Shown piece by piece: positions 1 through 45,865 of a stretch of DNA of 45,865 nucleotides (its first letter is position 1; each line of letters opens with the position of its first letter). Origin of the DNA: an uncultured Phascolarctobacterium sp. (GTDB lineage: Bacteria; Bacillota; Negativicutes; Acidaminococcales; Acidaminococcaceae); assembly GCA_947630795.1 (NCBI GenBank), contig CANRJC010000014.1, positions 1 through 45,865 of the forward strand, written 5' to 3'. A model generated the notes under the pieces. It was not told where the DNA came from and ran no database searches. It saw only the letters and a list, made by a program, of their open reading frames with translations. Position numbers and translations under genes: made by a program.

Positions 1-1236
1 AACCCCTTCTCCGATGTACCTGCAGGTCATTGGGCTTATGACAGCATCGAGAAACTGGCTGCTGCCGGCGTTATCGATGGTTACGGCGACGGCACCTTCG
101 GCGGCGACAAGCTGATGACCCGCTACGAGATGGCTCAGATCGTTGCTCGTGCAATGGCCAACGGCGCCAACGTGGACAAACTGGCTGCAGAGTTCGCCGA
201 CGAGCTGGACGCACTGGGCGTTCGCGTTGCCAACCTGGAGAAGAAGGCCGACGCCGTTAAGATCACCGGCCAGATCCGTACCCATTACGCAAGCTATCAT
301 GGAAAAGTCTTGAACAAAGGCACTCAGTCCCACGACAGCGTACTGCGGTCCCGTCTGTTCTTCAAGGGTCAGATCAATGATGACTGGAGCTACACCGGCA
401 TGATCCAGAATCAACAAACTCTGGACAACTATTCTGGCGATGAGAAGACCGACTTCCAGCGTGCTTTCATCAACGGCAAACTGGGCGGCTTGGCTATCGA
501 GGCAGGTCGTAACCATCAGGCTTTGATCGGCACCGGCGGCCAAGTGTTCGGCCAGCGCGCTGACTACGTAAAAGCTTCTTATGGCAAAGACATCAAGATC
601 ACCGGCCAGATCGGCAAGATGGCTACCAAGAATAGTCCTACGACCAACTATGAGTTTAATTACGATGAGGATAATCCTCAGGATTCTACTGTAACTACTA
701 CTACCACCAACACTGTTCCTCACGGAGAAGAGTTCTGGCTGGCTTCCGTAAGCGGCAAGATCGGTGTCGTTAACGCCGAAGTTACTTACTTGGACGTTAA
801 AAATGATAAGACCGGTGAAAACGGCGGCGTAGCTGACAACAGCATCCTCGGCATCGACGTGAAGTTCCCCATCGTGAAAGACCTGACTTTGGAAGGCCTG
901 TGGGTGAAAGCCGAGAACGAAGATGGCGACGGCAACGATCAGGGCGTATTCGCAATGCTGAAATACAAGGGCGCCAAAGCCGCCAAACCCGGCAGCTGGG
1001 GTGTTCTGGCCAAATACTGGAACATGGCCGGCACCACCGTTATCGCCAACGGCGATGACAACAGCTTCGAGAACAACTTCCTCATCGACGGCTTCGAAGG
1101 CTATGCTATCGGCGCCGAGTATGCAGTTGCCAAGAACATGATCGCCTATGTTGACTGGGTAGATCTGGAGAGCAAAGGCAACAACGACGCTAATGATGGC
1201 GCTTCCCTGTGGACCCATCTGGTGATCACTTTCTAA
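1..1236 (+). CDS. SLH-domain outer-membrane beta-barrel protein (OmpM-like), 5' truncated
   Basis: The reading frame is open from base 1, so the start and signal peptide lie outside the window; 411 codons remain. Residues 1 to about 45 are an S-layer homology domain (FSDVPAGHWAYDSI, then VIDGYGDGTF and TRYEMAQIVARAM). A short heptad-like segment follows (LDALGVRVANLEKKAD, about residues 70-85), then a long stretch of alternating polar and hydrophobic residues rich in Gly, Asn and Asp, ending in aromatic Phe, as outer-membrane barrels do. In Negativicutes, proteins of this build (OmpM) span the outer membrane and hold polyamine-decorated peptidoglycan through the SLH domain. Codon use is unlike later genes in its abundance of GTT, GCT and AAC, consistent with high expression. 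A strong terminator follows. Confidence in the family is high; which OmpM paralogue it is cannot be told. Confidence 0.9.
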   Translation, partial: NPFSDVPAGHWAYDSIEKLAAAGVIDGYGDGTFGGDKLMTRYEMAQIVARAMANGANVDKLAAEFADELDALGVRVANLEKKADAVKITGQIRTHYASYHGKVLNKGTQSHDSVLRSRLFFKGQINDDWSYTGMIQNQQTLDNYSGDEKTDFQRAFINGKLGGLAIEAGRNHQALIGTGGQVFGQRADYVKASYGKDIKITGQIGKMATKNSPTTNYEFNYDEDNPQDSTVTTTTTNTVPHGEEFWLASVSGKIGVVNAEVTYLDVKNDKTGENGGVADNSILGIDVKFPIVKDLTLEGLWVKAENEDGDGNDQGVFAMLKYKGAKAAKPGSWGVLAKYWNMAGTTVIANGDDNSFENNFLIDGFEGYAIGAEYAVAKNMIAYVDWVDLESKGNNDANDGASLWTHLVITF

Positions 1237-1281
1237 GAAAAATCGTCACAGCGGCAACTGCGGAAGTTGCAAAAATTTGCG

Positions 1282-1313
1282 AGGGACGCCCACAAGGCGT
1301 CCCTTACTTTTTT
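1282..1313 (+). terminator. Intrinsic terminator after the OmpM-like gene
   Basis: A 9-bp perfect stem (agggacgcc, 1282-1290, with ggcgtccct, 1296-1304) with a 5-nt loop, followed by a T-rich tract to 1313. It lies 45 bases after the stop codon. Confidence 0.9.
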
Positions 1314-1551
1314 GCTCATGCTCACTTCGACAGGCCCGGCGAGCATTCTGCGATCCTTGAGCCTGCCGCCGGCTAGGCTCCCTCAGTACTGCAGTTTGGA
1401 TCGGCTGAATGTACAAGAGGAAGGGCACTCTGATCGCGATTGCAATAAAACAGCGGTATCCAAAATGGTATCGTAATGACCGAGATGATCCTCGTTCACT
1501 TTTACCACTTAGATGAGCTCAACGGACGAGAGGCGGGCGAAGGTAAAACTC
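1314..1551. other. Intergenic stretch with a partial palindromic element
   Basis: No gene is supported here. At 1323-1335 is the 13-mer cacttcgacaggc, which recurs exactly at 38603-38615 inside a hairpin element. At 1359-1380 a weak hairpin (gagcc with ggctc) follows. The rest shows no clear structure and leads into the promoter at 1552. Confidence 0.5.
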
Positions 1552-1580
1552 TTGACATTAGGGAATATATCCCCTATAAT
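1552..1580 (+). promoter_or_regulatory. Consensus sigma-A promoter of the DUF4160/DUF2442 pair, with possible operator
   Basis: TTGACA (1552-1557), a 17-bp spacer and TATAAT (1575-1580): a perfect consensus promoter. In the spacer lies gggaatatatccc (1561-1573), an interrupted palindrome (GGGA, five bases, TCCC). A palindrome between -35 and -10 is a classic place for a repressor, and the second gene of the unit carries a helix-turn-helix, so autoregulation is a reasonable inference. Confidence 0.85.
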
Positions 1581-1613
1581 CAATGCAGAAACTTAGAGAA
1601 GGAGATGATGCCT

Positions 1614-1868
1614 ATGCCAACGATCAGTTATTTTTACGGTATCACCATTTTTATGTATTTGAAAAATAAAGAGCATAATCCGCCGCATATCCATGCCGTC
1701 ACTCAAGACTTTTACGCACCGTTCCTTATCTCGACAGGCGAGATCATGGACGGCGAGTTCCCCCTCAAAGCAAAAGCTTTGGTCAAAGAGTTCATCTTGA
1801 AATATCAAAAAGAATTGGAGGAAATGTGGGAGAACGAGAAATATTCTAAGCTTCCCCCGCTGAAATAA
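1614..1868 (+). CDS. DUF4160 family protein
   Basis: An 84-residue protein. It begins MPTISYFYGITIFMYL and continues with NPPHIHA, the Pro-Pro-His-x-His signature typical of DUF4160, then a TGEI turn and a Lys/Glu-rich C-terminal helix. The reading frame extends upstream past the promoter, but the Shine-Dalgarno agaaggag (1597-1604) stands 9 bases before the ATG at 1614; ATGs at 1605 and 1608 are too close to it. The stop is one base before the next gene, a DUF2442-HTH protein, so the two are translated together. DUF4160 has no established biochemical function that I know of. Pairs of this kind are often suspected to be toxin-antitoxin-like, which is inference here. Confidence 0.85.
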   Translation: MPTISYFYGITIFMYLKNKEHNPPHIHAVTQDFYAPFLISTGEIMDGEFPLKAKALVKEFILKYQKELEEMWENEKYSKLPPLK

Positions 1869-1869
1869 A

Positions 1870-2325
1870 ATGTTTCACAAAGCTATCAAATTGGAACTGA
1901 AAGAAGGCACGGCGCTGGAAGTTACTTTTCAAACAGGCGAAGTCAAAGCATACGATATGGCGGAGTTGTTTGCCAAATATCCTCAATTGACGGCGTTGCG
2001 AGACAGAGAGCTGTTCCTTCGCGGCAAGTTGATGGGGCCTTACGGCATCGTTTGGAACGAAGAATTGGACATTGAAGCGGAGACCATCTATCACGACGGC
2101 AACATCGTGAGAGTAGAGGCTGTGCCTGTCGGTTTACGGGTGGCCAACGCTCTCGCCTCCGCCAGAGCGAAAAGAGGTCTCACTCAATCGCAACTGGCCG
2201 CCTTGACGGGGATCGATCAGTCGGATATCTCCAAGATAGAGCGGGGCGCCGCCAATCCATCCCTCAATACACTGGATCGTTTGGCGACGGCCTTGGATAT
2301 GGAACTGAAAATAGGTATCGCCTAA
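1870..2325 (+). CDS. DUF2442 protein fused to an XRE-type helix-turn-helix
   Basis: A 151-residue protein in two parts. Residues 1 to about 80 resemble DUF2442 (LEVTFQTGEVKAYDM, then GPYGIVWNEELDIEAETIY). Residues about 92-150 are an XRE/Cro-type helix-turn-helix (RAKRGLTQSQLAALTG, then DQSDISKIERG and NPSLNTLDRLATAL). It starts one base after the DUF4160 stop with no separate Shine-Dalgarno, so translation is probably coupled. The layout, a small partner first and a DNA-binding protein second behind a strong promoter with a spacer palindrome, fits an autoregulated two-gene module. The protein is the obvious candidate to bind that palindrome. A lone DUF2442 protein without the HTH occurs at 26842-27090. 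Confidence 0.87.
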   Translation: MFHKAIKLELKEGTALEVTFQTGEVKAYDMAELFAKYPQLTALRDRELFLRGKLMGPYGIVWNEELDIEAETIYHDGNIVRVEAVPVGLRVANALASARAKRGLTQSQLAALTGIDQSDISKIERGAANPSLNTLDRLATALDMELKIGIA

Positions 2326-2376
2326 AACTGTTTCATCATACGGCGAAAATTTCGGACAAGACAAAAAATTCGACGG

Positions 2377-2403
2377 AGGGACGCTCAAAATGCGTCCCTT
2401 TTT
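2377..2403 (+). terminator. Intrinsic terminator of the DUF4160/DUF2442 unit
   Basis: Stem agggacgc (2377-2384) with gcgtccct (2392-2399), 7-nt loop, then a run of T to 2403. The stem resembles the OmpM terminator at 1282. Confidence 0.88.
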
Positions 2404-2587
2404 GCGTATAGCGGCAAAAGAGAACATCCTCGTTTTTCTCGGCAAGTTTCGCCGCAAAAAGCGCGGCTCAAAAAATAAAACTCGAAAATTTTTTCGCGAA
2501 GGCAAAAAAACGAAGGCAAAATTTTTCGCCGGCTCTTTTGAAAGCTTAGCAAAAAAGCAAGAAGGCCGCCCTCGCCGCCTTCATCTA

Positions 2588-2596
2588 TGTTATAAT
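2588..2596 (+). promoter_or_regulatory. Extended -10 promoter of recD2
   Basis: TGTTATAAT, an extended -10 element (TG at 2588-2589, TATAAT at 2591-2596), 35 bases before the recD2 start. No convincing -35 box stands at the right distance. The gap before it (2404-2587) is A-rich with no supported gene. Confidence 0.7.
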
Positions 2597-2630
2597 GATT
2601 AGTTAGAACGACAGGGGAGGAGAGGGGAAG

Positions 2631-4811
2631 ATGGCAGAGGCTCACAGCTTGTCGGGCGTGATCGAAGACGTGGTCTTTCAAAGTCCGGACGGGCAGTTCA
2701 GCGTTTTGCGCCTCGACAGCAAAGAAGCGGGGCGCATCACCATGGTCTATCGCGGTCCCGCTCCCTTCATCGGGGAAGAAGTGACGGCCCAAGGCCGCTA
2801 CAACGAGCACAGCCGTTTCGGCCGTCAGTTCGAAGCCGCCACACTCACGGTGCAGCAGCCCACCGGCCTCAAAGGCATCGAAAACTTTTTGGCGTCCGGC
2901 GCCATCAAAGGCATAGGGCCGGCCTTGGCCGCCCGCATCGTGGAAAAGTTCGGCAGCGAGACTCTGGAGCTTTTGGCGAAGGACCCTGCCCGTTTGGCAG
3001 AGGTGCGGGGCATCAGCATCAAAAAGGCGGCGGCCATGGGCGAAGCCTGGGCCGATCTTTCCGAACTGCGGGAGCTGATGCTCTTTTTGGAGAGCCACGG
3101 CATCAGCGGCGGTTTAGCCGCCAAACTTCAGGCCGTCTACGGCAAGACCGCCATCCCCCGTCTCAAAGAAAATCCTTACAGCTTGGCCACCGACGTCACA
3201 GGCATCGGCTTTAAAACAGCGGACCGCATCGCCATGAGTTTAGGCGTGGACAGAAATTCCAGAGACCGAATAGCCGCAGGCTTGGCCTACGCCCTCACTA
3301 TGGTGGCCGCCTCCGGCCATGTGTGCGTGCCCGAAGAAATTTTGTTGGAAGAAGCGGTGCGCTTGCTGCAAACAGACGGGGCCGAGGTGCGAGAAGTTTT
3401 CGATCGCTTGGTGGCTCAAGATCTTTTGCGTACAGAAGAAGTGGGAGGGCAGCGGCTCATCTACCCGGAATATTTATATCGAGCCGAAGTAGGGCTGGCC
3501 AAAAGATTGCTGGCCCTGAGAGATCAGGCCAAGGCCATCACCAAAGTCGATGCCGCCACCGTCATCGGCCGTTTCGAAAAAGAGGCGGCCATCACCTTGG
3601 CGCCGGAGCAGCGGCAGGCGGTGGAAGCGGCTTTAGAGCACGGCGTCTTCATCCTCACCGGCGGCCCCGGCACCGGCAAGACCACGGTGATCAAAGGCAT
3701 CATCAACGTTTTGGCCAAGGCGGGCTGCCGCATACTTTTGACGGCCCCCACCGGCAGAGCGGCCAAACGTTTGGCGGAATCTTCGGGACATGCGGCCATG
3801 ACGGTGCACCGCCTGCTGGACTATCAGCCCCAGGGAGGCAGCTACAGCTTCGGCAAAAACGAAAAAGAGCCGCTGGATGCAGAGGCCATCATCGTAGACG
3901 AAGCTTCCATGCTGGACCTTCCCCTCGCTTATCATCTCTTGAAGGCCGTGCCGGGGGGCTGCAGGCTCATCTTCGTAGGCGACGCAGATCAATTGGCTTC
4001 CGTGGGAGCGGGGGCGGTGCTGCAGGACATGCTGCGCAGCAAACAACTGCCGGTGGTGCGTTTGAACAATGTTTTCAGGCAGGCGGAGATCGGCTCCATC
4101 GTGAGCAACGCCCACAAAATCAACAGAGGGCAGCTGCCCGACTTCACCGGGCCCGACGGCGATTTTTCTTTGCGGGAATTTTCTTCGGAAGAAGAGGCGG
4201 CGGCCTTCATCGCCGCCACCTATCAGCAAATGACGGCCGACGGCGATCGGCAAAAAGTGCAGGTTCTCACGCCCATGCACAAAAATATCTGCGGCGTGCA
4301 GAATTTGAACAAGCTGCTGCAGGAGCGGGTCAATCCGCATGATGAAAACAAAGGAGAGCTGAACCTTTCCACCCTCATCCTGAGGGAAGGGGACAAGGTG
4401 ATGCAGATCAAGAACAATTACGATAAAGATGTGTTCAACGGCGATATAGGCAGCATCAAAGTCATCGACGGGAAAAAAGTTTACGTTAATTTCCCCGACC
4501 GAGGCCCCGACGACCTCATCGCCTACGAACAAAAAGAATTGGAGGAATTGCAGCTGGCCTACGCTATGAGCGTCCATAAAGCTCAGGGCAGCGAGTACCC
4601 CTGCGTGATCTTGGTGATGGTGCCGGGGCACTATGTGATGCTGCAGCGCAATCTTCTCTATACAGCAGTCACCAGAGCGAAAGAGAAGGTGCTGGTGGTG
4701 GGCAGCAAGAGGGCCGTGGCCATCGCCGTAGGCAACGACCGCACTCGGCGGCGCTATTCTCTCTTGGCAGAAAGGCTGCAGGGAGGAGAGGGGCCGGGAT
4801 GCTGGATCTGA
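2631..4811 (+). CDS. recD2: ATP-dependent DNA helicase RecD2
   Basis: A 726-residue superfamily 1B 5'-to-3' DNA helicase, the RecD-like protein of bacteria where it acts without RecBC. The N-terminal part carries helix-hairpin-helix segments (AIKGIGPALAARIVEKFG, EVRGISIKKAAAMG, DVTGIGFKTADRIA, about residues 85-205). The motor follows: Walker A GGPGTGKTT (about 344-352), Walker B IIVDEAS (about 419), GDADQLASVGAG (about 450) and the C-terminal AYAMSVHKAQGSEYP and YTAVTRAKEKV motifs (about 642 and 680). A strong Shine-Dalgarno (ggggaggagagggg) precedes the ATG. The 3' end overlaps comF by 13 bases, so both belong to one transcript. Length is normal for RecD2. Confidence 0.96.
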   Translation: MAEAHSLSGVIEDVVFQSPDGQFSVLRLDSKEAGRITMVYRGPAPFIGEEVTAQGRYNEHSRFGRQFEAATLTVQQPTGLKGIENFLASGAIKGIGPALAARIVEKFGSETLELLAKDPARLAEVRGISIKKAAAMGEAWADLSELRELMLFLESHGISGGLAAKLQAVYGKTAIPRLKENPYSLATDVTGIGFKTADRIAMSLGVDRNSRDRIAAGLAYALTMVAASGHVCVPEEILLEEAVRLLQTDGAEVREVFDRLVAQDLLRTEEVGGQRLIYPEYLYRAEVGLAKRLLALRDQAKAITKVDAATVIGRFEKEAAITLAPEQRQAVEAALEHGVFILTGGPGTGKTTVIKGIINVLAKAGCRILLTAPTGRAAKRLAESSGHAAMTVHRLLDYQPQGGSYSFGKNEKEPLDAEAIIVDEASMLDLPLAYHLLKAVPGGCRLIFVGDADQLASVGAGAVLQDMLRSKQLPVVRLNNVFRQAEIGSIVSNAHKINRGQLPDFTGPDGDFSLREFSSEEEAAAFIAATYQQMTADGDRQKVQVLTPMHKNICGVQNLNKLLQERVNPHDENKGELNLSTLILREGDKVMQIKNNYDKDVFNGDIGSIKVIDGKKVYVNFPDRGPDDLIAYEQKELEELQLAYAMSVHKAQGSEYPCVILVMVPGHYVMLQRNLLYTAVTRAKEKVLVVGSKRAVAIAVGNDRTRRRYSLLAERLQGGEGPGCWI

Positions 4812-5569
4812 AAAAATGGCGGCGGCAGGGAAAAGAACTGCTTTTTTTGGCCAGAGAACTGATCGCTCCCCGCTGCTGCGCCGCCTGCGGCGCCGTTACC
4901 GAAGAAGGCTGTTTCTGCGAAGCTTGCCGGCAAAGTTATCTCGCCCACGTGAGGGAAACTTTCAGGCCGAGGCGGGACGGATACACCGCCGCCCTCGGGG
5001 CCTTTGGGGAGAACGGAGCCTATCTGGACAGTTGGCTCTGCCTTTTTCGCTACGAAGGTCTGGTGCGGGAACTGATCGGCAAATTGAAATTTCAAAAGGA
5101 AGAGCGGCTCTTGCAGCTGCTGAAAGAAGAAGCGCAGCTGGCTCTGCCATCCGCTCCCAGGGAAAAATTGGTCGCAGCCTACGATCTCGTGGCCTTCGTG
5201 CCCACCTCGCCGGAGCGGCTGCAGCGGCGGGGCTTCGATGTGCCCCGGGAGATCTTTTCTTTTTTGGCGGGAAAAGAGAAAATGCGGCCCGCTCTTTTGC
5301 TGAGAGTGCGGCGGACGCCGCCTCTTTATGATCTGAACCCCCAAGAACGGCGGGAAGCGGTGGCCGGCTGTTTCGCCGTGGCGGCCCCCTATCGGCAGCA
5401 GCTGAAGGGAAAGAAGATCCTCCTCTGCGACGACATCTTCACCACCGGCAGCACTTTGAAAGAGGGGGCGGCCGAACTGCGGCGGCAGGGAGCTGCGGCA
5501 GTGGGTGCTCTCACCTTCGCCGCTTCTCGGGAAGCGGCGGCTCAAGCGGGCGAAGACAGCGCTCTCTGA
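4799..5569 (+). CDS. comF: ComF family phosphoribosyltransferase-like protein
   Basis: A 256-residue ComF family protein. The N-terminal Cys cluster (C26, C27, C30, C38, C40, C43) looks like the family's zinc-binding segment. The C-terminal half is a phosphoribosyltransferase fold with the PRPP-loop motif ILLCDDIFTTGST (about residues 207-219). ComF is needed for DNA uptake in competent bacteria, probably handling single-stranded DNA inside the cell; whether this organism is competent cannot be seen. It overlaps recD2 by 13 bases, and the pairing of a DNA helicase with ComF suits DNA metabolism. The C-terminus is Ala-rich and slightly extended. A repeat-filled gap follows. Confidence 0.9.
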   Translation: MLDLKKWRRQGKELLFLARELIAPRCCAACGAVTEEGCFCEACRQSYLAHVRETFRPRRDGYTAALGAFGENGAYLDSWLCLFRYEGLVRELIGKLKFQKEERLLQLLKEEAQLALPSAPREKLVAAYDLVAFVPTSPERLQRRGFDVPREIFSFLAGKEKMRPALLLRVRRTPPLYDLNPQERREAVAGCFAVAAPYRQQLKGKKILLCDDIFTTGSTLKEGAAELRRQGAAAVGALTFAASREAAAQAGEDSAL

Positions 5570-5574
5570 GAAGT

Positions 5575-5890
5575 CCGCTTAAAAATAAAACGATCTGCCG
5601 AAAGATCGGACCGATATGACAAAAGATCGTTTGCGGAAAGTCGGGCAGTCAGAGAAAGTAAAAACTGTCTGCAAAAAAAATCAAAGCAGCCCAGCGAAAA
5701 GAAAATAGGCAGCAGAAAAGTCAAAGCGAGATGTAGAACGTTATAGAGCAGTTCGCCGAAAAATGAAACTATTTGACTAAAGACAGCTGACAGAAAAGTC
5801 GAAGGGGCTGCCGAAAAAGTCGGGGCGATCGGGCCCAAAGCAAAAGCAGTTCGCCTAAAAGTAAAGCGATCGTATAAAAAAAGAAAACAG
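5575..5890 (+). repeat. Degenerate tandem repeats, about 19-20 bp period
   Basis: The gap between comF and the next gene is filled by roughly fifteen abutting, diverged units of 15-24 bases. Each opens with a run of A (aaaagt, aaagat, aaaatg) and closes in a GC-richer block; well kept examples are aaaagtaaagcgatcgtat and aaaagtcgaaggggctgccg. No reading frame, promoter or terminator stands out. A 20-bp unit at 45561-45580 (aaaaagcaagaagcgatcgt) is close to the unit near 5855. Confidence 0.65.
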
Positions 5891-5922
5891 AAGCAGAAAA
5901 AACAGGAGAGAAGGACCTGAAG

Positions 5923-7056
5923 ATGGACGCAGCAGGCCTAAAGGCAAAAATAAAAGCCAAAGTGAAAAAAGATGCGGTGCTGAGCCTGGCCGTCTTTTTG
6001 GCGGCAGTCTCTTCTTTTTATTCTCTGCCCAAGGCCTCCTACATCGACTTCGGCGTGCTGGGGGTGCTGCTGGCCCTGATGCTGGTGGTGGCGGGGCTGA
6101 AAGAAGTGCGTTTTTTGGATTGGCTGGCCATCGAAGCGCTGAACCTGTGCCGCAGCCGCCGACAGGTGGCGCTGGCTCTGGTGGGCATCAGCTTTTTCGC
6201 TTCCATGTTCGTCACCAACGACGTGGCCCTTCTGACCTTCGTGCCCCTGGCCATGATCATCGGCCGCATGTTGAAGATGGACATGGCTCGGGTGGTGATC
6301 ATCCAAACTATGGCCGCCAATTTGGGTAGCATGCTGCTGCCCACGGGCAACCCGCAAAATCTTTTTCTTTTCGCCGCTTTCTCCTTCACTCCTTGGGATT
6401 TTTTCCAAGTGATGCTGCTGCCCACAGTTGCCTCGGCCTTGCTGCTGACGATCCTCGTGTGCCGCCGGCGGGACAGGGCCATCCGCATCGCCCTGCCGCC
6501 TTTGCCGAGGCCCCGGAAAAGTTTGCTGCTCCTTTATTTGAGTCTGCTTTTTTTGAACATCGCCGCCGTGCTTCGCTTTTTGCCCAAAGAGCTCATCATC
6601 CCCCTGACGATGATCACGGTGCTGATCGCCGACCGCCGCCTTTTCGCCCGGGTAGACTACGGCCTGCTCATAACTTTTACGGCCTTTTTCATTTTCATCG
6701 GCAACATCAGTCACACCGGTCTGGTGCGCTATCTGCAGGACAACGTATTGAACAGTGTCACCGGCACCTATGCGGCGGGGCTGCTGGTCAGTCAATTCAT
6801 CAGCAACGTGCCGGCGGCCATGTTGCTGGCGGGCCTCACCAAGGCGGGGGGTGCCCTGCTTTTGGGCGTGAACATCGGCGGTTTGGGGACCCTCATCGCT
6901 TCCATGGCCTCGGTGATCTCCTATAAACTTTTCGCACAGGAACATCCTTACCACGCCGGCACCTACCTGCGTATGTTCCTCTATTACAATTTCGGCTGTC
7001 TGCTGCTGCTGGGGGCTTTGGGCTACGGTGTGCTGCGGCTTACGGCTCAGAGGTAG
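5923..7056 (+). CDS. SLC13/ArsB-type (ion transporter superfamily) permease
   Basis: A 377-residue membrane protein with about ten hydrophobic segments. It begins with a Lys-rich cytoplasmic stretch and has the two inverted-repeat hallmarks of this superfamily: FVTNDVALLTFVPL followed by LLPTGNPQNLFLF (about residues 98-150) and, in the second half, FISNVPAAMLLAGLT (about 288-305). This groups it with citrate/anion transporters of the SLC13, CitMHS and ArsB kind. The substrate cannot be read from sequence; arsenite, dicarboxylates and sodium/proton exchange all occur in relatives, and no arsenic genes are near. The Shine-Dalgarno gagagaagga precedes the ATG. dinB follows after 6 bases, so the two are probably co-transcribed. 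Confidence 0.85.
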   Translation: MDAAGLKAKIKAKVKKDAVLSLAVFLAAVSSFYSLPKASYIDFGVLGVLLALMLVVAGLKEVRFLDWLAIEALNLCRSRRQVALALVGISFFASMFVTNDVALLTFVPLAMIIGRMLKMDMARVVIIQTMAANLGSMLLPTGNPQNLFLFAAFSFTPWDFFQVMLLPTVASALLLTILVCRRRDRAIRIALPPLPRPRKSLLLLYLSLLFLNIAAVLRFLPKELIIPLTMITVLIADRRLFARVDYGLLITFTAFFIFIGNISHTGLVRYLQDNVLNSVTGTYAAGLLVSQFISNVPAAMLLAGLTKAGGALLLGVNIGGLGTLIASMASVISYKLFAQEHPYHAGTYLRMFLYYNFGCLLLLGALGYGVLRLTAQR

Positions 7057-7062
7057 CAAAAA

Positions 7063-8220
7063 ATGTGGGAACGCTGCATCATGCATGTGGATATGGACGC
7101 TTTCTTCGCCGCCTGCGAAGTGCTGGATGACCCGACTTTGAGGGGACAGCCCCTTATCGTGGGCGGGCTGAGCGGCAGGGGAGTGGTGGCCACCTGTTCC
7201 TACGAGGCCCGCCGCTTCGGCGTCCATTCCGCCATGGCCATGGCCCGGGCCCGGCAACTTTGTCCTCACGCCGTCTTTTTGCCGCCCCGCTTCGAACGCT
7301 ACAGCGAAGTGAGCCGGCAGATCATGGATATTTTTCATCAGACCTCACCGGTGGTGCAGCAACTTTCCATCGACGAAGCTTTTTTGGACCTCACCGGCAC
7401 CGAAGCTATTTACGGCAGCCCCGAAAAGTGCGGCCGTCTGGTGAAGGAGAGGATCAAAAAAGAAGTGGGGCTCACCGCCTCCGTGGGCCTGGCGCCCAAT
7501 AAATTTTTGGCCAAGCTGGCCTCAGATCTGGAAAAACCGGACGGTTTCACCGTTATCGAAAAAGAGAAGGCCGCCGCCTTCATCGCTCCCCTGCCGGTGG
7601 GAAAGATCTTCGGCATAGGGGCCAAGGCAGCGGCAGCTTTGGCAAAAGTGGGGATAGTGCGTATCGGGCAGCTGGCTGAAGCGGACGAAAACTTATTGCG
7701 GCCCGTCTTCGGCGTGAATGCGGCCCGAGTGAAGCTTTTGGCTCGGGGCATAGACGAACGGCCGCTGGTGACGGAGGAAGAACCCAAGTCCATCGGGCGG
7801 GAGATGACTTTCGAAGAAGATCTCATAGGTTTCGAAGCCTGTCGGAAAAAGCTCCTCTATTTGAGCCAGCAGGTGGGCTATCGCCTGCGCCGCCACGGCT
7901 ATCGAGGCCGCACCCTGACGCTGAAAGTGAAATATTCCGACTTTCAAATTCGCAGCCACAGCACGAGCAGAGAAGAACCCATCGCCGGCGACGAAGAGAT
8001 CTACGCTTTAGCAGCGGAACTTTTGCGGCAGGTGCGCTTGGCCAAAGGGGTGCGGCTGCTGGGCCTGACCGTCGGCGGCCTCACCGGGGAAGGAGAAGCT
8101 TCGCTTTTTGCAGAAGGGGAGCGCAGCAAAAAATTGAACGCGGCGGTGGACCTGATCAAGGACCGCTTTGGCAAGGACAGCATCGCCCGGGGCCTTTTGA
8201 AAAGGACGAAAGAAAAATGA
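7063..8220 (+). CDS. dinB: DNA polymerase IV (Y family)
   Basis: A 385-residue translesion polymerase. The first metal-binding aspartates are in IMHVDMDAFFA (D10, D12), and the family signature SIDEAFLDL is at about residues 102-110. A helix-hairpin-helix segment (GKIFGIGAKAAAALAKVGI) and the little-finger domain follow. Near the C-terminus EASLF resembles a sliding-clamp binding motif of the QLSLF kind. It copies across damaged bases in the cytoplasm. The ATG at 7063 is 9 bases after agagg, which overlaps the stop of the upstream permease gene. No SOS (LexA) box was noticed, and expression probably depends on the upstream gene's promoter. Confidence 0.95.
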   Translation: MWERCIMHVDMDAFFAACEVLDDPTLRGQPLIVGGLSGRGVVATCSYEARRFGVHSAMAMARARQLCPHAVFLPPRFERYSEVSRQIMDIFHQTSPVVQQLSIDEAFLDLTGTEAIYGSPEKCGRLVKERIKKEVGLTASVGLAPNKFLAKLASDLEKPDGFTVIEKEKAAAFIAPLPVGKIFGIGAKAAAALAKVGIVRIGQLAEADENLLRPVFGVNAARVKLLARGIDERPLVTEEEPKSIGREMTFEEDLIGFEACRKKLLYLSQQVGYRLRRHGYRGRTLTLKVKYSDFQIRSHSTSREEPIAGDEEIYALAAELLRQVRLAKGVRLLGLTVGGLTGEGEASLFAEGERSKKLNAAVDLIKDRFGKDSIARGLLKRTKEK

Positions 8221-8235
8221 TACGACAAAAAGAGC

Positions 8236-8280
8236 AACGGCCTCTGCCGCTTTAGGGCGGACGGAGGCCGTTAAGTTTTT
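8236..8280. terminator. Bidirectional terminator between dinB and ridA
   Basis: Stem aacggcctc (8236-8244) with gaggccgtt (8264-8272), a second smaller hairpin (ccgc with gcgg) inside the loop, then ttttt on the plus strand. On the minus strand the stem is followed by gctcttttt, so it can end both converging transcripts. Confidence 0.87.
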
Positions 8281-8342
8281 ATTTTTTCGCTAAAATTTTT
8301 AACGAAGTTCTTTTTGCCAGAAAGACGCAGAGAGAGCGCTCT

Positions 8343-8714
8343 TCAGCGGGCGGCGATGACTTCGATCTCCACCAACGCTCCTTTGGGAAGAGCGGCCACA
8401 CCCACGCAGCTCCTGGCCGGCTTTTGGAGAAAATAGCGCTCATACACGGCATTGAAGGCGGCAAAATCGTCTATGTTTTGCAGGTAGCAAGTGGTTTTGA
8501 GCACCTTCTCCAAACTGCTGCCCGCCGCTTTTAAAACAGCCGCTAAATTTTCGATGACCTGCCGGGTCTGCACTTCGATGCCTCCTTCGATCAAGAGGCC
8601 GCTCTCCGGCACCAGAGCGATCTGCCCGGAAGAAAAGATGTGGTCGCCGCATATGATGCCCTGAGAATAGGGGCCGATGGCCGCGGGAGCGTTTTTCGTG
8701 CTGATGATGTCCAT
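8343..8714 (-). CDS. ridA: RidA family enamine/imine deaminase
   Basis: A 123-residue RidA (YjgF/YER057c/UK114) protein. Family features are APAAIGPYSQG near the start, IFSSGQIAL, the catalytic Arg in KPARSCVGVAALPKGALVEIE, and normal length. RidA hydrolyses reactive 2-aminoacrylate and related enamines released by PLP enzymes and so protects other PLP enzymes in the cytoplasm. A GTG codon two positions upstream (8720) would be only 2 bases from the aaagga ribosome site, while the ATG at 8714 stands 8 bases away, so the ATG is chosen. It follows pdxS-pdxT on the same strand after an 80-base gap, which ties the clean-up enzyme to PLP synthesis; whether it has its own promoter is unclear. Confidence 0.93.
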   Translation of the reverse strand: MDIISTKNAPAAIGPYSQGIICGDHIFSSGQIALVPESGLLIEGGIEVQTRQVIENLAAVLKAAGSSLEKVLKTTCYLQNIDDFAAFNAVYERYFLQKPARSCVGVAALPKGALVEIEVIAAR

Positions 8715-8794
8715 AGTCACAGTCCTTTCCGTTTTCGAGATAAAGAAATTTTTTCAACAAGGCGAGCACAGGGTCTCGCTGTTATATCTTTCGC

Positions 8795-9370
8795 TCACGA
8801 GCCGGCGGCTCCTGCCGTTTCCAAAAAATAACGGTGCACCCGCAAGTCATCGTACAGCTCGGGATGAAAGGCCGTCACCAGCTGCCGCCCCTGCCTTGCC
8901 GCCACGATGCGGCCGTCTGCAACGGCGAGGACTTCGGCTTCAGCTCCCACACGGGCGATGTAGGGGGCGCGGATGAAGGTGAGAGGGATGAGACCCAGCC
9001 CTTTGAACTCCGCCCGGGCGGAAAAACTGCCCAGCTGGCGGCCGTAAGCGTTGCGCACCGCAACTATATCCATAGTGGCAAAACAACGGCGTTCATCGTT
9101 GACGATCTCTTTGGCCAAGAGCAGCAGGCCGGCGCAGGTGCCGAACACCGGCAGGCCCTTCTCGATCTTTTCTTTGAGAGGAGCGAAGAGGCCTAGGTCT
9201 CGAAGCAATTTATTCTGCACGGTGCTTTCGCCGCCGGGGAGGATGAGGCCGTCGAATGGACAGCTGAGATCTCCGGCTTTGCGGATCTCGAAGCAGGAGA
9301 CGCCCAGAGCGGCGAGAGCCATTTCGTGTTCGATGAAGGCCCCTTGCACGGCCAGCACGCCGATCTTCAT
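8795..9370 (-). CDS. pdxT: Pyridoxal 5'-phosphate synthase glutaminase subunit PdxT
   Basis: A 191-residue class I glutamine amidotransferase-like subunit that releases ammonia from glutamine and channels it to PdxS. The catalytic Cys is C79 in VFGTCAG, and the His/Glu pair is H169 and E171 in AFHPEL. The substrate-site motif LILPGGEST is at residues 43-50. Length is typical. It begins one base after the pdxS stop codon, so translation is coupled and the two subunits are made together. The complex works in the cytoplasm in the DXP-independent route to vitamin B6. Confidence 0.97.
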   Translation of the reverse strand: MKIGVLAVQGAFIEHEMALAALGVSCFEIRKAGDLSCPFDGLILPGGESTVQNKLLRDLGLFAPLKEKIEKGLPVFGTCAGLLLLAKEIVNDERRCFATMDIVAVRNAYGRQLGSFSARAEFKGLGLIPLTFIRAPYIARVGAEAEVLAVADGRIVAARQGRQLVTAFHPELYDDLRVHRYFLETAGAAGS

Positions 9371-9371
9371 C

Positions 9372-10247
9372 TCACTTGCCTCTTTCCGCCATCAGCAAAT
9401 TTATCTCCTGTTCGTTGATGCCCACCATGGCCTCTCCCAGATCTTCCGAAAGTTCGGCCAACATTTTCGCATCGTTGTAATTGGCCACGGCCTTCACGAT
9501 GGCGGCGGCTCGTTTGGCCGGGTCCCCCGACTTGAAAATGCCGCTGCCCACGAAAACTCCTTCGGCTCCCAGTTGCATCATCAGCGCCGCATCGGCAGGA
9601 GTGGCCACGCCGCCGGCCGCAAAATTCACCACCGGCAGTTTTTTGTGCCGATGAACATAAAGAACAAGCTCGTAGGGGACCTGCAGTTCTTTGGCCGCTT
9701 CGAACAATTCGTCTTCAGCAAGAGATGCGAGGCGGCGGATCTCCGCCTGCATCTTGCGCATGTGCCGCACCGCCTGCACGATGTCGCCGGTGCCGGGCTC
9801 GCCCTTGGTGCGGATCATGGCGGCTCCTTCGTTGATGCGCCGCAGGGCTTCGCCCAAGTCGCGGGCGCCGCAGACGAAGGGCACGGCGAATTTTGTTTTA
9901 TCGATGTGATACTTGTCATCGGCGGGGGAGAGCACTTCGCTCTCGTCGATGTAGTCGATGTCGATGGCCTGCAGGATCTGGGCCTCCGCAAAGTGACCGA
10001 TGCGGCACTTGGCCATCACGGGGATGGACACCGCCCGTTGGATGCCCTTGATCATTTTCGGGTCGCTCATGCGGGAGACGCCGCCGGCAGCCCTGATGTC
10101 GGCAGGGATGCGCTCTAAAGCCATCACTGCGCAGGCACCGGCTTCTTCTGCGATCTTCGCTTGCTGAGGGGTAGTGACGTCCATGATGACGCCGCCTTTC
10201 AGCATCTGGGCCAAATTTTTGTTCAGTTCGAAACGATCCTGTTCCAT
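9372..10247 (-). CDS. pdxS: Pyridoxal 5'-phosphate synthase subunit PdxS
   Basis: A 291-residue (beta/alpha)8 enzyme that builds PLP from ribose 5-phosphate, glyceraldehyde 3-phosphate and ammonia. The two lysines that carry the covalent intermediates are K80 in [10 protein letters not shown] and K148 in [13 protein letters not shown]. The phosphate-binding turn [16 protein letters not shown] is present. A GTG at 10253 is only 2 bases from the aaaaggag ribosome site; the ATG at 10247 is 8 bases away and gives [10 protein letters not shown], matching the usual start. It is first in the pdxS-pdxT-ridA unit and follows a promoter at 10404-10431 with a 5' leader of about 150 bases. I see no known riboswitch in that leader. 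Confidence 0.97.
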
Positions 10248-10403
10248 GTGCACAGCTCCTTTTTTATCGAATACTTTCGCATCAGCCGTAAGAGAAACGA
10301 CGGCCGAGTTCGGCAGCGACGAGCAGGTCTGTCCGGCGAAGGGAAAGCAGCTCTCCGCAAAAAGCCGGGCAATTTCTTACAACCTATCGGCTTTATATGC
10401 ATT

Positions 10404-10431
10404 AGTATACTTAAATTTTACCTCCTGTCAA
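10404..10431 (-). promoter_or_regulatory. Promoter of pdxST
   Basis: On the minus strand TTGACA (10431-10426), a 16-bp spacer and TATACT (10409-10404). It is divergent from the cysK promoter, with about 55 bases between the two -35 boxes. Confidence 0.75.
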
Positions 10432-10484
10432 GAAAAAATTCGAAAAAAAGAGAAGAAATCCTCAAAATTTTTCTGCTTTGCCTG

Positions 10485-10513
10485 TTGACAAAGGGCGTTT
10501 TGCGTGTTACTAT
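10485..10513 (+). promoter_or_regulatory. Promoter of cysK
   Basis: TTGACA (10485-10490), a 17-bp spacer and TACTAT (10508-10513) with an upstream TG that makes an extended -10. Start of transcription is expected near 10520, inside the 17-bp motif described next. Confidence 0.75.
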
Positions 10514-10514
10514 A

Positions 10515-10531
10515 CCTACAAAACAGATAGG
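10515..10531 (+). promoter_or_regulatory. Candidate Rrf2-family operator at the cysK promoter
   Basis: CCTACAAAACAGATAGG, directly after the -10 box and over the expected transcription start. The ends form an inverted repeat (CCTA / TAGG). The iscS promoter has CCGACCGAACAGGTAGG (13 of 17 identical) and the rrf2 promoter has CCTACAATACATATAGT (14 of 17). Binding by the Rrf2 protein encoded at 11755-12204 is an inference from this sharing. Confidence 0.65.
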
Positions 10532-10552
10532 AATTAAGAGAGGAGACGAGCC

Positions 10553-10585
10553 ATGAGCACGAGGGATAGGCGATGTTGCCGCTGA
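10553..10585 (+). CDS. Candidate cysteine-sensing leader peptide of cysK
   Basis: Ten codons, MSTRDRRCCR, then TGA, beginning 7 bases after aggag, a good ribosome site. It lies between the cysK promoter and cysK, about 160 bases upstream of the enzyme's start. Two adjacent Cys codons near the end of such a short frame, flanked by Arg codons, fit a leader at which ribosomes slow when Cys-tRNA is short. The following RNA has an inverted repeat (ggtcgg near 10623, ccgacc near 10664), but I see no clear intrinsic terminator, so the mechanism is open. It could also be chance. Confidence 0.45.
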   Translation: MSTRDRRCCR

Positions 10586-10745
10586 AATTTTAAAAATGAG
10601 CTGCCACGTCGAAGCGATGAAAGGTCGGGCGAAAAATAAAAAACTTCTGCTCCACTAGGCCGACCGAAAAGTGCAAATAAAAAGAGAGGCCCCCAAATAA
10701 GCCGAAAAAAGCTTGACCTAAAAAGAAAAGAAGGGAGAGAAAAAT

Positions 10746-11675
<930 letters not shown>

Positions 11676-11712
11676 AAGAGCAAAGTAAATCAAAAGAGCA
11701 AAAAAAGAAAAA

Positions 11713-11755
11713 AGAGCCGATTGGCGCCTGGGCCGGTCGGCTCTGCTGTTTTTTT
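11713..11755. terminator. Bidirectional terminator between cysK and the rrf2 gene
   Basis: Stem agagccga (11713-11720) with tcggctct (11737-11744), then gctg and a run of seven T. On the minus strand the stem is followed by a run of T as well, so it also ends the rrf2 transcript. Confidence 0.9.
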
Positions 11756-12204
11756 CAAATGACGTAATCGTAAGTGTCGTGCTCCCGTTGGCGGTCGAGG
11801 ATATCCCGCAGGGTGATGCCGTCCAAGTAGTCGTTCAGCAAACGATAGAGCCCCTGCCAAACGAAGGCCGTGGCGCAGTCGGCACTGCGTTCGCAATCGA
11901 CCGCATCTTGAGCGGCGCAGGGCACCACGCAAAAATCGCCCTCTGTGAGGCGAAGGAGCTGGCCTACGGTGTAAGCGTCTGCCGTTTTCGCCAGAGCATA
12001 ACCGCCCTGAGCGCCGCGGACGGTGCGCAGGACACCGGCTTTGACGAAGATGGGAGCGATCTGCTCCAAATATTTTTTGGAGATGCGTTGGCGTTTGGCG
12101 ATATCAGTAAGAGGGACGAACATGTTTTCTTTGCCGTCGGTGCAAGCTGCTATATCCACCAGCATCCGCAGGCCGTATCTGCCTTTGGTAGAGATCGTCA
12201 TCAT
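11755..12204 (-). CDS. Rrf2 family transcriptional regulator (cysteine / Fe-S type)
   Basis: A 149-residue Rrf2 protein. The winged helix-turn-helix occupies about residues 1-75 (STKGRYGLRMLVDIA, then RISKKYLEQI and VRGAQGGYALAK). Four Cys follow: C92, C96, C104 and C110, with spacing C-x7-C-x5-C over the last three, near but not equal to the C-x5-C-x5-C of IscR. It could therefore bind an Fe-S cluster or act with cysteine synthase as CymR does in Bacillus; sequence alone does not decide. Start is the first of two ATGs, 8 bases after ggagg. It lies between cysK and iscS, and its own promoter contains the same 17-bp motif as theirs, suggesting autoregulation. Confidence 0.92.
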   Translation of the reverse strand: MMTISTKGRYGLRMLVDIAACTDGKENMFVPLTDIAKRQRISKKYLEQIAPIFVKAGVLRTVRGAQGGYALAKTADAYTVGQLLRLTEGDFCVVPCAAQDAVDCERSADCATAFVWQGLYRLLNDYLDGITLRDILDRQREHDTYDYVI

Positions 12205-12227
12205 GGCTGTACCCTCCCCTCGATCCT

Positions 12228-12256
12228 ATAATACTATATGTATTGTAGGCTTTCAA
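12228..12256 (-). promoter_or_regulatory. Promoter of the rrf2 gene with overlapping operator candidate
   Basis: On the minus strand TTGAAA (12256-12251), a 17-bp spacer and TATTAT (12233-12228). The spacer is almost exactly the motif CCTACAATACATATAGT (12249-12233), shared with the cysK and iscS promoters. A protein bound there would block RNA polymerase. Confidence 0.72.
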
Positions 12257-12585
12257 GAAAATTTTACGCCGCCGGCGCAGAAAGAAGTTGGATGAAAAAA
12301 ATCACGAGGGAAAAAGCTCGGCGAAAAAAGAGAGGACTTTGCCGAAAAAAGTCCGTTGCAAAAAAACGCCGCGAGCTGCGAGCGCTCCAAGAGAAAAAAG
12401 AGCACTTCAAACAAAAACGGCAGCGGTCTCATGATTTTCTTCACCGAAAAAAAGAAGAAGGCCGAAGGCAGTCCACCGAGGGGCTCAGCCCTTCTTTAAA
12501 CGCTCGCCTCTCTCGCTTTATGATAGGCAAATTTTTTCGAAGAAGCCGTCGCGAAAAAACGAGAGTTTTATTTCGATGATTTTTG
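12257..12585. other. Gap between the rrf2 and iscS promoters
   Basis: No supported gene. The plus strand is A-rich with loosely repeating blocks such as gccgaaaaaagtccgttgc and ggcgaaaaaagagaggac, similar in character to the tandem repeats in other gaps but too irregular to give a period. Confidence 0.45.
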
Positions 12586-12614
12586 TTGACAAGAGGAAGG
12601 CTGCGGGTTACAAT
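12586..12614 (+). promoter_or_regulatory. Promoter of the iscS-iscU-rrf2 unit
   Basis: TTGACA (12586-12591), a 17-bp spacer and TACAAT (12609-12614). It starts a 5' leader of about 210 bases before iscS. Confidence 0.85.
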
Positions 12615-12619
12615 AATAA

Positions 12620-12636
12620 CCGACCGAACAGGTAGG
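12620..12636 (+). promoter_or_regulatory. Candidate Rrf2-family operator at the iscS promoter
   Basis: CCGACCGAACAGGTAGG, 5 bases after the -10 box and over the expected transcription start. It matches the cysK site in 13 of 17 positions and sits at nearly the same place relative to the promoter. Confidence 0.65.
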
Positions 12637-12650
12637 CAGAAAACGAGGGC

Positions 12651-12698
12651 CTTTTTGCAAAAGGAAAGGGCGGCAGGGGCTCTGCCTTTTGCAAAAAG
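12651..12698 (+). promoter_or_regulatory. Long hairpin in the iscS leader
   Basis: A perfect 14-bp inverted repeat, ctttttgcaaaagg (12651-12664) with ccttttgcaaaaag (12685-12698), and a 20-base loop that holds a small ggcag/ctgcc hairpin. It lies about 135 bases upstream of the iscS start. No long T-run follows, so it is not a standard terminator; a role in RNA stability or regulation is possible. Confidence 0.55.
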
Positions 12699-12832
12699 AC
12701 AGCGGCCGAGAGCCGTCGGGCGAAAAGAAAAAAATTTTCGGAAAATGCGGTTTTTGCGCAATGACCGTGAGGAGGCAAACGGTCGAACGACAAAAAGATA
12801 AGGCGCAAAGTTTAAAAAGAAAGGAAAAGATC

Positions 12833-14020
12833 ATGAACATTTACGCAGACAATGCGGCGACCACGAAGATGAGCCGCACCGCCATAGAGGCCATGCTCCC
12901 CTACATGGACGGCTGCTACGGCAACCCATCCAGCCTGCACAGCCTAGGTCAGCGGGCAGCGGAGGCCCTGGCAAAGTCCAGAAAGGACATCGCCGCCTGT
13001 CTCGGGGCCGAGCCGCAGGAGATCTATTTCACTTCCGGCGGCAGCGAGGCAGACAATCAAGCACTCATCTCGGCAGCGGCGGCAGGGGAGCGCAAAGGCA
13101 AGAAGCACATCATCTCCACGGCTTTTGAGCACCATGCAGTGCTTCACACATTGGAAAAATTAAAAAAGCAGGGCTTTGAGATAGAACTGCTGGACGTGGG
13201 GAGAGAAGGCACGGTGACGGCGGCCCAAGTAGAAAAGGCCATCAGGCCCGACACCTGTCTTGTGACGATCATGTTCGCCAATAACGAGATAGGCTCTATT
13301 CTTCCCATCGCCGAGATCGGCGCTTTGTGCCGTCAAAAAGGCGTGCTCTTTCACACCGATGCCGTGCAGGCTGCGGGACATTTGCCCATCGATGTGAAGG
13401 CGCAAAAGATCGACCTGCTCTCTCTTTCGGCCCACAAGTTCCACGGTCCTAAAGGAACGGGCGTGCTCTTCGCCCGCAAAGGCGTGCCCCTCGTGAATCT
13501 GATCGAAGGCGGCGCCCAAGAGCGGGGCAAGCGGGCAGGGACGGAGAACATCCCCGCCATCGCGGGGATGGCTGCGGCTTTAAAAGAAGCAACGGCCCGT
13601 ATGGAAGAAAATACCGCCAAAGTGACGGCTCTGCGGGATAGATTGATCGAAGGCTTGAGCAAGATCCCTCATTCTGCCCTGAGCGGGGCAAAAGATCTGC
13701 GCTTACCCGGGAACGTCCACTTTTGTTTCGAAGGCATAGAGGGAGAGAGCTTGCTGTTACTGCTGGATGAAAAAGGCATCTGCGCTTCTTCCGGTTCGGC
13801 CTGCACCTCCGGCTCCCTCGACCCCAGCCATGTGCTGCTGGCCATCGGTCGCAGCCACGAGATCGCTCACGGGTCTCTGCGGCTGAGCCTGTGCGAAGAA
13901 AATACAGATGAAGAGATAGCTTATATGCTGGCCGAGATCCCCAAAGCGGTGGAGCAGCTGCGGGGCATGTCGCCGCTTTGGCGGGACAAAATTAACGGCA
14001 AGCGGGAATTTTTACTGTGA
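12833..14020 (+). CDS. iscS: Cysteine desulfurase (IscS/NifS)
   Basis: A 395-residue PLP enzyme that takes sulfur from cysteine and passes it as a persulfide to the Fe-S scaffold and other acceptors. It begins MNIYADNAATTKMS, typical of the family. The PLP lysine is K202 in SLSAHKFHGPKG and the active-site cysteine is C324 in SSGSACTSG, in a long mobile loop as in IscS-type (group I) enzymes. The frame is open upstream through the leader, but the ribosome site aaagga 8 bases before the ATG at 12833 and the family start decide. iscU follows within the same unit after 10 bases. Confidence 0.96.
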   Translation: MNIYADNAATTKMSRTAIEAMLPYMDGCYGNPSSLHSLGQRAAEALAKSRKDIAACLGAEPQEIYFTSGGSEADNQALISAAAAGERKGKKHIISTAFEHHAVLHTLEKLKKQGFEIELLDVGREGTVTAAQVEKAIRPDTCLVTIMFANNEIGSILPIAEIGALCRQKGVLFHTDAVQAAGHLPIDVKAQKIDLLSLSAHKFHGPKGTGVLFARKGVPLVNLIEGGAQERGKRAGTENIPAIAGMAAALKEATARMEENTAKVTALRDRLIEGLSKIPHSALSGAKDLRLPGNVHFCFEGIEGESLLLLLDEKGICASSGSACTSGSLDPSHVLLAIGRSHEIAHGSLRLSLCEENTDEEIAYMLAEIPKAVEQLRGMSPLWRDKINGKREFLL

Positions 14021-14030
14021 GGTGAGAAAA

Positions 14031-14462
14031 ATGGCATTGTACAGCGAAAAGGTGATGGATCATTTTCGCCATCCCCGCAACGTAGGCGTCATCGATGATG
14101 CGGACGGCATCGGCGAAGTAGGCAACGCCAAATGCGGCGACATCATGAAGATCTATCTGAAGATCGAGAACGACATCATCACAGATGCGAAGTTCGAGAC
14201 CTTCGGCTGCGGCTCCGCCATAGCATCCAGTTCTATGGCCACCGAGCTGATCAAAGGCAAACCCCTGTCCGAAGCGTTGCAACTTTCCAACAAGGCGGTG
14301 GCGGAAGCGTTGGACGGTCTGCCGGCCTACAAGATGCACTGTTCGGTGCTGGCAGAGGAAGCCATTAAGGCGGCGGTGCAAGATTACTACGAGAAGCACG
14401 GGGTCGCCTACGATAAAACGCAGTTCCCCGACTGCGCCTCCTGCGCTCACTGCTGCGAGTGA
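14031..14462 (+). CDS. iscU: Fe-S cluster scaffold protein IscU/NifU N-domain type
   Basis: A 143-residue scaffold on which [2Fe-2S] clusters are built with sulfur from IscS. It begins MALYSEKVMDHFRHPRNVG. The three cluster-ligand cysteines are C35 (NAKCGD), C60 (FGCGSAIASSS) and C104 (KMHCSVLAEEAI), and D37 is kept. An in-frame GTG at 14022 lies inside the ribosome site, so the ATG at 14031 is chosen. The C-terminus is unusual in adding PDCASCAHCCE, four Cys in eight residues, beyond the normal fold; this may bind metal. No separate chaperone genes (hscAB) or ferredoxin follow, unlike the isc operon of E. coli. Confidence 0.95.
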   Translation: MALYSEKVMDHFRHPRNVGVIDDADGIGEVGNAKCGDIMKIYLKIENDIITDAKFETFGCGSAIASSSMATELIKGKPLSEALQLSNKAVAEALDGLPAYKMHCSVLAEEAIKAAVQDYYEKHGVAYDKTQFPDCASCAHCCE

Positions 14463-14655
14463 AAAAGGTAGAAGCTGCGAGCTCTGTCTGTCGCAAGTGA
14501 GAAAAGCAGAAGCTATGGTCTCTTTCTGTCGTGAGCGAGAAAAGTAAAAGCTACAGCTCTGAGTGAGAAAAGCAGAAGCTATGAGTCCTTTCTTTTGTGA
14601 GCGAGAAAGGTAAAAGCTATGAGCTCTGACTTTTATGGTGGTGAAAGTAAAAGAC
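14462..14655 (+). repeat. Five tandem repeats, 38 bp period
   Basis: The gap between iscU and the second rrf2 gene is made of abutting units that start gtgagaaaagcagaagcta and run through a pyrimidine-rich ctctgtctgtcgtga half. Units begin near 14462, 14500, 14538, 14566 and 14604; the third is 10 bases short. Because 38 is not a multiple of three and the units contain stops, it is not coding. No promoter or terminator is evident, so the repeats are probably transcribed within the iscS-iscU-rrf2 unit. Confidence 0.75.
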
Positions 14656-14656
14656 G

Positions 14657-15055
14657 ATGATGATATCCACAAGGGGACGCTACGCTCTTAGGGTGCTGCT
14701 GGAATTGGCAGAGCATCGCCAGCGAGGCTACATCCCCATGAAAGAAACGGCAGAGCGGCAGGGCATCTCTTTAAAATATTTGGAGCGCATCGTGCCCTGC
14801 TTAGTGAAGGCCGGCTACATCGAAGGAGTGCACGGCAAAGGAGGCGGCTATCGCCTTAAAAAGCTGCCTGAAGAGTGCCGAGTGGGCGATATTTTGCGGC
14901 TCACGGAAGGGGACCTAGCCCCGGTGTCGTGTCTTTGCGGCGACGCCGGCCCCTGCGAGCGGGAAAAAGTGTGCAGGACCAGGCCCATGTGGACGAAGCT
15001 CTACTGTTTGATGAACGAATTTTTGGACGGCATCACTTTGAAAGATCTCTTATAG
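14657..15055 (+). CDS. Rrf2 family regulator, IscR-like
   Basis: A 132-residue winged helix-turn-helix protein (STRGRYALRVLLELA, GISLKYLERI, VHGKGGGYRLKKL). Its cysteines C94, C100 and C106 have the exact C-x5-C-x5-C spacing by which IscR holds a [2Fe-2S] cluster, with C92 in addition. It is therefore the better candidate here for an Fe-S sensing IscR, while the protein at 11755-12204 has a wider first gap. It is last in the unit after iscS and iscU, whereas iscR comes first in E. coli. The ribosome site is poor (ggtggtga about 13 bases upstream), so expression may be low or coupled through the repeat-filled gap. Confidence 0.9.
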   Translation: MMISTRGRYALRVLLELAEHRQRGYIPMKETAERQGISLKYLERIVPCLVKAGYIEGVHGKGGGYRLKKLPEECRVGDILRLTEGDLAPVSCLCGDAGPCEREKVCRTRPMWTKLYCLMNEFLDGITLKDLL

Positions 15056-15150
15056 TTATATACATAACCAAGACCTGCGACGCTCAAGAGCTAGGGAAAA
15101 GTATCTCACGCTCAGAGCTAAGAAAAAAATCTTACACACTCAGAAACAAA

Positions 15151-15192
15151 AAAGAGGAGCCTCTCTTTTCCCCGGCGGGAAGAGAGAGGCTC
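15151..15192 (-). terminator. Terminator of the yhdT-panF unit
   Basis: Stem gagcctctct (15157-15166) with agagaggctc (15183-15192). On the minus strand it is followed by ctcttttttg, a proper T-tract, so it mainly ends the panF transcript. It may also end the plus-strand iscS unit, though the T-run there is short. The preceding gap (15075-15150) has a 28-bp repeat unit about two and a half times (ctcaagagctagggaaaag, ctcagagctaagaaaaaaa). Confidence 0.82.
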
Positions 15193-15301
15193 TTTGCATG
15201 CAATAAAAATGTCCGATCTAAATGCCCCGGTCTTGGCGAAACGAAGATGATCGTTCATCAAATCAAGAGCGTTTCGCCCCGAAAAAATTTTTGAGAAGAG
15301 A

Positions 15302-16795
15302 TCACTTTTCCGTTTTTTCCGGGAAAAAGATCTCCAGAACTTTGCGGTCCGGGTCTTTGCCGAAGCTGTTGCCCAAGAAGAAGAGGGCCAGCGAGATGAA
15401 CATGCCGATGACGATCTGGTGCAGGTCGAAAACTTTCACTTTCAGCGCCATGGTGAGGCAGTAGAAGAAGACGCCGCCGCTCATAGCCGCCAAGGCGCCG
15501 TACTTATTGGCTTTGGACCAGAAGAGGCCGAAAATGAGCACCCAGAAGAAAGCGGTCTCCAAGCCGCCGAAGGCGAACATGTTGATCTGCCAGATGACGC
15601 TGGGCGGGTCGATGGAAATGAAGAAGACGACGATGCCCAAGATAACGGTGGCCAAGGTGCTGTAGCGGCGAATGGCTTCGTTGCTCAACTTTTCTCCTTT
15701 TTCGGCTTTGCTGTGCATGTAAACGTCTTTGATGATGGAACTGGAAGCGCTGAGCAAAAGGCTGGAGACGGTGGAGATGGTGGCGGCCACGGGGCCGATG
15801 ACGATGGCACTGGCCCAGAAGGGGCTGAGGCTGTGGGTGATGACTAGAGGCATGATGTTGTCCACGCTGCCACCGTAAGCGCTCAAGTTTTCGGTGAGGA
15901 CGGTGCGGCCCAGCACTCCTATCCAGTTGGGAAGAAGGTTCATGGCGCCGATGACCAAGGTGCCGATGATCATGGCTTGGCGCAGAGCGCTGCTGTTTTT
16001 GTAGGAGAGGCCCCGCACTACCGATTGAGGCAGCGAGAGGGTGCAGATGCCCACCAAGAGCCACTGGCTGATGTATAAACTCATGGGCATCTTCCCTTGG
16101 CTGAGCGGCTCCAGCATGTCGGGATGAGAGACGGAGATAGAGGTCATCATCTTTTCGTAGCCGCCGCCCAGTTTCAACATGGCCAACAGCAGCACGGCCA
16201 TGCCTGCCACCATGGCGATGGCGCAGAAAGAGTCGGTGATGGCCACGCCCTTGAAGCCGCCGATAGTGGTGTAGAAGACCACGATGAGGCCGAAGAGGCA
16301 GAGGCCGGTGAGATAGCCGAAGCCGGTGACAGCTTCGAAGATCTTGGCGGCGCCTACGAATTGCGCCACCATAGTGGCGCAGAAGAAGGCCACGATGACG
16401 AGGGCGGAAAGGTTGGCGAGAGCAGTGCTTTGATAGCGGCTGCGGATGACATCGATGACGGTGACGGCATCGATCTCTTCGGCGATGAGAGAGATCTTTC
16501 TGCCGAAGACGCCCAAGACGAGAAAGATGACCACCACTTGCACGATGGCCATGTAGATCCAACCGTAGCCGATCACCCAAGCCATGCCGGGCCCGCCTAC
16601 GAAGGAAGAAACGCTGGAATAAGTGGCGGCGGTGGTCATAGCCAATACGAAGCCGCCCAAGGTGCGGCCGCCGATGAAGTAATCTTTGGCGAAATCTTTC
16701 TGCCGCTGGGACTGAGAAGTTTTCTGCACATAGGCGCTCACTGCCAGCAGAAAGACCAAAAAGACGGCGACGGGGAGAAGGTTGACGATGCTCAT
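15302..16795 (-). CDS. panF: Sodium/pantothenate symporter
   Basis: A 497-residue sodium:solute symporter (SSS family) with about 13 membrane segments. The family region FIGGRTLGGFVLAMTTAATY (about residues 41-60) and the conserved VSSLLLSASSSIIKDVY segment (about 348-364) are present. Assignment to PanF, which brings pantothenate in with sodium, rests on overall resemblance and on the gene order: a YhdT-type small membrane protein lies directly upstream and overlaps by 4 bases, exactly as yhdT-panF in E. coli. Other SSS substrates cannot be excluded from sequence alone. Confidence 0.88.
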   Translation of the reverse strand: MSIVNLLPVAVFLVFLLAVSAYVQKTSQSQRQKDFAKDYFIGGRTLGGFVLAMTTAATYSSVSSFVGGPGMAWVIGYGWIYMAIVQVVVIFLVLGVFGRKISLIAEEIDAVTVIDVIRSRYQSTALANLSALVIVAFFCATMVAQFVGAAKIFEAVTGFGYLTGLCLFGLIVVFYTTIGGFKGVAITDSFCAIAMVAGMAVLLLAMLKLGGGYEKMMTSISVSHPDMLEPLSQGKMPMSLYISQWLLVGICTLSLPQSVVRGLSYKNSSALRQAMIIGTLVIGAMNLLPNWIGVLGRTVLTENLSAYGGSVDNIMPLVITHSLSPFWASAIVIGPVAATISTVSSLLLSASSSIIKDVYMHSKAEKGEKLSNEAIRRYSTLATVILGIVVFFISIDPPSVIWQINMFAFGGLETAFFWVLIFGLFWSKANKYGALAAMSGGVFFYCLTMALKVKVFDLHQIVIGMFISLALFFLGNSFGKDPDRKVLEIFFPEKTEK

Positions 16796-17046
16796 GATCT
16801 TGCCTCCTTCTTCTCTTCGTCTTTATCGGTGAAGACGCATTTGGTGAGGACGATCACCAGCAGGGTGGCAAAGAGCCAAGTGCCCACCACGCCGGTCCAG
16901 AACCAAAGAGGAGTGTGGAAGATCTTCACGGGAACATCTGCCAGGCCGAAGCCTGCCAGATACCAGAAGACGATGATAACTGCCGTGGCCGCCACGGTGG
17001 CCAGCGCTTCTCGGTCAGCTTGCCTGAATTTTTCGCTCCGTTTCAC
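16792..17046 (-). CDS. yhdT: YhdT family small membrane protein (DUF997)
   Basis: An 84-residue protein with two hydrophobic segments (about residues 18-35 and 47-67) and a charged C-terminal tail (TDKDEEKKEARS). The segment FWYLAGFGLADVPVKIFHTPLW (split over about residues 27-48) resembles the YhdT family, which is found next to PanF-type symporters; its role is unknown, perhaps as a partner subunit. Start is GTG at 17046, 8 bases after agggag. The stop overlaps the panF start (ATGA). Confidence 0.87.
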   Translation of the reverse strand: MKRSEKFRQADREALATVAATAVIIVFWYLAGFGLADVPVKIFHTPLWFWTGVVGTWLFATLLVIVLTKCVFTDKDEEKKEARS

Positions 17047-17102
17047 TTTAAGAGCTCCCTTCGCACAATGTACCCGTCGCCCGCGGCGCTCGAGTCAAAA
17101 GA

Positions 17103-17111
17103 ATTATACCA
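17103..17111 (-). promoter_or_regulatory. Extended -10 promoter of yhdT-panF
   Basis: On the minus strand TGGTATAAT (17111-17103), about 57 bases before the yhdT start. No good -35 box is seen at the right distance. Confidence 0.65.
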
Positions 17112-17167
17112 CATTTTATTTAAAGTGGTGAGAAAAATAAGCCATAAAAAAGCGCGCGCCTCTCTCC

Positions 17168-17197
17168 TTGCCAAGAGGGGCGCAAAAAAGTTATAAT
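17168..17197 (+). promoter_or_regulatory. Promoter of the membrane-protein / radical SAM pair
   Basis: TTGCCA (17168-17173), an 18-bp spacer and TATAAT (17192-17197). The -35 box is the centre of an imperfect palindrome (ccttg, c, caaga). Confidence 0.75.
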
Positions 17198-17307
17198 GAA
17201 AATACTCGGAGAATATTTTTGAAGAAGGTCGACGCAGGGCCTGAAGAAATTTTTGCGAGTAAGGTCGACGAAGAGTCTGAATATTTTTCGAATATGAGGC
17301 GAGGGCA

Positions 17308-17751
17308 GTGAAGAAGATATTATTGCGTATAAAAGAGGCCGAGAACACGACGAAGATCTTTCTGCAATGGCTCAGCCTCAGCGTAGCCTTTTTTATCTAT
17401 AACTATATTTTCACGATGTTCAAGTCGGGCAGACTCGCCCTTTCTTTTTGCGCAGCTTTTCTTGTGGGCGCAGCGGTGACGGCCATGGCTCGGCTGCTGC
17501 ATTTAGTCTGTCATCGAGCCTTCAGCGGGGGAGCCGCAACTTTTTTCGCTCAGGCAGAATACATCATCACCTTCATGTGGGCCTTCATCGCCGCTTGCGG
17601 TCTGGTCTTCATCTTTCCCGACTGGCTGCCCGACAAAGACACGTCCAAAGCGGCCATGCTCCTTTTCTTCGTGGTCTACAGTTTCGCCGCGGTGTGGAGC
17701 ACCGGCAAGCTGAGCGAAGAAAAAACAGGCAGCTTTAAAGATCGGCCGTAA
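17308..17751 (+). CDS. Hypothetical membrane protein with four membrane segments
   Basis: A 147-residue protein I do not recognise. Four hydrophobic segments are visible at about residues 20-37, 44-66, 83-105 and 115-131. The N-terminus is basic (MKKILLRIKEAEN) and the C-terminus is charged (KLSEEKTGSFKDRP), so both ends are probably cytoplasmic. Short His/Cys-containing stretches (RLLHLVCHRAF) lie between the second and third segments. The GTG at 17308 follows gaggcgaggg and is the best start. It stands 12 bases before the radical SAM gene and shares its promoter, but that says little about its function. Confidence 0.72.
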   Translation: MKKILLRIKEAENTTKIFLQWLSLSVAFFIYNYIFTMFKSGRLALSFCAAFLVGAAVTAMARLLHLVCHRAFSGGAATFFAQAEYIITFMWAFIAACGLVFIFPDWLPDKDTSKAAMLLFFVVYSFAAVWSTGKLSEEKTGSFKDRP

Positions 17752-17763
17752 AAAACAAAGCTC

Positions 17764-18741
17764 ATGTCTATCTTACCCATCTTCATCCCTCACGCCGGCT
17801 GTCCCCATCGCTGTGTTTTCTGCGACCAAAAAGCGATCAGCGGCCAGCTCTGTAATTCTAGAGAAGCGGCGAAAAAGCAGATCGACCTCTGGCTGCCGCG
17901 GCTCAAGAAGGGGCAGGCTCACGAAGCTGCCTTCTACGGCGGCTCCTTCACCGCTCTGCCTTTAGACGAACAGGAAAAATTGCTGGCCCTCACCGATGAG
18001 CTGCTGGCGGCGGGAGCCATCGACAAAGTGCGCCTCTCTACTCGGCCGGACTGCATCGACGAAGAGGTGCTGGCTCTGCTGACGAAGCATCGCGTTCATT
18101 TGGTAGAATTGGGAGCCCAGTCTTTGGACGACAAAGTGCTGGCCGCTGCAGAAAGAGGCCACGACAGCGAGGCCGTGTATCGGGCCGTTTCACTTTTAAA
18201 AGAGAAAAATTTCAGCGTGGGCCTGCAATTGATGGTGGGTCTGCCCGAAGAAGACGGCGAGAGCGTGGCCGCCACCGCAAAAAAGGCAGCAGCTTTAGCC
18301 CCCGATGTGGCCCGCATCTACCCCTTAGTGGTGCTGAAAAACACGAGCCTCGCCGAAAAATATTTAAAAGGTTTATATACTCCTCTCACAATAGAAGAAG
18401 CGACGGAGCGGGGGGCGGTGCTCTACGCTGCTCTCACTGCAGCGGGCAGCAAAGTGATCCGTATCGGCCTGCCCCCGGAGGCGACGGCAGAAAAAAGTGC
18501 GGTCTTAGCGGGGCCGATCCATCCTTGCTTAGGTCTTTTGATCAAAGCAAGGGTGCAAAGAAACGAGCTCACGCCTCTTTTAGAAGAAAAATATGCCGAA
18601 GGGGAGAGAGAGCTGACTTTGACTTATCTCGCCGGGCACCTAGATGAAGTGCAGGGCTATAAAAAAGAGAACCTGACCTATTGGCAGGCCAGGTTCCCCC
18701 AAGCAGAGCTCATTTTAAAAAAGGCAAGGAACGAACGGTAG
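17764..18741 (+). CDS. Radical SAM protein, Elp3-like
   Basis: A 325-residue radical SAM protein. The [4Fe-4S] cysteines are C13, C17 and C20 in GCPHRCVFC, right at the N-terminus. AFYGGSFTALP (about residues 57-67), RLSTRPDCID and LGAQSLDD (about 117) follow the order seen in Elp3/coproporphyrinogen-oxidase-like radical SAM domains. The C-terminal third (about 230-325) is specific to this group and has no partner domain such as an acetyltransferase. The substrate is unknown. The ATG has no good ribosome site and lies 12 bases after the previous stop, so translation is probably coupled to the membrane protein. Confidence 0.87.
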   Translation: MSILPIFIPHAGCPHRCVFCDQKAISGQLCNSREAAKKQIDLWLPRLKKGQAHEAAFYGGSFTALPLDEQEKLLALTDELLAAGAIDKVRLSTRPDCIDEEVLALLTKHRVHLVELGAQSLDDKVLAAAERGHDSEAVYRAVSLLKEKNFSVGLQLMVGLPEEDGESVAATAKKAAALAPDVARIYPLVVLKNTSLAEKYLKGLYTPLTIEEATERGAVLYAALTAAGSKVIRIGLPPEATAEKSAVLAGPIHPCLGLLIKARVQRNELTPLLEEKYAEGERELTLTYLAGHLDEVQGYKKENLTYWQARFPQAELILKKARNER

Positions 18742-18769
18742 GCAGAAGTCTGCCGTTCATCTTTTTTTC
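18733..18769 (+). terminator. Terminator after the radical SAM gene
   Basis: Stem built from gaacg (18733-18737) with cgttc (18754-18758), continued by ggcaga and tctgcc, followed by atcttttttt. The stop codon of the gene lies in the stem. It may also help to end the converging M20 peptidase transcript. Confidence 0.75.
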
Positions 18770-18778
18770 GAAGCAAGA

Positions 18779-19909
18779 TCATTTTTTCATCTTGGCGGCC
18801 TCTAAGATCAGCTGCCGCACCCAGCGGGCGGTGTCGTAGAGGTCGTCTTCTTTCAAAAATTCGGCGGTGGTGTGGATGGCGCTCATGCCGGTGGCCAAAA
18901 GGGCGCAGGGAAGACCGTAGCCGCATAAATAGTTGCTGTCGGCACAGCCGCCGCTGGTCTTGAGTTTCGGCTCGGCACCCAAGGCTCGGGCAGCGGCGGA
19001 CGCAAGAAGGATGCAGGGATGCTCCTTCCCCAACTCCATGGCCGGGCAGCCTTCTTTGACGGCAAAGGCGATGCTGCCGCCCCCTTCTTCTACGACGGCG
19101 GTCAGCTCTTTTTGTATTTTGATCAGCAAGCCGTCCAATTTGGCGCTGTTGCGGCAGCGCATGTCGATGACGAACTTCGCTTCGGGGCAGATGATGTTGG
19201 TGCCGACGCCGGCGCTCATGGTGTTGACGCTGAGGGTGGTCTCTTCGTCGAGACGGCCGGAGGCGGGGAGAAGGCTCAAGCAGCGGGAGGCCAATAAGAG
19301 AGCGTTGACTCCTTTTTCCGGCTCCAGCCCGGCGTGGGCGGCCTTGCCGGTGACGGTCACCTCTACGTCGTAAAGTTTGGGAGCGGCGTAGACGATCTCG
19401 CCCAAACTGCCTCCCATGTCCAAACAATAGCCGTAGTCGGCCAGCAGCCGCTTTTTATCCAAATTGGCGGCGCCCAAGCAGCCGATCTCTTCGCTGACGG
19501 TGAAGCAAATTTGCACGGCACCGTGTTCCGCTCCTTCTTCCCGCAAAGAGCGCACCGCTTCCAACACCGCCGCTATGCCGCTCTTGTCGTCGCCGCCTAA
19601 AGTGGTGGTGCCGTCGCTATAGAGCACTCCGTCTTTGCGTACCACTTCGGTGCCGCCGCAGGGGGAAACGCTGTCCATGTGGGCTTCGAAAAAAAGGGCG
19701 GGAGCATCCGGCAGAGTGGCCGGCCAATAGGCCCAAACATTGCCGCATTCGCCGCCGGTCACGAGGTGGACCTCGTCCTGCTCGTGCTCAAGGCCGAGGG
19801 CCGTCAGTTTTTTGCAAAGATGAGCGGCCACGGCTCCTTCCTTTTTGCTGGCGGCGGGAAGAGAGACCAGTTCTATGAAATCGTTTATGAGGCGAACTCT
19901 GTCGATCAC
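18779..19909 (-). CDS. M20 family metallopeptidase, PepT-like
   Basis: A 376-residue zinc peptidase of the M20 family. Metal ligands and catalytic residues are H77 and D79 in EAHMDSV, D107 in LGGDDKSG, E140-E141 in VSEEIG and D164 in YCLDMGG, with the C-terminal His in SAIHTTAEFL. The central lid domain (about residues 178-290) is present. The family cleaves dipeptides, tripeptides or acyl-amino acids in the cytoplasm; PepT-like tripeptidase is the closest type. It starts with GTG at 19909, 9 bases after aaaggag. The likely promoter is 295 bases upstream (20204-20212), so the 35-bp repeats would lie in its 5' leader. Confidence 0.9.
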   Translation of the reverse strand: MIDRVRLINDFIELVSLPAASKKEGAVAAHLCKKLTALGLEHEQDEVHLVTGGECGNVWAYWPATLPDAPALFFEAHMDSVSPCGGTEVVRKDGVLYSDGTTTLGGDDKSGIAAVLEAVRSLREEGAEHGAVQICFTVSEEIGCLGAANLDKKRLLADYGYCLDMGGSLGEIVYAAPKLYDVEVTVTGKAAHAGLEPEKGVNALLLASRCLSLLPASGRLDEETTLSVNTMSAGVGTNIICPEAKFVIDMRCRNSAKLDGLLIKIQKELTAVVEEGGGSIAFAVKEGCPAMELGKEHPCILLASAAARALGAEPKLKTSGGCADSNYLCGYGLPCALLATGMSAIHTTAEFLKEDDLYDTARWVRQLILEAAKMKK

Positions 19910-19934
19910 GAGGAAAAACTCCTTTCTGTTTTAA

Positions 19935-20179
19935 AAAAAGGAAAAGGCGAAAGGCCGTGAGAATTTTCCGCAAAGTCCGAGGGGAAAAGCCCTGTCGTTT
20001 TTCAGAAAAGTCCGAGGCCCAAAGCCACGCCGTTTTCCCGAAAAGTCCGGGGCGAAAAGTGCCGTTGTTTTTCAGAAAAGTCCGAGGCAAAAAGTTTCGC
20101 TGTTTTTCAAAAAAGTCCAAAGCGAAAAGCCACGCTGTTTTTCCGGAAGAGGAGGGGGCGAAAGCCAAGAGGAAAAATT
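19935..20179. repeat. Tandem repeats, 35 bp period
   Basis: Six abutting 35-base units start at 19935, 19970, 20005, 20040, 20075 and 20110, with a worn seventh from 20145. Each reads gaaaagtccgaggc, then gaaaagccacgctg, then tttttca on the plus strand, with copies differing by several bases. The period breaks reading frame, so it is not coding. On the plus strand the array ends in a terminator-like hairpin (aagagg 20167-20172, cctctt 20184-20189, T-rich tract to 20199). Confidence 0.85.
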
Positions 20180-20203
20180 CACGCCTCTTTTCTTTTTTTC
20201 TTT

Positions 20204-20212
20204 ATTATAGCA
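20204..20212 (-). promoter_or_regulatory. Extended -10 promoter of the M20 peptidase gene
   Basis: On the minus strand TGCTATAAT (20212-20204), within the 12-mer ctgtgctataat that also forms the promoter at 26586-26597. The -35 box is not clear. Confidence 0.6.
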
Positions 20213-20258
20213 CAGAGAGGAGGATCCTTTGCGGCCGGGCAAAAAATAACATTGCCCC

Positions 20259-20287
20259 TTGTCAAGGGGCCGCCCATGCATTATAAT
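20259..20287 (+). promoter_or_regulatory. Promoter of metK, with -35 box in a palindrome
   Basis: TTGTCA (20259-20264), a 17-bp spacer and TATAAT (20282-20287). The -35 box is the centre of a perfect inverted repeat with 8-bp arms, gccccttg (20254-20261) and caaggggc (20263-20270), which could be a repressor site. Confidence 0.82.
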
Positions 20288-20311
20288 TAGAACTGTGCCG
20301 AAGGGCACGAT

Positions 20312-20460
20312 AACTCATCAAGAGCGGTGGAGGGAAAGGCCCAATGAAACCGCAGCAACCATCAGGCCAAACCTGATAAGGTGCTAATTCCTGCGCCGGC
20401 CGCAAGATGAGAAGGCTGTAAATACAGGGCGTTCTCAGGTGCTGAGAACGTCTTTCTTTT
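20312..20460 (+). promoter_or_regulatory. SAM-I (S-box) riboswitch with terminator
   Basis: The S-box core is clear: ctcatcaagagcggtggagg, then caatgaaaccgcagcaacc, ggtgctaattcctgc and agatgagaag. P1 pairs ctcatc (20314-20319) with gatgag (20406-20411). The terminator is gttctcag (20431-20438) with ctgagaac (20442-20449), then tctttctttt. The anti-terminator is visible: tgagaa (20408-20413), the 3' side of P1, can instead pair with ttctca (20432-20437). Binding of S-adenosylmethionine therefore stabilises P1, frees the terminator and turns transcription off. Confidence 0.96.
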
Positions 20461-20511
20461 ATATCGCTTCGCAAAAGGCCAGGTCTGTAGAGAGAAAGGA
20501 GAAAGAAAAAG

Positions 20512-21690
<1,179 letters not shown>

Positions 21691-21711
21691 AAAAGAGAAG
21701 AGAGTGGGAAC

Positions 21712-22737
21712 ATGGAAGAAAAACTTTTAGCCATCAAAGCAGCGGCGCTGGCCGAATTGGGCTTGGCCGCCGACCCGGAAGCGGTAAAAGAGCTGCGGGT
21801 GAAGTATTTGGGCAAAAAGAGCCCCATGACGGAGATCCTGCGGGGCATGGGCAAGTTGTCGCCCGAAGAGCGGCCCAAGATCGGGCAGATCGTGAATTTG
21901 ATCAAGGCCGAGCTCACCGCCGCCATGAACGCCAAAGGAGAAGAATTGGAAGAGAAGGCCTTGGCCGCCAAACTGGCCGAGGAAAAGGTGGATATCACCC
22001 TGCCCGGCCGTGCGCCGGTACGGGGGCATCTCCATCCCCTCACCCTCACCATGCGGGAGATCAAAAAGATCTTCATGCGCATGGGCTTCGATGTGATGGA
22101 AGGGCCGGAGATCGAAAACGATTATTACAATTTCGAAGCGCTGAACCTGCCGAAAGATCATCCGGCGCGGGACATGCAGGACACTTTCTATATTACAGAA
22201 GAGTATCTGCTGCGCACCCAAACTTCTCCTATCCAGGCCCGCACCATGCAGGCCAGAGAGCCTAACACTCCCATCCGCATGATCGCCCCGGGCACTGTCT
22301 ATCGTTGCGATTACGATGCCACACATTCGCCCATGTTCCATCAAGTAGAAGGTTTGGTGATCGACAAAAACATCTCTCTCGCCGATCTGAAGGGCACCTT
22401 GGAGCTGTTTTTGAAAGAAATGTTCGGCTCGTCCGTCAAGGTGCGGCTGCGCCCCAGTTTCTTCCCCTTCACCGAGCCCTCCGCCGAAGTCGATATCTCC
22501 TGCGTGATCTGCGGCGGCAAAGGCTGCCGCGTGTGCAAAAATTCCGGCTGGCTGGAGATCTTGGGCAGCGGTATGGTCCATCCCAACGTGCTGACCATGA
22601 GCGGCTACGATCCTTCGCAAATGACCGGCTTCGCCTTCGGTATGGGGGTAGAGCGGATCGCCATGTTGAAATACGGCATCGACGACCTGCGGCTATTCTT
22701 TGAAAATGACTTGCGCTTCTTAAAGCAGTTCAATTAG
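21712..22737 (+). CDS. pheS: Phenylalanine-tRNA ligase alpha subunit
   Basis: A 341-residue catalytic subunit of the (alpha-beta)2 enzyme that charges tRNA-Phe. The N-terminal coiled-coil arm (about residues 1-85) is followed by the class II core: [18 protein letters not shown], motif 2 around [21 protein letters not shown] (parts at about 197-217) and motif 3 around [17 protein letters not shown] (about 306-322). [20 protein letters not shown] adds a Cys pair as in many bacterial PheS. Length is normal. pheT follows after 10 bases. Most Firmicutes pheST units are led by a T-box; none is visible here. Confidence 0.97.
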
Positions 22738-22747
22738 GAGGGACAGC

Positions 22748-25201
22748 ATGTTAGCATCGATAGAATGGTTGAAACAATACGTCGATATAAATTTGCCGGT
22801 GGAAGAACTGGTGGAGAAGATCACCGGGGCCGGGCTGGAAGTCGAGACCGTCAAACGCTTGGGTGAAGGGCTCGGCGGTGTGGTGACGGGCCGGGTGACC
22901 GATATTTGGCGGCACCCCGATTCCGATCATCTGTGGGTGTGCATGATGGACTACGGTCAAGGGGGCGACCCGGTGCAGATCCTCACCGGCGCTCAAAATG
23001 TACACAAGGACGACGTGGTGCCGGTGGCCACGGTGGGGGCGGTGTTGCCTCCCAGCAGCCGCAACCCCCAAGGTCTGAAATTGAAAAAAGCCCGTATGCG
23101 GGGCTTGGATTCTTTCGGCATGCTTTGTTCGGCCGATGAATTGGGCATCGACAGCAAATTGCTTTTGCCCGAGCAGCGCAACGGCATCTTCATCCTGCCG
23201 CCCGATACGCCCATCGGCGAAGATATCAAAAAAGTGCTGGGCCTGGACGACGTGGTGCTCGATATCGATCTTACCAGCAACAGAGCCGATTGCTTCAGCA
23301 TCATAGGCTTGGCCCGAGAGATAGCCGCTCTCACCGGCAATGAATTGCATCTTCCCGAGACGAAGTGCAAAGAAGCTGCAGGGGGCAGAGCAGCCGATAT
23401 GGCCAAGATCATCATCAAAGACAGAGAGCTTTGCCCTCGCTTCACCGTGCGGGTCTTAAAAAATATCAAAGTGAAACCGTCGCCTCTCTGGATGCAGAAC
23501 AGACTGAGGGCCTGCGGGGTGCGTCCCATCTCCAACGTGGTGGACGTCACCAACTATGTGATGTTAGAACTGGGCCAGCCCATGCATGCTTACGATTACG
23601 ACACCGTGGGCGGCCACACCCTCATCGTGCGCCGAGCAGAAGACGGTGAAAAGTTGGTGACCTTGGACGAACAAGAGCGGATCTTGGACAGCAGCATGAT
23701 CACCATCGGCGACGCCGCTCACGCCGTGGGCTTAGGCGGCGTGATGGGCGGTTTGGAAACAGAAGTGACCGATAAAACGGTGAACGTCATGTTAGAGGCT
23801 GCCAGCTTTCACGGCCCCAGCATCCGCCGCACTTCTTACAGCTTGGGCTTAAGAAGCGAGGCCTCGGGCCGCTTCGAAAGAGGCGTGGACACAGCCCGTT
23901 GTCACGAAGCATCGAACAGAGCTGCCTATTTGCTGGAGGAGATGGACGCCTGTGAGACGGTGGCCGGTATCGTAGAAGATTACCCGGCTCCTGCGGCCCC
24001 TACGGTCATCGAAGTAACTCCCGCGGCCATCAGCAGCCGCATCGGCATAGCTATCGCCGAAGAAGAGATAGAAAAGATCCTTACCGCTTTGGACTTTAAA
24101 GTAGAAAAAGCCGGCGAGAAACTGCTGGTGACCGTGCCTTCCTGGCGGGGCGACTGCAGCTGCGACGCCGATATCTCGGAAGAGGTAGCCCGCTTCCACG
24201 GCTTGGAGCATATCGCTTCTCATCTTCCCGTTTTGAGCATCACTCAAGGACGGCAGCATGTGAGCGAAGACGTGAAGGATCAGATACAAGACTATTTGGT
24301 GGGCGCCGGCCTCTGCGAGATCATGAGCTACAGCTTCATCAATCCCGCCGCTTACGACAAGCTGCTGCTGCCCGAGGAGGACCCTCGCCGCAAGAGCATC
24401 AGCTTGCTGAACCCCATCACCGACGATTTCAAAGTGATGCGCACAACCATGGCCCCGTCCCTTTTGAGCGCCGCTGCCTATAATGCGGCCCGGCAGGCGG
24501 AGAGGGTGGCTATCTTCGAGATCGGCCGCATCTTTTTGCCCAAGGCTCTGCCTCTCACCGCTTTTCCCGAAGAGCGGCAGGTGCTGGCCGTCGTGCTGAG
24601 CGGCAGAAGGGGCGAGCTGAATTGGTGCGCCGATAACGATGATGCGGACTTTTTCGATTTGAAGGGCATCGCCGAAGGACTGCTGGACAAATTGCAAGTG
24701 AAAAATTACCAGCTGGCTCCTATCGATGAGTCCTATCTGCACCCGGGCAAGAGCTGCGCCGTCGTTTTGGACGGCAAGAAGGTGGGCTACATGGGCGAGT
24801 TGCATCCTCAGGCTCAGGCGGCTTTCGATCTGCCTCACAAAACTTATCTGTTGGAGCTGGAGACAGAGCCTTTGGTGAAATATGCCACGGCTGTGCCCGC
24901 TTATCAACGGTTGACCAAGCACCCGGCTTCGAGCCGCGATGTGGCTGTGGTAGTGCCTGAGACGGTGAGCAAGGCGGAGTTGGAGACGGTCATCCGCCGT
25001 TGTGCCGGCGAGCTGTTGAGAGATGTGCGGGTCTTCGACATCTACACGGGCAAACAAGTGCCTGATGGTTGCAAGTCCATGGCCTTCAACCTCACCTATC
25101 AGGCAGCGGACCGCACCCTCACCGACGGGGAAGTGGACGCCAGCATCAAAAAAGTGGTGGAAGAAGTGGCAGAGGCCTACAAGGGGCAGCTGCGCAGCTG
25201 A
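22748..25201 (+). CDS. pheT: Phenylalanine-tRNA ligase beta subunit
   Basis: An 817-residue subunit of phenylalanyl-tRNA synthetase. Domains in order are an OB-fold tRNA-binding domain (about residues 40-150, TGAQNVHKDDVVPVAT), the B3/B4 editing domain that clears Tyr-tRNA (about 210-385), B5 (about 405-475), the catalytic-like core (about 490-680) and the C-terminal FDX-ACB anticodon-binding domain (about 720-815, KHPASSRDVAVVVPE). Length and order match the long bacterial form. The ribosome site taggaggg precedes the ATG. It is last in metK-pheS-pheT and is followed by a terminator. Confidence 0.97.
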   Translation: MLASIEWLKQYVDINLPVEELVEKITGAGLEVETVKRLGEGLGGVVTGRVTDIWRHPDSDHLWVCMMDYGQGGDPVQILTGAQNVHKDDVVPVATVGAVLPPSSRNPQGLKLKKARMRGLDSFGMLCSADELGIDSKLLLPEQRNGIFILPPDTPIGEDIKKVLGLDDVVLDIDLTSNRADCFSIIGLAREIAALTGNELHLPETKCKEAAGGRAADMAKIIIKDRELCPRFTVRVLKNIKVKPSPLWMQNRLRACGVRPISNVVDVTNYVMLELGQPMHAYDYDTVGGHTLIVRRAEDGEKLVTLDEQERILDSSMITIGDAAHAVGLGGVMGGLETEVTDKTVNVMLEAASFHGPSIRRTSYSLGLRSEASGRFERGVDTARCHEASNRAAYLLEEMDACETVAGIVEDYPAPAAPTVIEVTPAAISSRIGIAIAEEEIEKILTALDFKVEKAGEKLLVTVPSWRGDCSCDADISEEVARFHGLEHIASHLPVLSITQGRQHVSEDVKDQIQDYLVGAGLCEIMSYSFINPAAYDKLLLPEEDPRRKSISLLNPITDDFKVMRTTMAPSLLSAAAYNAARQAERVAIFEIGRIFLPKALPLTAFPEERQVLAVVLSGRRGELNWCADNDDADFFDLKGIAEGLLDKLQVKNYQLAPIDESYLHPGKSCAVVLDGKKVGYMGELHPQAQAAFDLPHKTYLLELETEPLVKYATAVPAYQRLTKHPASSRDVAVVVPETVSKAELETVIRRCAGELLRDVRVFDIYTGKQVPDGCKSMAFNLTYQAADRTLTDGEVDASIKKVVEEVAEAYKGQLRS

Positions 25202-25227
25202 AAATTTTAAAAAAATTTGCGAGAAGC

Positions 25228-25260
25228 AGAGCCTCGTCTTTCGATGGGGCTCTCTTTTTT
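25228..25260 (+). terminator. Terminator of metK-pheS-pheT
   Basis: Stem agagcc (25228-25233) with ggctct (25248-25253), 14-base loop, then ctttttt. It lies 27 bases after the pheT stop. Confidence 0.85.
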
Positions 25261-25332
25261 ATGCGGGCGTGAAAAAGATCCCGAAAAATTTTGCAAAACA
25301 TTTTTGCGGCGATAGAAGATGGCCGCCGCCTT

Positions 25333-25519
25333 TGTTATAATGAGAGCAGAGATGCACCTTCGAGAAAAGAGGCAGTCGAACAAAACGACTGCGGGCCGCA
25401 TGAAGAAAGGGCACGGCCCCGAAGATCGAAATAAATCCGCAGCGAACTTGCAACTTTTCCCAGCCGGCCGCGACAAAAATGAAAAGAAAAAATTTAAGGC
25501 CCGCCTTACGGCGGGCCTT
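25333..25519 (+). other. Promoter-led, hairpin-rich segment without an obvious gene
   Basis: An extended -10 (TGTTATAAT, 25333-25341) is followed by two perfect hairpins: gcagtcg (25372-25378) with cgactgc (25386-25392), and gggccg (25393-25398) with cggccc (25414-25419). The segment runs to the strong hairpin at 25496-25519. It could be a small RNA of about 170 bases. On the plus strand the last hairpin has only a short T-run, and that hairpin is needed by the minus-strand transporter gene, so the call is tentative. Confidence 0.35.
25490..25519 (-). terminator. Terminator of the BASS transporter gene
   Basis: A 10-bp perfect stem, aaggcccgcc (25496-25505) with ggcgggcctt (25510-25519), 4-base loop. 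On the minus strand it is followed by aaattttttctttt, 41 bases after the stop codon of the transporter gene. Confidence 0.88.
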
Positions 25520-25559
25520 TGTGCCGAAAAATTTCAAATTCGTGTTCGGTGAGGGGTGC

Positions 25560-26495
25560 TCACTCTTCCCACTTTCTGTAAATATTGGCCAAGATGGCGC
25601 CGGAGATGTTATGCCATACGGAGAAGATGGCGCCGGGCACGGTGGCCATGGCCAGAGTGGGGAAGGTGGTGGCGGCCAGAGTGGTGGCCAAGCCGGAATT
25701 CTGCATGCCCACTTCCACAGACAGAGCTTTGGACTTGGCGACGTTCAGCCCCAGCACCTTGGCCAGGCCCAGACCGCTGAGATAACCCAGCATGTTGTGC
25801 AGAATGACAACGGCGAAGACCAAAAGGCCGGTGGAGAGGATCTTGGCAGCATTATGAGAAACGACGGCGGCCACGATCATGCAGATGGCGATAACTGAGA
25901 TGGCCGGCAGGATACGCACCAATTTTTGGGTGAAGCTACCGAACTGTTTATTGATGATGAAGCCCAATACGATGGGGATGACCACCACCTGCACGATGGA
26001 GATGAACATGCCCACCGCATCAACCGTGATAGTGGTGCGCAGCAGCAAGTAGGTGATGGCGGGGGTGACGATGGGGGCCAAGAGAGTGTTGACGCTGGTC
26101 ATGCCCACAGAGAGAGCCACGTCGCCTTTAGACATGTAGGTGATGACGTTGCTGGAAGTGCCGCCGGGGCAGGTGCCTACCAAAACCACGCCGGCCATCA
26201 AAGCGGCTTCGAGGCTGAACACTTTGGCCAGAGCGTAGGCCAAGAGGGGCATGATGATGAATTGGGCCAGGCAACCGATGATGACATCTTTGGGCCGAGT
26301 GAAGACCACTTTGAAATCATCGAATTTCAGGGTGAGGCCCATGCCGAACATAACGATCATCAGCAGGTAATTTACCCACTTCGTTTGGATCCAAGTGAAG
26401 GTGACGGGCACGAACAAAGAGAGAGCCGCTACCACCAGCACCACGATGGCCATGTAATGGCCTAAAAAGTCGCTGAATTTTTCCAATGCTTTCAC
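25560..26495 (-). CDS. Bile acid:sodium symporter (BASS) family transporter
   Basis: A 311-residue membrane protein with nine to ten hydrophobic segments. Family features are MFGMGLTLKFDDFKVV (about residues 46-61), GTCPGGTSSNVITYMSKGDVALSV (parts at about 105-128) and VEVGMQNSGLATTLA (about 255-269). Bacterial BASS members carry sodium-coupled organic anions, among them ketopantoate/pantothenate (PanS); the substrate here is unknown, though panF lies 9 kb away. The frame is open for 75 codons further upstream, but that stretch contains the promoter; the GTG at 26495 lies 9 bases after aaggaaggag and gives VKALEKFSDF. Confidence 0.88.
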   Translation of the reverse strand: MKALEKFSDFLGHYMAIVVLVVAALSLFVPVTFTWIQTKWVNYLLMIVMFGMGLTLKFDDFKVVFTRPKDVIIGCLAQFIIMPLLAYALAKVFSLEAALMAGVVLVGTCPGGTSSNVITYMSKGDVALSVGMTSVNTLLAPIVTPAITYLLLRTTITVDAVGMFISIVQVVVIPIVLGFIINKQFGSFTQKLVRILPAISVIAICMIVAAVVSHNAAKILSTGLLVFAVVILHNMLGYLSGLGLAKVLGLNVAKSKALSVEVGMQNSGLATTLAATTFPTLAMATVPGAIFSVWHNISGAILANIYRKWEE

Positions 26496-26585
26496 GTCGT
26501 TGAACTCCTTCCTTTCGGCATGAGGTGCAACAGCCCGCATCCGGGTGCCGCCGCCCTCAGCTAACGTGACGATAGTGTAAACTTC

Positions 26586-26597
26586 ATTATAGCACAG
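26586..26597 (-). promoter_or_regulatory. Extended -10 promoter of the BASS transporter gene
   Basis: On the minus strand ctgtgctataat (26597-26586), an extended -10 element identical over 12 bases to the promoter of the M20 peptidase gene. A weak -35 (TTCAAA) stands 16 bases upstream. The leader is about 85 bases. Confidence 0.68.
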
Positions 26598-26731
26598 AAA
26601 ATCGCTTTTGAACTCTTTGAACGCAAAAAAGTTTTGCTTCGCGTCTGCAAATTTGCGCGGGGCGTCGGCCGACGGTGAAGAGAAAACTCCGCTCGCAGGA
26701 AATGCTTGATTTTCGCACAAAGTATTTTTGT

Positions 26732-26761
26732 TTGATAAGACGATGGATATTTGGGTATAAT
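26732..26761 (+). promoter_or_regulatory. Promoter of the solitary DUF2442 gene
   Basis: TTGATA (26732-26737), an 18-bp spacer and TATAAT (26756-26761), divergent from the BASS transporter promoter. Confidence 0.75.
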
Positions 26762-26841
26762 ACTAAGGAAAGATGTTCTATGCCGATCGATGCAAATTAT
26801 ATATAGGAGTAGGTTTTGTTGCAAAGAAGGGAGGGGAGCAG

Positions 26842-27090
26842 ATGTTTTACAGAGTACAAGAGGTCACGCCTTTGCCGGCCTATGGGCTCATGGTGCGTTT
26901 CGTGAACGGAGAAAAGAAGCGGTACGATGTAAGGCCGTTGCTGGATAAATGGGAGCCCTTCAAAGCGTTGGCTACGGTGGAGGGCCTCTTCGAACAAGTG
27001 AAAGTAGACCCCGGCGGCTACGGGATCAGTTGGAACGATGAGATCGACCTCGCCTGCAACGAATTGTGGGAGAACGGCGACAGATCGTGA
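26842..27090 (+). CDS. DUF2442 family protein, stand-alone
   Basis: An 82-residue protein of the DUF2442 type (YGLMVRFVNGEKKRYDV, then GGYGISWNDEIDLACNELWENG). It corresponds to the N-terminal domain of the protein at 1870-2325 but lacks the helix-turn-helix. It has its own promoter and terminator and no DUF4160 partner beside it. The frame continues 23 codons upstream, but ggaggggag 5 bases before the ATG at 26842 and the family start decide. Function unknown; it might be an orphan partner of a toxin-antitoxin-like pair, or have taken on a role of its own. Confidence 0.86.
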   Translation: MFYRVQEVTPLPAYGLMVRFVNGEKKRYDVRPLLDKWEPFKALATVEGLFEQVKVDPGGYGISWNDEIDLACNELWENGDRS

Positions 27091-27109
27091 GCAACGACAA
27101 AAAAGCAAA

Positions 27110-27146
27110 AGGGCTCGGGCAAAGATGCCTGAGCCCTAAATTTTTC
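27110..27146. terminator. Bidirectional terminator between the DUF2442 gene and rqcH
   Basis: Stem gggctcgggc (27111-27120) with gcctgagccc (27127-27136), one G-T pair, then aaattttt on the plus strand. On the minus strand the stem is followed by ttttgctttttt, serving rqcH. Confidence 0.92.
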
Positions 27147-27151
27147 GATCG

Positions 27152-28897
27152 TCACTTCAGCCCGTATTTTGCTTTGATCTTTGCTTCGTCGGGGGTCACA
27201 TAGTAAGTGGTCTGCTCGGTGAAGATCACGAAGCCCGGCGGCGCCCCCGCCGGTTTTTTCACATAGCGGCGCAGAGTGCAGTCCACCGGCACTTGGCTGC
27301 CTTGGCGAGCTTTGCTGAAATAAGCGGCAAGTTCTGCCGCTGCGGCGATGGCCTCGGGGCCGGGGCGAGGACCGAAACTTTTCAGCAGCACGTGGCTGCC
27401 CGGTATATTTTTGGTATGGAACCACAGATCTTTGGGGCTGCCGATGGTGAAGGTCACCAGATCGTTCTGCTTATTGTTCTTGCCCACGTAAATAAAACAG
27501 TCGGGCCCGCAGGAAAAACGATAAGGCTGAGAGGCTGCCTGCTTATTTTTTTTGCCGGTCCCTCCCCGCTTGGGGCGTAACAGCCCCGCCTCCTGCAATT
27601 CGGCAGCGATCTCCTCTGCTTCTTCCCGGGTGTCGGCGGTGTCGAGAGTTTGGGCCACGCTGTCCAGATAGGTGAGGCGGTCTTTGGTCTCGCGCATTTG
27701 TTTTTGCACTTCCGTGCGGGCCGTTTTATATTTATTGTAGCGTTTGTAATAGGCCTGGGCATTGCCGTTGCCGCTCAATTTGGGAGAAAGAGGGATGAGG
27801 GTGGGCTCGCCGTCGTAAATATTGTTCAAAGTAACTTGCGTCGCCCCTTTTGGCAGGCTATAGAGATTGGCCATGAGGGTGTCTGCCAACTGCCGCTGCC
27901 GCTCGGCACAGCCGGCTTCTTCAAAATCGGCCGCAAGAGCCTGCAATTTGCGCCGCAACCTTTGGCTCTCGTTGGTCACCAAGTTTAACAATTCTGTTTT
28001 GCGGGGCGGGGCCAAAGGGGTCAACGCGGCGGCAAAACGCAAAGCGGCGAGGGCCGAAGGGAAGGCTTTCGCCTTTTCTCCAGCCGTAATTTGCAGCGGC
28101 TCGAGGAGGAGCAGGGTCTTCAAACGCCCATCTTTGCCGATGTGGGCATAAACGGGCGAGGCAGCGGCAGCGGCTGCCTCTTGTAAATTTGCGATAGCCG
28201 CCCCGAGAGCCGCCTCTTGTTCTTCGTTCAAATTTTTCGCTTGGGGCTCGATGTTCGCTCTCAGCAGCAGCTCTGCCGCCGTGGCCCGGCCGATGCCGCA
28301 GGTGGCGCTCACCAAAGCGGCGAGGGCTCCCCGGGCAAATGTGAGCTCCCGCATTTTTGCAACGATGGCGGCGGGGGAAGCGCTGTCTATGGCAAGGCCG
28401 GCCTGAGGAGGGGGCGGAAGATAGGGAAGGCCGGGCAGCAGTTGCCGATAACTGTTCTGCCCTGGGCCGATGTGGCGCAGGCAGTCGATGATGCGGCCCT
28501 CTTCTGTGAGGATGATGTTGCTGTTGCGGCCGGTGAGCTCGAAGATAAGTTCTTTGGTGCACAGCTTGCCGGCAGCGCCCAGATAAGCTGCTTCTAAGAT
28601 CAAACAGCGCTCTAAGCCCTCCTGCTTCAGACCGATGATGCGGGCCTCTTCCAAATGTTTGCGCAGCAGCATGCAAAAGGCAGGAGGCATCGAGGGATTT
28701 TCCCCGGGGCTCTCTTGCAAAAAAAGGCAGGGCCCGCCCTGTCCCAAGTCTGCCGCGAGGTAGAGGACGGCGGCCTCTTTCTTCACGTGGAGGCAGAGGC
28801 TGTGCTCTCCTTGATAAATTTTTTCGATGCGCCCCCCTAAAAGGAGAGGGGCCGTTTCTTTTTTGATGACCGCAAGGGCGAGACCTTCCAGATTCAT
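27152..28897 (-). CDS. rqcH: NFACT family protein RqcH (ribosome quality control), also called FbpA
   Basis: A 581-residue NFACT protein. The N-terminal domain begins MNLEGLALAVIKKE and includes FELTGRNSNIILTEEGRIIDCLRHI (parts at about residues 119-143). A helix-hairpin-helix and a long coiled coil (about 300-420) follow. The C-terminal NFACT-R domain holds YVGKNNKQNDLVTF and DLWFHTKNIPGSHVLL (about 478-510). RqcH binds split 50S subunits with stuck peptidyl-tRNA and adds alanine tails that mark the chain for degradation; in pathogens the same family was described as fibronectin-binding. Start is the ATG after gagggag. Its own promoter lies 48 bases upstream. Confidence 0.94.
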   Translation of the reverse strand: MNLEGLALAVIKKETAPLLLGGRIEKIYQGEHSLCLHVKKEAAVLYLAADLGQGGPCLFLQESPGENPSMPPAFCMLLRKHLEEARIIGLKQEGLERCLILEAAYLGAAGKLCTKELIFELTGRNSNIILTEEGRIIDCLRHIGPGQNSYRQLLPGLPYLPPPPQAGLAIDSASPAAIVAKMRELTFARGALAALVSATCGIGRATAAELLLRANIEPQAKNLNEEQEAALGAAIANLQEAAAAAASPVYAHIGKDGRLKTLLLLEPLQITAGEKAKAFPSALAALRFAAALTPLAPPRKTELLNLVTNESQRLRRKLQALAADFEEAGCAERQRQLADTLMANLYSLPKGATQVTLNNIYDGEPTLIPLSPKLSGNGNAQAYYKRYNKYKTARTEVQKQMRETKDRLTYLDSVAQTLDTADTREEAEEIAAELQEAGLLRPKRGGTGKKNKQAASQPYRFSCGPDCFIYVGKNNKQNDLVTFTIGSPKDLWFHTKNIPGSHVLLKSFGPRPGPEAIAAAAELAAYFSKARQGSQVPVDCTLRRYVKKPAGAPPGFVIFTEQTTYYVTPDEAKIKAKYGLK

Positions 28898-28944
28898 GGC
28901 GCTCCCTCAAAATCTCCGAACTTTCGGGCAAAAGCTTTTTTAAA

Positions 28945-28974
28945 ATTATAGCATCTGTCCGCCCTGCGTGACAA
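28945..28974 (-). promoter_or_regulatory. Promoter of rqcH
   Basis: On the minus strand TTGTCA (28974-28969), an 18-bp spacer and TATAAT (28950-28945), with TG two bases before the -10. Confidence 0.8.
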
Positions 28975-29063
28975 GGCGCGAGGGACGAGGCCGAAAAGCA
29001 AAGACAGCTTCGCAAAACCTTGCGGAGAAAAGGAAAAAAGTCGCACATGGAATCGTCTCCCTT

Positions 29064-29378
29064 TTTCGAAAAAGCGACGATGCTCTCACCTTTATCCGTT
29101 TGAAAATGTCGAAGGTCTCGACACCTAAGTTCTTTTGAAAATGTAAGAGGTCTCGCTGCCTTTGTTGATTTGAAAAAACCAGAGGCCTGCGAGCCTTTAT
29201 TCATTTGAAAAAGACACAGGTCTCGACACTCATGGTCATTTGAAAAAGCAAGAGGTCTCGACATCTTTGTTGATTTGAAAATGTCGAAGGTATCGGCACC
29301 TGTGTTCGTTTGAAAAAATCAGAGGTTTCGACACCTATGTTCATTTGAAAATAGAGGAAGACTCGGCACCGCTGCCCG
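29064..29378. repeat. Nine tandem repeats of exactly 35 bp
   Basis: Nine abutting units start at 29064, 29099, 29134, 29169, 29204, 29239, 29274, 29309 and 29344. Each opens tttgaaaa on the plus strand, continues with a variable a/t-gtc-a/g block, then gaggtctcgacacct, and ends in gttca or gttga. The first unit (tttcgaaaaagcgacg) is the most diverged, but every unit keeps the 35-base length. The array lies wholly between the rqcH promoter (28945-28974) and the miaB promoter (29410-29438), so neither promoter would transcribe it. The period breaks any reading frame. Confidence 0.93.
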
Positions 29379-29409
29379 AGGCAAAAAGCCGCGGCTCCTC
29401 GGGCCTGCC

Positions 29410-29438
29410 TTGCCATTTCGACGGCATTTTTGTATAAT
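29410..29438 (+). promoter_or_regulatory. Promoter of the miaB-mutSL unit
   Basis: TTGCCA (29410-29415), a 17-bp spacer and TATAAT (29433-29438). The start codon of miaB follows 33 bases later. Confidence 0.82.
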
Positions 29439-29471
29439 ATAGAGGTAAAAAACGAGGGAGAGGTCGCATTT

Positions 29472-30788
29472 GTGAAAGGATATTTCGTCTTCAATTTCGG
29501 CTGTCAGATGAACGAGGCGGACGCCGAACGCTACGCCGGACAGTTGGAAGAATTGGGTTACAGCGCCTGCGCCGATCATCGGGACGCAGATATCATCGTG
29601 CTCAACACCTGCTGCGTGCGGGAAAGCGCCGAGAAGCGCATCCTCGGTAAATTAGGCGAAGTGCTGGGGCTGAAAAAGACCAAGCCGGAGCTGTTGCTGT
29701 GCCTCACCGGCTGCCTGGCCCAAAAAGAAGGAGAGCGGCTGCAAAAACGCTTCCCTCGTTTGGACTTGGTGTTGGGCACCGCTTATGTGAGCCAATTCAA
29801 AAAAATTTTGAGCGACTACTTGGCCGACAGAAGACGCAGCGCTTATTTGGACATCGCCGGGGGCGACGCCGACGAATTCGCCGGCGCCAAAGTGAGGCAG
29901 AGCGCTTATTCGGCGTGGGTGCCCATCATGTACGGCTGCAATAATTTTTGCACATATTGCATCGTCCCCTATGTGCGGGGCAGGGAGAGGAGCCGTTCGG
30001 AAGAGGCGATCATCGCCGAGCTCACCGCCGCCGCAGCCGCCGGTTATAAAGAAGTGACTTTGTTGGGGCAAAACGTCGATTCTTACGGCAAAGACCGGGG
30101 AGAGAAAGAAGCCTTCGCCCGTTTGTTGCGCCGGGCAGACGAAGCGGGGCTCGAAAGATTGCGCTTCATGACCAGCCATCCTCGGGACATGACAGAAGCG
30201 GTGATCGAAGCGGTGGCAGAGTCTAAACATATCTGCCGCCATTTTCACCTGCCCTGTCAGGCCGGCAACAACGAGATCTTGCGGCGGATGAACAGAGGCT
30301 ACACCAGGGAGCGCTATCTCGAATTGGTGACGTCCATTCGCAAGCACATCCCCGAGGCTGCCATCACCACCGACATCATCGTCGGCTTCCCCGGGGAAGA
30401 CGAGGCTGCCTTCGACGACACCCTCTCTTTGGTGCGAGAAGTTGCTTTCGACAGCGCTTTCACCTTCATCTATTCACCTCGGGGCGGCACTCCCGCGGCC
30501 GTTATGCCGGGTCAAGTCCCCGCGGAGATCAAAAAAGAACGGCTGCAGAAGTTGATGGACGTGCAAAATGCCGTCAGCTTGGCCAAAAACAAAGCTTTGG
30601 TGGGGCAAGTGCTGGCAGTGATGGCCGACGGTCCCAGCAAACAGCCGGGCATTTACAGCGGCCGCACAGAAGGTGGCAAATTGGTGCTGTGGCCGGCTCT
30701 AAGACCCTATCGGCCCGGGGAAACGGTGCAGGTGGCCGTCACCGAAGCTCAAACTTGGCAAGTGAAGGGACAGGAAGTCGCAAGATAA
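29472..30788 (+). CDS. miaB: tRNA-2-methylthio-N6-dimethylallyladenosine synthase
   Basis: A 438-residue methylthiotransferase that adds a 2-methylthio group to i6A37 of tRNA. The N-terminal UPF0004 domain has cluster cysteines C11 (FNFGCQMNEAD), C47 (LNTCCVRESAE) and C81 (LTGCLAQKEG). The radical SAM cluster is C156, C160 and C163 in YGCNNFCTYCIVPYVRGRE. A TRAM domain ends the protein (about 370-435). The frame opens further upstream through the -10 box; the GTG at 29472, 8 bases after ggagagg, is the start. It supplies the second step after MiaA, encoded 5.5 kb downstream in the same gene run. Confidence 0.96.
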   Translation: MKGYFVFNFGCQMNEADAERYAGQLEELGYSACADHRDADIIVLNTCCVRESAEKRILGKLGEVLGLKKTKPELLLCLTGCLAQKEGERLQKRFPRLDLVLGTAYVSQFKKILSDYLADRRRSAYLDIAGGDADEFAGAKVRQSAYSAWVPIMYGCNNFCTYCIVPYVRGRERSRSEEAIIAELTAAAAAGYKEVTLLGQNVDSYGKDRGEKEAFARLLRRADEAGLERLRFMTSHPRDMTEAVIEAVAESKHICRHFHLPCQAGNNEILRRMNRGYTRERYLELVTSIRKHIPEAAITTDIIVGFPGEDEAAFDDTLSLVREVAFDSAFTFIYSPRGGTPAAVMPGQVPAEIKKERLQKLMDVQNAVSLAKNKALVGQVLAVMADGPSKQPGIYSGRTEGGKLVLWPALRPYRPGETVQVAVTEAQTWQVKGQEVAR

Positions 30789-30880
30789 CAAGATAATGAT
30801 GATACGAAGATAAAAAGCTCCGAGATAAAAGTTCGAAGTTCAAGGTTCTCGAAAGAAAGGCGAGGTCGGCCGAAAAATTT

Positions 30881-33457
30881 ATGGGCGAGATCAATTACAC
30901 ACCGATGGTGCAACAATATATGACGGTGAAGAAAGAGCATCCCAACGAGCTGCTCTTCTTCCGCTTGGGCGATTTCTACGAATTGTTTTTAGACGACGCC
31001 ATCTGCGCCTCTCGGGAATTGAACATCACTCTCACCAAAAGAGCCGGCGGCTCCGAGAACATGCCCATGTGCGGCGTGCCCTACCATGCGGTGGACGGCT
31101 ATATTGCCAAATTGGTGCGCAAAGGTTATCGCATCGCCATCTGCGAGCAGATGGAAGACCCCAAACAGGCCAGGGGCATCGTGAAGCGGCAGGTGATCAA
31201 GATCATCACCCCCGGCACCGCCCTCAACGAAAATATTTTAGAAGACAAACACAATCGTTATCTTGTTTTGCTGAAAGAAAGAGAAGGAGAGCTGTGCTTG
31301 GCGGCCTGTGATGTTTCCACCGGCGAGTGCCTGTGGTTCGTCGCCTCGGGCAAAGAAGCCATGGAGCAGATCAAAGAGCAGCTTTTTCGTTTGCAGCCGG
31401 CAGAGTTGGTGCTGGCGGGAGCGGTGAAGGGAGCCGACGAACTGACGGAGTGGCTGTCTGCGAAGGTGGGGCCCTGCGCCCTCAGCTATTATCACGGGGC
31501 AGGAGACCGAGGCTACTTCGCCCGTCATTTCGGCGAAGTGACCTTCGACGAAACGGTAGTGGCCACCGTCGAATGCCTTCTCGATTATCTTCACGCCACG
31601 GTGATGGCCGACCTCAGCCACATCAACCGTTTGGAAGAAATAATGCTGCACCGCTATATGCAGCTGGATGCGGCGGCCATACGCAATTTGGAATTGGTGC
31701 GCAATCTGCAGGACGGTTCACGCCAAGGCAGCCTGTTGGGCGTGCTCGATCACACCAAGACCAGCATGGGGGCCCGCAAACTGCGGCAATATTTGGAAGC
31801 GCCTCTTTTGGACATCGCTCAGATCGCCGCTCGTCAAGATGCGGTGGAAGAACTGACGGAGCGGGAAGAAGTGCGGGCCGCTTTGGCCGGCGAACTGAGC
31901 GCCGTGGCCGATTTGGAGCGCATACTCTCGCGCATCGAAGTGGGGAGTGCGAACGCTCGAGACTTGGCGGCTTTAAGAGCAAGTTTAGCTGTGCTCCCCG
32001 CTGTGAAAGAAGTGTTGGGCCGTTGCAAGTCTCCTTTATGGCAAAAATTAGAGCGACAGGTGGAAGTCCACGCAGAATTATATAAAGAATTGCAAGCGGC
32101 CATCGTGGACGAGCCTCCCTTCAGCATTCGAGAAGGGGGCCTCATCCGCGACGGTTATCATAAAGAATTGGACGAATTGCGGCTCATCGCCCGAGACAGC
32201 ACGGCTTGGCTCCGCTCTTTCGAGCAGCGCATCAAAGAAGAGTGCGGCATCAAGACCATGCGGGTGGGCTACAATAAAGTTTTCGGCTATTACATCGAAG
32301 TGAGCAAGGGGCAGAGCTCTTCCGTCCCCGCCTATTTCAGCCGCAAGCAAACTTTGGTCAACGCAGAGCGCTACATCGTGCCCGAATTGAAAGACTTCGA
32401 GAACAAAGTGCTGGGAGCGAAAGAAAAGACAGAACAGTTAGAATATCACCTCTTCAACGAATTGCGACAAAAAATAAGAGAGAGCCTGCCTCGCATCCAG
32501 ACCACCGCCCGAGCCATCGCGGTGGCCGACGTGCTCGCCTCTTTGGCCGACTGTGCCCGGCTCTATCATTACGTGCGGCCTGCTCTCAACGATCGAGGCG
32601 AGATCAGCATCAAAGAAGGCCGCCACCCTGTGGTGGAGCGCCTCTTGAAAAAAGAGCTCTTCGTCCCCAACGATGCGAAGTTGAACAATAACGAGCAAAA
32701 CTTCATCCTCATCACCGGTCCCAATATGGCGGGCAAATCCACTTACATGCGGCAGGTGGCTCTTTTGGTCCTGCTCACGCAATTGGGTAGTTTCATTCCC
32801 GCCGCTTCTGCTTCCGTCTGTCCGGTGGACCGCATCTTCACGCGAGTGGGAGCATCAGACGATCTCACCGGCGGGCAGAGCACCTTCATGGTAGAGATGA
32901 GAGAAGTGGCGGAGATCTTGCGTCACGCCACCAAAGACAGCCTCATCATTTTGGACGAGGTGGGCCGGGGCACCAGCACCTTCGACGGCATGAGCATCGC
33001 TCAAGCTGTCTTAGAATATATCCAAAGTAAATTGAAAGCCAAAACTCTTTTTGCCACCCACTATCATCAGCTCATCGCATTGGAGGGCAAAGTGCCCGGC
33101 GTGAAAAATTATTCGGTGGCGGTGAAAGAGCGGGGCAAAGACATCGTTTTCTTGCGGCGCATCGTCCCCGGGGGCAGCGACCGCAGCTACGGCATCCACG
33201 TGGCCCGCTTGGCCGGCCTGCCCAAGCCGGTGTTAGAGCGCTCCGAAGAAATTTTGGCCGCCTACGACAGCGCTCAGAGCGCAGAAAAAGCTCCGCCTCA
33301 AGAACAAAAACAAGAGAGCGAAGTGATGGGCAGTCTTTTCGGCAGCGGCCTCGTCGAAGAATTGCTGCGTTTGGATGTGATGAGCATCACTCCCATCGAA
33401 GCTCTCAACCTTTTATATAAGCTGCAGGCGGAAGCAAAGAAGGAGGCAGGGGCATGA
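30881..33457 (+). CDS. mutS: DNA mismatch repair protein MutS
   Basis: An 858-residue mismatch sensor. The mismatch-binding motif is RLGDFYELFLDDA (about residues 28-40, Phe and Glu kept), followed by the connector, lever and clamp domains. The ATPase has Walker A TGPNMAGKST (about 612-621), Walker B LIILDEVGRGTS (about 688-699) and ATHYHQLIALE (about 726). The C-terminal part ends with a helix-turn-helix-like segment. The ribosome site is weak (aggcgagg 16 bases before ATG), so translation may be low. It overlaps mutL by 4 bases. The gap before it (30789-30880) has short A-rich repeats only. Confidence 0.97.
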   Translation: MGEINYTPMVQQYMTVKKEHPNELLFFRLGDFYELFLDDAICASRELNITLTKRAGGSENMPMCGVPYHAVDGYIAKLVRKGYRIAICEQMEDPKQARGIVKRQVIKIITPGTALNENILEDKHNRYLVLLKEREGELCLAACDVSTGECLWFVASGKEAMEQIKEQLFRLQPAELVLAGAVKGADELTEWLSAKVGPCALSYYHGAGDRGYFARHFGEVTFDETVVATVECLLDYLHATVMADLSHINRLEEIMLHRYMQLDAAAIRNLELVRNLQDGSRQGSLLGVLDHTKTSMGARKLRQYLEAPLLDIAQIAARQDAVEELTEREEVRAALAGELSAVADLERILSRIEVGSANARDLAALRASLAVLPAVKEVLGRCKSPLWQKLERQVEVHAELYKELQAAIVDEPPFSIREGGLIRDGYHKELDELRLIARDSTAWLRSFEQRIKEECGIKTMRVGYNKVFGYYIEVSKGQSSSVPAYFSRKQTLVNAERYIVPELKDFENKVLGAKEKTEQLEYHLFNELRQKIRESLPRIQTTARAIAVADVLASLADCARLYHYVRPALNDRGEISIKEGRHPVVERLLKKELFVPNDAKLNNNEQNFILITGPNMAGKSTYMRQVALLVLLTQLGSFIPAASASVCPVDRIFTRVGASDDLTGGQSTFMVEMREVAEILRHATKDSLIILDEVGRGTSTFDGMSIAQAVLEYIQSKLKAKTLFATHYHQLIALEGKVPGVKNYSVAVKERGKDIVFLRRIVPGGSDRSYGIHVARLAGLPKPVLERSEEILAAYDSAQSAEKAPPQEQKQESEVMGSLFGSGLVEELLRLDVMSITPIEALNLLYKLQAEAKKEAGA

Positions 33458-35490
33458 CTTACGATGAAAGACGGCCCATTTCGATCTTAGATAAAAATAC
33501 CGCCAACCAGATCGCCGCCGGTGAAGTAGTGGAAAGACCTGCTTCCGTGGTGAAAGAATTGATAGAAAATTCTTTAGACGCCGGGGCCGCCCACATCGCC
33601 GTGAAAATTTACGGCGGCGGCATCGACTACATCCAAGTGCGGGACGACGGCTGGGGCATGACGAAAGAGCAGGCGGCTCTCTCGGTGCTGCGCCATGCCA
33701 CCAGCAAGCTCCGCTCCGTGGACGAATTGCTGAGCCTGGGCACCTTGGGTTTCAGAGGAGAAGCTTTGCCCAGCATCGCCTCCGTTTCCCGCTTCACTTT
33801 GCTCACTCGTCCCGAGGGGCAGGAGACAGCCACTTCTCTCAAAATAGAAGGGGGAGGAGAGCCCGTCGCGGAAGAAGCGGGAGGGCCCGTGGGCACCGGC
33901 GTGATGGTGGAAGATCTTTTTTACAATGTGCCCGCCCGGCGCAAATTCCTCCGCAGCCAGGCCACCGAAGGGCGCTACATCGGCGACTTGGTGACCAAAC
34001 TGGCCCTTTCCCGCCCCGACGTAAGTTTTCAACTCACCGTCAACGACAGAGAGAGCCTGCGCACCCCCGGCAACGGGGACGTGGCCGCCGCCATTCGGGC
34101 TGTTTACGGGGCGAAGACCGCCGCCGAACTCTTGCCCGTAAATTACGAAGACGAGAGAGTGAAGATCGAAGGTTTTGTTTCTAAGCCCACTCTTTTGAAG
34201 AGCACTCGTCAGTGGCAGACTTTTTTGGTCAACGGCCGCCTCATCCAGAGCCCCATGCTCAGCAAGGCGATAGATCACGCTTACCAAAGTCAGGTGCCGA
34301 AAAACGGCTTTCCCTTCGCGGTGCTTCGCCTCAGCGTAGACCCTGCCACCGTGGATGTGAACGTGCATCCTCAAAAGGCGGAAGTTAAATTCAGCGAAGA
34401 CAACAAGATCTATACCGCCATGTATAAGGCCCTCGTCGCCGCCCTCACTTCTCCTTTGGCGGCAGAAAGAGCGCAAAAAAATCCGTGGGAGAGTTTGCTC
34501 TCTCGCCCGACTTTCAAAGAAGCCTTGAGTCAAAGCTCGACGACTAAGAGCTCAGAGCCTCCCATACAGGGAAGAGCCATAGAACAAAATAGCGAAGAAA
34601 AGATCCGGCCGAAAAACGAGAGACCCCTAGCTTCACAGTGGGGGGCGGGGCTCAAGCCTCCCTTCACCAACATCGGGCAGATTTTCAAGAGCCCCGAACC
34701 CATCATCGAAGGAGCGGCCCCGTTAAAAGAAAGCTCCGAGACGAGCACCGGCCCCAAAGAGTACGAAGAAATTATCACCGAACCCCTCTTGGCTGCCGAA
34801 GAGCTCGCCGCTTTTCAAAAAGAAAAAAATATTGCGTCCGATCTTCAAGTTCCGTCAGCTTTGAGTGAGCGAAAAGAAGTGAGCTGCCGTTTGGGCAAAG
34901 AGAGCGGCGACGTTCTTTTGTGGCCCATCGGGCAGGTAGACAAGACCTTCATCATCGCTCAAAGCGAGAACAGCCTCTTTCTCATCGATCAGCACGCCGC
35001 CCACGAGAGGATCCTCTACGATAAATTGGTCATCGAACATCGGGAAGTGCCGGCGCAGCAGCTTTTATTGCCGCAATATTTGGATATAGATGACGAAGAC
35101 GGCGAACTTTTAGAAGAACATAAAGAACTTTTTGCCGCTTTGGGCACGGAGCTCGATCTCAGCGGAGCCGCGAGTCTCTGCCTTCGCAGTCTCCCCGCCG
35201 ACATCAGACCCGAAGAGGCAGGCGATTATATCAAAGAGATCATCGCTCTTTTAAGAGAAAATAAAGCTCGCCCCTTAGATGCGAGCGTTTTAAGACAAAA
35301 AGCCCTGCACATGACGGCTTGCAGAGCAGCCATCAAAGCCGGGCAAGAATTGACTTCGGAGCAGATGAGGCGTTTGATCATCGATCTGTGCAACAGCACC
35401 CATCCCTTCACCTGTCCTCACGGCCGTCCGTGTATGATCGAGATCACTTCCAAAGAGCTCTATAAAATGTTCAAAAGGACGGGCTTTTGA
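33454..35490 (+). CDS. mutL: DNA mismatch repair protein MutL (endonuclease type)
   Basis: A 678-residue GHKL ATPase that acts with MutS. The ATP site is ELIENSLDAGA, DDGWGM and GTLGFRGEALPSIASVS (about residues 36-110). A long, poorly conserved linker (about 330-480) is followed by the dimerisation and nuclease domain. That domain has DQHAAHERILYD (about 512-523), MTACRAAIKAG and CPHGRP near the end, the marks of MutL that nicks DNA itself, so the organism presumably lacks MutH. The last acidic residue of the DQHA(x2)E(x4)E motif is Asp instead of Glu. QQLLLP (about 532) looks like a clamp-binding motif. Confidence 0.97.
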   Translation: MTYDERRPISILDKNTANQIAAGEVVERPASVVKELIENSLDAGAAHIAVKIYGGGIDYIQVRDDGWGMTKEQAALSVLRHATSKLRSVDELLSLGTLGFRGEALPSIASVSRFTLLTRPEGQETATSLKIEGGGEPVAEEAGGPVGTGVMVEDLFYNVPARRKFLRSQATEGRYIGDLVTKLALSRPDVSFQLTVNDRESLRTPGNGDVAAAIRAVYGAKTAAELLPVNYEDERVKIEGFVSKPTLLKSTRQWQTFLVNGRLIQSPMLSKAIDHAYQSQVPKNGFPFAVLRLSVDPATVDVNVHPQKAEVKFSEDNKIYTAMYKALVAALTSPLAAERAQKNPWESLLSRPTFKEALSQSSTTKSSEPPIQGRAIEQNSEEKIRPKNERPLASQWGAGLKPPFTNIGQIFKSPEPIIEGAAPLKESSETSTGPKEYEEIITEPLLAAEELAAFQKEKNIASDLQVPSALSERKEVSCRLGKESGDVLLWPIGQVDKTFIIAQSENSLFLIDQHAAHERILYDKLVIEHREVPAQQLLLPQYLDIDDEDGELLEEHKELFAALGTELDLSGAASLCLRSLPADIRPEEAGDYIKEIIALLRENKARPLDASVLRQKALHMTACRAAIKAGQELTSEQMRRLIIDLCNSTHPFTCPHGRPCMIEITSKELYKMFKRTGF

Positions 35491-36263
35491 TGGAACTTTC
35501 CTTTGCCGTGGTCCCCGCCCGTCGGCCGGGCTGTGAAGAAGAAGCTCAACGTTGGGCGAAAGAGTTGGGCGTGCCCTTCATCGAGCGAGGTCATCGCGGT
35601 CTAAACAGCATCTTGCTGCAAACGGAGAGCGAAGCGCTTTTGATAGCCGCCAAAGAAGGACCCATCCTCTACACGAAAGAGGGAGGAAAGTTGGCCTATC
35701 ACCCGGGAATGGCAGTGCTTCGTTGGCAGCGTTTGCTTTTAGGAGAAAAAGATCACTTCATCACAGCCTGCGATCTAAAAAAAGGCAGCCGCCTGTTGGA
35801 CTGCACTTTGGGCTTGGGCAGCGACGCCGCTTTGGCCTCGGCTGTGGCGGGAAGAGAGGGCAGAGTGGTGGGGCTGGAAGCTTCGCCTCTCATCTTTTTT
35901 CTTACGAGCCGCGGCCTGAAAAATTATTTTTGCGAAGACGAGGAGCTCACCGCCGCTTTGCGCCGTATCGAAACGGTGCAGGCGACAGCGGCGGACTATT
36001 TGACTTCTTGCGAAGAAAATTTCGACGTGATCTATTTCGATCCCATGTTTCGCCGCCACCTGCGGGGCTCTGCGGCCATGGATGCGCTGCAGCCTTTGGC
36101 CCACAGTGAGCCCTTGACGCAAGAAATAATAGATTTGGCTTTAAAGAGGGCACCGCGGGCAGTGATCAAAGAGGGCGACGAGAAGGTGCTGGCAGCTTTA
36201 GGCTGTACAAGTTTATGCGGCGGTAAATACGCCAAGGTGAAATATGGCGTCCTCACCCGTTGA
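35490..36263 (+). CDS. Class I SAM-dependent methyltransferase, RsmJ-like (DUF548)
   Basis: A 257-residue protein of the family that includes RsmJ, which methylates 16S rRNA. The SAM-binding loop is LLDCTLGLGSDAALAS (about residues 104-119), followed by VVGLEASP and the catalytic-type motif VIYFDPMF (about 178-185). It starts with the ATG that overlaps the mutL stop (TGATG) and ends inside the miaA start region, so it is wedged tightly between mutL and miaA. Members at this location in Firmicutes are usually annotated only as methyltransferase; the target, probably rRNA or tRNA, is inferred. Confidence 0.83.
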   Translation: MELSFAVVPARRPGCEEEAQRWAKELGVPFIERGHRGLNSILLQTESEALLIAAKEGPILYTKEGGKLAYHPGMAVLRWQRLLLGEKDHFITACDLKKGSRLLDCTLGLGSDAALASAVAGREGRVVGLEASPLIFFLTSRGLKNYFCEDEELTAALRRIETVQATAADYLTSCEENFDVIYFDPMFRRHLRGSAAMDALQPLAHSEPLTQEIIDLALKRAPRAVIKEGDEKVLAALGCTSLCGGKYAKVKYGVLTR

Positions 36264-37239
36264 AGAAAAAGAAAAAAAGAAAGAGCCATTGGTGGCCATC
36301 TTGGGGCCCACGGCGAGCGGAAAAAGTGCCTGTGCTCTGGCTTTGGCTCAACGGTTCAAAGGCGAGATAATATCGGGCGATTCTGCCGCCGTTTATATCG
36401 GCATGGATATCGGGACCGCCAAGCCTACAGAAGAAGAGAGGAAGGCGGTGCCTCATCATCTCGTCGATATCTTGGAGCCTGTGGCCGGCTACAATGTGAG
36501 CGACTTCAAAGAGCAGGCGGCCGCTTGCATAACGGACATCGTCGCCAGAGGCAGGCTTCCCATTTTGGCGGGAGGCACCGGCCTCTACGCTCGGGCTCTT
36601 TTGGAAGATTACGCTTTTTCGCAAGCAGGGGCCGAACCGGCCCTCAGAAAAAAATTAGAAGAAGAAGCAAAAAGAGAGGGAGCAGCGGCTCTTTATGAAA
36701 AATTGCAGGCAACGGACCCTCAGGCCGCCGCTCTCATCCATCCCAACAACGTGCGGCGCACTGTGCGGGCTTTGGAAGCGGCTTTGTCGGGAGTACCGGT
36801 GCGGCAGCAGAGGGCGAGAGTTTTGGCCTACGATGCTTTGGTCATGGGGCTCAAGCTGCCGCGAGAACTCCTCTATGAGAGGATCGATGCGAGAGTGGAC
36901 GCCATGTTGGCGGCGGGCTTGGAAGCAGAAGTGGCCGCTCTTTTAAAAAAAGGCGTGCCCCGCGACTGTCAGGCTATGCAGGCCATCGGTTATCGTCAGA
37001 TGGCCGCCTATCTCGACGGCAGCCTGAGTTATGCGGAGATGGTGAGCAAAGTGAAGCAGGCCACCCGCAACTTCGCCAAGAGACAACTGACTTGGTATAA
37101 AAAAATGCCTTACATAAAATGGTGGTGCGTGAAAGAAGGCAGCGCCGCCGAGTACGACGAGATTATAGAGAGCATGAGCGAAAAAATTGCAGGAATGTCA
37201 GCATCATTTGTAGAAATAAACACCGGTGAGTCTCAATGA
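36244..37239 (+). CDS. miaA: tRNA dimethylallyltransferase
   Basis: A 331-residue enzyme that adds a dimethylallyl group to A37 of tRNAs reading U-starting codons. The P-loop is AILGPTASGKS (about residues 18-28); DSAAVYIGMDIGTAKP (about 44-59), LAGGTGLYARAL (about 113) and the tRNA-binding RQLTWYKK (about 278-285) follow. It overlaps the methyltransferase gene by 20 bases. The product is the substrate of MiaB from the same gene run. The N-terminal Lys/Glu-rich stretch and a C-terminal tail make it slightly longer than usual. Confidence 0.96.
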   Translation: MASSPVEEKEKKKEPLVAILGPTASGKSACALALAQRFKGEIISGDSAAVYIGMDIGTAKPTEEERKAVPHHLVDILEPVAGYNVSDFKEQAAACITDIVARGRLPILAGGTGLYARALLEDYAFSQAGAEPALRKKLEEEAKREGAAALYEKLQATDPQAAALIHPNNVRRTVRALEAALSGVPVRQQRARVLAYDALVMGLKLPRELLYERIDARVDAMLAAGLEAEVAALLKKGVPRDCQAMQAIGYRQMAAYLDGSLSYAEMVSKVKQATRNFAKRQLTWYKKMPYIKWWCVKEGSAAEYDEIIESMSEKIAGMSASFVEINTGESQ

Positions 37240-37308
37240 GGGACTGCTGCGATCCGTCGCGATCGGTTCGGCTCTTTTGTTTTTTATTTTGCTTTTAGGA
37301 GGGGTATC

Positions 37309-37563
37309 ATGTCTATCAATGTTGCCGCCAAACCGGCCATGAATCTGCAGGACAGCTTTTTGAATCTCGTCCGTAAAGAAAGTTTGGGAGTCATCATCTA
37401 CTTGGTCAACGGCTTTCAGATCAGAGGACTGGTGAGAGGCTTCGACAATTTCACGGTGATCATCGAAAACGAAAACGGCCAGCAGTTGGTCTATAAACAC
37501 GCCATCTCTACTATCTCTCCGGTGTCCAACATCACCATCATGCAGCCGGAGAAGAGAAACTGA
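37309..37563 (+). CDS. hfq: RNA chaperone Hfq
   Basis: An 84-residue Sm-like protein that forms hexamer rings and pairs small RNAs with targets. The Sm1 motif is [13 protein letters not shown] with [21 protein letters not shown] (parts at about residues 12-46), and Sm2 is [10 protein letters not shown] (about 61-70). The C-terminal tail is short, as in Gram-positive relatives. The ribosome site ttaggagggg is strong. It lies downstream of miaA, the same order as in many bacteria. A strong terminator stands 20 bases after its stop. Confidence 0.96.
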
Positions 37564-37582
37564 GAAGGGCCTTACCTTGAAG

Positions 37583-37608
37583 AAAAACGGCGCTTCGGCG
37601 TCGTTTTT
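37583..37608 (+). terminator. Terminator after hfq with TTCG loop
   Basis: An 11-bp stem (aaaaacggcgc 37583-37593, gcgtcgttttt 37598-37608, one G-T pair) capped by the very stable ttcg tetraloop. The T-run is part of the stem. It separates hfq from xerD; the xerD ribosome site begins 6 bases later, so xerD is reached by read-through or by a promoter I cannot see. Confidence 0.87.
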
Positions 37609-37627
37609 GCTGTAGGAGGGGAAGGGC

Positions 37628-38518
37628 ATGGCTTATATCTCCGACTTCATAGCTTATTTGACGGTGGAAGCGGGGCTGGCGGAAAACACCAAGGCAGCCT
37701 ATCGGCGCGACTTGGAACTTTTGGGCCAAGCCCTCTCGTTGAAAAACGAAGAAGCTTATTTAACGGTGAGCCGCTCGCAGCTCTTGGACTATTTGACTTC
37801 GCTGCGCAGAGAAGGAAGGGCGGCCAGCACCGTGGCCCGCAAATTGGCGGCCATCAAAAATTTTTACCGCTTCTTAACGGATGAAGGTTACATAAAAGAA
37901 GATCCTGCCCAAGTGCTGGAGGCGGCGACCAAAGCTCAACATCTTCCCAAAGTGCTCAGCGAAGAAGAGGTGAAGCGGCTGCTGGAAGCCCCCGATGTCA
38001 AAACTCCTTTGGGCTTTCGCGACCGCACCATGCTGGAGACCCTCTACGCCACCGGCATGAGAGTTTCCGAATTGGTGAACGCACAGGTGAAGCGGCTGCA
38101 CTTGGAGATGGAATACATCATCGTTTTGGGCAAGGGCAATAAGGAAAGACTGGTGCCCTTGGACAAAATGGCCGTGGCTTTTTTGCAGAGCTATCTGACC
38201 AAGATCAGGCCCCTTTTTTTGAAAGTGGACGACGGTCAGCAGGAAGCCCTTTTTCTGACAAGTTTGGGCAGAGCCATGACCAGGCAGGAGTTCGCTCATT
38301 TATTGGCCGGCTATGCCAAAGCGGCGGGGATAACTAGGCCTGTCACTCCTCATATGCTGCGCCACTCTTTCGCCACTCATCTTTTGACCAGAGGGACGGA
38401 CCTGAGATTGGTGCAGGAATTGCTGGGGCACGCCGACATCTCCACTACGCAGATTTATACCCATTTGAGCAATCAAAGACTGCGGGAGATCTATCAAAAA
38501 AGTTTTCCCCGCTCGTAG
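37628..38518 (+). CDS. xerD: Site-specific tyrosine recombinase XerD
   Basis: A 296-residue tyrosine recombinase that resolves chromosome dimers at dif sites, working with a XerC partner. The N-terminal SAM-like core-binding domain (about residues 1-85) is followed by the catalytic domain with Arg in ATGMRVSELV (about 148), Lys in GKGNKERLVPL (about 172), HMLRHSF (about 242-248), GHADISTTQ (about 267-275) and the nucleophile Tyr in QIYTHLS (about 277). Length matches XerD rather than integrases of mobile elements, and there are no phage genes or att sites around it. XerC cannot be strictly excluded. Confidence 0.9.
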   Translation: MAYISDFIAYLTVEAGLAENTKAAYRRDLELLGQALSLKNEEAYLTVSRSQLLDYLTSLRREGRAASTVARKLAAIKNFYRFLTDEGYIKEDPAQVLEAATKAQHLPKVLSEEEVKRLLEAPDVKTPLGFRDRTMLETLYATGMRVSELVNAQVKRLHLEMEYIIVLGKGNKERLVPLDKMAVAFLQSYLTKIRPLFLKVDDGQQEALFLTSLGRAMTRQEFAHLLAGYAKAAGITRPVTPHMLRHSFATHLLTRGTDLRLVQELLGHADISTTQIYTHLSNQRLREIYQKSFPRS

Positions 38519-38534
38519 CGATAGATAGCAATAG

Positions 38535-38850
38535 ACAAAAATAAAAAAAGTCTAAGCTAAAACCATCAAGAGAAAAATGAAAAGATATATCCCCACGCCT
38601 AACACTTCGACAGGCTCAGTGGGCGGCGTGCTCGAGTTAAGATACATAAGACAAAGATCTCGAGACAAAAATAAAAAGGCCTAAGCTAAAACCGGCGAGA
38701 TAAAAATAGAAATATCTAAGTTAAGATACTCAAGGCAAAAATAGAAAGCTCTAAGTTAAAACCGGCAAGGCAAAAATAAAAAGTCTAAGACAAAACACTC
38801 AAGAGAAAAATAAAAAGACATAAGCAAAACGCTTAAGAGAAAAAAGGAGA
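38535..38850 (+). repeat. Tandem repeats of 34-38 bp, interrupted by a palindromic insert
   Basis: The gap between xerD and the deacetylase gene holds A-rich units of the type acaaaaataaaaaggccta, then agctaaaaccggcgag. Clear units lie at 38665-38699, 38700-38734 and 38735-38769 (35 bp), 38770-38803 and 38804-38837 (34 bp), with earlier ones from 38535. Around 38590-38633 an unrelated hairpin element interrupts a unit. No reading frame survives, and no promoter is obvious. Confidence 0.87.
38590..38633. repeat. Small palindromic (REP-like) element inside the repeat array
   Basis: Nested inverted repeats: cacgcc (38594-38599) with ggcgtg (38625-38630), and cact (38603-38606) with agtg (38618-38621). 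The core cacttcgacaggctcagtg resembles a short sequence scattered in many bacterial genomes. Its first 13 bases recur at 1323-1335. The A-rich repeat continues on both sides as if split by the element. Confidence 0.6.
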
Positions 38851-38859
38851 GGATGCCTC

Positions 38860-40143
38860 ATGACCGGCAAAACGGGAAAGAGCGGCACAAGAAAAAAGAA
38901 AGGCGGCGGCAGGTGGATCATCTTGGGCCTGCTGCTGGCCATAGTGACCTTGGCTGCGGCCTGCGGCCTCATCTATTCCTGCGGCAGCAGCACGAAGGAT
39001 GTGACGAAGCCCACCACCGTCACCGGCGAAGGCAAACAGGTGACCAGTTTGGTGGACGAAGCCCGCGAGGCTCAGCGCATCTTAGACAACATCCTTTTGG
39101 AGAAGAAGGATAATTGGCAGCTGTCGGAGAACGGCCACGCCATCGTAGAAGTGAAGACCGGAGAAAAAGAGAAGCTGGTGCACATCAGCCAGCGTGACTT
39201 GGCCATAGGCCTGCCCCCCAGCACCAGTTTGAGCGGCGCCGGTGCTTGGCTGAAAGAGCAGGCCGAAAAACACGGCCTCGTTTACTTGGGAGGAGAGGCG
39301 GCCACATATAAGGGTTGGGACGCCTACAAAGCTCAAGTGGGCATTGCGGTGAAGGCCGGCAGCGCCAAAGAAAATTTCGCCACCGACAAGATCACTTTCT
39401 TTCACAACACCAATTTGAAAAATAAAGACAAAGACGTGAAGGATCTGCCCAAAGAAAAGCCTTTGACGGGCAGACGCTACAGCGGCAAGCTGGCCGTCAT
39501 CGTTGACGACTGCGGCTACGAATTGAAAAATCTGCGGGGCATGCTGAACATCGGCCTGCCTTTCAGCTTTGCCATCCTTCCCGATAAAGATTTCAGCAGC
39601 GACGCTTTGGAGCTGATCAAAAACAAAGGGCGCATCGCTCTTCTGCATCTGCCCATGGAGCCCTTGGACGGGGCTCAGATGTCGGAAGGGGCCAACACCA
39701 TCAAAGTGAGCATGACCGAGCAGCAAAAAAGAGAGCTTTTGCGCAAACATCTTCTCGGTCTTTTAGGTGTGAGCGGCGTGAACAATCACCAAGGCTCCAA
39801 GGCCACGGCAGACGAGGCCACCATGACCGTGGTGCTGAAGGAGTTGAAGGCTCAGGGCCTCTTCTTCATAGACAGCCGCACCAATTCCCGCTCCGTAGCC
39901 GCCGATACGGCGAAAAAATTGAAGGTGAAGACGGCCCGCAACGACATCTTTTTAGATAACAGCACGGACCCCGAAGAGATACGCCGGCAGATCCACAAGG
40001 CCTGTGCCATGGCCGAGAAGAACGGCAGCGCCATCGCCATCTGCCACGTGCGCCCCGGCACCCTTCGCTGCTGGGAAAAATATGCCGATGAGATCAAAAA
40101 GACCGGCATCACCTTCGTGCCGGTCACGCAACTTTTGTATTGA
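38860..40143 (+). CDS. Divergent polysaccharide deacetylase family protein
   Basis: A 427-residue protein with a basic N-terminus and one membrane segment (about residues 18-37) that anchors it to the outer face of the cytoplasmic membrane. Residues about 75-190 form an extracellular region of unknown fold; about 205-427 form the deacetylase-like domain with LAVIVDDCGYE, FSFAILPD, LLHLPMEP, GVNNHQGSKAT, FFIDSRTNS and CHVRPGTL, the signature order of the divergent (DUF610/YibQ-like) family. It probably acts on an envelope polysaccharide or peptidoglycan; the activity is not established. Ribosome site aaggagagg. It follows a repeat-filled gap. Confidence 0.88.
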   Translation: MTGKTGKSGTRKKKGGGRWIILGLLLAIVTLAAACGLIYSCGSSTKDVTKPTTVTGEGKQVTSLVDEAREAQRILDNILLEKKDNWQLSENGHAIVEVKTGEKEKLVHISQRDLAIGLPPSTSLSGAGAWLKEQAEKHGLVYLGGEAATYKGWDAYKAQVGIAVKAGSAKENFATDKITFFHNTNLKNKDKDVKDLPKEKPLTGRRYSGKLAVIVDDCGYELKNLRGMLNIGLPFSFAILPDKDFSSDALELIKNKGRIALLHLPMEPLDGAQMSEGANTIKVSMTEQQKRELLRKHLLGLLGVSGVNNHQGSKATADEATMTVVLKELKAQGLFFIDSRTNSRSVAADTAKKLKVKTARNDIFLDNSTDPEEIRRQIHKACAMAEKNGSAIAICHVRPGTLRCWEKYADEIKKTGITFVPVTQLLY

Positions 40144-40177
40144 GCTCATCAAAAGTTCTTTCAAGGAAGAATAAACA

Positions 40178-41422
40178 ATGGACTACGTGGAAGAAACTAT
40201 CGCCAAGTACGAAAAATATATCAATCCCTCTCAGGCCCGTCTCTTTCGTTTCATGGGCCTATCAAGCGTAGAAGCTAAGGGCGAGGGCTGCTTCATCACC
40301 GACACGAGCGGCCGCACTTTCATCGACTGTTTGGGCGGCTACGGCATGTTCGCTTTGGGGCATCGCCACCCGAAAGTCGTCGCAGCCGTAAAAAAACAAT
40401 TGGATGAGCTGCCCATGGGAGGGAAAGTGCTGTTCAATCGGCCCATGGCCGATCTGGCCGAGGCCGTGGCCCGCATCGCCCCCGGTCGTTTGCAATACAG
40501 CTTTTTCGTCAACAGCGGCACCGAAGCTGTGGAAGGTTGTTTGAAAGTGGCCAGGCTCGCCACCCATCGCCCGAAATTTGTGGCAGCCAAGGGAGCTTTT
40601 CACGGCAAAACTTTCGGTTCGTTGACCGCTACCGGCCGCGACCTCTACCGCGATCCTTTCAAACCTCTCTTGACCGGTTTCACCCACGTGCCCTACGGAG
40701 ATCTCGACGCTTTAAAAAAAGCGGTGGATGAAGAAACGGCTGCCGTGCTGTTAGAGCCCATCCAAGGAGAAGGCGGGATCATCGTGCCGCCTTCGGGGTA
40801 TATCGCTTCAGCCATCGAGATCGCTCACAAGAAGGGCGCTCTCTTCATCGCCGATGAAGTACAGACCGGGCTGGGACGCACCGGCGCCTGGTTCGGCGTC
40901 GATCACGAAAAGGCAGAGCCGGACCTGATGGCTTTGGCCAAAGCTTTGGGCGGCGGCGTGATGCCCATCGGGGCGATAGTGGGGACGGAAGAAGCTTGGC
41001 AAGGTCTGATCGAAGCGCCCTTTCTCCACACATCCACCTTCGGGGGCGGTCAGCTGGCCTGTGCAGCAGGCCTTGCGACCATCGAGGCCATCGAAGAAGA
41101 AGGCTTGATCGAAAAAGCGGCCGCTACGGGAAAATTTTTAAAAGCAGGTCTTGCGGCTATCGCCGCCGACTATCCCGCCGTGATCAAAGAAGTGAGAGGG
41201 CGGGGCCTGATGCTGGGCGTGGAGTTGACCAAAGAAGGGGCCGGCGGCATGCTGATGAGCCTCTTGATCGATAAAAACGTCATCGTGGCTTACACTTTGA
41301 ACAATCCGAAAGTGATCAGGCTGGAGCCGCCTCTCGTCATGAGCGAGGACTTGGCCTCCGTGGTGCTGGAAAAATTTCGAGAAGCGGTGGCCGCCACCGC
41401 CCAAGTGATCGAAGAATTGTAG
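40178..41422 (+). CDS. Class III aminotransferase, putrescine/ornithine type
   Basis: A 414-residue fold-type I PLP enzyme. SGTEAVEGCLKVAR (about residues 111-124), GAFHGKTFGSLTATG (about 138-152), LLEPIQGEGG (about 190), FIADEVQTGLGRTG (about 222-235) and the PLP lysine K255 in ALAKALGGG are all present. The closest group is putrescine aminotransferase (PatA-like), with acetylornithine or 4-aminobutyrate aminotransferases as alternatives. It is followed by an SRPBCC protein after 29 bases. Polyamines decorate the peptidoglycan of Negativicutes and are bound by SLH domains, so polyamine turnover would make sense here, but the link is inference. Confidence 0.87.
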   Translation: MDYVEETIAKYEKYINPSQARLFRFMGLSSVEAKGEGCFITDTSGRTFIDCLGGYGMFALGHRHPKVVAAVKKQLDELPMGGKVLFNRPMADLAEAVARIAPGRLQYSFFVNSGTEAVEGCLKVARLATHRPKFVAAKGAFHGKTFGSLTATGRDLYRDPFKPLLTGFTHVPYGDLDALKKAVDEETAAVLLEPIQGEGGIIVPPSGYIASAIEIAHKKGALFIADEVQTGLGRTGAWFGVDHEKAEPDLMALAKALGGGVMPIGAIVGTEEAWQGLIEAPFLHTSTFGGGQLACAAGLATIEAIEEEGLIEKAAATGKFLKAGLAAIAADYPAVIKEVRGRGLMLGVELTKEGAGGMLMSLLIDKNVIVAYTLNNPKVIRLEPPLVMSEDLASVVLEKFREAVAATAQVIEEL

Positions 41423-41451
41423 TTCGCGAAAAAAGAGAGGGGCGCATTGCG

Positions 41452-41889
41452 ATGCCTTATGTAGAAGTGAGCAAGTTAATAAAGGGAGAGGGAAGGGCAG
41501 TTTACGACATCATCAGCGACATGGAAGCCTATCCTTCTTTCATGAAAGATCTGGTGAGCGTGAAAGTTTCGGAGCGGGGACCGGGCTACGATATCTCTTC
41601 GTGGGTCTCCGACGTGGACGGCCGCCGCATCGCTTGGACAGAGCGAGACTGTTTTTATCCCGAAGAATTGAAGATCACTTATCAACAGACGGCGGGCGAT
41701 CTGAAAAAAATGGAAGGGGCTTGGACCATAGAGCCTCGGGCCGACGGCTGTTGGGTGACGCTGGCGGTGGATTTCGAATTCGGCATCCCCATGATCGCCG
41801 GGCTGTTGAACCCAATTTTAAAACGCAAAGTGAAAGAAAACAGCGAGAACATGCTGGCCGCCATCAAAAAACAAGTAGAGGGAGCGTGA
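41452..41889 (+). CDS. SRPBCC (START/Coq10-like) family protein
   Basis: A 145-residue protein with the START/Coq10-like ligand-binding fold: MPYVEVSKLIKGEGRAVYDI, DMEAYPSFMKDL (about residues 24-35), a run of beta strands and a long C-terminal helix (LKRKVKENSENMLAAIKKQ). Such proteins hold hydrophobic ligands in a cavity; its ligand is unknown. It follows the aminotransferase gene after 29 bases, ribosome site gagaggggcg. The gap after it (41890-42106) is again A-rich with loose repeats such as gcgaaaaataaggcagaag and gacgaaaaaagcgtgaag. Confidence 0.85.
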   Translation: MPYVEVSKLIKGEGRAVYDIISDMEAYPSFMKDLVSVKVSERGPGYDISSWVSDVDGRRIAWTERDCFYPEELKITYQQTAGDLKKMEGAWTIEPRADGCWVTLAVDFEFGIPMIAGLLNPILKRKVKENSENMLAAIKKQVEGA

Positions 41890-42106
41890 AGAAAAAGTCT
41901 GAGCGAAAAATAAGGCAGAAGAAGCTCTCGACGAAAAAAGCGTGAAGAAGCAGTTCGCAGCGAAAAATATTTACAGAAGAGCTTGACGAAAAAAGCGCAG
42001 AGAAAAATATCTCGGGAAAAATTTAAAACGAGCGCGGCGAAAAAGGAGAGGAATTTTTTTTCGACGTTGAAAGTGTGAGCGTTGCTTTTTGAGATGAAGA
42101 GAAAAG

Positions 42107-42136
42107 TTGCCAAAAGGCACGCTCCTTTGCTATAAT
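42107..42136 (+). promoter_or_regulatory. Promoter of htpX
   Basis: TTGCCA (42107-42112), an 18-bp spacer and TATAAT (42131-42136). The leader has a small hairpin, ggggg (42145-42149) with ccccc (42154-42158), 12 bases before the aaggagg ribosome site. Confidence 0.8.
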
Positions 42137-42182
42137 GAAATGATGGGGGCGGACCCCCTTCGTTTTAAGGAGGAATGAAAAA

Positions 42183-43043
42183 ATGAGAACGGCCATCTTA
42201 ATGGCTTTATTGACCGGTATTTTAATGGCGATAGGAGATTATTTCGGCGGCATGCAGGGCATGACCATGATGCTGATCTTTTCCTGCGCCATGAATTTTT
42301 TTGCTTATTGGAACAGCGACAAGATGGTGCTGGCCCAATATAACGCTCAGGAAGTGGACAAAAAAAGCGCGCCGGAGCTGTATGGCTTGGTGGAGAAGCT
42401 GGCCCAAAGGGCCGGCTTGCCCATGCCCAAGCTCTACATCATCCCCAGCAACGTGCCCAACGCTTTCGCCACCGGCCGCAACCCCGAGCATGCGGCAGTG
42501 GCCGTGAACAGCGCTCTTGTCGACTTGTGCACTCGTGAAGAAGTGGCGGGAGTGCTGGCCCATGAATTGAGCCACATCAAGCATCGGGATATTTTGATCA
42601 GTACCGTGGCCGCCTGCATGGCCGGCGCCATCAGCACCATCGCTCAATGGGGGATGATCTTGGGCGGCGGCCGAGACGAAAACGGCAACGCCCGCAGCCC
42701 CATCGGCGGCATTTTGATCATGCTCATCGCTCCTTTGGCAGCCGGTATCATCCAAATGGCGGTGTCCCGCTCTCGTGAGTATGAAGCCGATAGGTCGGGC
42801 GGCGAGATCAGCGGCAACCCGGATGCCTTGGCCGACGCTCTCTTGAAGATCGAGAGCTTCGCCAAACGGCGGGTGATGGCTCATGCCAGCAACGCCACGG
42901 CCCATATGTTCATCATCAATCCCTTCAGCGGAGTAAATATGCGCAGTCTTTTCTCCACTCATCCGGCAACGGCAGAAAGAGTGAAACTTTTGCGAGAGCA
43001 GGCCGACGAGATGCGGCATAAGGGAACATTGAGAGGTATTTAA
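42183..43043 (+). CDS. htpX: Membrane zinc protease HtpX
   Basis: A 286-residue M48 family protease of the cytoplasmic membrane that degrades damaged membrane proteins. Two N-terminal membrane segments (about residues 4-20 and 25-43), the zinc motif HELSH (127-131), further membrane segments (about 143-160 and 175-195) and the third zinc ligand in SREYEADRSG (about 201) match HtpX. Length is normal. The C-terminal FSTHPATAERVKLLRE is typical. It is headed by its own promoter and followed after 10 bases by the M42 aminopeptidase gene. Confidence 0.95.
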   Translation: MRTAILMALLTGILMAIGDYFGGMQGMTMMLIFSCAMNFFAYWNSDKMVLAQYNAQEVDKKSAPELYGLVEKLAQRAGLPMPKLYIIPSNVPNAFATGRNPEHAAVAVNSALVDLCTREEVAGVLAHELSHIKHRDILISTVAACMAGAISTIAQWGMILGGGRDENGNARSPIGGILIMLIAPLAAGIIQMAVSRSREYEADRSGGEISGNPDALADALLKIESFAKRRVMAHASNATAHMFIINPFSGVNMRSLFSTHPATAERVKLLREQADEMRHKGTLRGI

Positions 43044-43053
43044 GGAGAAGAGC

Positions 43054-44130
43054 ATGAGAAAAAAAGAAAGAATAGAATGGCTTTTACGTTTGGCCGACGC
43101 CTGCGGGCCCAGCGGCTTCGAAGGGCCGGTGAAAGAAGTGTTGCGGGAGCGTTTGGCTGCTTTTCCCGTCACTTACGATAAATTGGGCAGCGCCGTCTTT
43201 TGCAAGGCCGGGCGAGAAGATCAGCCCAAAGTGATGCTGGCCAGCCATATGGACGAGGTAGGCTTTTTGGTGAAGCACATCACCAAGGAAGGCTTTCTTC
43301 GTTTCGCCTGCTTGGGCGGCTGGTGGGACCAGGTGCTCTTGAGCCAGCGGGTGATCGTTCACGGCAAAAAAGGCGACCTCATCGGGGTCATCGGTTCTAA
43401 ACCGCCTCACATCCTCGCTCCCGAAGAGCGGAGCAAGATGGTGAAGAAGCAGGACATGTATATCGACGTGGGGGCCGCCGACAGAGAAGAGGCCGAAGAG
43501 CTGGGCGTGTACGTGGGCTGTCCGGTCACTCCCGATGTGAAGGCTGCCGTCATGGGCAAGGGCAAAGTTCTCGTGGGCAAAGCCTTCGACAACAGAGTGG
43601 GCTGTGCCGTGATGGCCGATGTGTTGGAGGCTGCTGCTGTCGCCGCTACGCCCAACACGGTGTACGGCGTGGCTACCGTGCAGGAAGAAGTGGGGCTGAG
43701 AGGAGCTCAGACCAGCGCTTCTCTTTTGGCTCCCGATATCGCTTTGGTGTTGGACACTTGCGTGGCCGGGGGAACGCCCGGTGTAGCCGAAGAAGTAGCC
43801 CCCGCCGTCATCGGCAAGGGCGTGGCCATCACCGTTTACGATGCCAGCATGATACCCAACACCGCTCTCAGAGACTTGGCCGTCAAAACCGCAGAAGAAG
43901 AGAAGATCCCCATCCAGTTCAGCGTTTCCGAAGGGGGAGGCACCGACGGCGGCCGCATCTCTTTATCCAACAGCGGCGTGCTGACCCTCACCTTCAGCAT
44001 CCCTACCCGCTATATACACAGTCATCAATCGGTCATCCACGTGGACGATTATTTGGGGGCGGTGAAATTGATAAGCGCCCTCTTGAAAAAGTTGGATGCG
44101 GCCTGCTATGAGCAGCTGCTCAAACAGTAA
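43054..44130 (+). CDS. M42 family metallopeptidase (glutamyl aminopeptidase type)
   Basis: A 358-residue aminopeptidase of the M42 family, cytoplasmic, usually large tetrahedral assemblies that trim peptides. Metal and catalytic residues are in ASHMDEVGF (H65, D67), GKAFDNRVGC (about D178), VQEEVGLRG (about E210-E211), LDTCV (D at about 233) and the C-terminal YIHSHQSVIHVDD (about 319-331). The start DACGPSGFEGPVKEV is typical. It is often annotated as YsdC/FrvX-like. Ribosome site aaggag. It may be co-transcribed with htpX. Confidence 0.92.
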   Translation: MRKKERIEWLLRLADACGPSGFEGPVKEVLRERLAAFPVTYDKLGSAVFCKAGREDQPKVMLASHMDEVGFLVKHITKEGFLRFACLGGWWDQVLLSQRVIVHGKKGDLIGVIGSKPPHILAPEERSKMVKKQDMYIDVGAADREEAEELGVYVGCPVTPDVKAAVMGKGKVLVGKAFDNRVGCAVMADVLEAAAVAATPNTVYGVATVQEEVGLRGAQTSASLLAPDIALVLDTCVAGGTPGVAEEVAPAVIGKGVAITVYDASMIPNTALRDLAVKTAEEEKIPIQFSVSEGGGTDGGRISLSNSGVLTLTFSIPTRYIHSHQSVIHVDDYLGAVKLISALLKKLDAACYEQLLKQ

Positions 44131-44178
44131 AGGATAATTCAGCAAAAAGCAAAGCAAAAAAGCAAAGGAGAAATTATC

Positions 44179-44598
44179 ATGGCTATCGAACAAACTTTGA
44201 TCCTGGTGAAACCCGACGGCGTGGCCAAAAATCTCATCGGCGACATACTCTGCCGTTTTGAGCACAAGGGGCTGAAGATCGTGGCTCTGAAGCTGGTGAA
44301 GGTCAGCGAGGCCCAAGCCAAGTATCATTATGCGGAGCACGAAGGCAAAAAATTCTTCGGCGAACTGGTGGACTTCATCACCGGTGCTCCCTTGGTGGCC
44401 GCGGTGGTGAGAGGCGAAAACGCCATCAAAGCCTGCCGCGCTTTGAACGGTGCCACTAATCCTTTAGAGGCCGTGCCCGGTTCTATCCGCGGCGATTATG
44501 CTCTCAGCGTAGGCGAGAACATCGTTCACGGCTCCGACAGTCCCGAGAGCGCTGCCAGAGAGATCGCCAATTTCTTCAAACCGGAAGAGATCTATTGA
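44179..44598 (+). CDS. ndk: Nucleoside diphosphate kinase
   Basis: A 139-residue enzyme that balances nucleoside triphosphate pools by moving phosphate through a histidine. The phosphohistidine is H117 in [10 protein letters not shown]11 in LVKPDGV, the phosphate-binding [18 protein letters not shown] (about residues 59-76) and GSIRGDYAL are present. Length is normal. Ribosome site aaaggag. It lies between the M42 aminopeptidase and the cobalamin adenosyltransferase genes, same strand, 34-48 base gaps. Confidence 0.97.
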
Positions 44599-44632
44599 AA
44601 AATATAAAGTCGAACAGCGAGGAGGTGCGGTC

Positions 44633-45157
44633 ATGAAGGCTGCTGTTTATACGAGAACGGGAGATAAAGGCACTACCGGGCTCTTCACCGGGCAGCGGGT
44701 GCCCAAGCAGAGCCTGCGGGTGGAAGCTTACGGTCAGGTGGACGAGATCACTTCGGCTTTGGGCTTGGCCAGAGCGACGGTGGTGCGCCAAGACGTGAAG
44801 GGCACCATTTTGATGGTGCAGAACAAACTGTCTATGCTGATGGCCGACGTGGCCTCCATCGACAACCCCACGCCCTACATCACCGAGAACGATGTGAAGA
44901 ACATCGAGGCCACCATCGACCGTTACGACGGGATGCTGGAGCCTTTGGCTCATTTCATCATCCCCGGGGACACGCTGGGAGCGGGGGCACTGGACTTGGC
45001 CCGCACCGTCACCCGCCGGGCAGAGCGCTGCCTGTTGCGGCTGCAGGAGAGCGAAGAAGTGAACCAACAGGCGTTGATCTACATCAACCGTCTTTCGGAC
45101 CTGTGCTTTATTTTGGCAAGGGTAGAAGCGGAAGTGGGAGAGAAGGCCGGCGCTTAA
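44633..45157 (+). CDS. PduO-type cob(I)alamin adenosyltransferase
   Basis: A 174-residue enzyme that adds the adenosyl group to cobalamin, giving coenzyme B12. YTRTGDKGTTGLFTG at the N-terminus is the PduO ATP-binding loop, EAYGQVDEITSALGLA (about residues 32-47) is the second conserved block, and RTVTRRAER with YINRLSDLCFILAR (about 124-162) closes the helical bundle. No C-terminal extra domain is fused. Ribosome site gaggaggtg. Its presence implies B12-dependent enzymes, such as methylmalonyl-CoA mutase, elsewhere in the genome; none lies here. Confidence 0.93.
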   Translation: MKAAVYTRTGDKGTTGLFTGQRVPKQSLRVEAYGQVDEITSALGLARATVVRQDVKGTILMVQNKLSMLMADVASIDNPTPYITENDVKNIEATIDRYDGMLEPLAHFIIPGDTLGAGALDLARTVTRRAERCLLRLQESEEVNQQALIYINRLSDLCFILARVEAEVGEKAGA

Positions 45158-45184
45158 AACCGTGAGACCGCATAAAAAATTTGA

Positions 45185-45224
45185 CCGTCGACGAGGTGAA
45201 CGCCCTGCCGGCGGTTTTTCTTTT
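45185..45224 (+). terminator. Terminator after the adenosyltransferase gene
   Basis: Stem ccgtcg (45185-45190) with cggcgg (45209-45214), one T-G pair, then tttttcttttctttt. It lies 27 bases after the stop codon. Confidence 0.75.
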
Positions 45225-45586
45225 CTTTTATTGAAAAGTAAATTTTTCCGAGATAGATCGAGCGAAAATAACAGAGAAGTAAAAGCCGAAGAAATTTTAG
45301 ATGAAGGTATGAGCTCACGGCCTACGTCCCTGCAGCGCCGGCTTTTCGAAAAAGCAAGAAGATCTCAGAGCCGAGTTTTGGGAAAAACAGAAAAGCCTCT
45401 CGCCCTCGAGCTTGTGCGGAAAAGCGAAGAGCATTCAGCAATAAGTCTGCGAGAAAAAGCGAAGAGTGCTCAGCCTTAGGGCGATGCGAAAAAGCATGGG
45501 CTGCTCAGTCCTCGATGTAAAAAAATAAAGGTCATCTCAAAAAGCGAAAGTCGATCTTAAAAAGCAAGAAGCGATCGTAAAAGATG
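45225..45586 (+). repeat. Degenerate A-rich tandem repeats, 35 then 20 bp
   Basis: Loose units of about 35 bases open with gaaaaagcgaagagtgctc or close variants from about 45350 to 45520. They give way to three 20-base units (from 45521: aaaaaaataaaggtcatctc, then aaaaagcgaaagtcgatctt, aaaaagcaagaagcgatcgt). No gene is supported. Confidence 0.65.
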
Positions 45587-45616
45587 AGGGGCGCGAGAGC
45601 GCCTCTTAAAATTTTT
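45587..45616 (+). terminator. Terminator-like hairpin at the end of the repeats
   Basis: Stem aggggcgc (45587-45594) with gcgcctct (45599-45606), gaga loop, then taaaattttt. No gene on the plus strand ends just before it, so it may end transcription through the repeats. Confidence 0.65.
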
Positions 45617-45670
45617 GCGCGAAAACTTGTGGAAATTCACAAAAAATTTTCAGTTCCGACTGAAAAAGTC

Positions 45671-45698
45671 TTGTGGGGGGGTTCAACTGTGCTACAAT
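45671..45698 (+). promoter_or_regulatory. Promoter near the right edge
   Basis: Extended -10 TGCTACAAT (45690-45698) with TTGTGG (45671-45676) 16 bases before the hexamer. The block ctgtgctacaat (45687-45698) differs by one base from the promoters at 20204 and 26586. Confidence 0.65.
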
Positions 45699-45700
45699 AA

Positions 45701-45865
45701 AAGCGATGATGCGAAGGGTGGGAAAGTTCGGGAGTAGTTTCAAGGATTTCTTCTCCCGCAGCTTTTTCTCGCAAGCCACTTGCAGCACCATCGAGGGCTT
45801 GGGCGCTGAGGCGAGCGCCCGGGCCCATAAGAAAAGTTTATGAACTCCGCGCGCTGCCGGGCGAT
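45701..45865 (+). other. Hairpin-rich transcript start of unknown nature, cut by the window edge
   Basis: Downstream of the promoter lie cgggag with ctcccg around an 18-base loop (about 45728-45757), gcaag with cttgc (about 45773-45785) and a perfect gggcgct/agcgccc stem (about 45801-45820). A 45-codon frame (ATG 45706 to TGA 45843) exists but has no ribosome site. It could be a structured RNA, an mRNA leader or a short gene; I recognise no known RNA family. Confidence 0.35.

Follow-up and report, generated by a model that had tools for sequence, protein, structure and literature searches.

Intergenic tandem repeats with unit lengths in multiples of seven in Phascolarctobacterium, viewed from a nine-unit array upstream of miaB

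The array between the rqcH-like gene and miaB

The DNA analyzed here, referred to as the window, is a stretch of 45,865 nt from an uncultured Phascolarctobacterium sp. of the family Acidaminococcaceae (contig CANRJC010000014.1, assembly GCA_947630795.1). A divergent gap in the window separates an rqcH-like gene from miaB, which is followed by mutS. The gap contains a tandem array, designated A1, and a predicted promoter for each of the two genes:

27152..28897, minus strand: NFACT/RqcH-family gene (E-values 5e-102 with the EfbA model and 3e-34 with the RqcH model, both matches below the curated cut-offs)
28974-28945, minus strand: predicted promoter of the rqcH-like gene, TTGTCA-18-TATAAT (11/12 consensus matches)
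29064..29378, plus strand: A1, nine 35-bp direct repeats (unit alignment, TRF and self-comparison)
29410-29438, plus strand: predicted promoter of miaB, TTGCCA-17-TATAAT (11/12 consensus matches)
29472..30788, plus strand: miaB (TIGR01574, 468.8 bits, above the cut-off)

A1 is situated between the two predicted promoters and upstream of each, with the miaB promoter beginning 32 bp past its last base. This agrees with the initial annotation, which had put the array outside both transcripts.

The units start at 29064, 29099 and so on to 29344, making nine abutting 35-mers with zero internal indels; the consensus of units 2-9 is TTTGAAAAAGTCAGAGGTCTCGACACCTATGTTCA. In a self-alignment of the kind that the initial annotation had proposed for offset 35, the identity was 0.66, 0.63 and 0.67 at offsets 35, 70 and 105, and these three stood alone, compared to 0.42 or less at every other offset from 20 to 110. 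TRF called 29087-29351 with period 35 and 7.6 copies, while a 28-base pattern of the unit, with up to three mismatches, had seven matches compared to zero expected from 100 shuffles. The unit starts, the self-identity and the TRF call thus bear out the earlier description of nine exact 35-bp units, with unit 1 and the 3' half of unit 9 being weak. Since the units abut and the whole unit repeats, leaving no unique spacers, a CRISPR array was rejected, again as described before. No coding match turned up in A1 and a coding reading was rejected as well, in agreement with its description as noncoding.

The mean identity among units 2-9 is 69%, with a maximum of 86% for a pair. The A-tract TTTGAAAA is unchanged across these units (P<0.0005 compared to random placement of mismatches), and the six columns right after it are among the most variable of the unit. 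The heptads of the consensus are unlike one another, therefore A1 was rejected as a heptanucleotide SSR (STRR-like), and its 7-bp phase, described below, is statistical only.

We counted 54 mismatches and zero indels over eight units, a count to be read with the caveat that arrays are recognized by their regular period. From the noncoding ratio of 0.05 to 0.14 indels per substitution the expected number of indels was 2.7 to 7.6, depending on the aligner. The suggestion that unit length is constrained holds in part: the indels are fewer than the ratio predicts, but detection is period-based and 1-bp shifts are present in other arrays (e.g., L037:4423-5063).

A1 consists of head-to-tail direct units of tens of bp and varies by whole units between relatives, as do A3 and the arrays with 35-, 70- and 105-bp steps described below; both properties are those of a VNTR or minisatellite. 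An operator array for a dimeric protein was rejected because dyad symmetry was absent across 24 arrays (Stouffer z 1.05; P 0.08 for A1 alone). Iterons of a replication origin or a regulator were rejected given the many loci genome-wide and the lack of an initiator or regulator gene among the neighbors, and a structured RNA family was rejected since no Rfam covariance model matched A1.

Arrays and the seven-base step across the genome

The initial annotation had recognized A1 while overlooking two further 35-bp arrays of the window (A2 and A3) as well as the inner 7-bp period. The arrays found besides A1 are:

14458..14634, plus strand: degenerate array of related type, GTGAGAAAAGCAGAAGCTATGAGCTC... 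(unevenly spaced; TRF gives 38/66)
19950..20150, plus strand: A2, second 35-bp array of about five units, GAAAAGTCCGAGGCGAAAAGCC..., in a divergent gap (TRF and self-comparison)
38640..38845, plus strand: A3, third 35-bp array of about five units, ...AAAAATAAAAAGTCTAAGCTAAAAC... (TRF and species comparison)
45400..45525, plus strand: weak lag-35 array near the window end (best local identity 66%)

The unit sequences of A2 and A3 differ from that of A1, and A3 ends about 15 bp ahead of the next ORF. The divergent gap with A2 also contains a SAM riboswitch (RF00162, 84 bits) at 20312-20413, upstream of a plus-strand gene starting near 20512; this was the only Rfam match in the window.

In a sample of the window genome (G000) covering 806 kb of 1.91 Mb (42%), 12 noncoding arrays had lag 35, compared to 0-4 at each of the remaining lags between 15 and 68. 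There were seven and nine arrays at lags 69 and 70, and four and five at lags 104 and 105. The extrapolated number of 35-bp arrays in this genome is about 28. A sequence-neutral pattern of three GAAAA words spaced 35 bases apart had 34 matches in G000 (about 15 separate arrays) and 24 in the sister species (G001), compared to at most two per genome elsewhere in the sample of 200 genomes of the class. Among these 200 genomes the 35-bp arrays are specific to this genus, where they occur in two species.

The arrays are located in tandem and divergent intergenic gaps and rarely in convergent ones. In tandem gaps of both species, GAAAA mostly read in the sense direction of the gene downstream (about 10 loci compared to 2, a small sample). 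The longest array, L037:4388-5086 on contig C1 of G000, comprises about 18 of the 35-bp units, arranged in a higher-order pattern of 70 bp, and its orthologue in G001 is shorter. Some unit profiles were alike beyond permuted columns (A2-B3, z 7.3; B1-B5, z 8.6; A1-B2, z 5.5); many other pairs had no likeness, or matched best in opposite orientation or at an arbitrary rotation. With only some pairs alike, direct homology of all arrays was rejected. The GAAAA-anchored units have a weak common consensus.

The unit lengths preferred by intergenic tandem repeats were 7, 14, 21, 28, 35, 42, 70 and 105. For noncoding arrays of G000, 37 of the 64 non-overlapping TRF periods were divisible by seven compared to 9.1 expected (P 8e-16); for coding arrays the count was 12 of 95. 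With the 35n and AGTKTGG families removed, 14 of 40 noncoding periods were divisible by seven (P 9e-4). The excess in the G001 sample rests on the AGTKTGG family, without which 4 of 20 periods were multiples of seven, not a significant number. Arrays of this family are true heptanucleotide SSRs made of near-identical tandem 7-mers, and the family is also genus-specific (11 matches in G000, 47 in G001 and 0 in 39 relatives). Profiles of the 35-bp units had a strong fifth harmonic at period 7.0 (z 9.6), a value reached in 0 of 1000 column permutations preserving the A-tract block; the pool was 24 arrays, not all independent, with some picked via the GAAAA pattern and some coming from G001.

Arrays at L039:18881-19124, L040:6445-6535 and L197:5039-5182, with periods 14, 28 and 42 and degenerate AARNNNN-type heptads, are in line with the rule of multiples of seven. 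An AGTGTGG array in G001 directly follows an imperfect palindrome (GCTCCCTCAGCACAGC...GAGGGAG) and is inserted relative to L037:7723 (contig C1); together, the palindrome and the array resemble a small mobile repeat associated with the heptamer family. A 188-bp insertion of G001 at L039:17304 contains the palindrome GTGTCAGCACTGCTGACAC and is probably a further small mobile element.

We also observed the seven-base step in intergenic autocorrelation, which in both species rose and fell smoothly with lag modulo 7, and which was flat in the other genera of the family sampled. For lags 5-83, with lags divisible by three left out as a guard against missed genes, the z value was 15.5 in G000 and 7.4 in G001. 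The contrast had a sharp peak at 6.95-7.0 bp and vanished at about 6.7 and 7.25. Outside the genus z was near zero: -0.5 for the remaining Acidaminococcaceae genera in the sample, also -0.5 for genomes of Selenomonas type, and -0.7 for Clostridia/Bacillota gaps totaling 71 kb. Control moduli 4 and 8 gave no signal, and the signal at modulus 5 was that of lags 35 and 70.

In gaps without a detectable array the contrast had z 7.2 at lags 5-20 and faded by about 80 bp, as expected for slippage tracts interrupted by indels. The signal survived masking of AGTNTGG, GAGTG and A/T runs. A first coding-region contrast hinted at a weak 7-bp signal in coding cores (1.47 and 1.07); given that the local contrast had no 7-bp signal to speak of there, we claim none for coding DNA. 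The lag-autocorrelation contrast was clearer than single-base DFT power, whose 7-bp value for array-free gaps was noisy. This analysis was designed after the TRF periods of G000 were known, with G001 serving as the replicate, though a close relative. Gene calls were heuristic and some gaps hold missed genes (e.g., L229:1988-2926), which should dilute the 7-bp signal rather than create it.

Turnover between the two species

The noncoding DNA of G000 and G001 has diverged by 7.7%. Since no pair of A1 units is more than 86% identical, no A1 unit has been duplicated since the species split. At the same place and between the same flanks, G001 has about three units compared to nine in G000. Units were probably lost in G001, because units newly gained in G000 would still be nearly identical. 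The proposal that the array is young in copy number is thus not supported, and the comparison of copy number at this gap, put forward earlier as a check, showed that the number is not maintained. The three units in G001 share GAAAAAGTCAG, a sign of local homogenization.

Units of orthologous arrays are 83-86% identical between the species, compared to 92% for noncoding DNA overall. In the orthologue of A2 the units are reshuffled. A3 differs by one exact 35-bp unit (38731-38765), absent from the sister species, with a 13-bp repeat containing the A-tract at the junction; elsewhere the arrays differ by exact steps of 35, 70 and 105 bp. When 278 kb of G000 was aligned to G001, 5 of the 15 noncoding indels of 30-200 bp were exact multiples of 35 (P 4e-5), and 10 of the 32 of 7-200 bp were multiples of seven (P 0.011). 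Among small noncoding indels 1-bp events dominate, and only five were of exactly 7, 14 or 21 bp.

Loss of repair genes as the cause of instability in the genus was rejected, as MutS, MutS2, SbcD and RecJ are all present. With the tested genes of mismatch repair and hairpin processing in place, a simple repair defect does not account for the genus.

Origin of the arrays and relation to known repeats

The arrays are genus-specific, old and variable by whole units; their unit lengths are quantized in heptads, and the intergenic DNA of the genus has a 7-bp phase. A1 is probably a decaying minisatellite of this genus-specific kind, turned over in heptad steps. Neutral slippage, one of the options in the initial annotation, agrees with this preferred reading. 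Short heptamer tracts would arise and lengthen in seven-base steps, by replication slippage or by unequal exchange at short homology. After drift, a block of five heptads with an intact A-tract seed (TTTGAAAA) could be duplicated or deleted in register as a unit. Serving as the alignment seed, the A-tract would be conserved while the remainder of the unit drifts, and remnants of turnover broken by indels may account for the faint 7-bp autocorrelation in array-free intergenic DNA. A regulatory role at miaB and the rqcH-like gene is not needed and is unsupported. On a broader scale, it is conceivable, and we say so tentatively, that the intergenic DNA of the genus is laid out on an exact 7-bp lattice, through seven-base replication quanta or reading by a genus-specific protein or filament, with the 35-bp arrays as its crests.

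Against slippage, the zero indels over eight A1 units are more regular than neutral drift predicts, and slippage in 7-bp steps would sit beside few exact 7-, 14- or 21-bp indels between the species. The invariant TTTGAAAA block could equally be a candidate binding site. The main rival is the possible reading of intergenic DNA by a protein at 7-bp or A-tract spacing. The heptad phase would then be selected, with a putative genus-specific DNA-binding or nucleoid protein making contact every 7 bp or once per A-tract and the arrays being its strongest sites. The drift of other columns around the unchanging A-tract, the confinement of the phase to intergenic DNA, even away from arrays, and the same array positions in two species favor such a scaffold. 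On the other hand, the units lack dyad symmetry, the copy number of A1 is not kept, array units evolve faster than other noncoding DNA and not slower, and no candidate protein was found; an exact integer period fits sequence copying equally well. We regard this selected phase as unlikely. It is doubtful, too, that the common period was inherited from one ancient 35-bp element, scattered over the genome by recombination or through a mobile intermediate and altered by drift since. The likeness of some profile pairs and the weak consensus of GAAAA-anchored units fit such an origin, but many pairs are unlike, opposed or arbitrarily rotated, the arrays showed neither mobile genes nor terminal repeats, and the other multiples of seven and the array-free phase are left unexplained.

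Local functions fare worse. On either strand the computed fold of A1 is better than that of shuffled sequence (z -3.7 and -4.5), which, with the mostly sense GAAAA of tandem gaps, would suit leader RNAs in which hairpins recur, or a Rho- or terminator-like role downstream. Still, A1 is in neither predicted transcript and has no Rfam match, no structure common to the arrays was seen, and the strand bias in its small sample may reflect purine loading, so a role in RNA appears very improbable. Iterons or an insulator for the rqcH/miaB promoter pair, as had been suggested, would explain the position between two promoters and the regular spacing. This idea is hardly tenable: the A-tract pattern recurs at some 15 separate loci of the genome in several gap types, dyad symmetry is not general, most A1 units are gone in the sister species, no A1-like match was found at miaB in other genera, and the neighbors (the rqcH-like gene, miaB and mutS) include no replication genes. 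The case cautions against taking a repeat array for a regulatory element of a promoter just because the two are adjacent.

A literature search found nothing on such arrays in Acidaminococcaceae, nor on unit lengths as multiples of seven. Bacterial VNTRs or minisatellites are similar in being intergenic direct tandem units of tens of bp whose copy number differs between relatives. Ordinary VNTRs, however, have unrelated unit lengths within a genome, whereas the old, strongly diverged units described here have quantized lengths. The 37-bp LTRR repeats of heterocystous cyanobacteria are likewise same-length tandem intergenic repeats at multiple loci, confined to a lineage; their copies are alike in sequence, while the arrays described here have little in common beyond period and A-tract.

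Heptanucleotide SSRs are over-represented in bacteria, as with GGGAATC in Xanthomonas, GGGGA(C/T)T in Nostoc and TAACTGA in Beggiatoaceae, and polymerase slippage has been proposed for them (PMC4692102, PMC4679880). These papers also cite a proposal that seven bases are the stretch held by the DNA polymerase (PMC4692102, PMC4679880). The arrays of this genus resemble such SSRs in being intergenic and lineage-specific with a seven-base step, in having no assigned function and slippage as the proposed origin, and in occupying sites common to close relatives with varying length and sequence. For the over-representation of seven-base repeats in bacteria, the genus offers a natural test of the polymerase-stretch idea, the standing proposal. 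Published heptanucleotide SSRs are near-perfect copies of one heptamer, whereas here units of 14-105 bp have little inner repetition and lengths of 7n, and the 7-bp phase reaches array-free intergenic DNA. In contrast to the published heptamer repeats, the seven-base quantum here governs units that are long and diverged.
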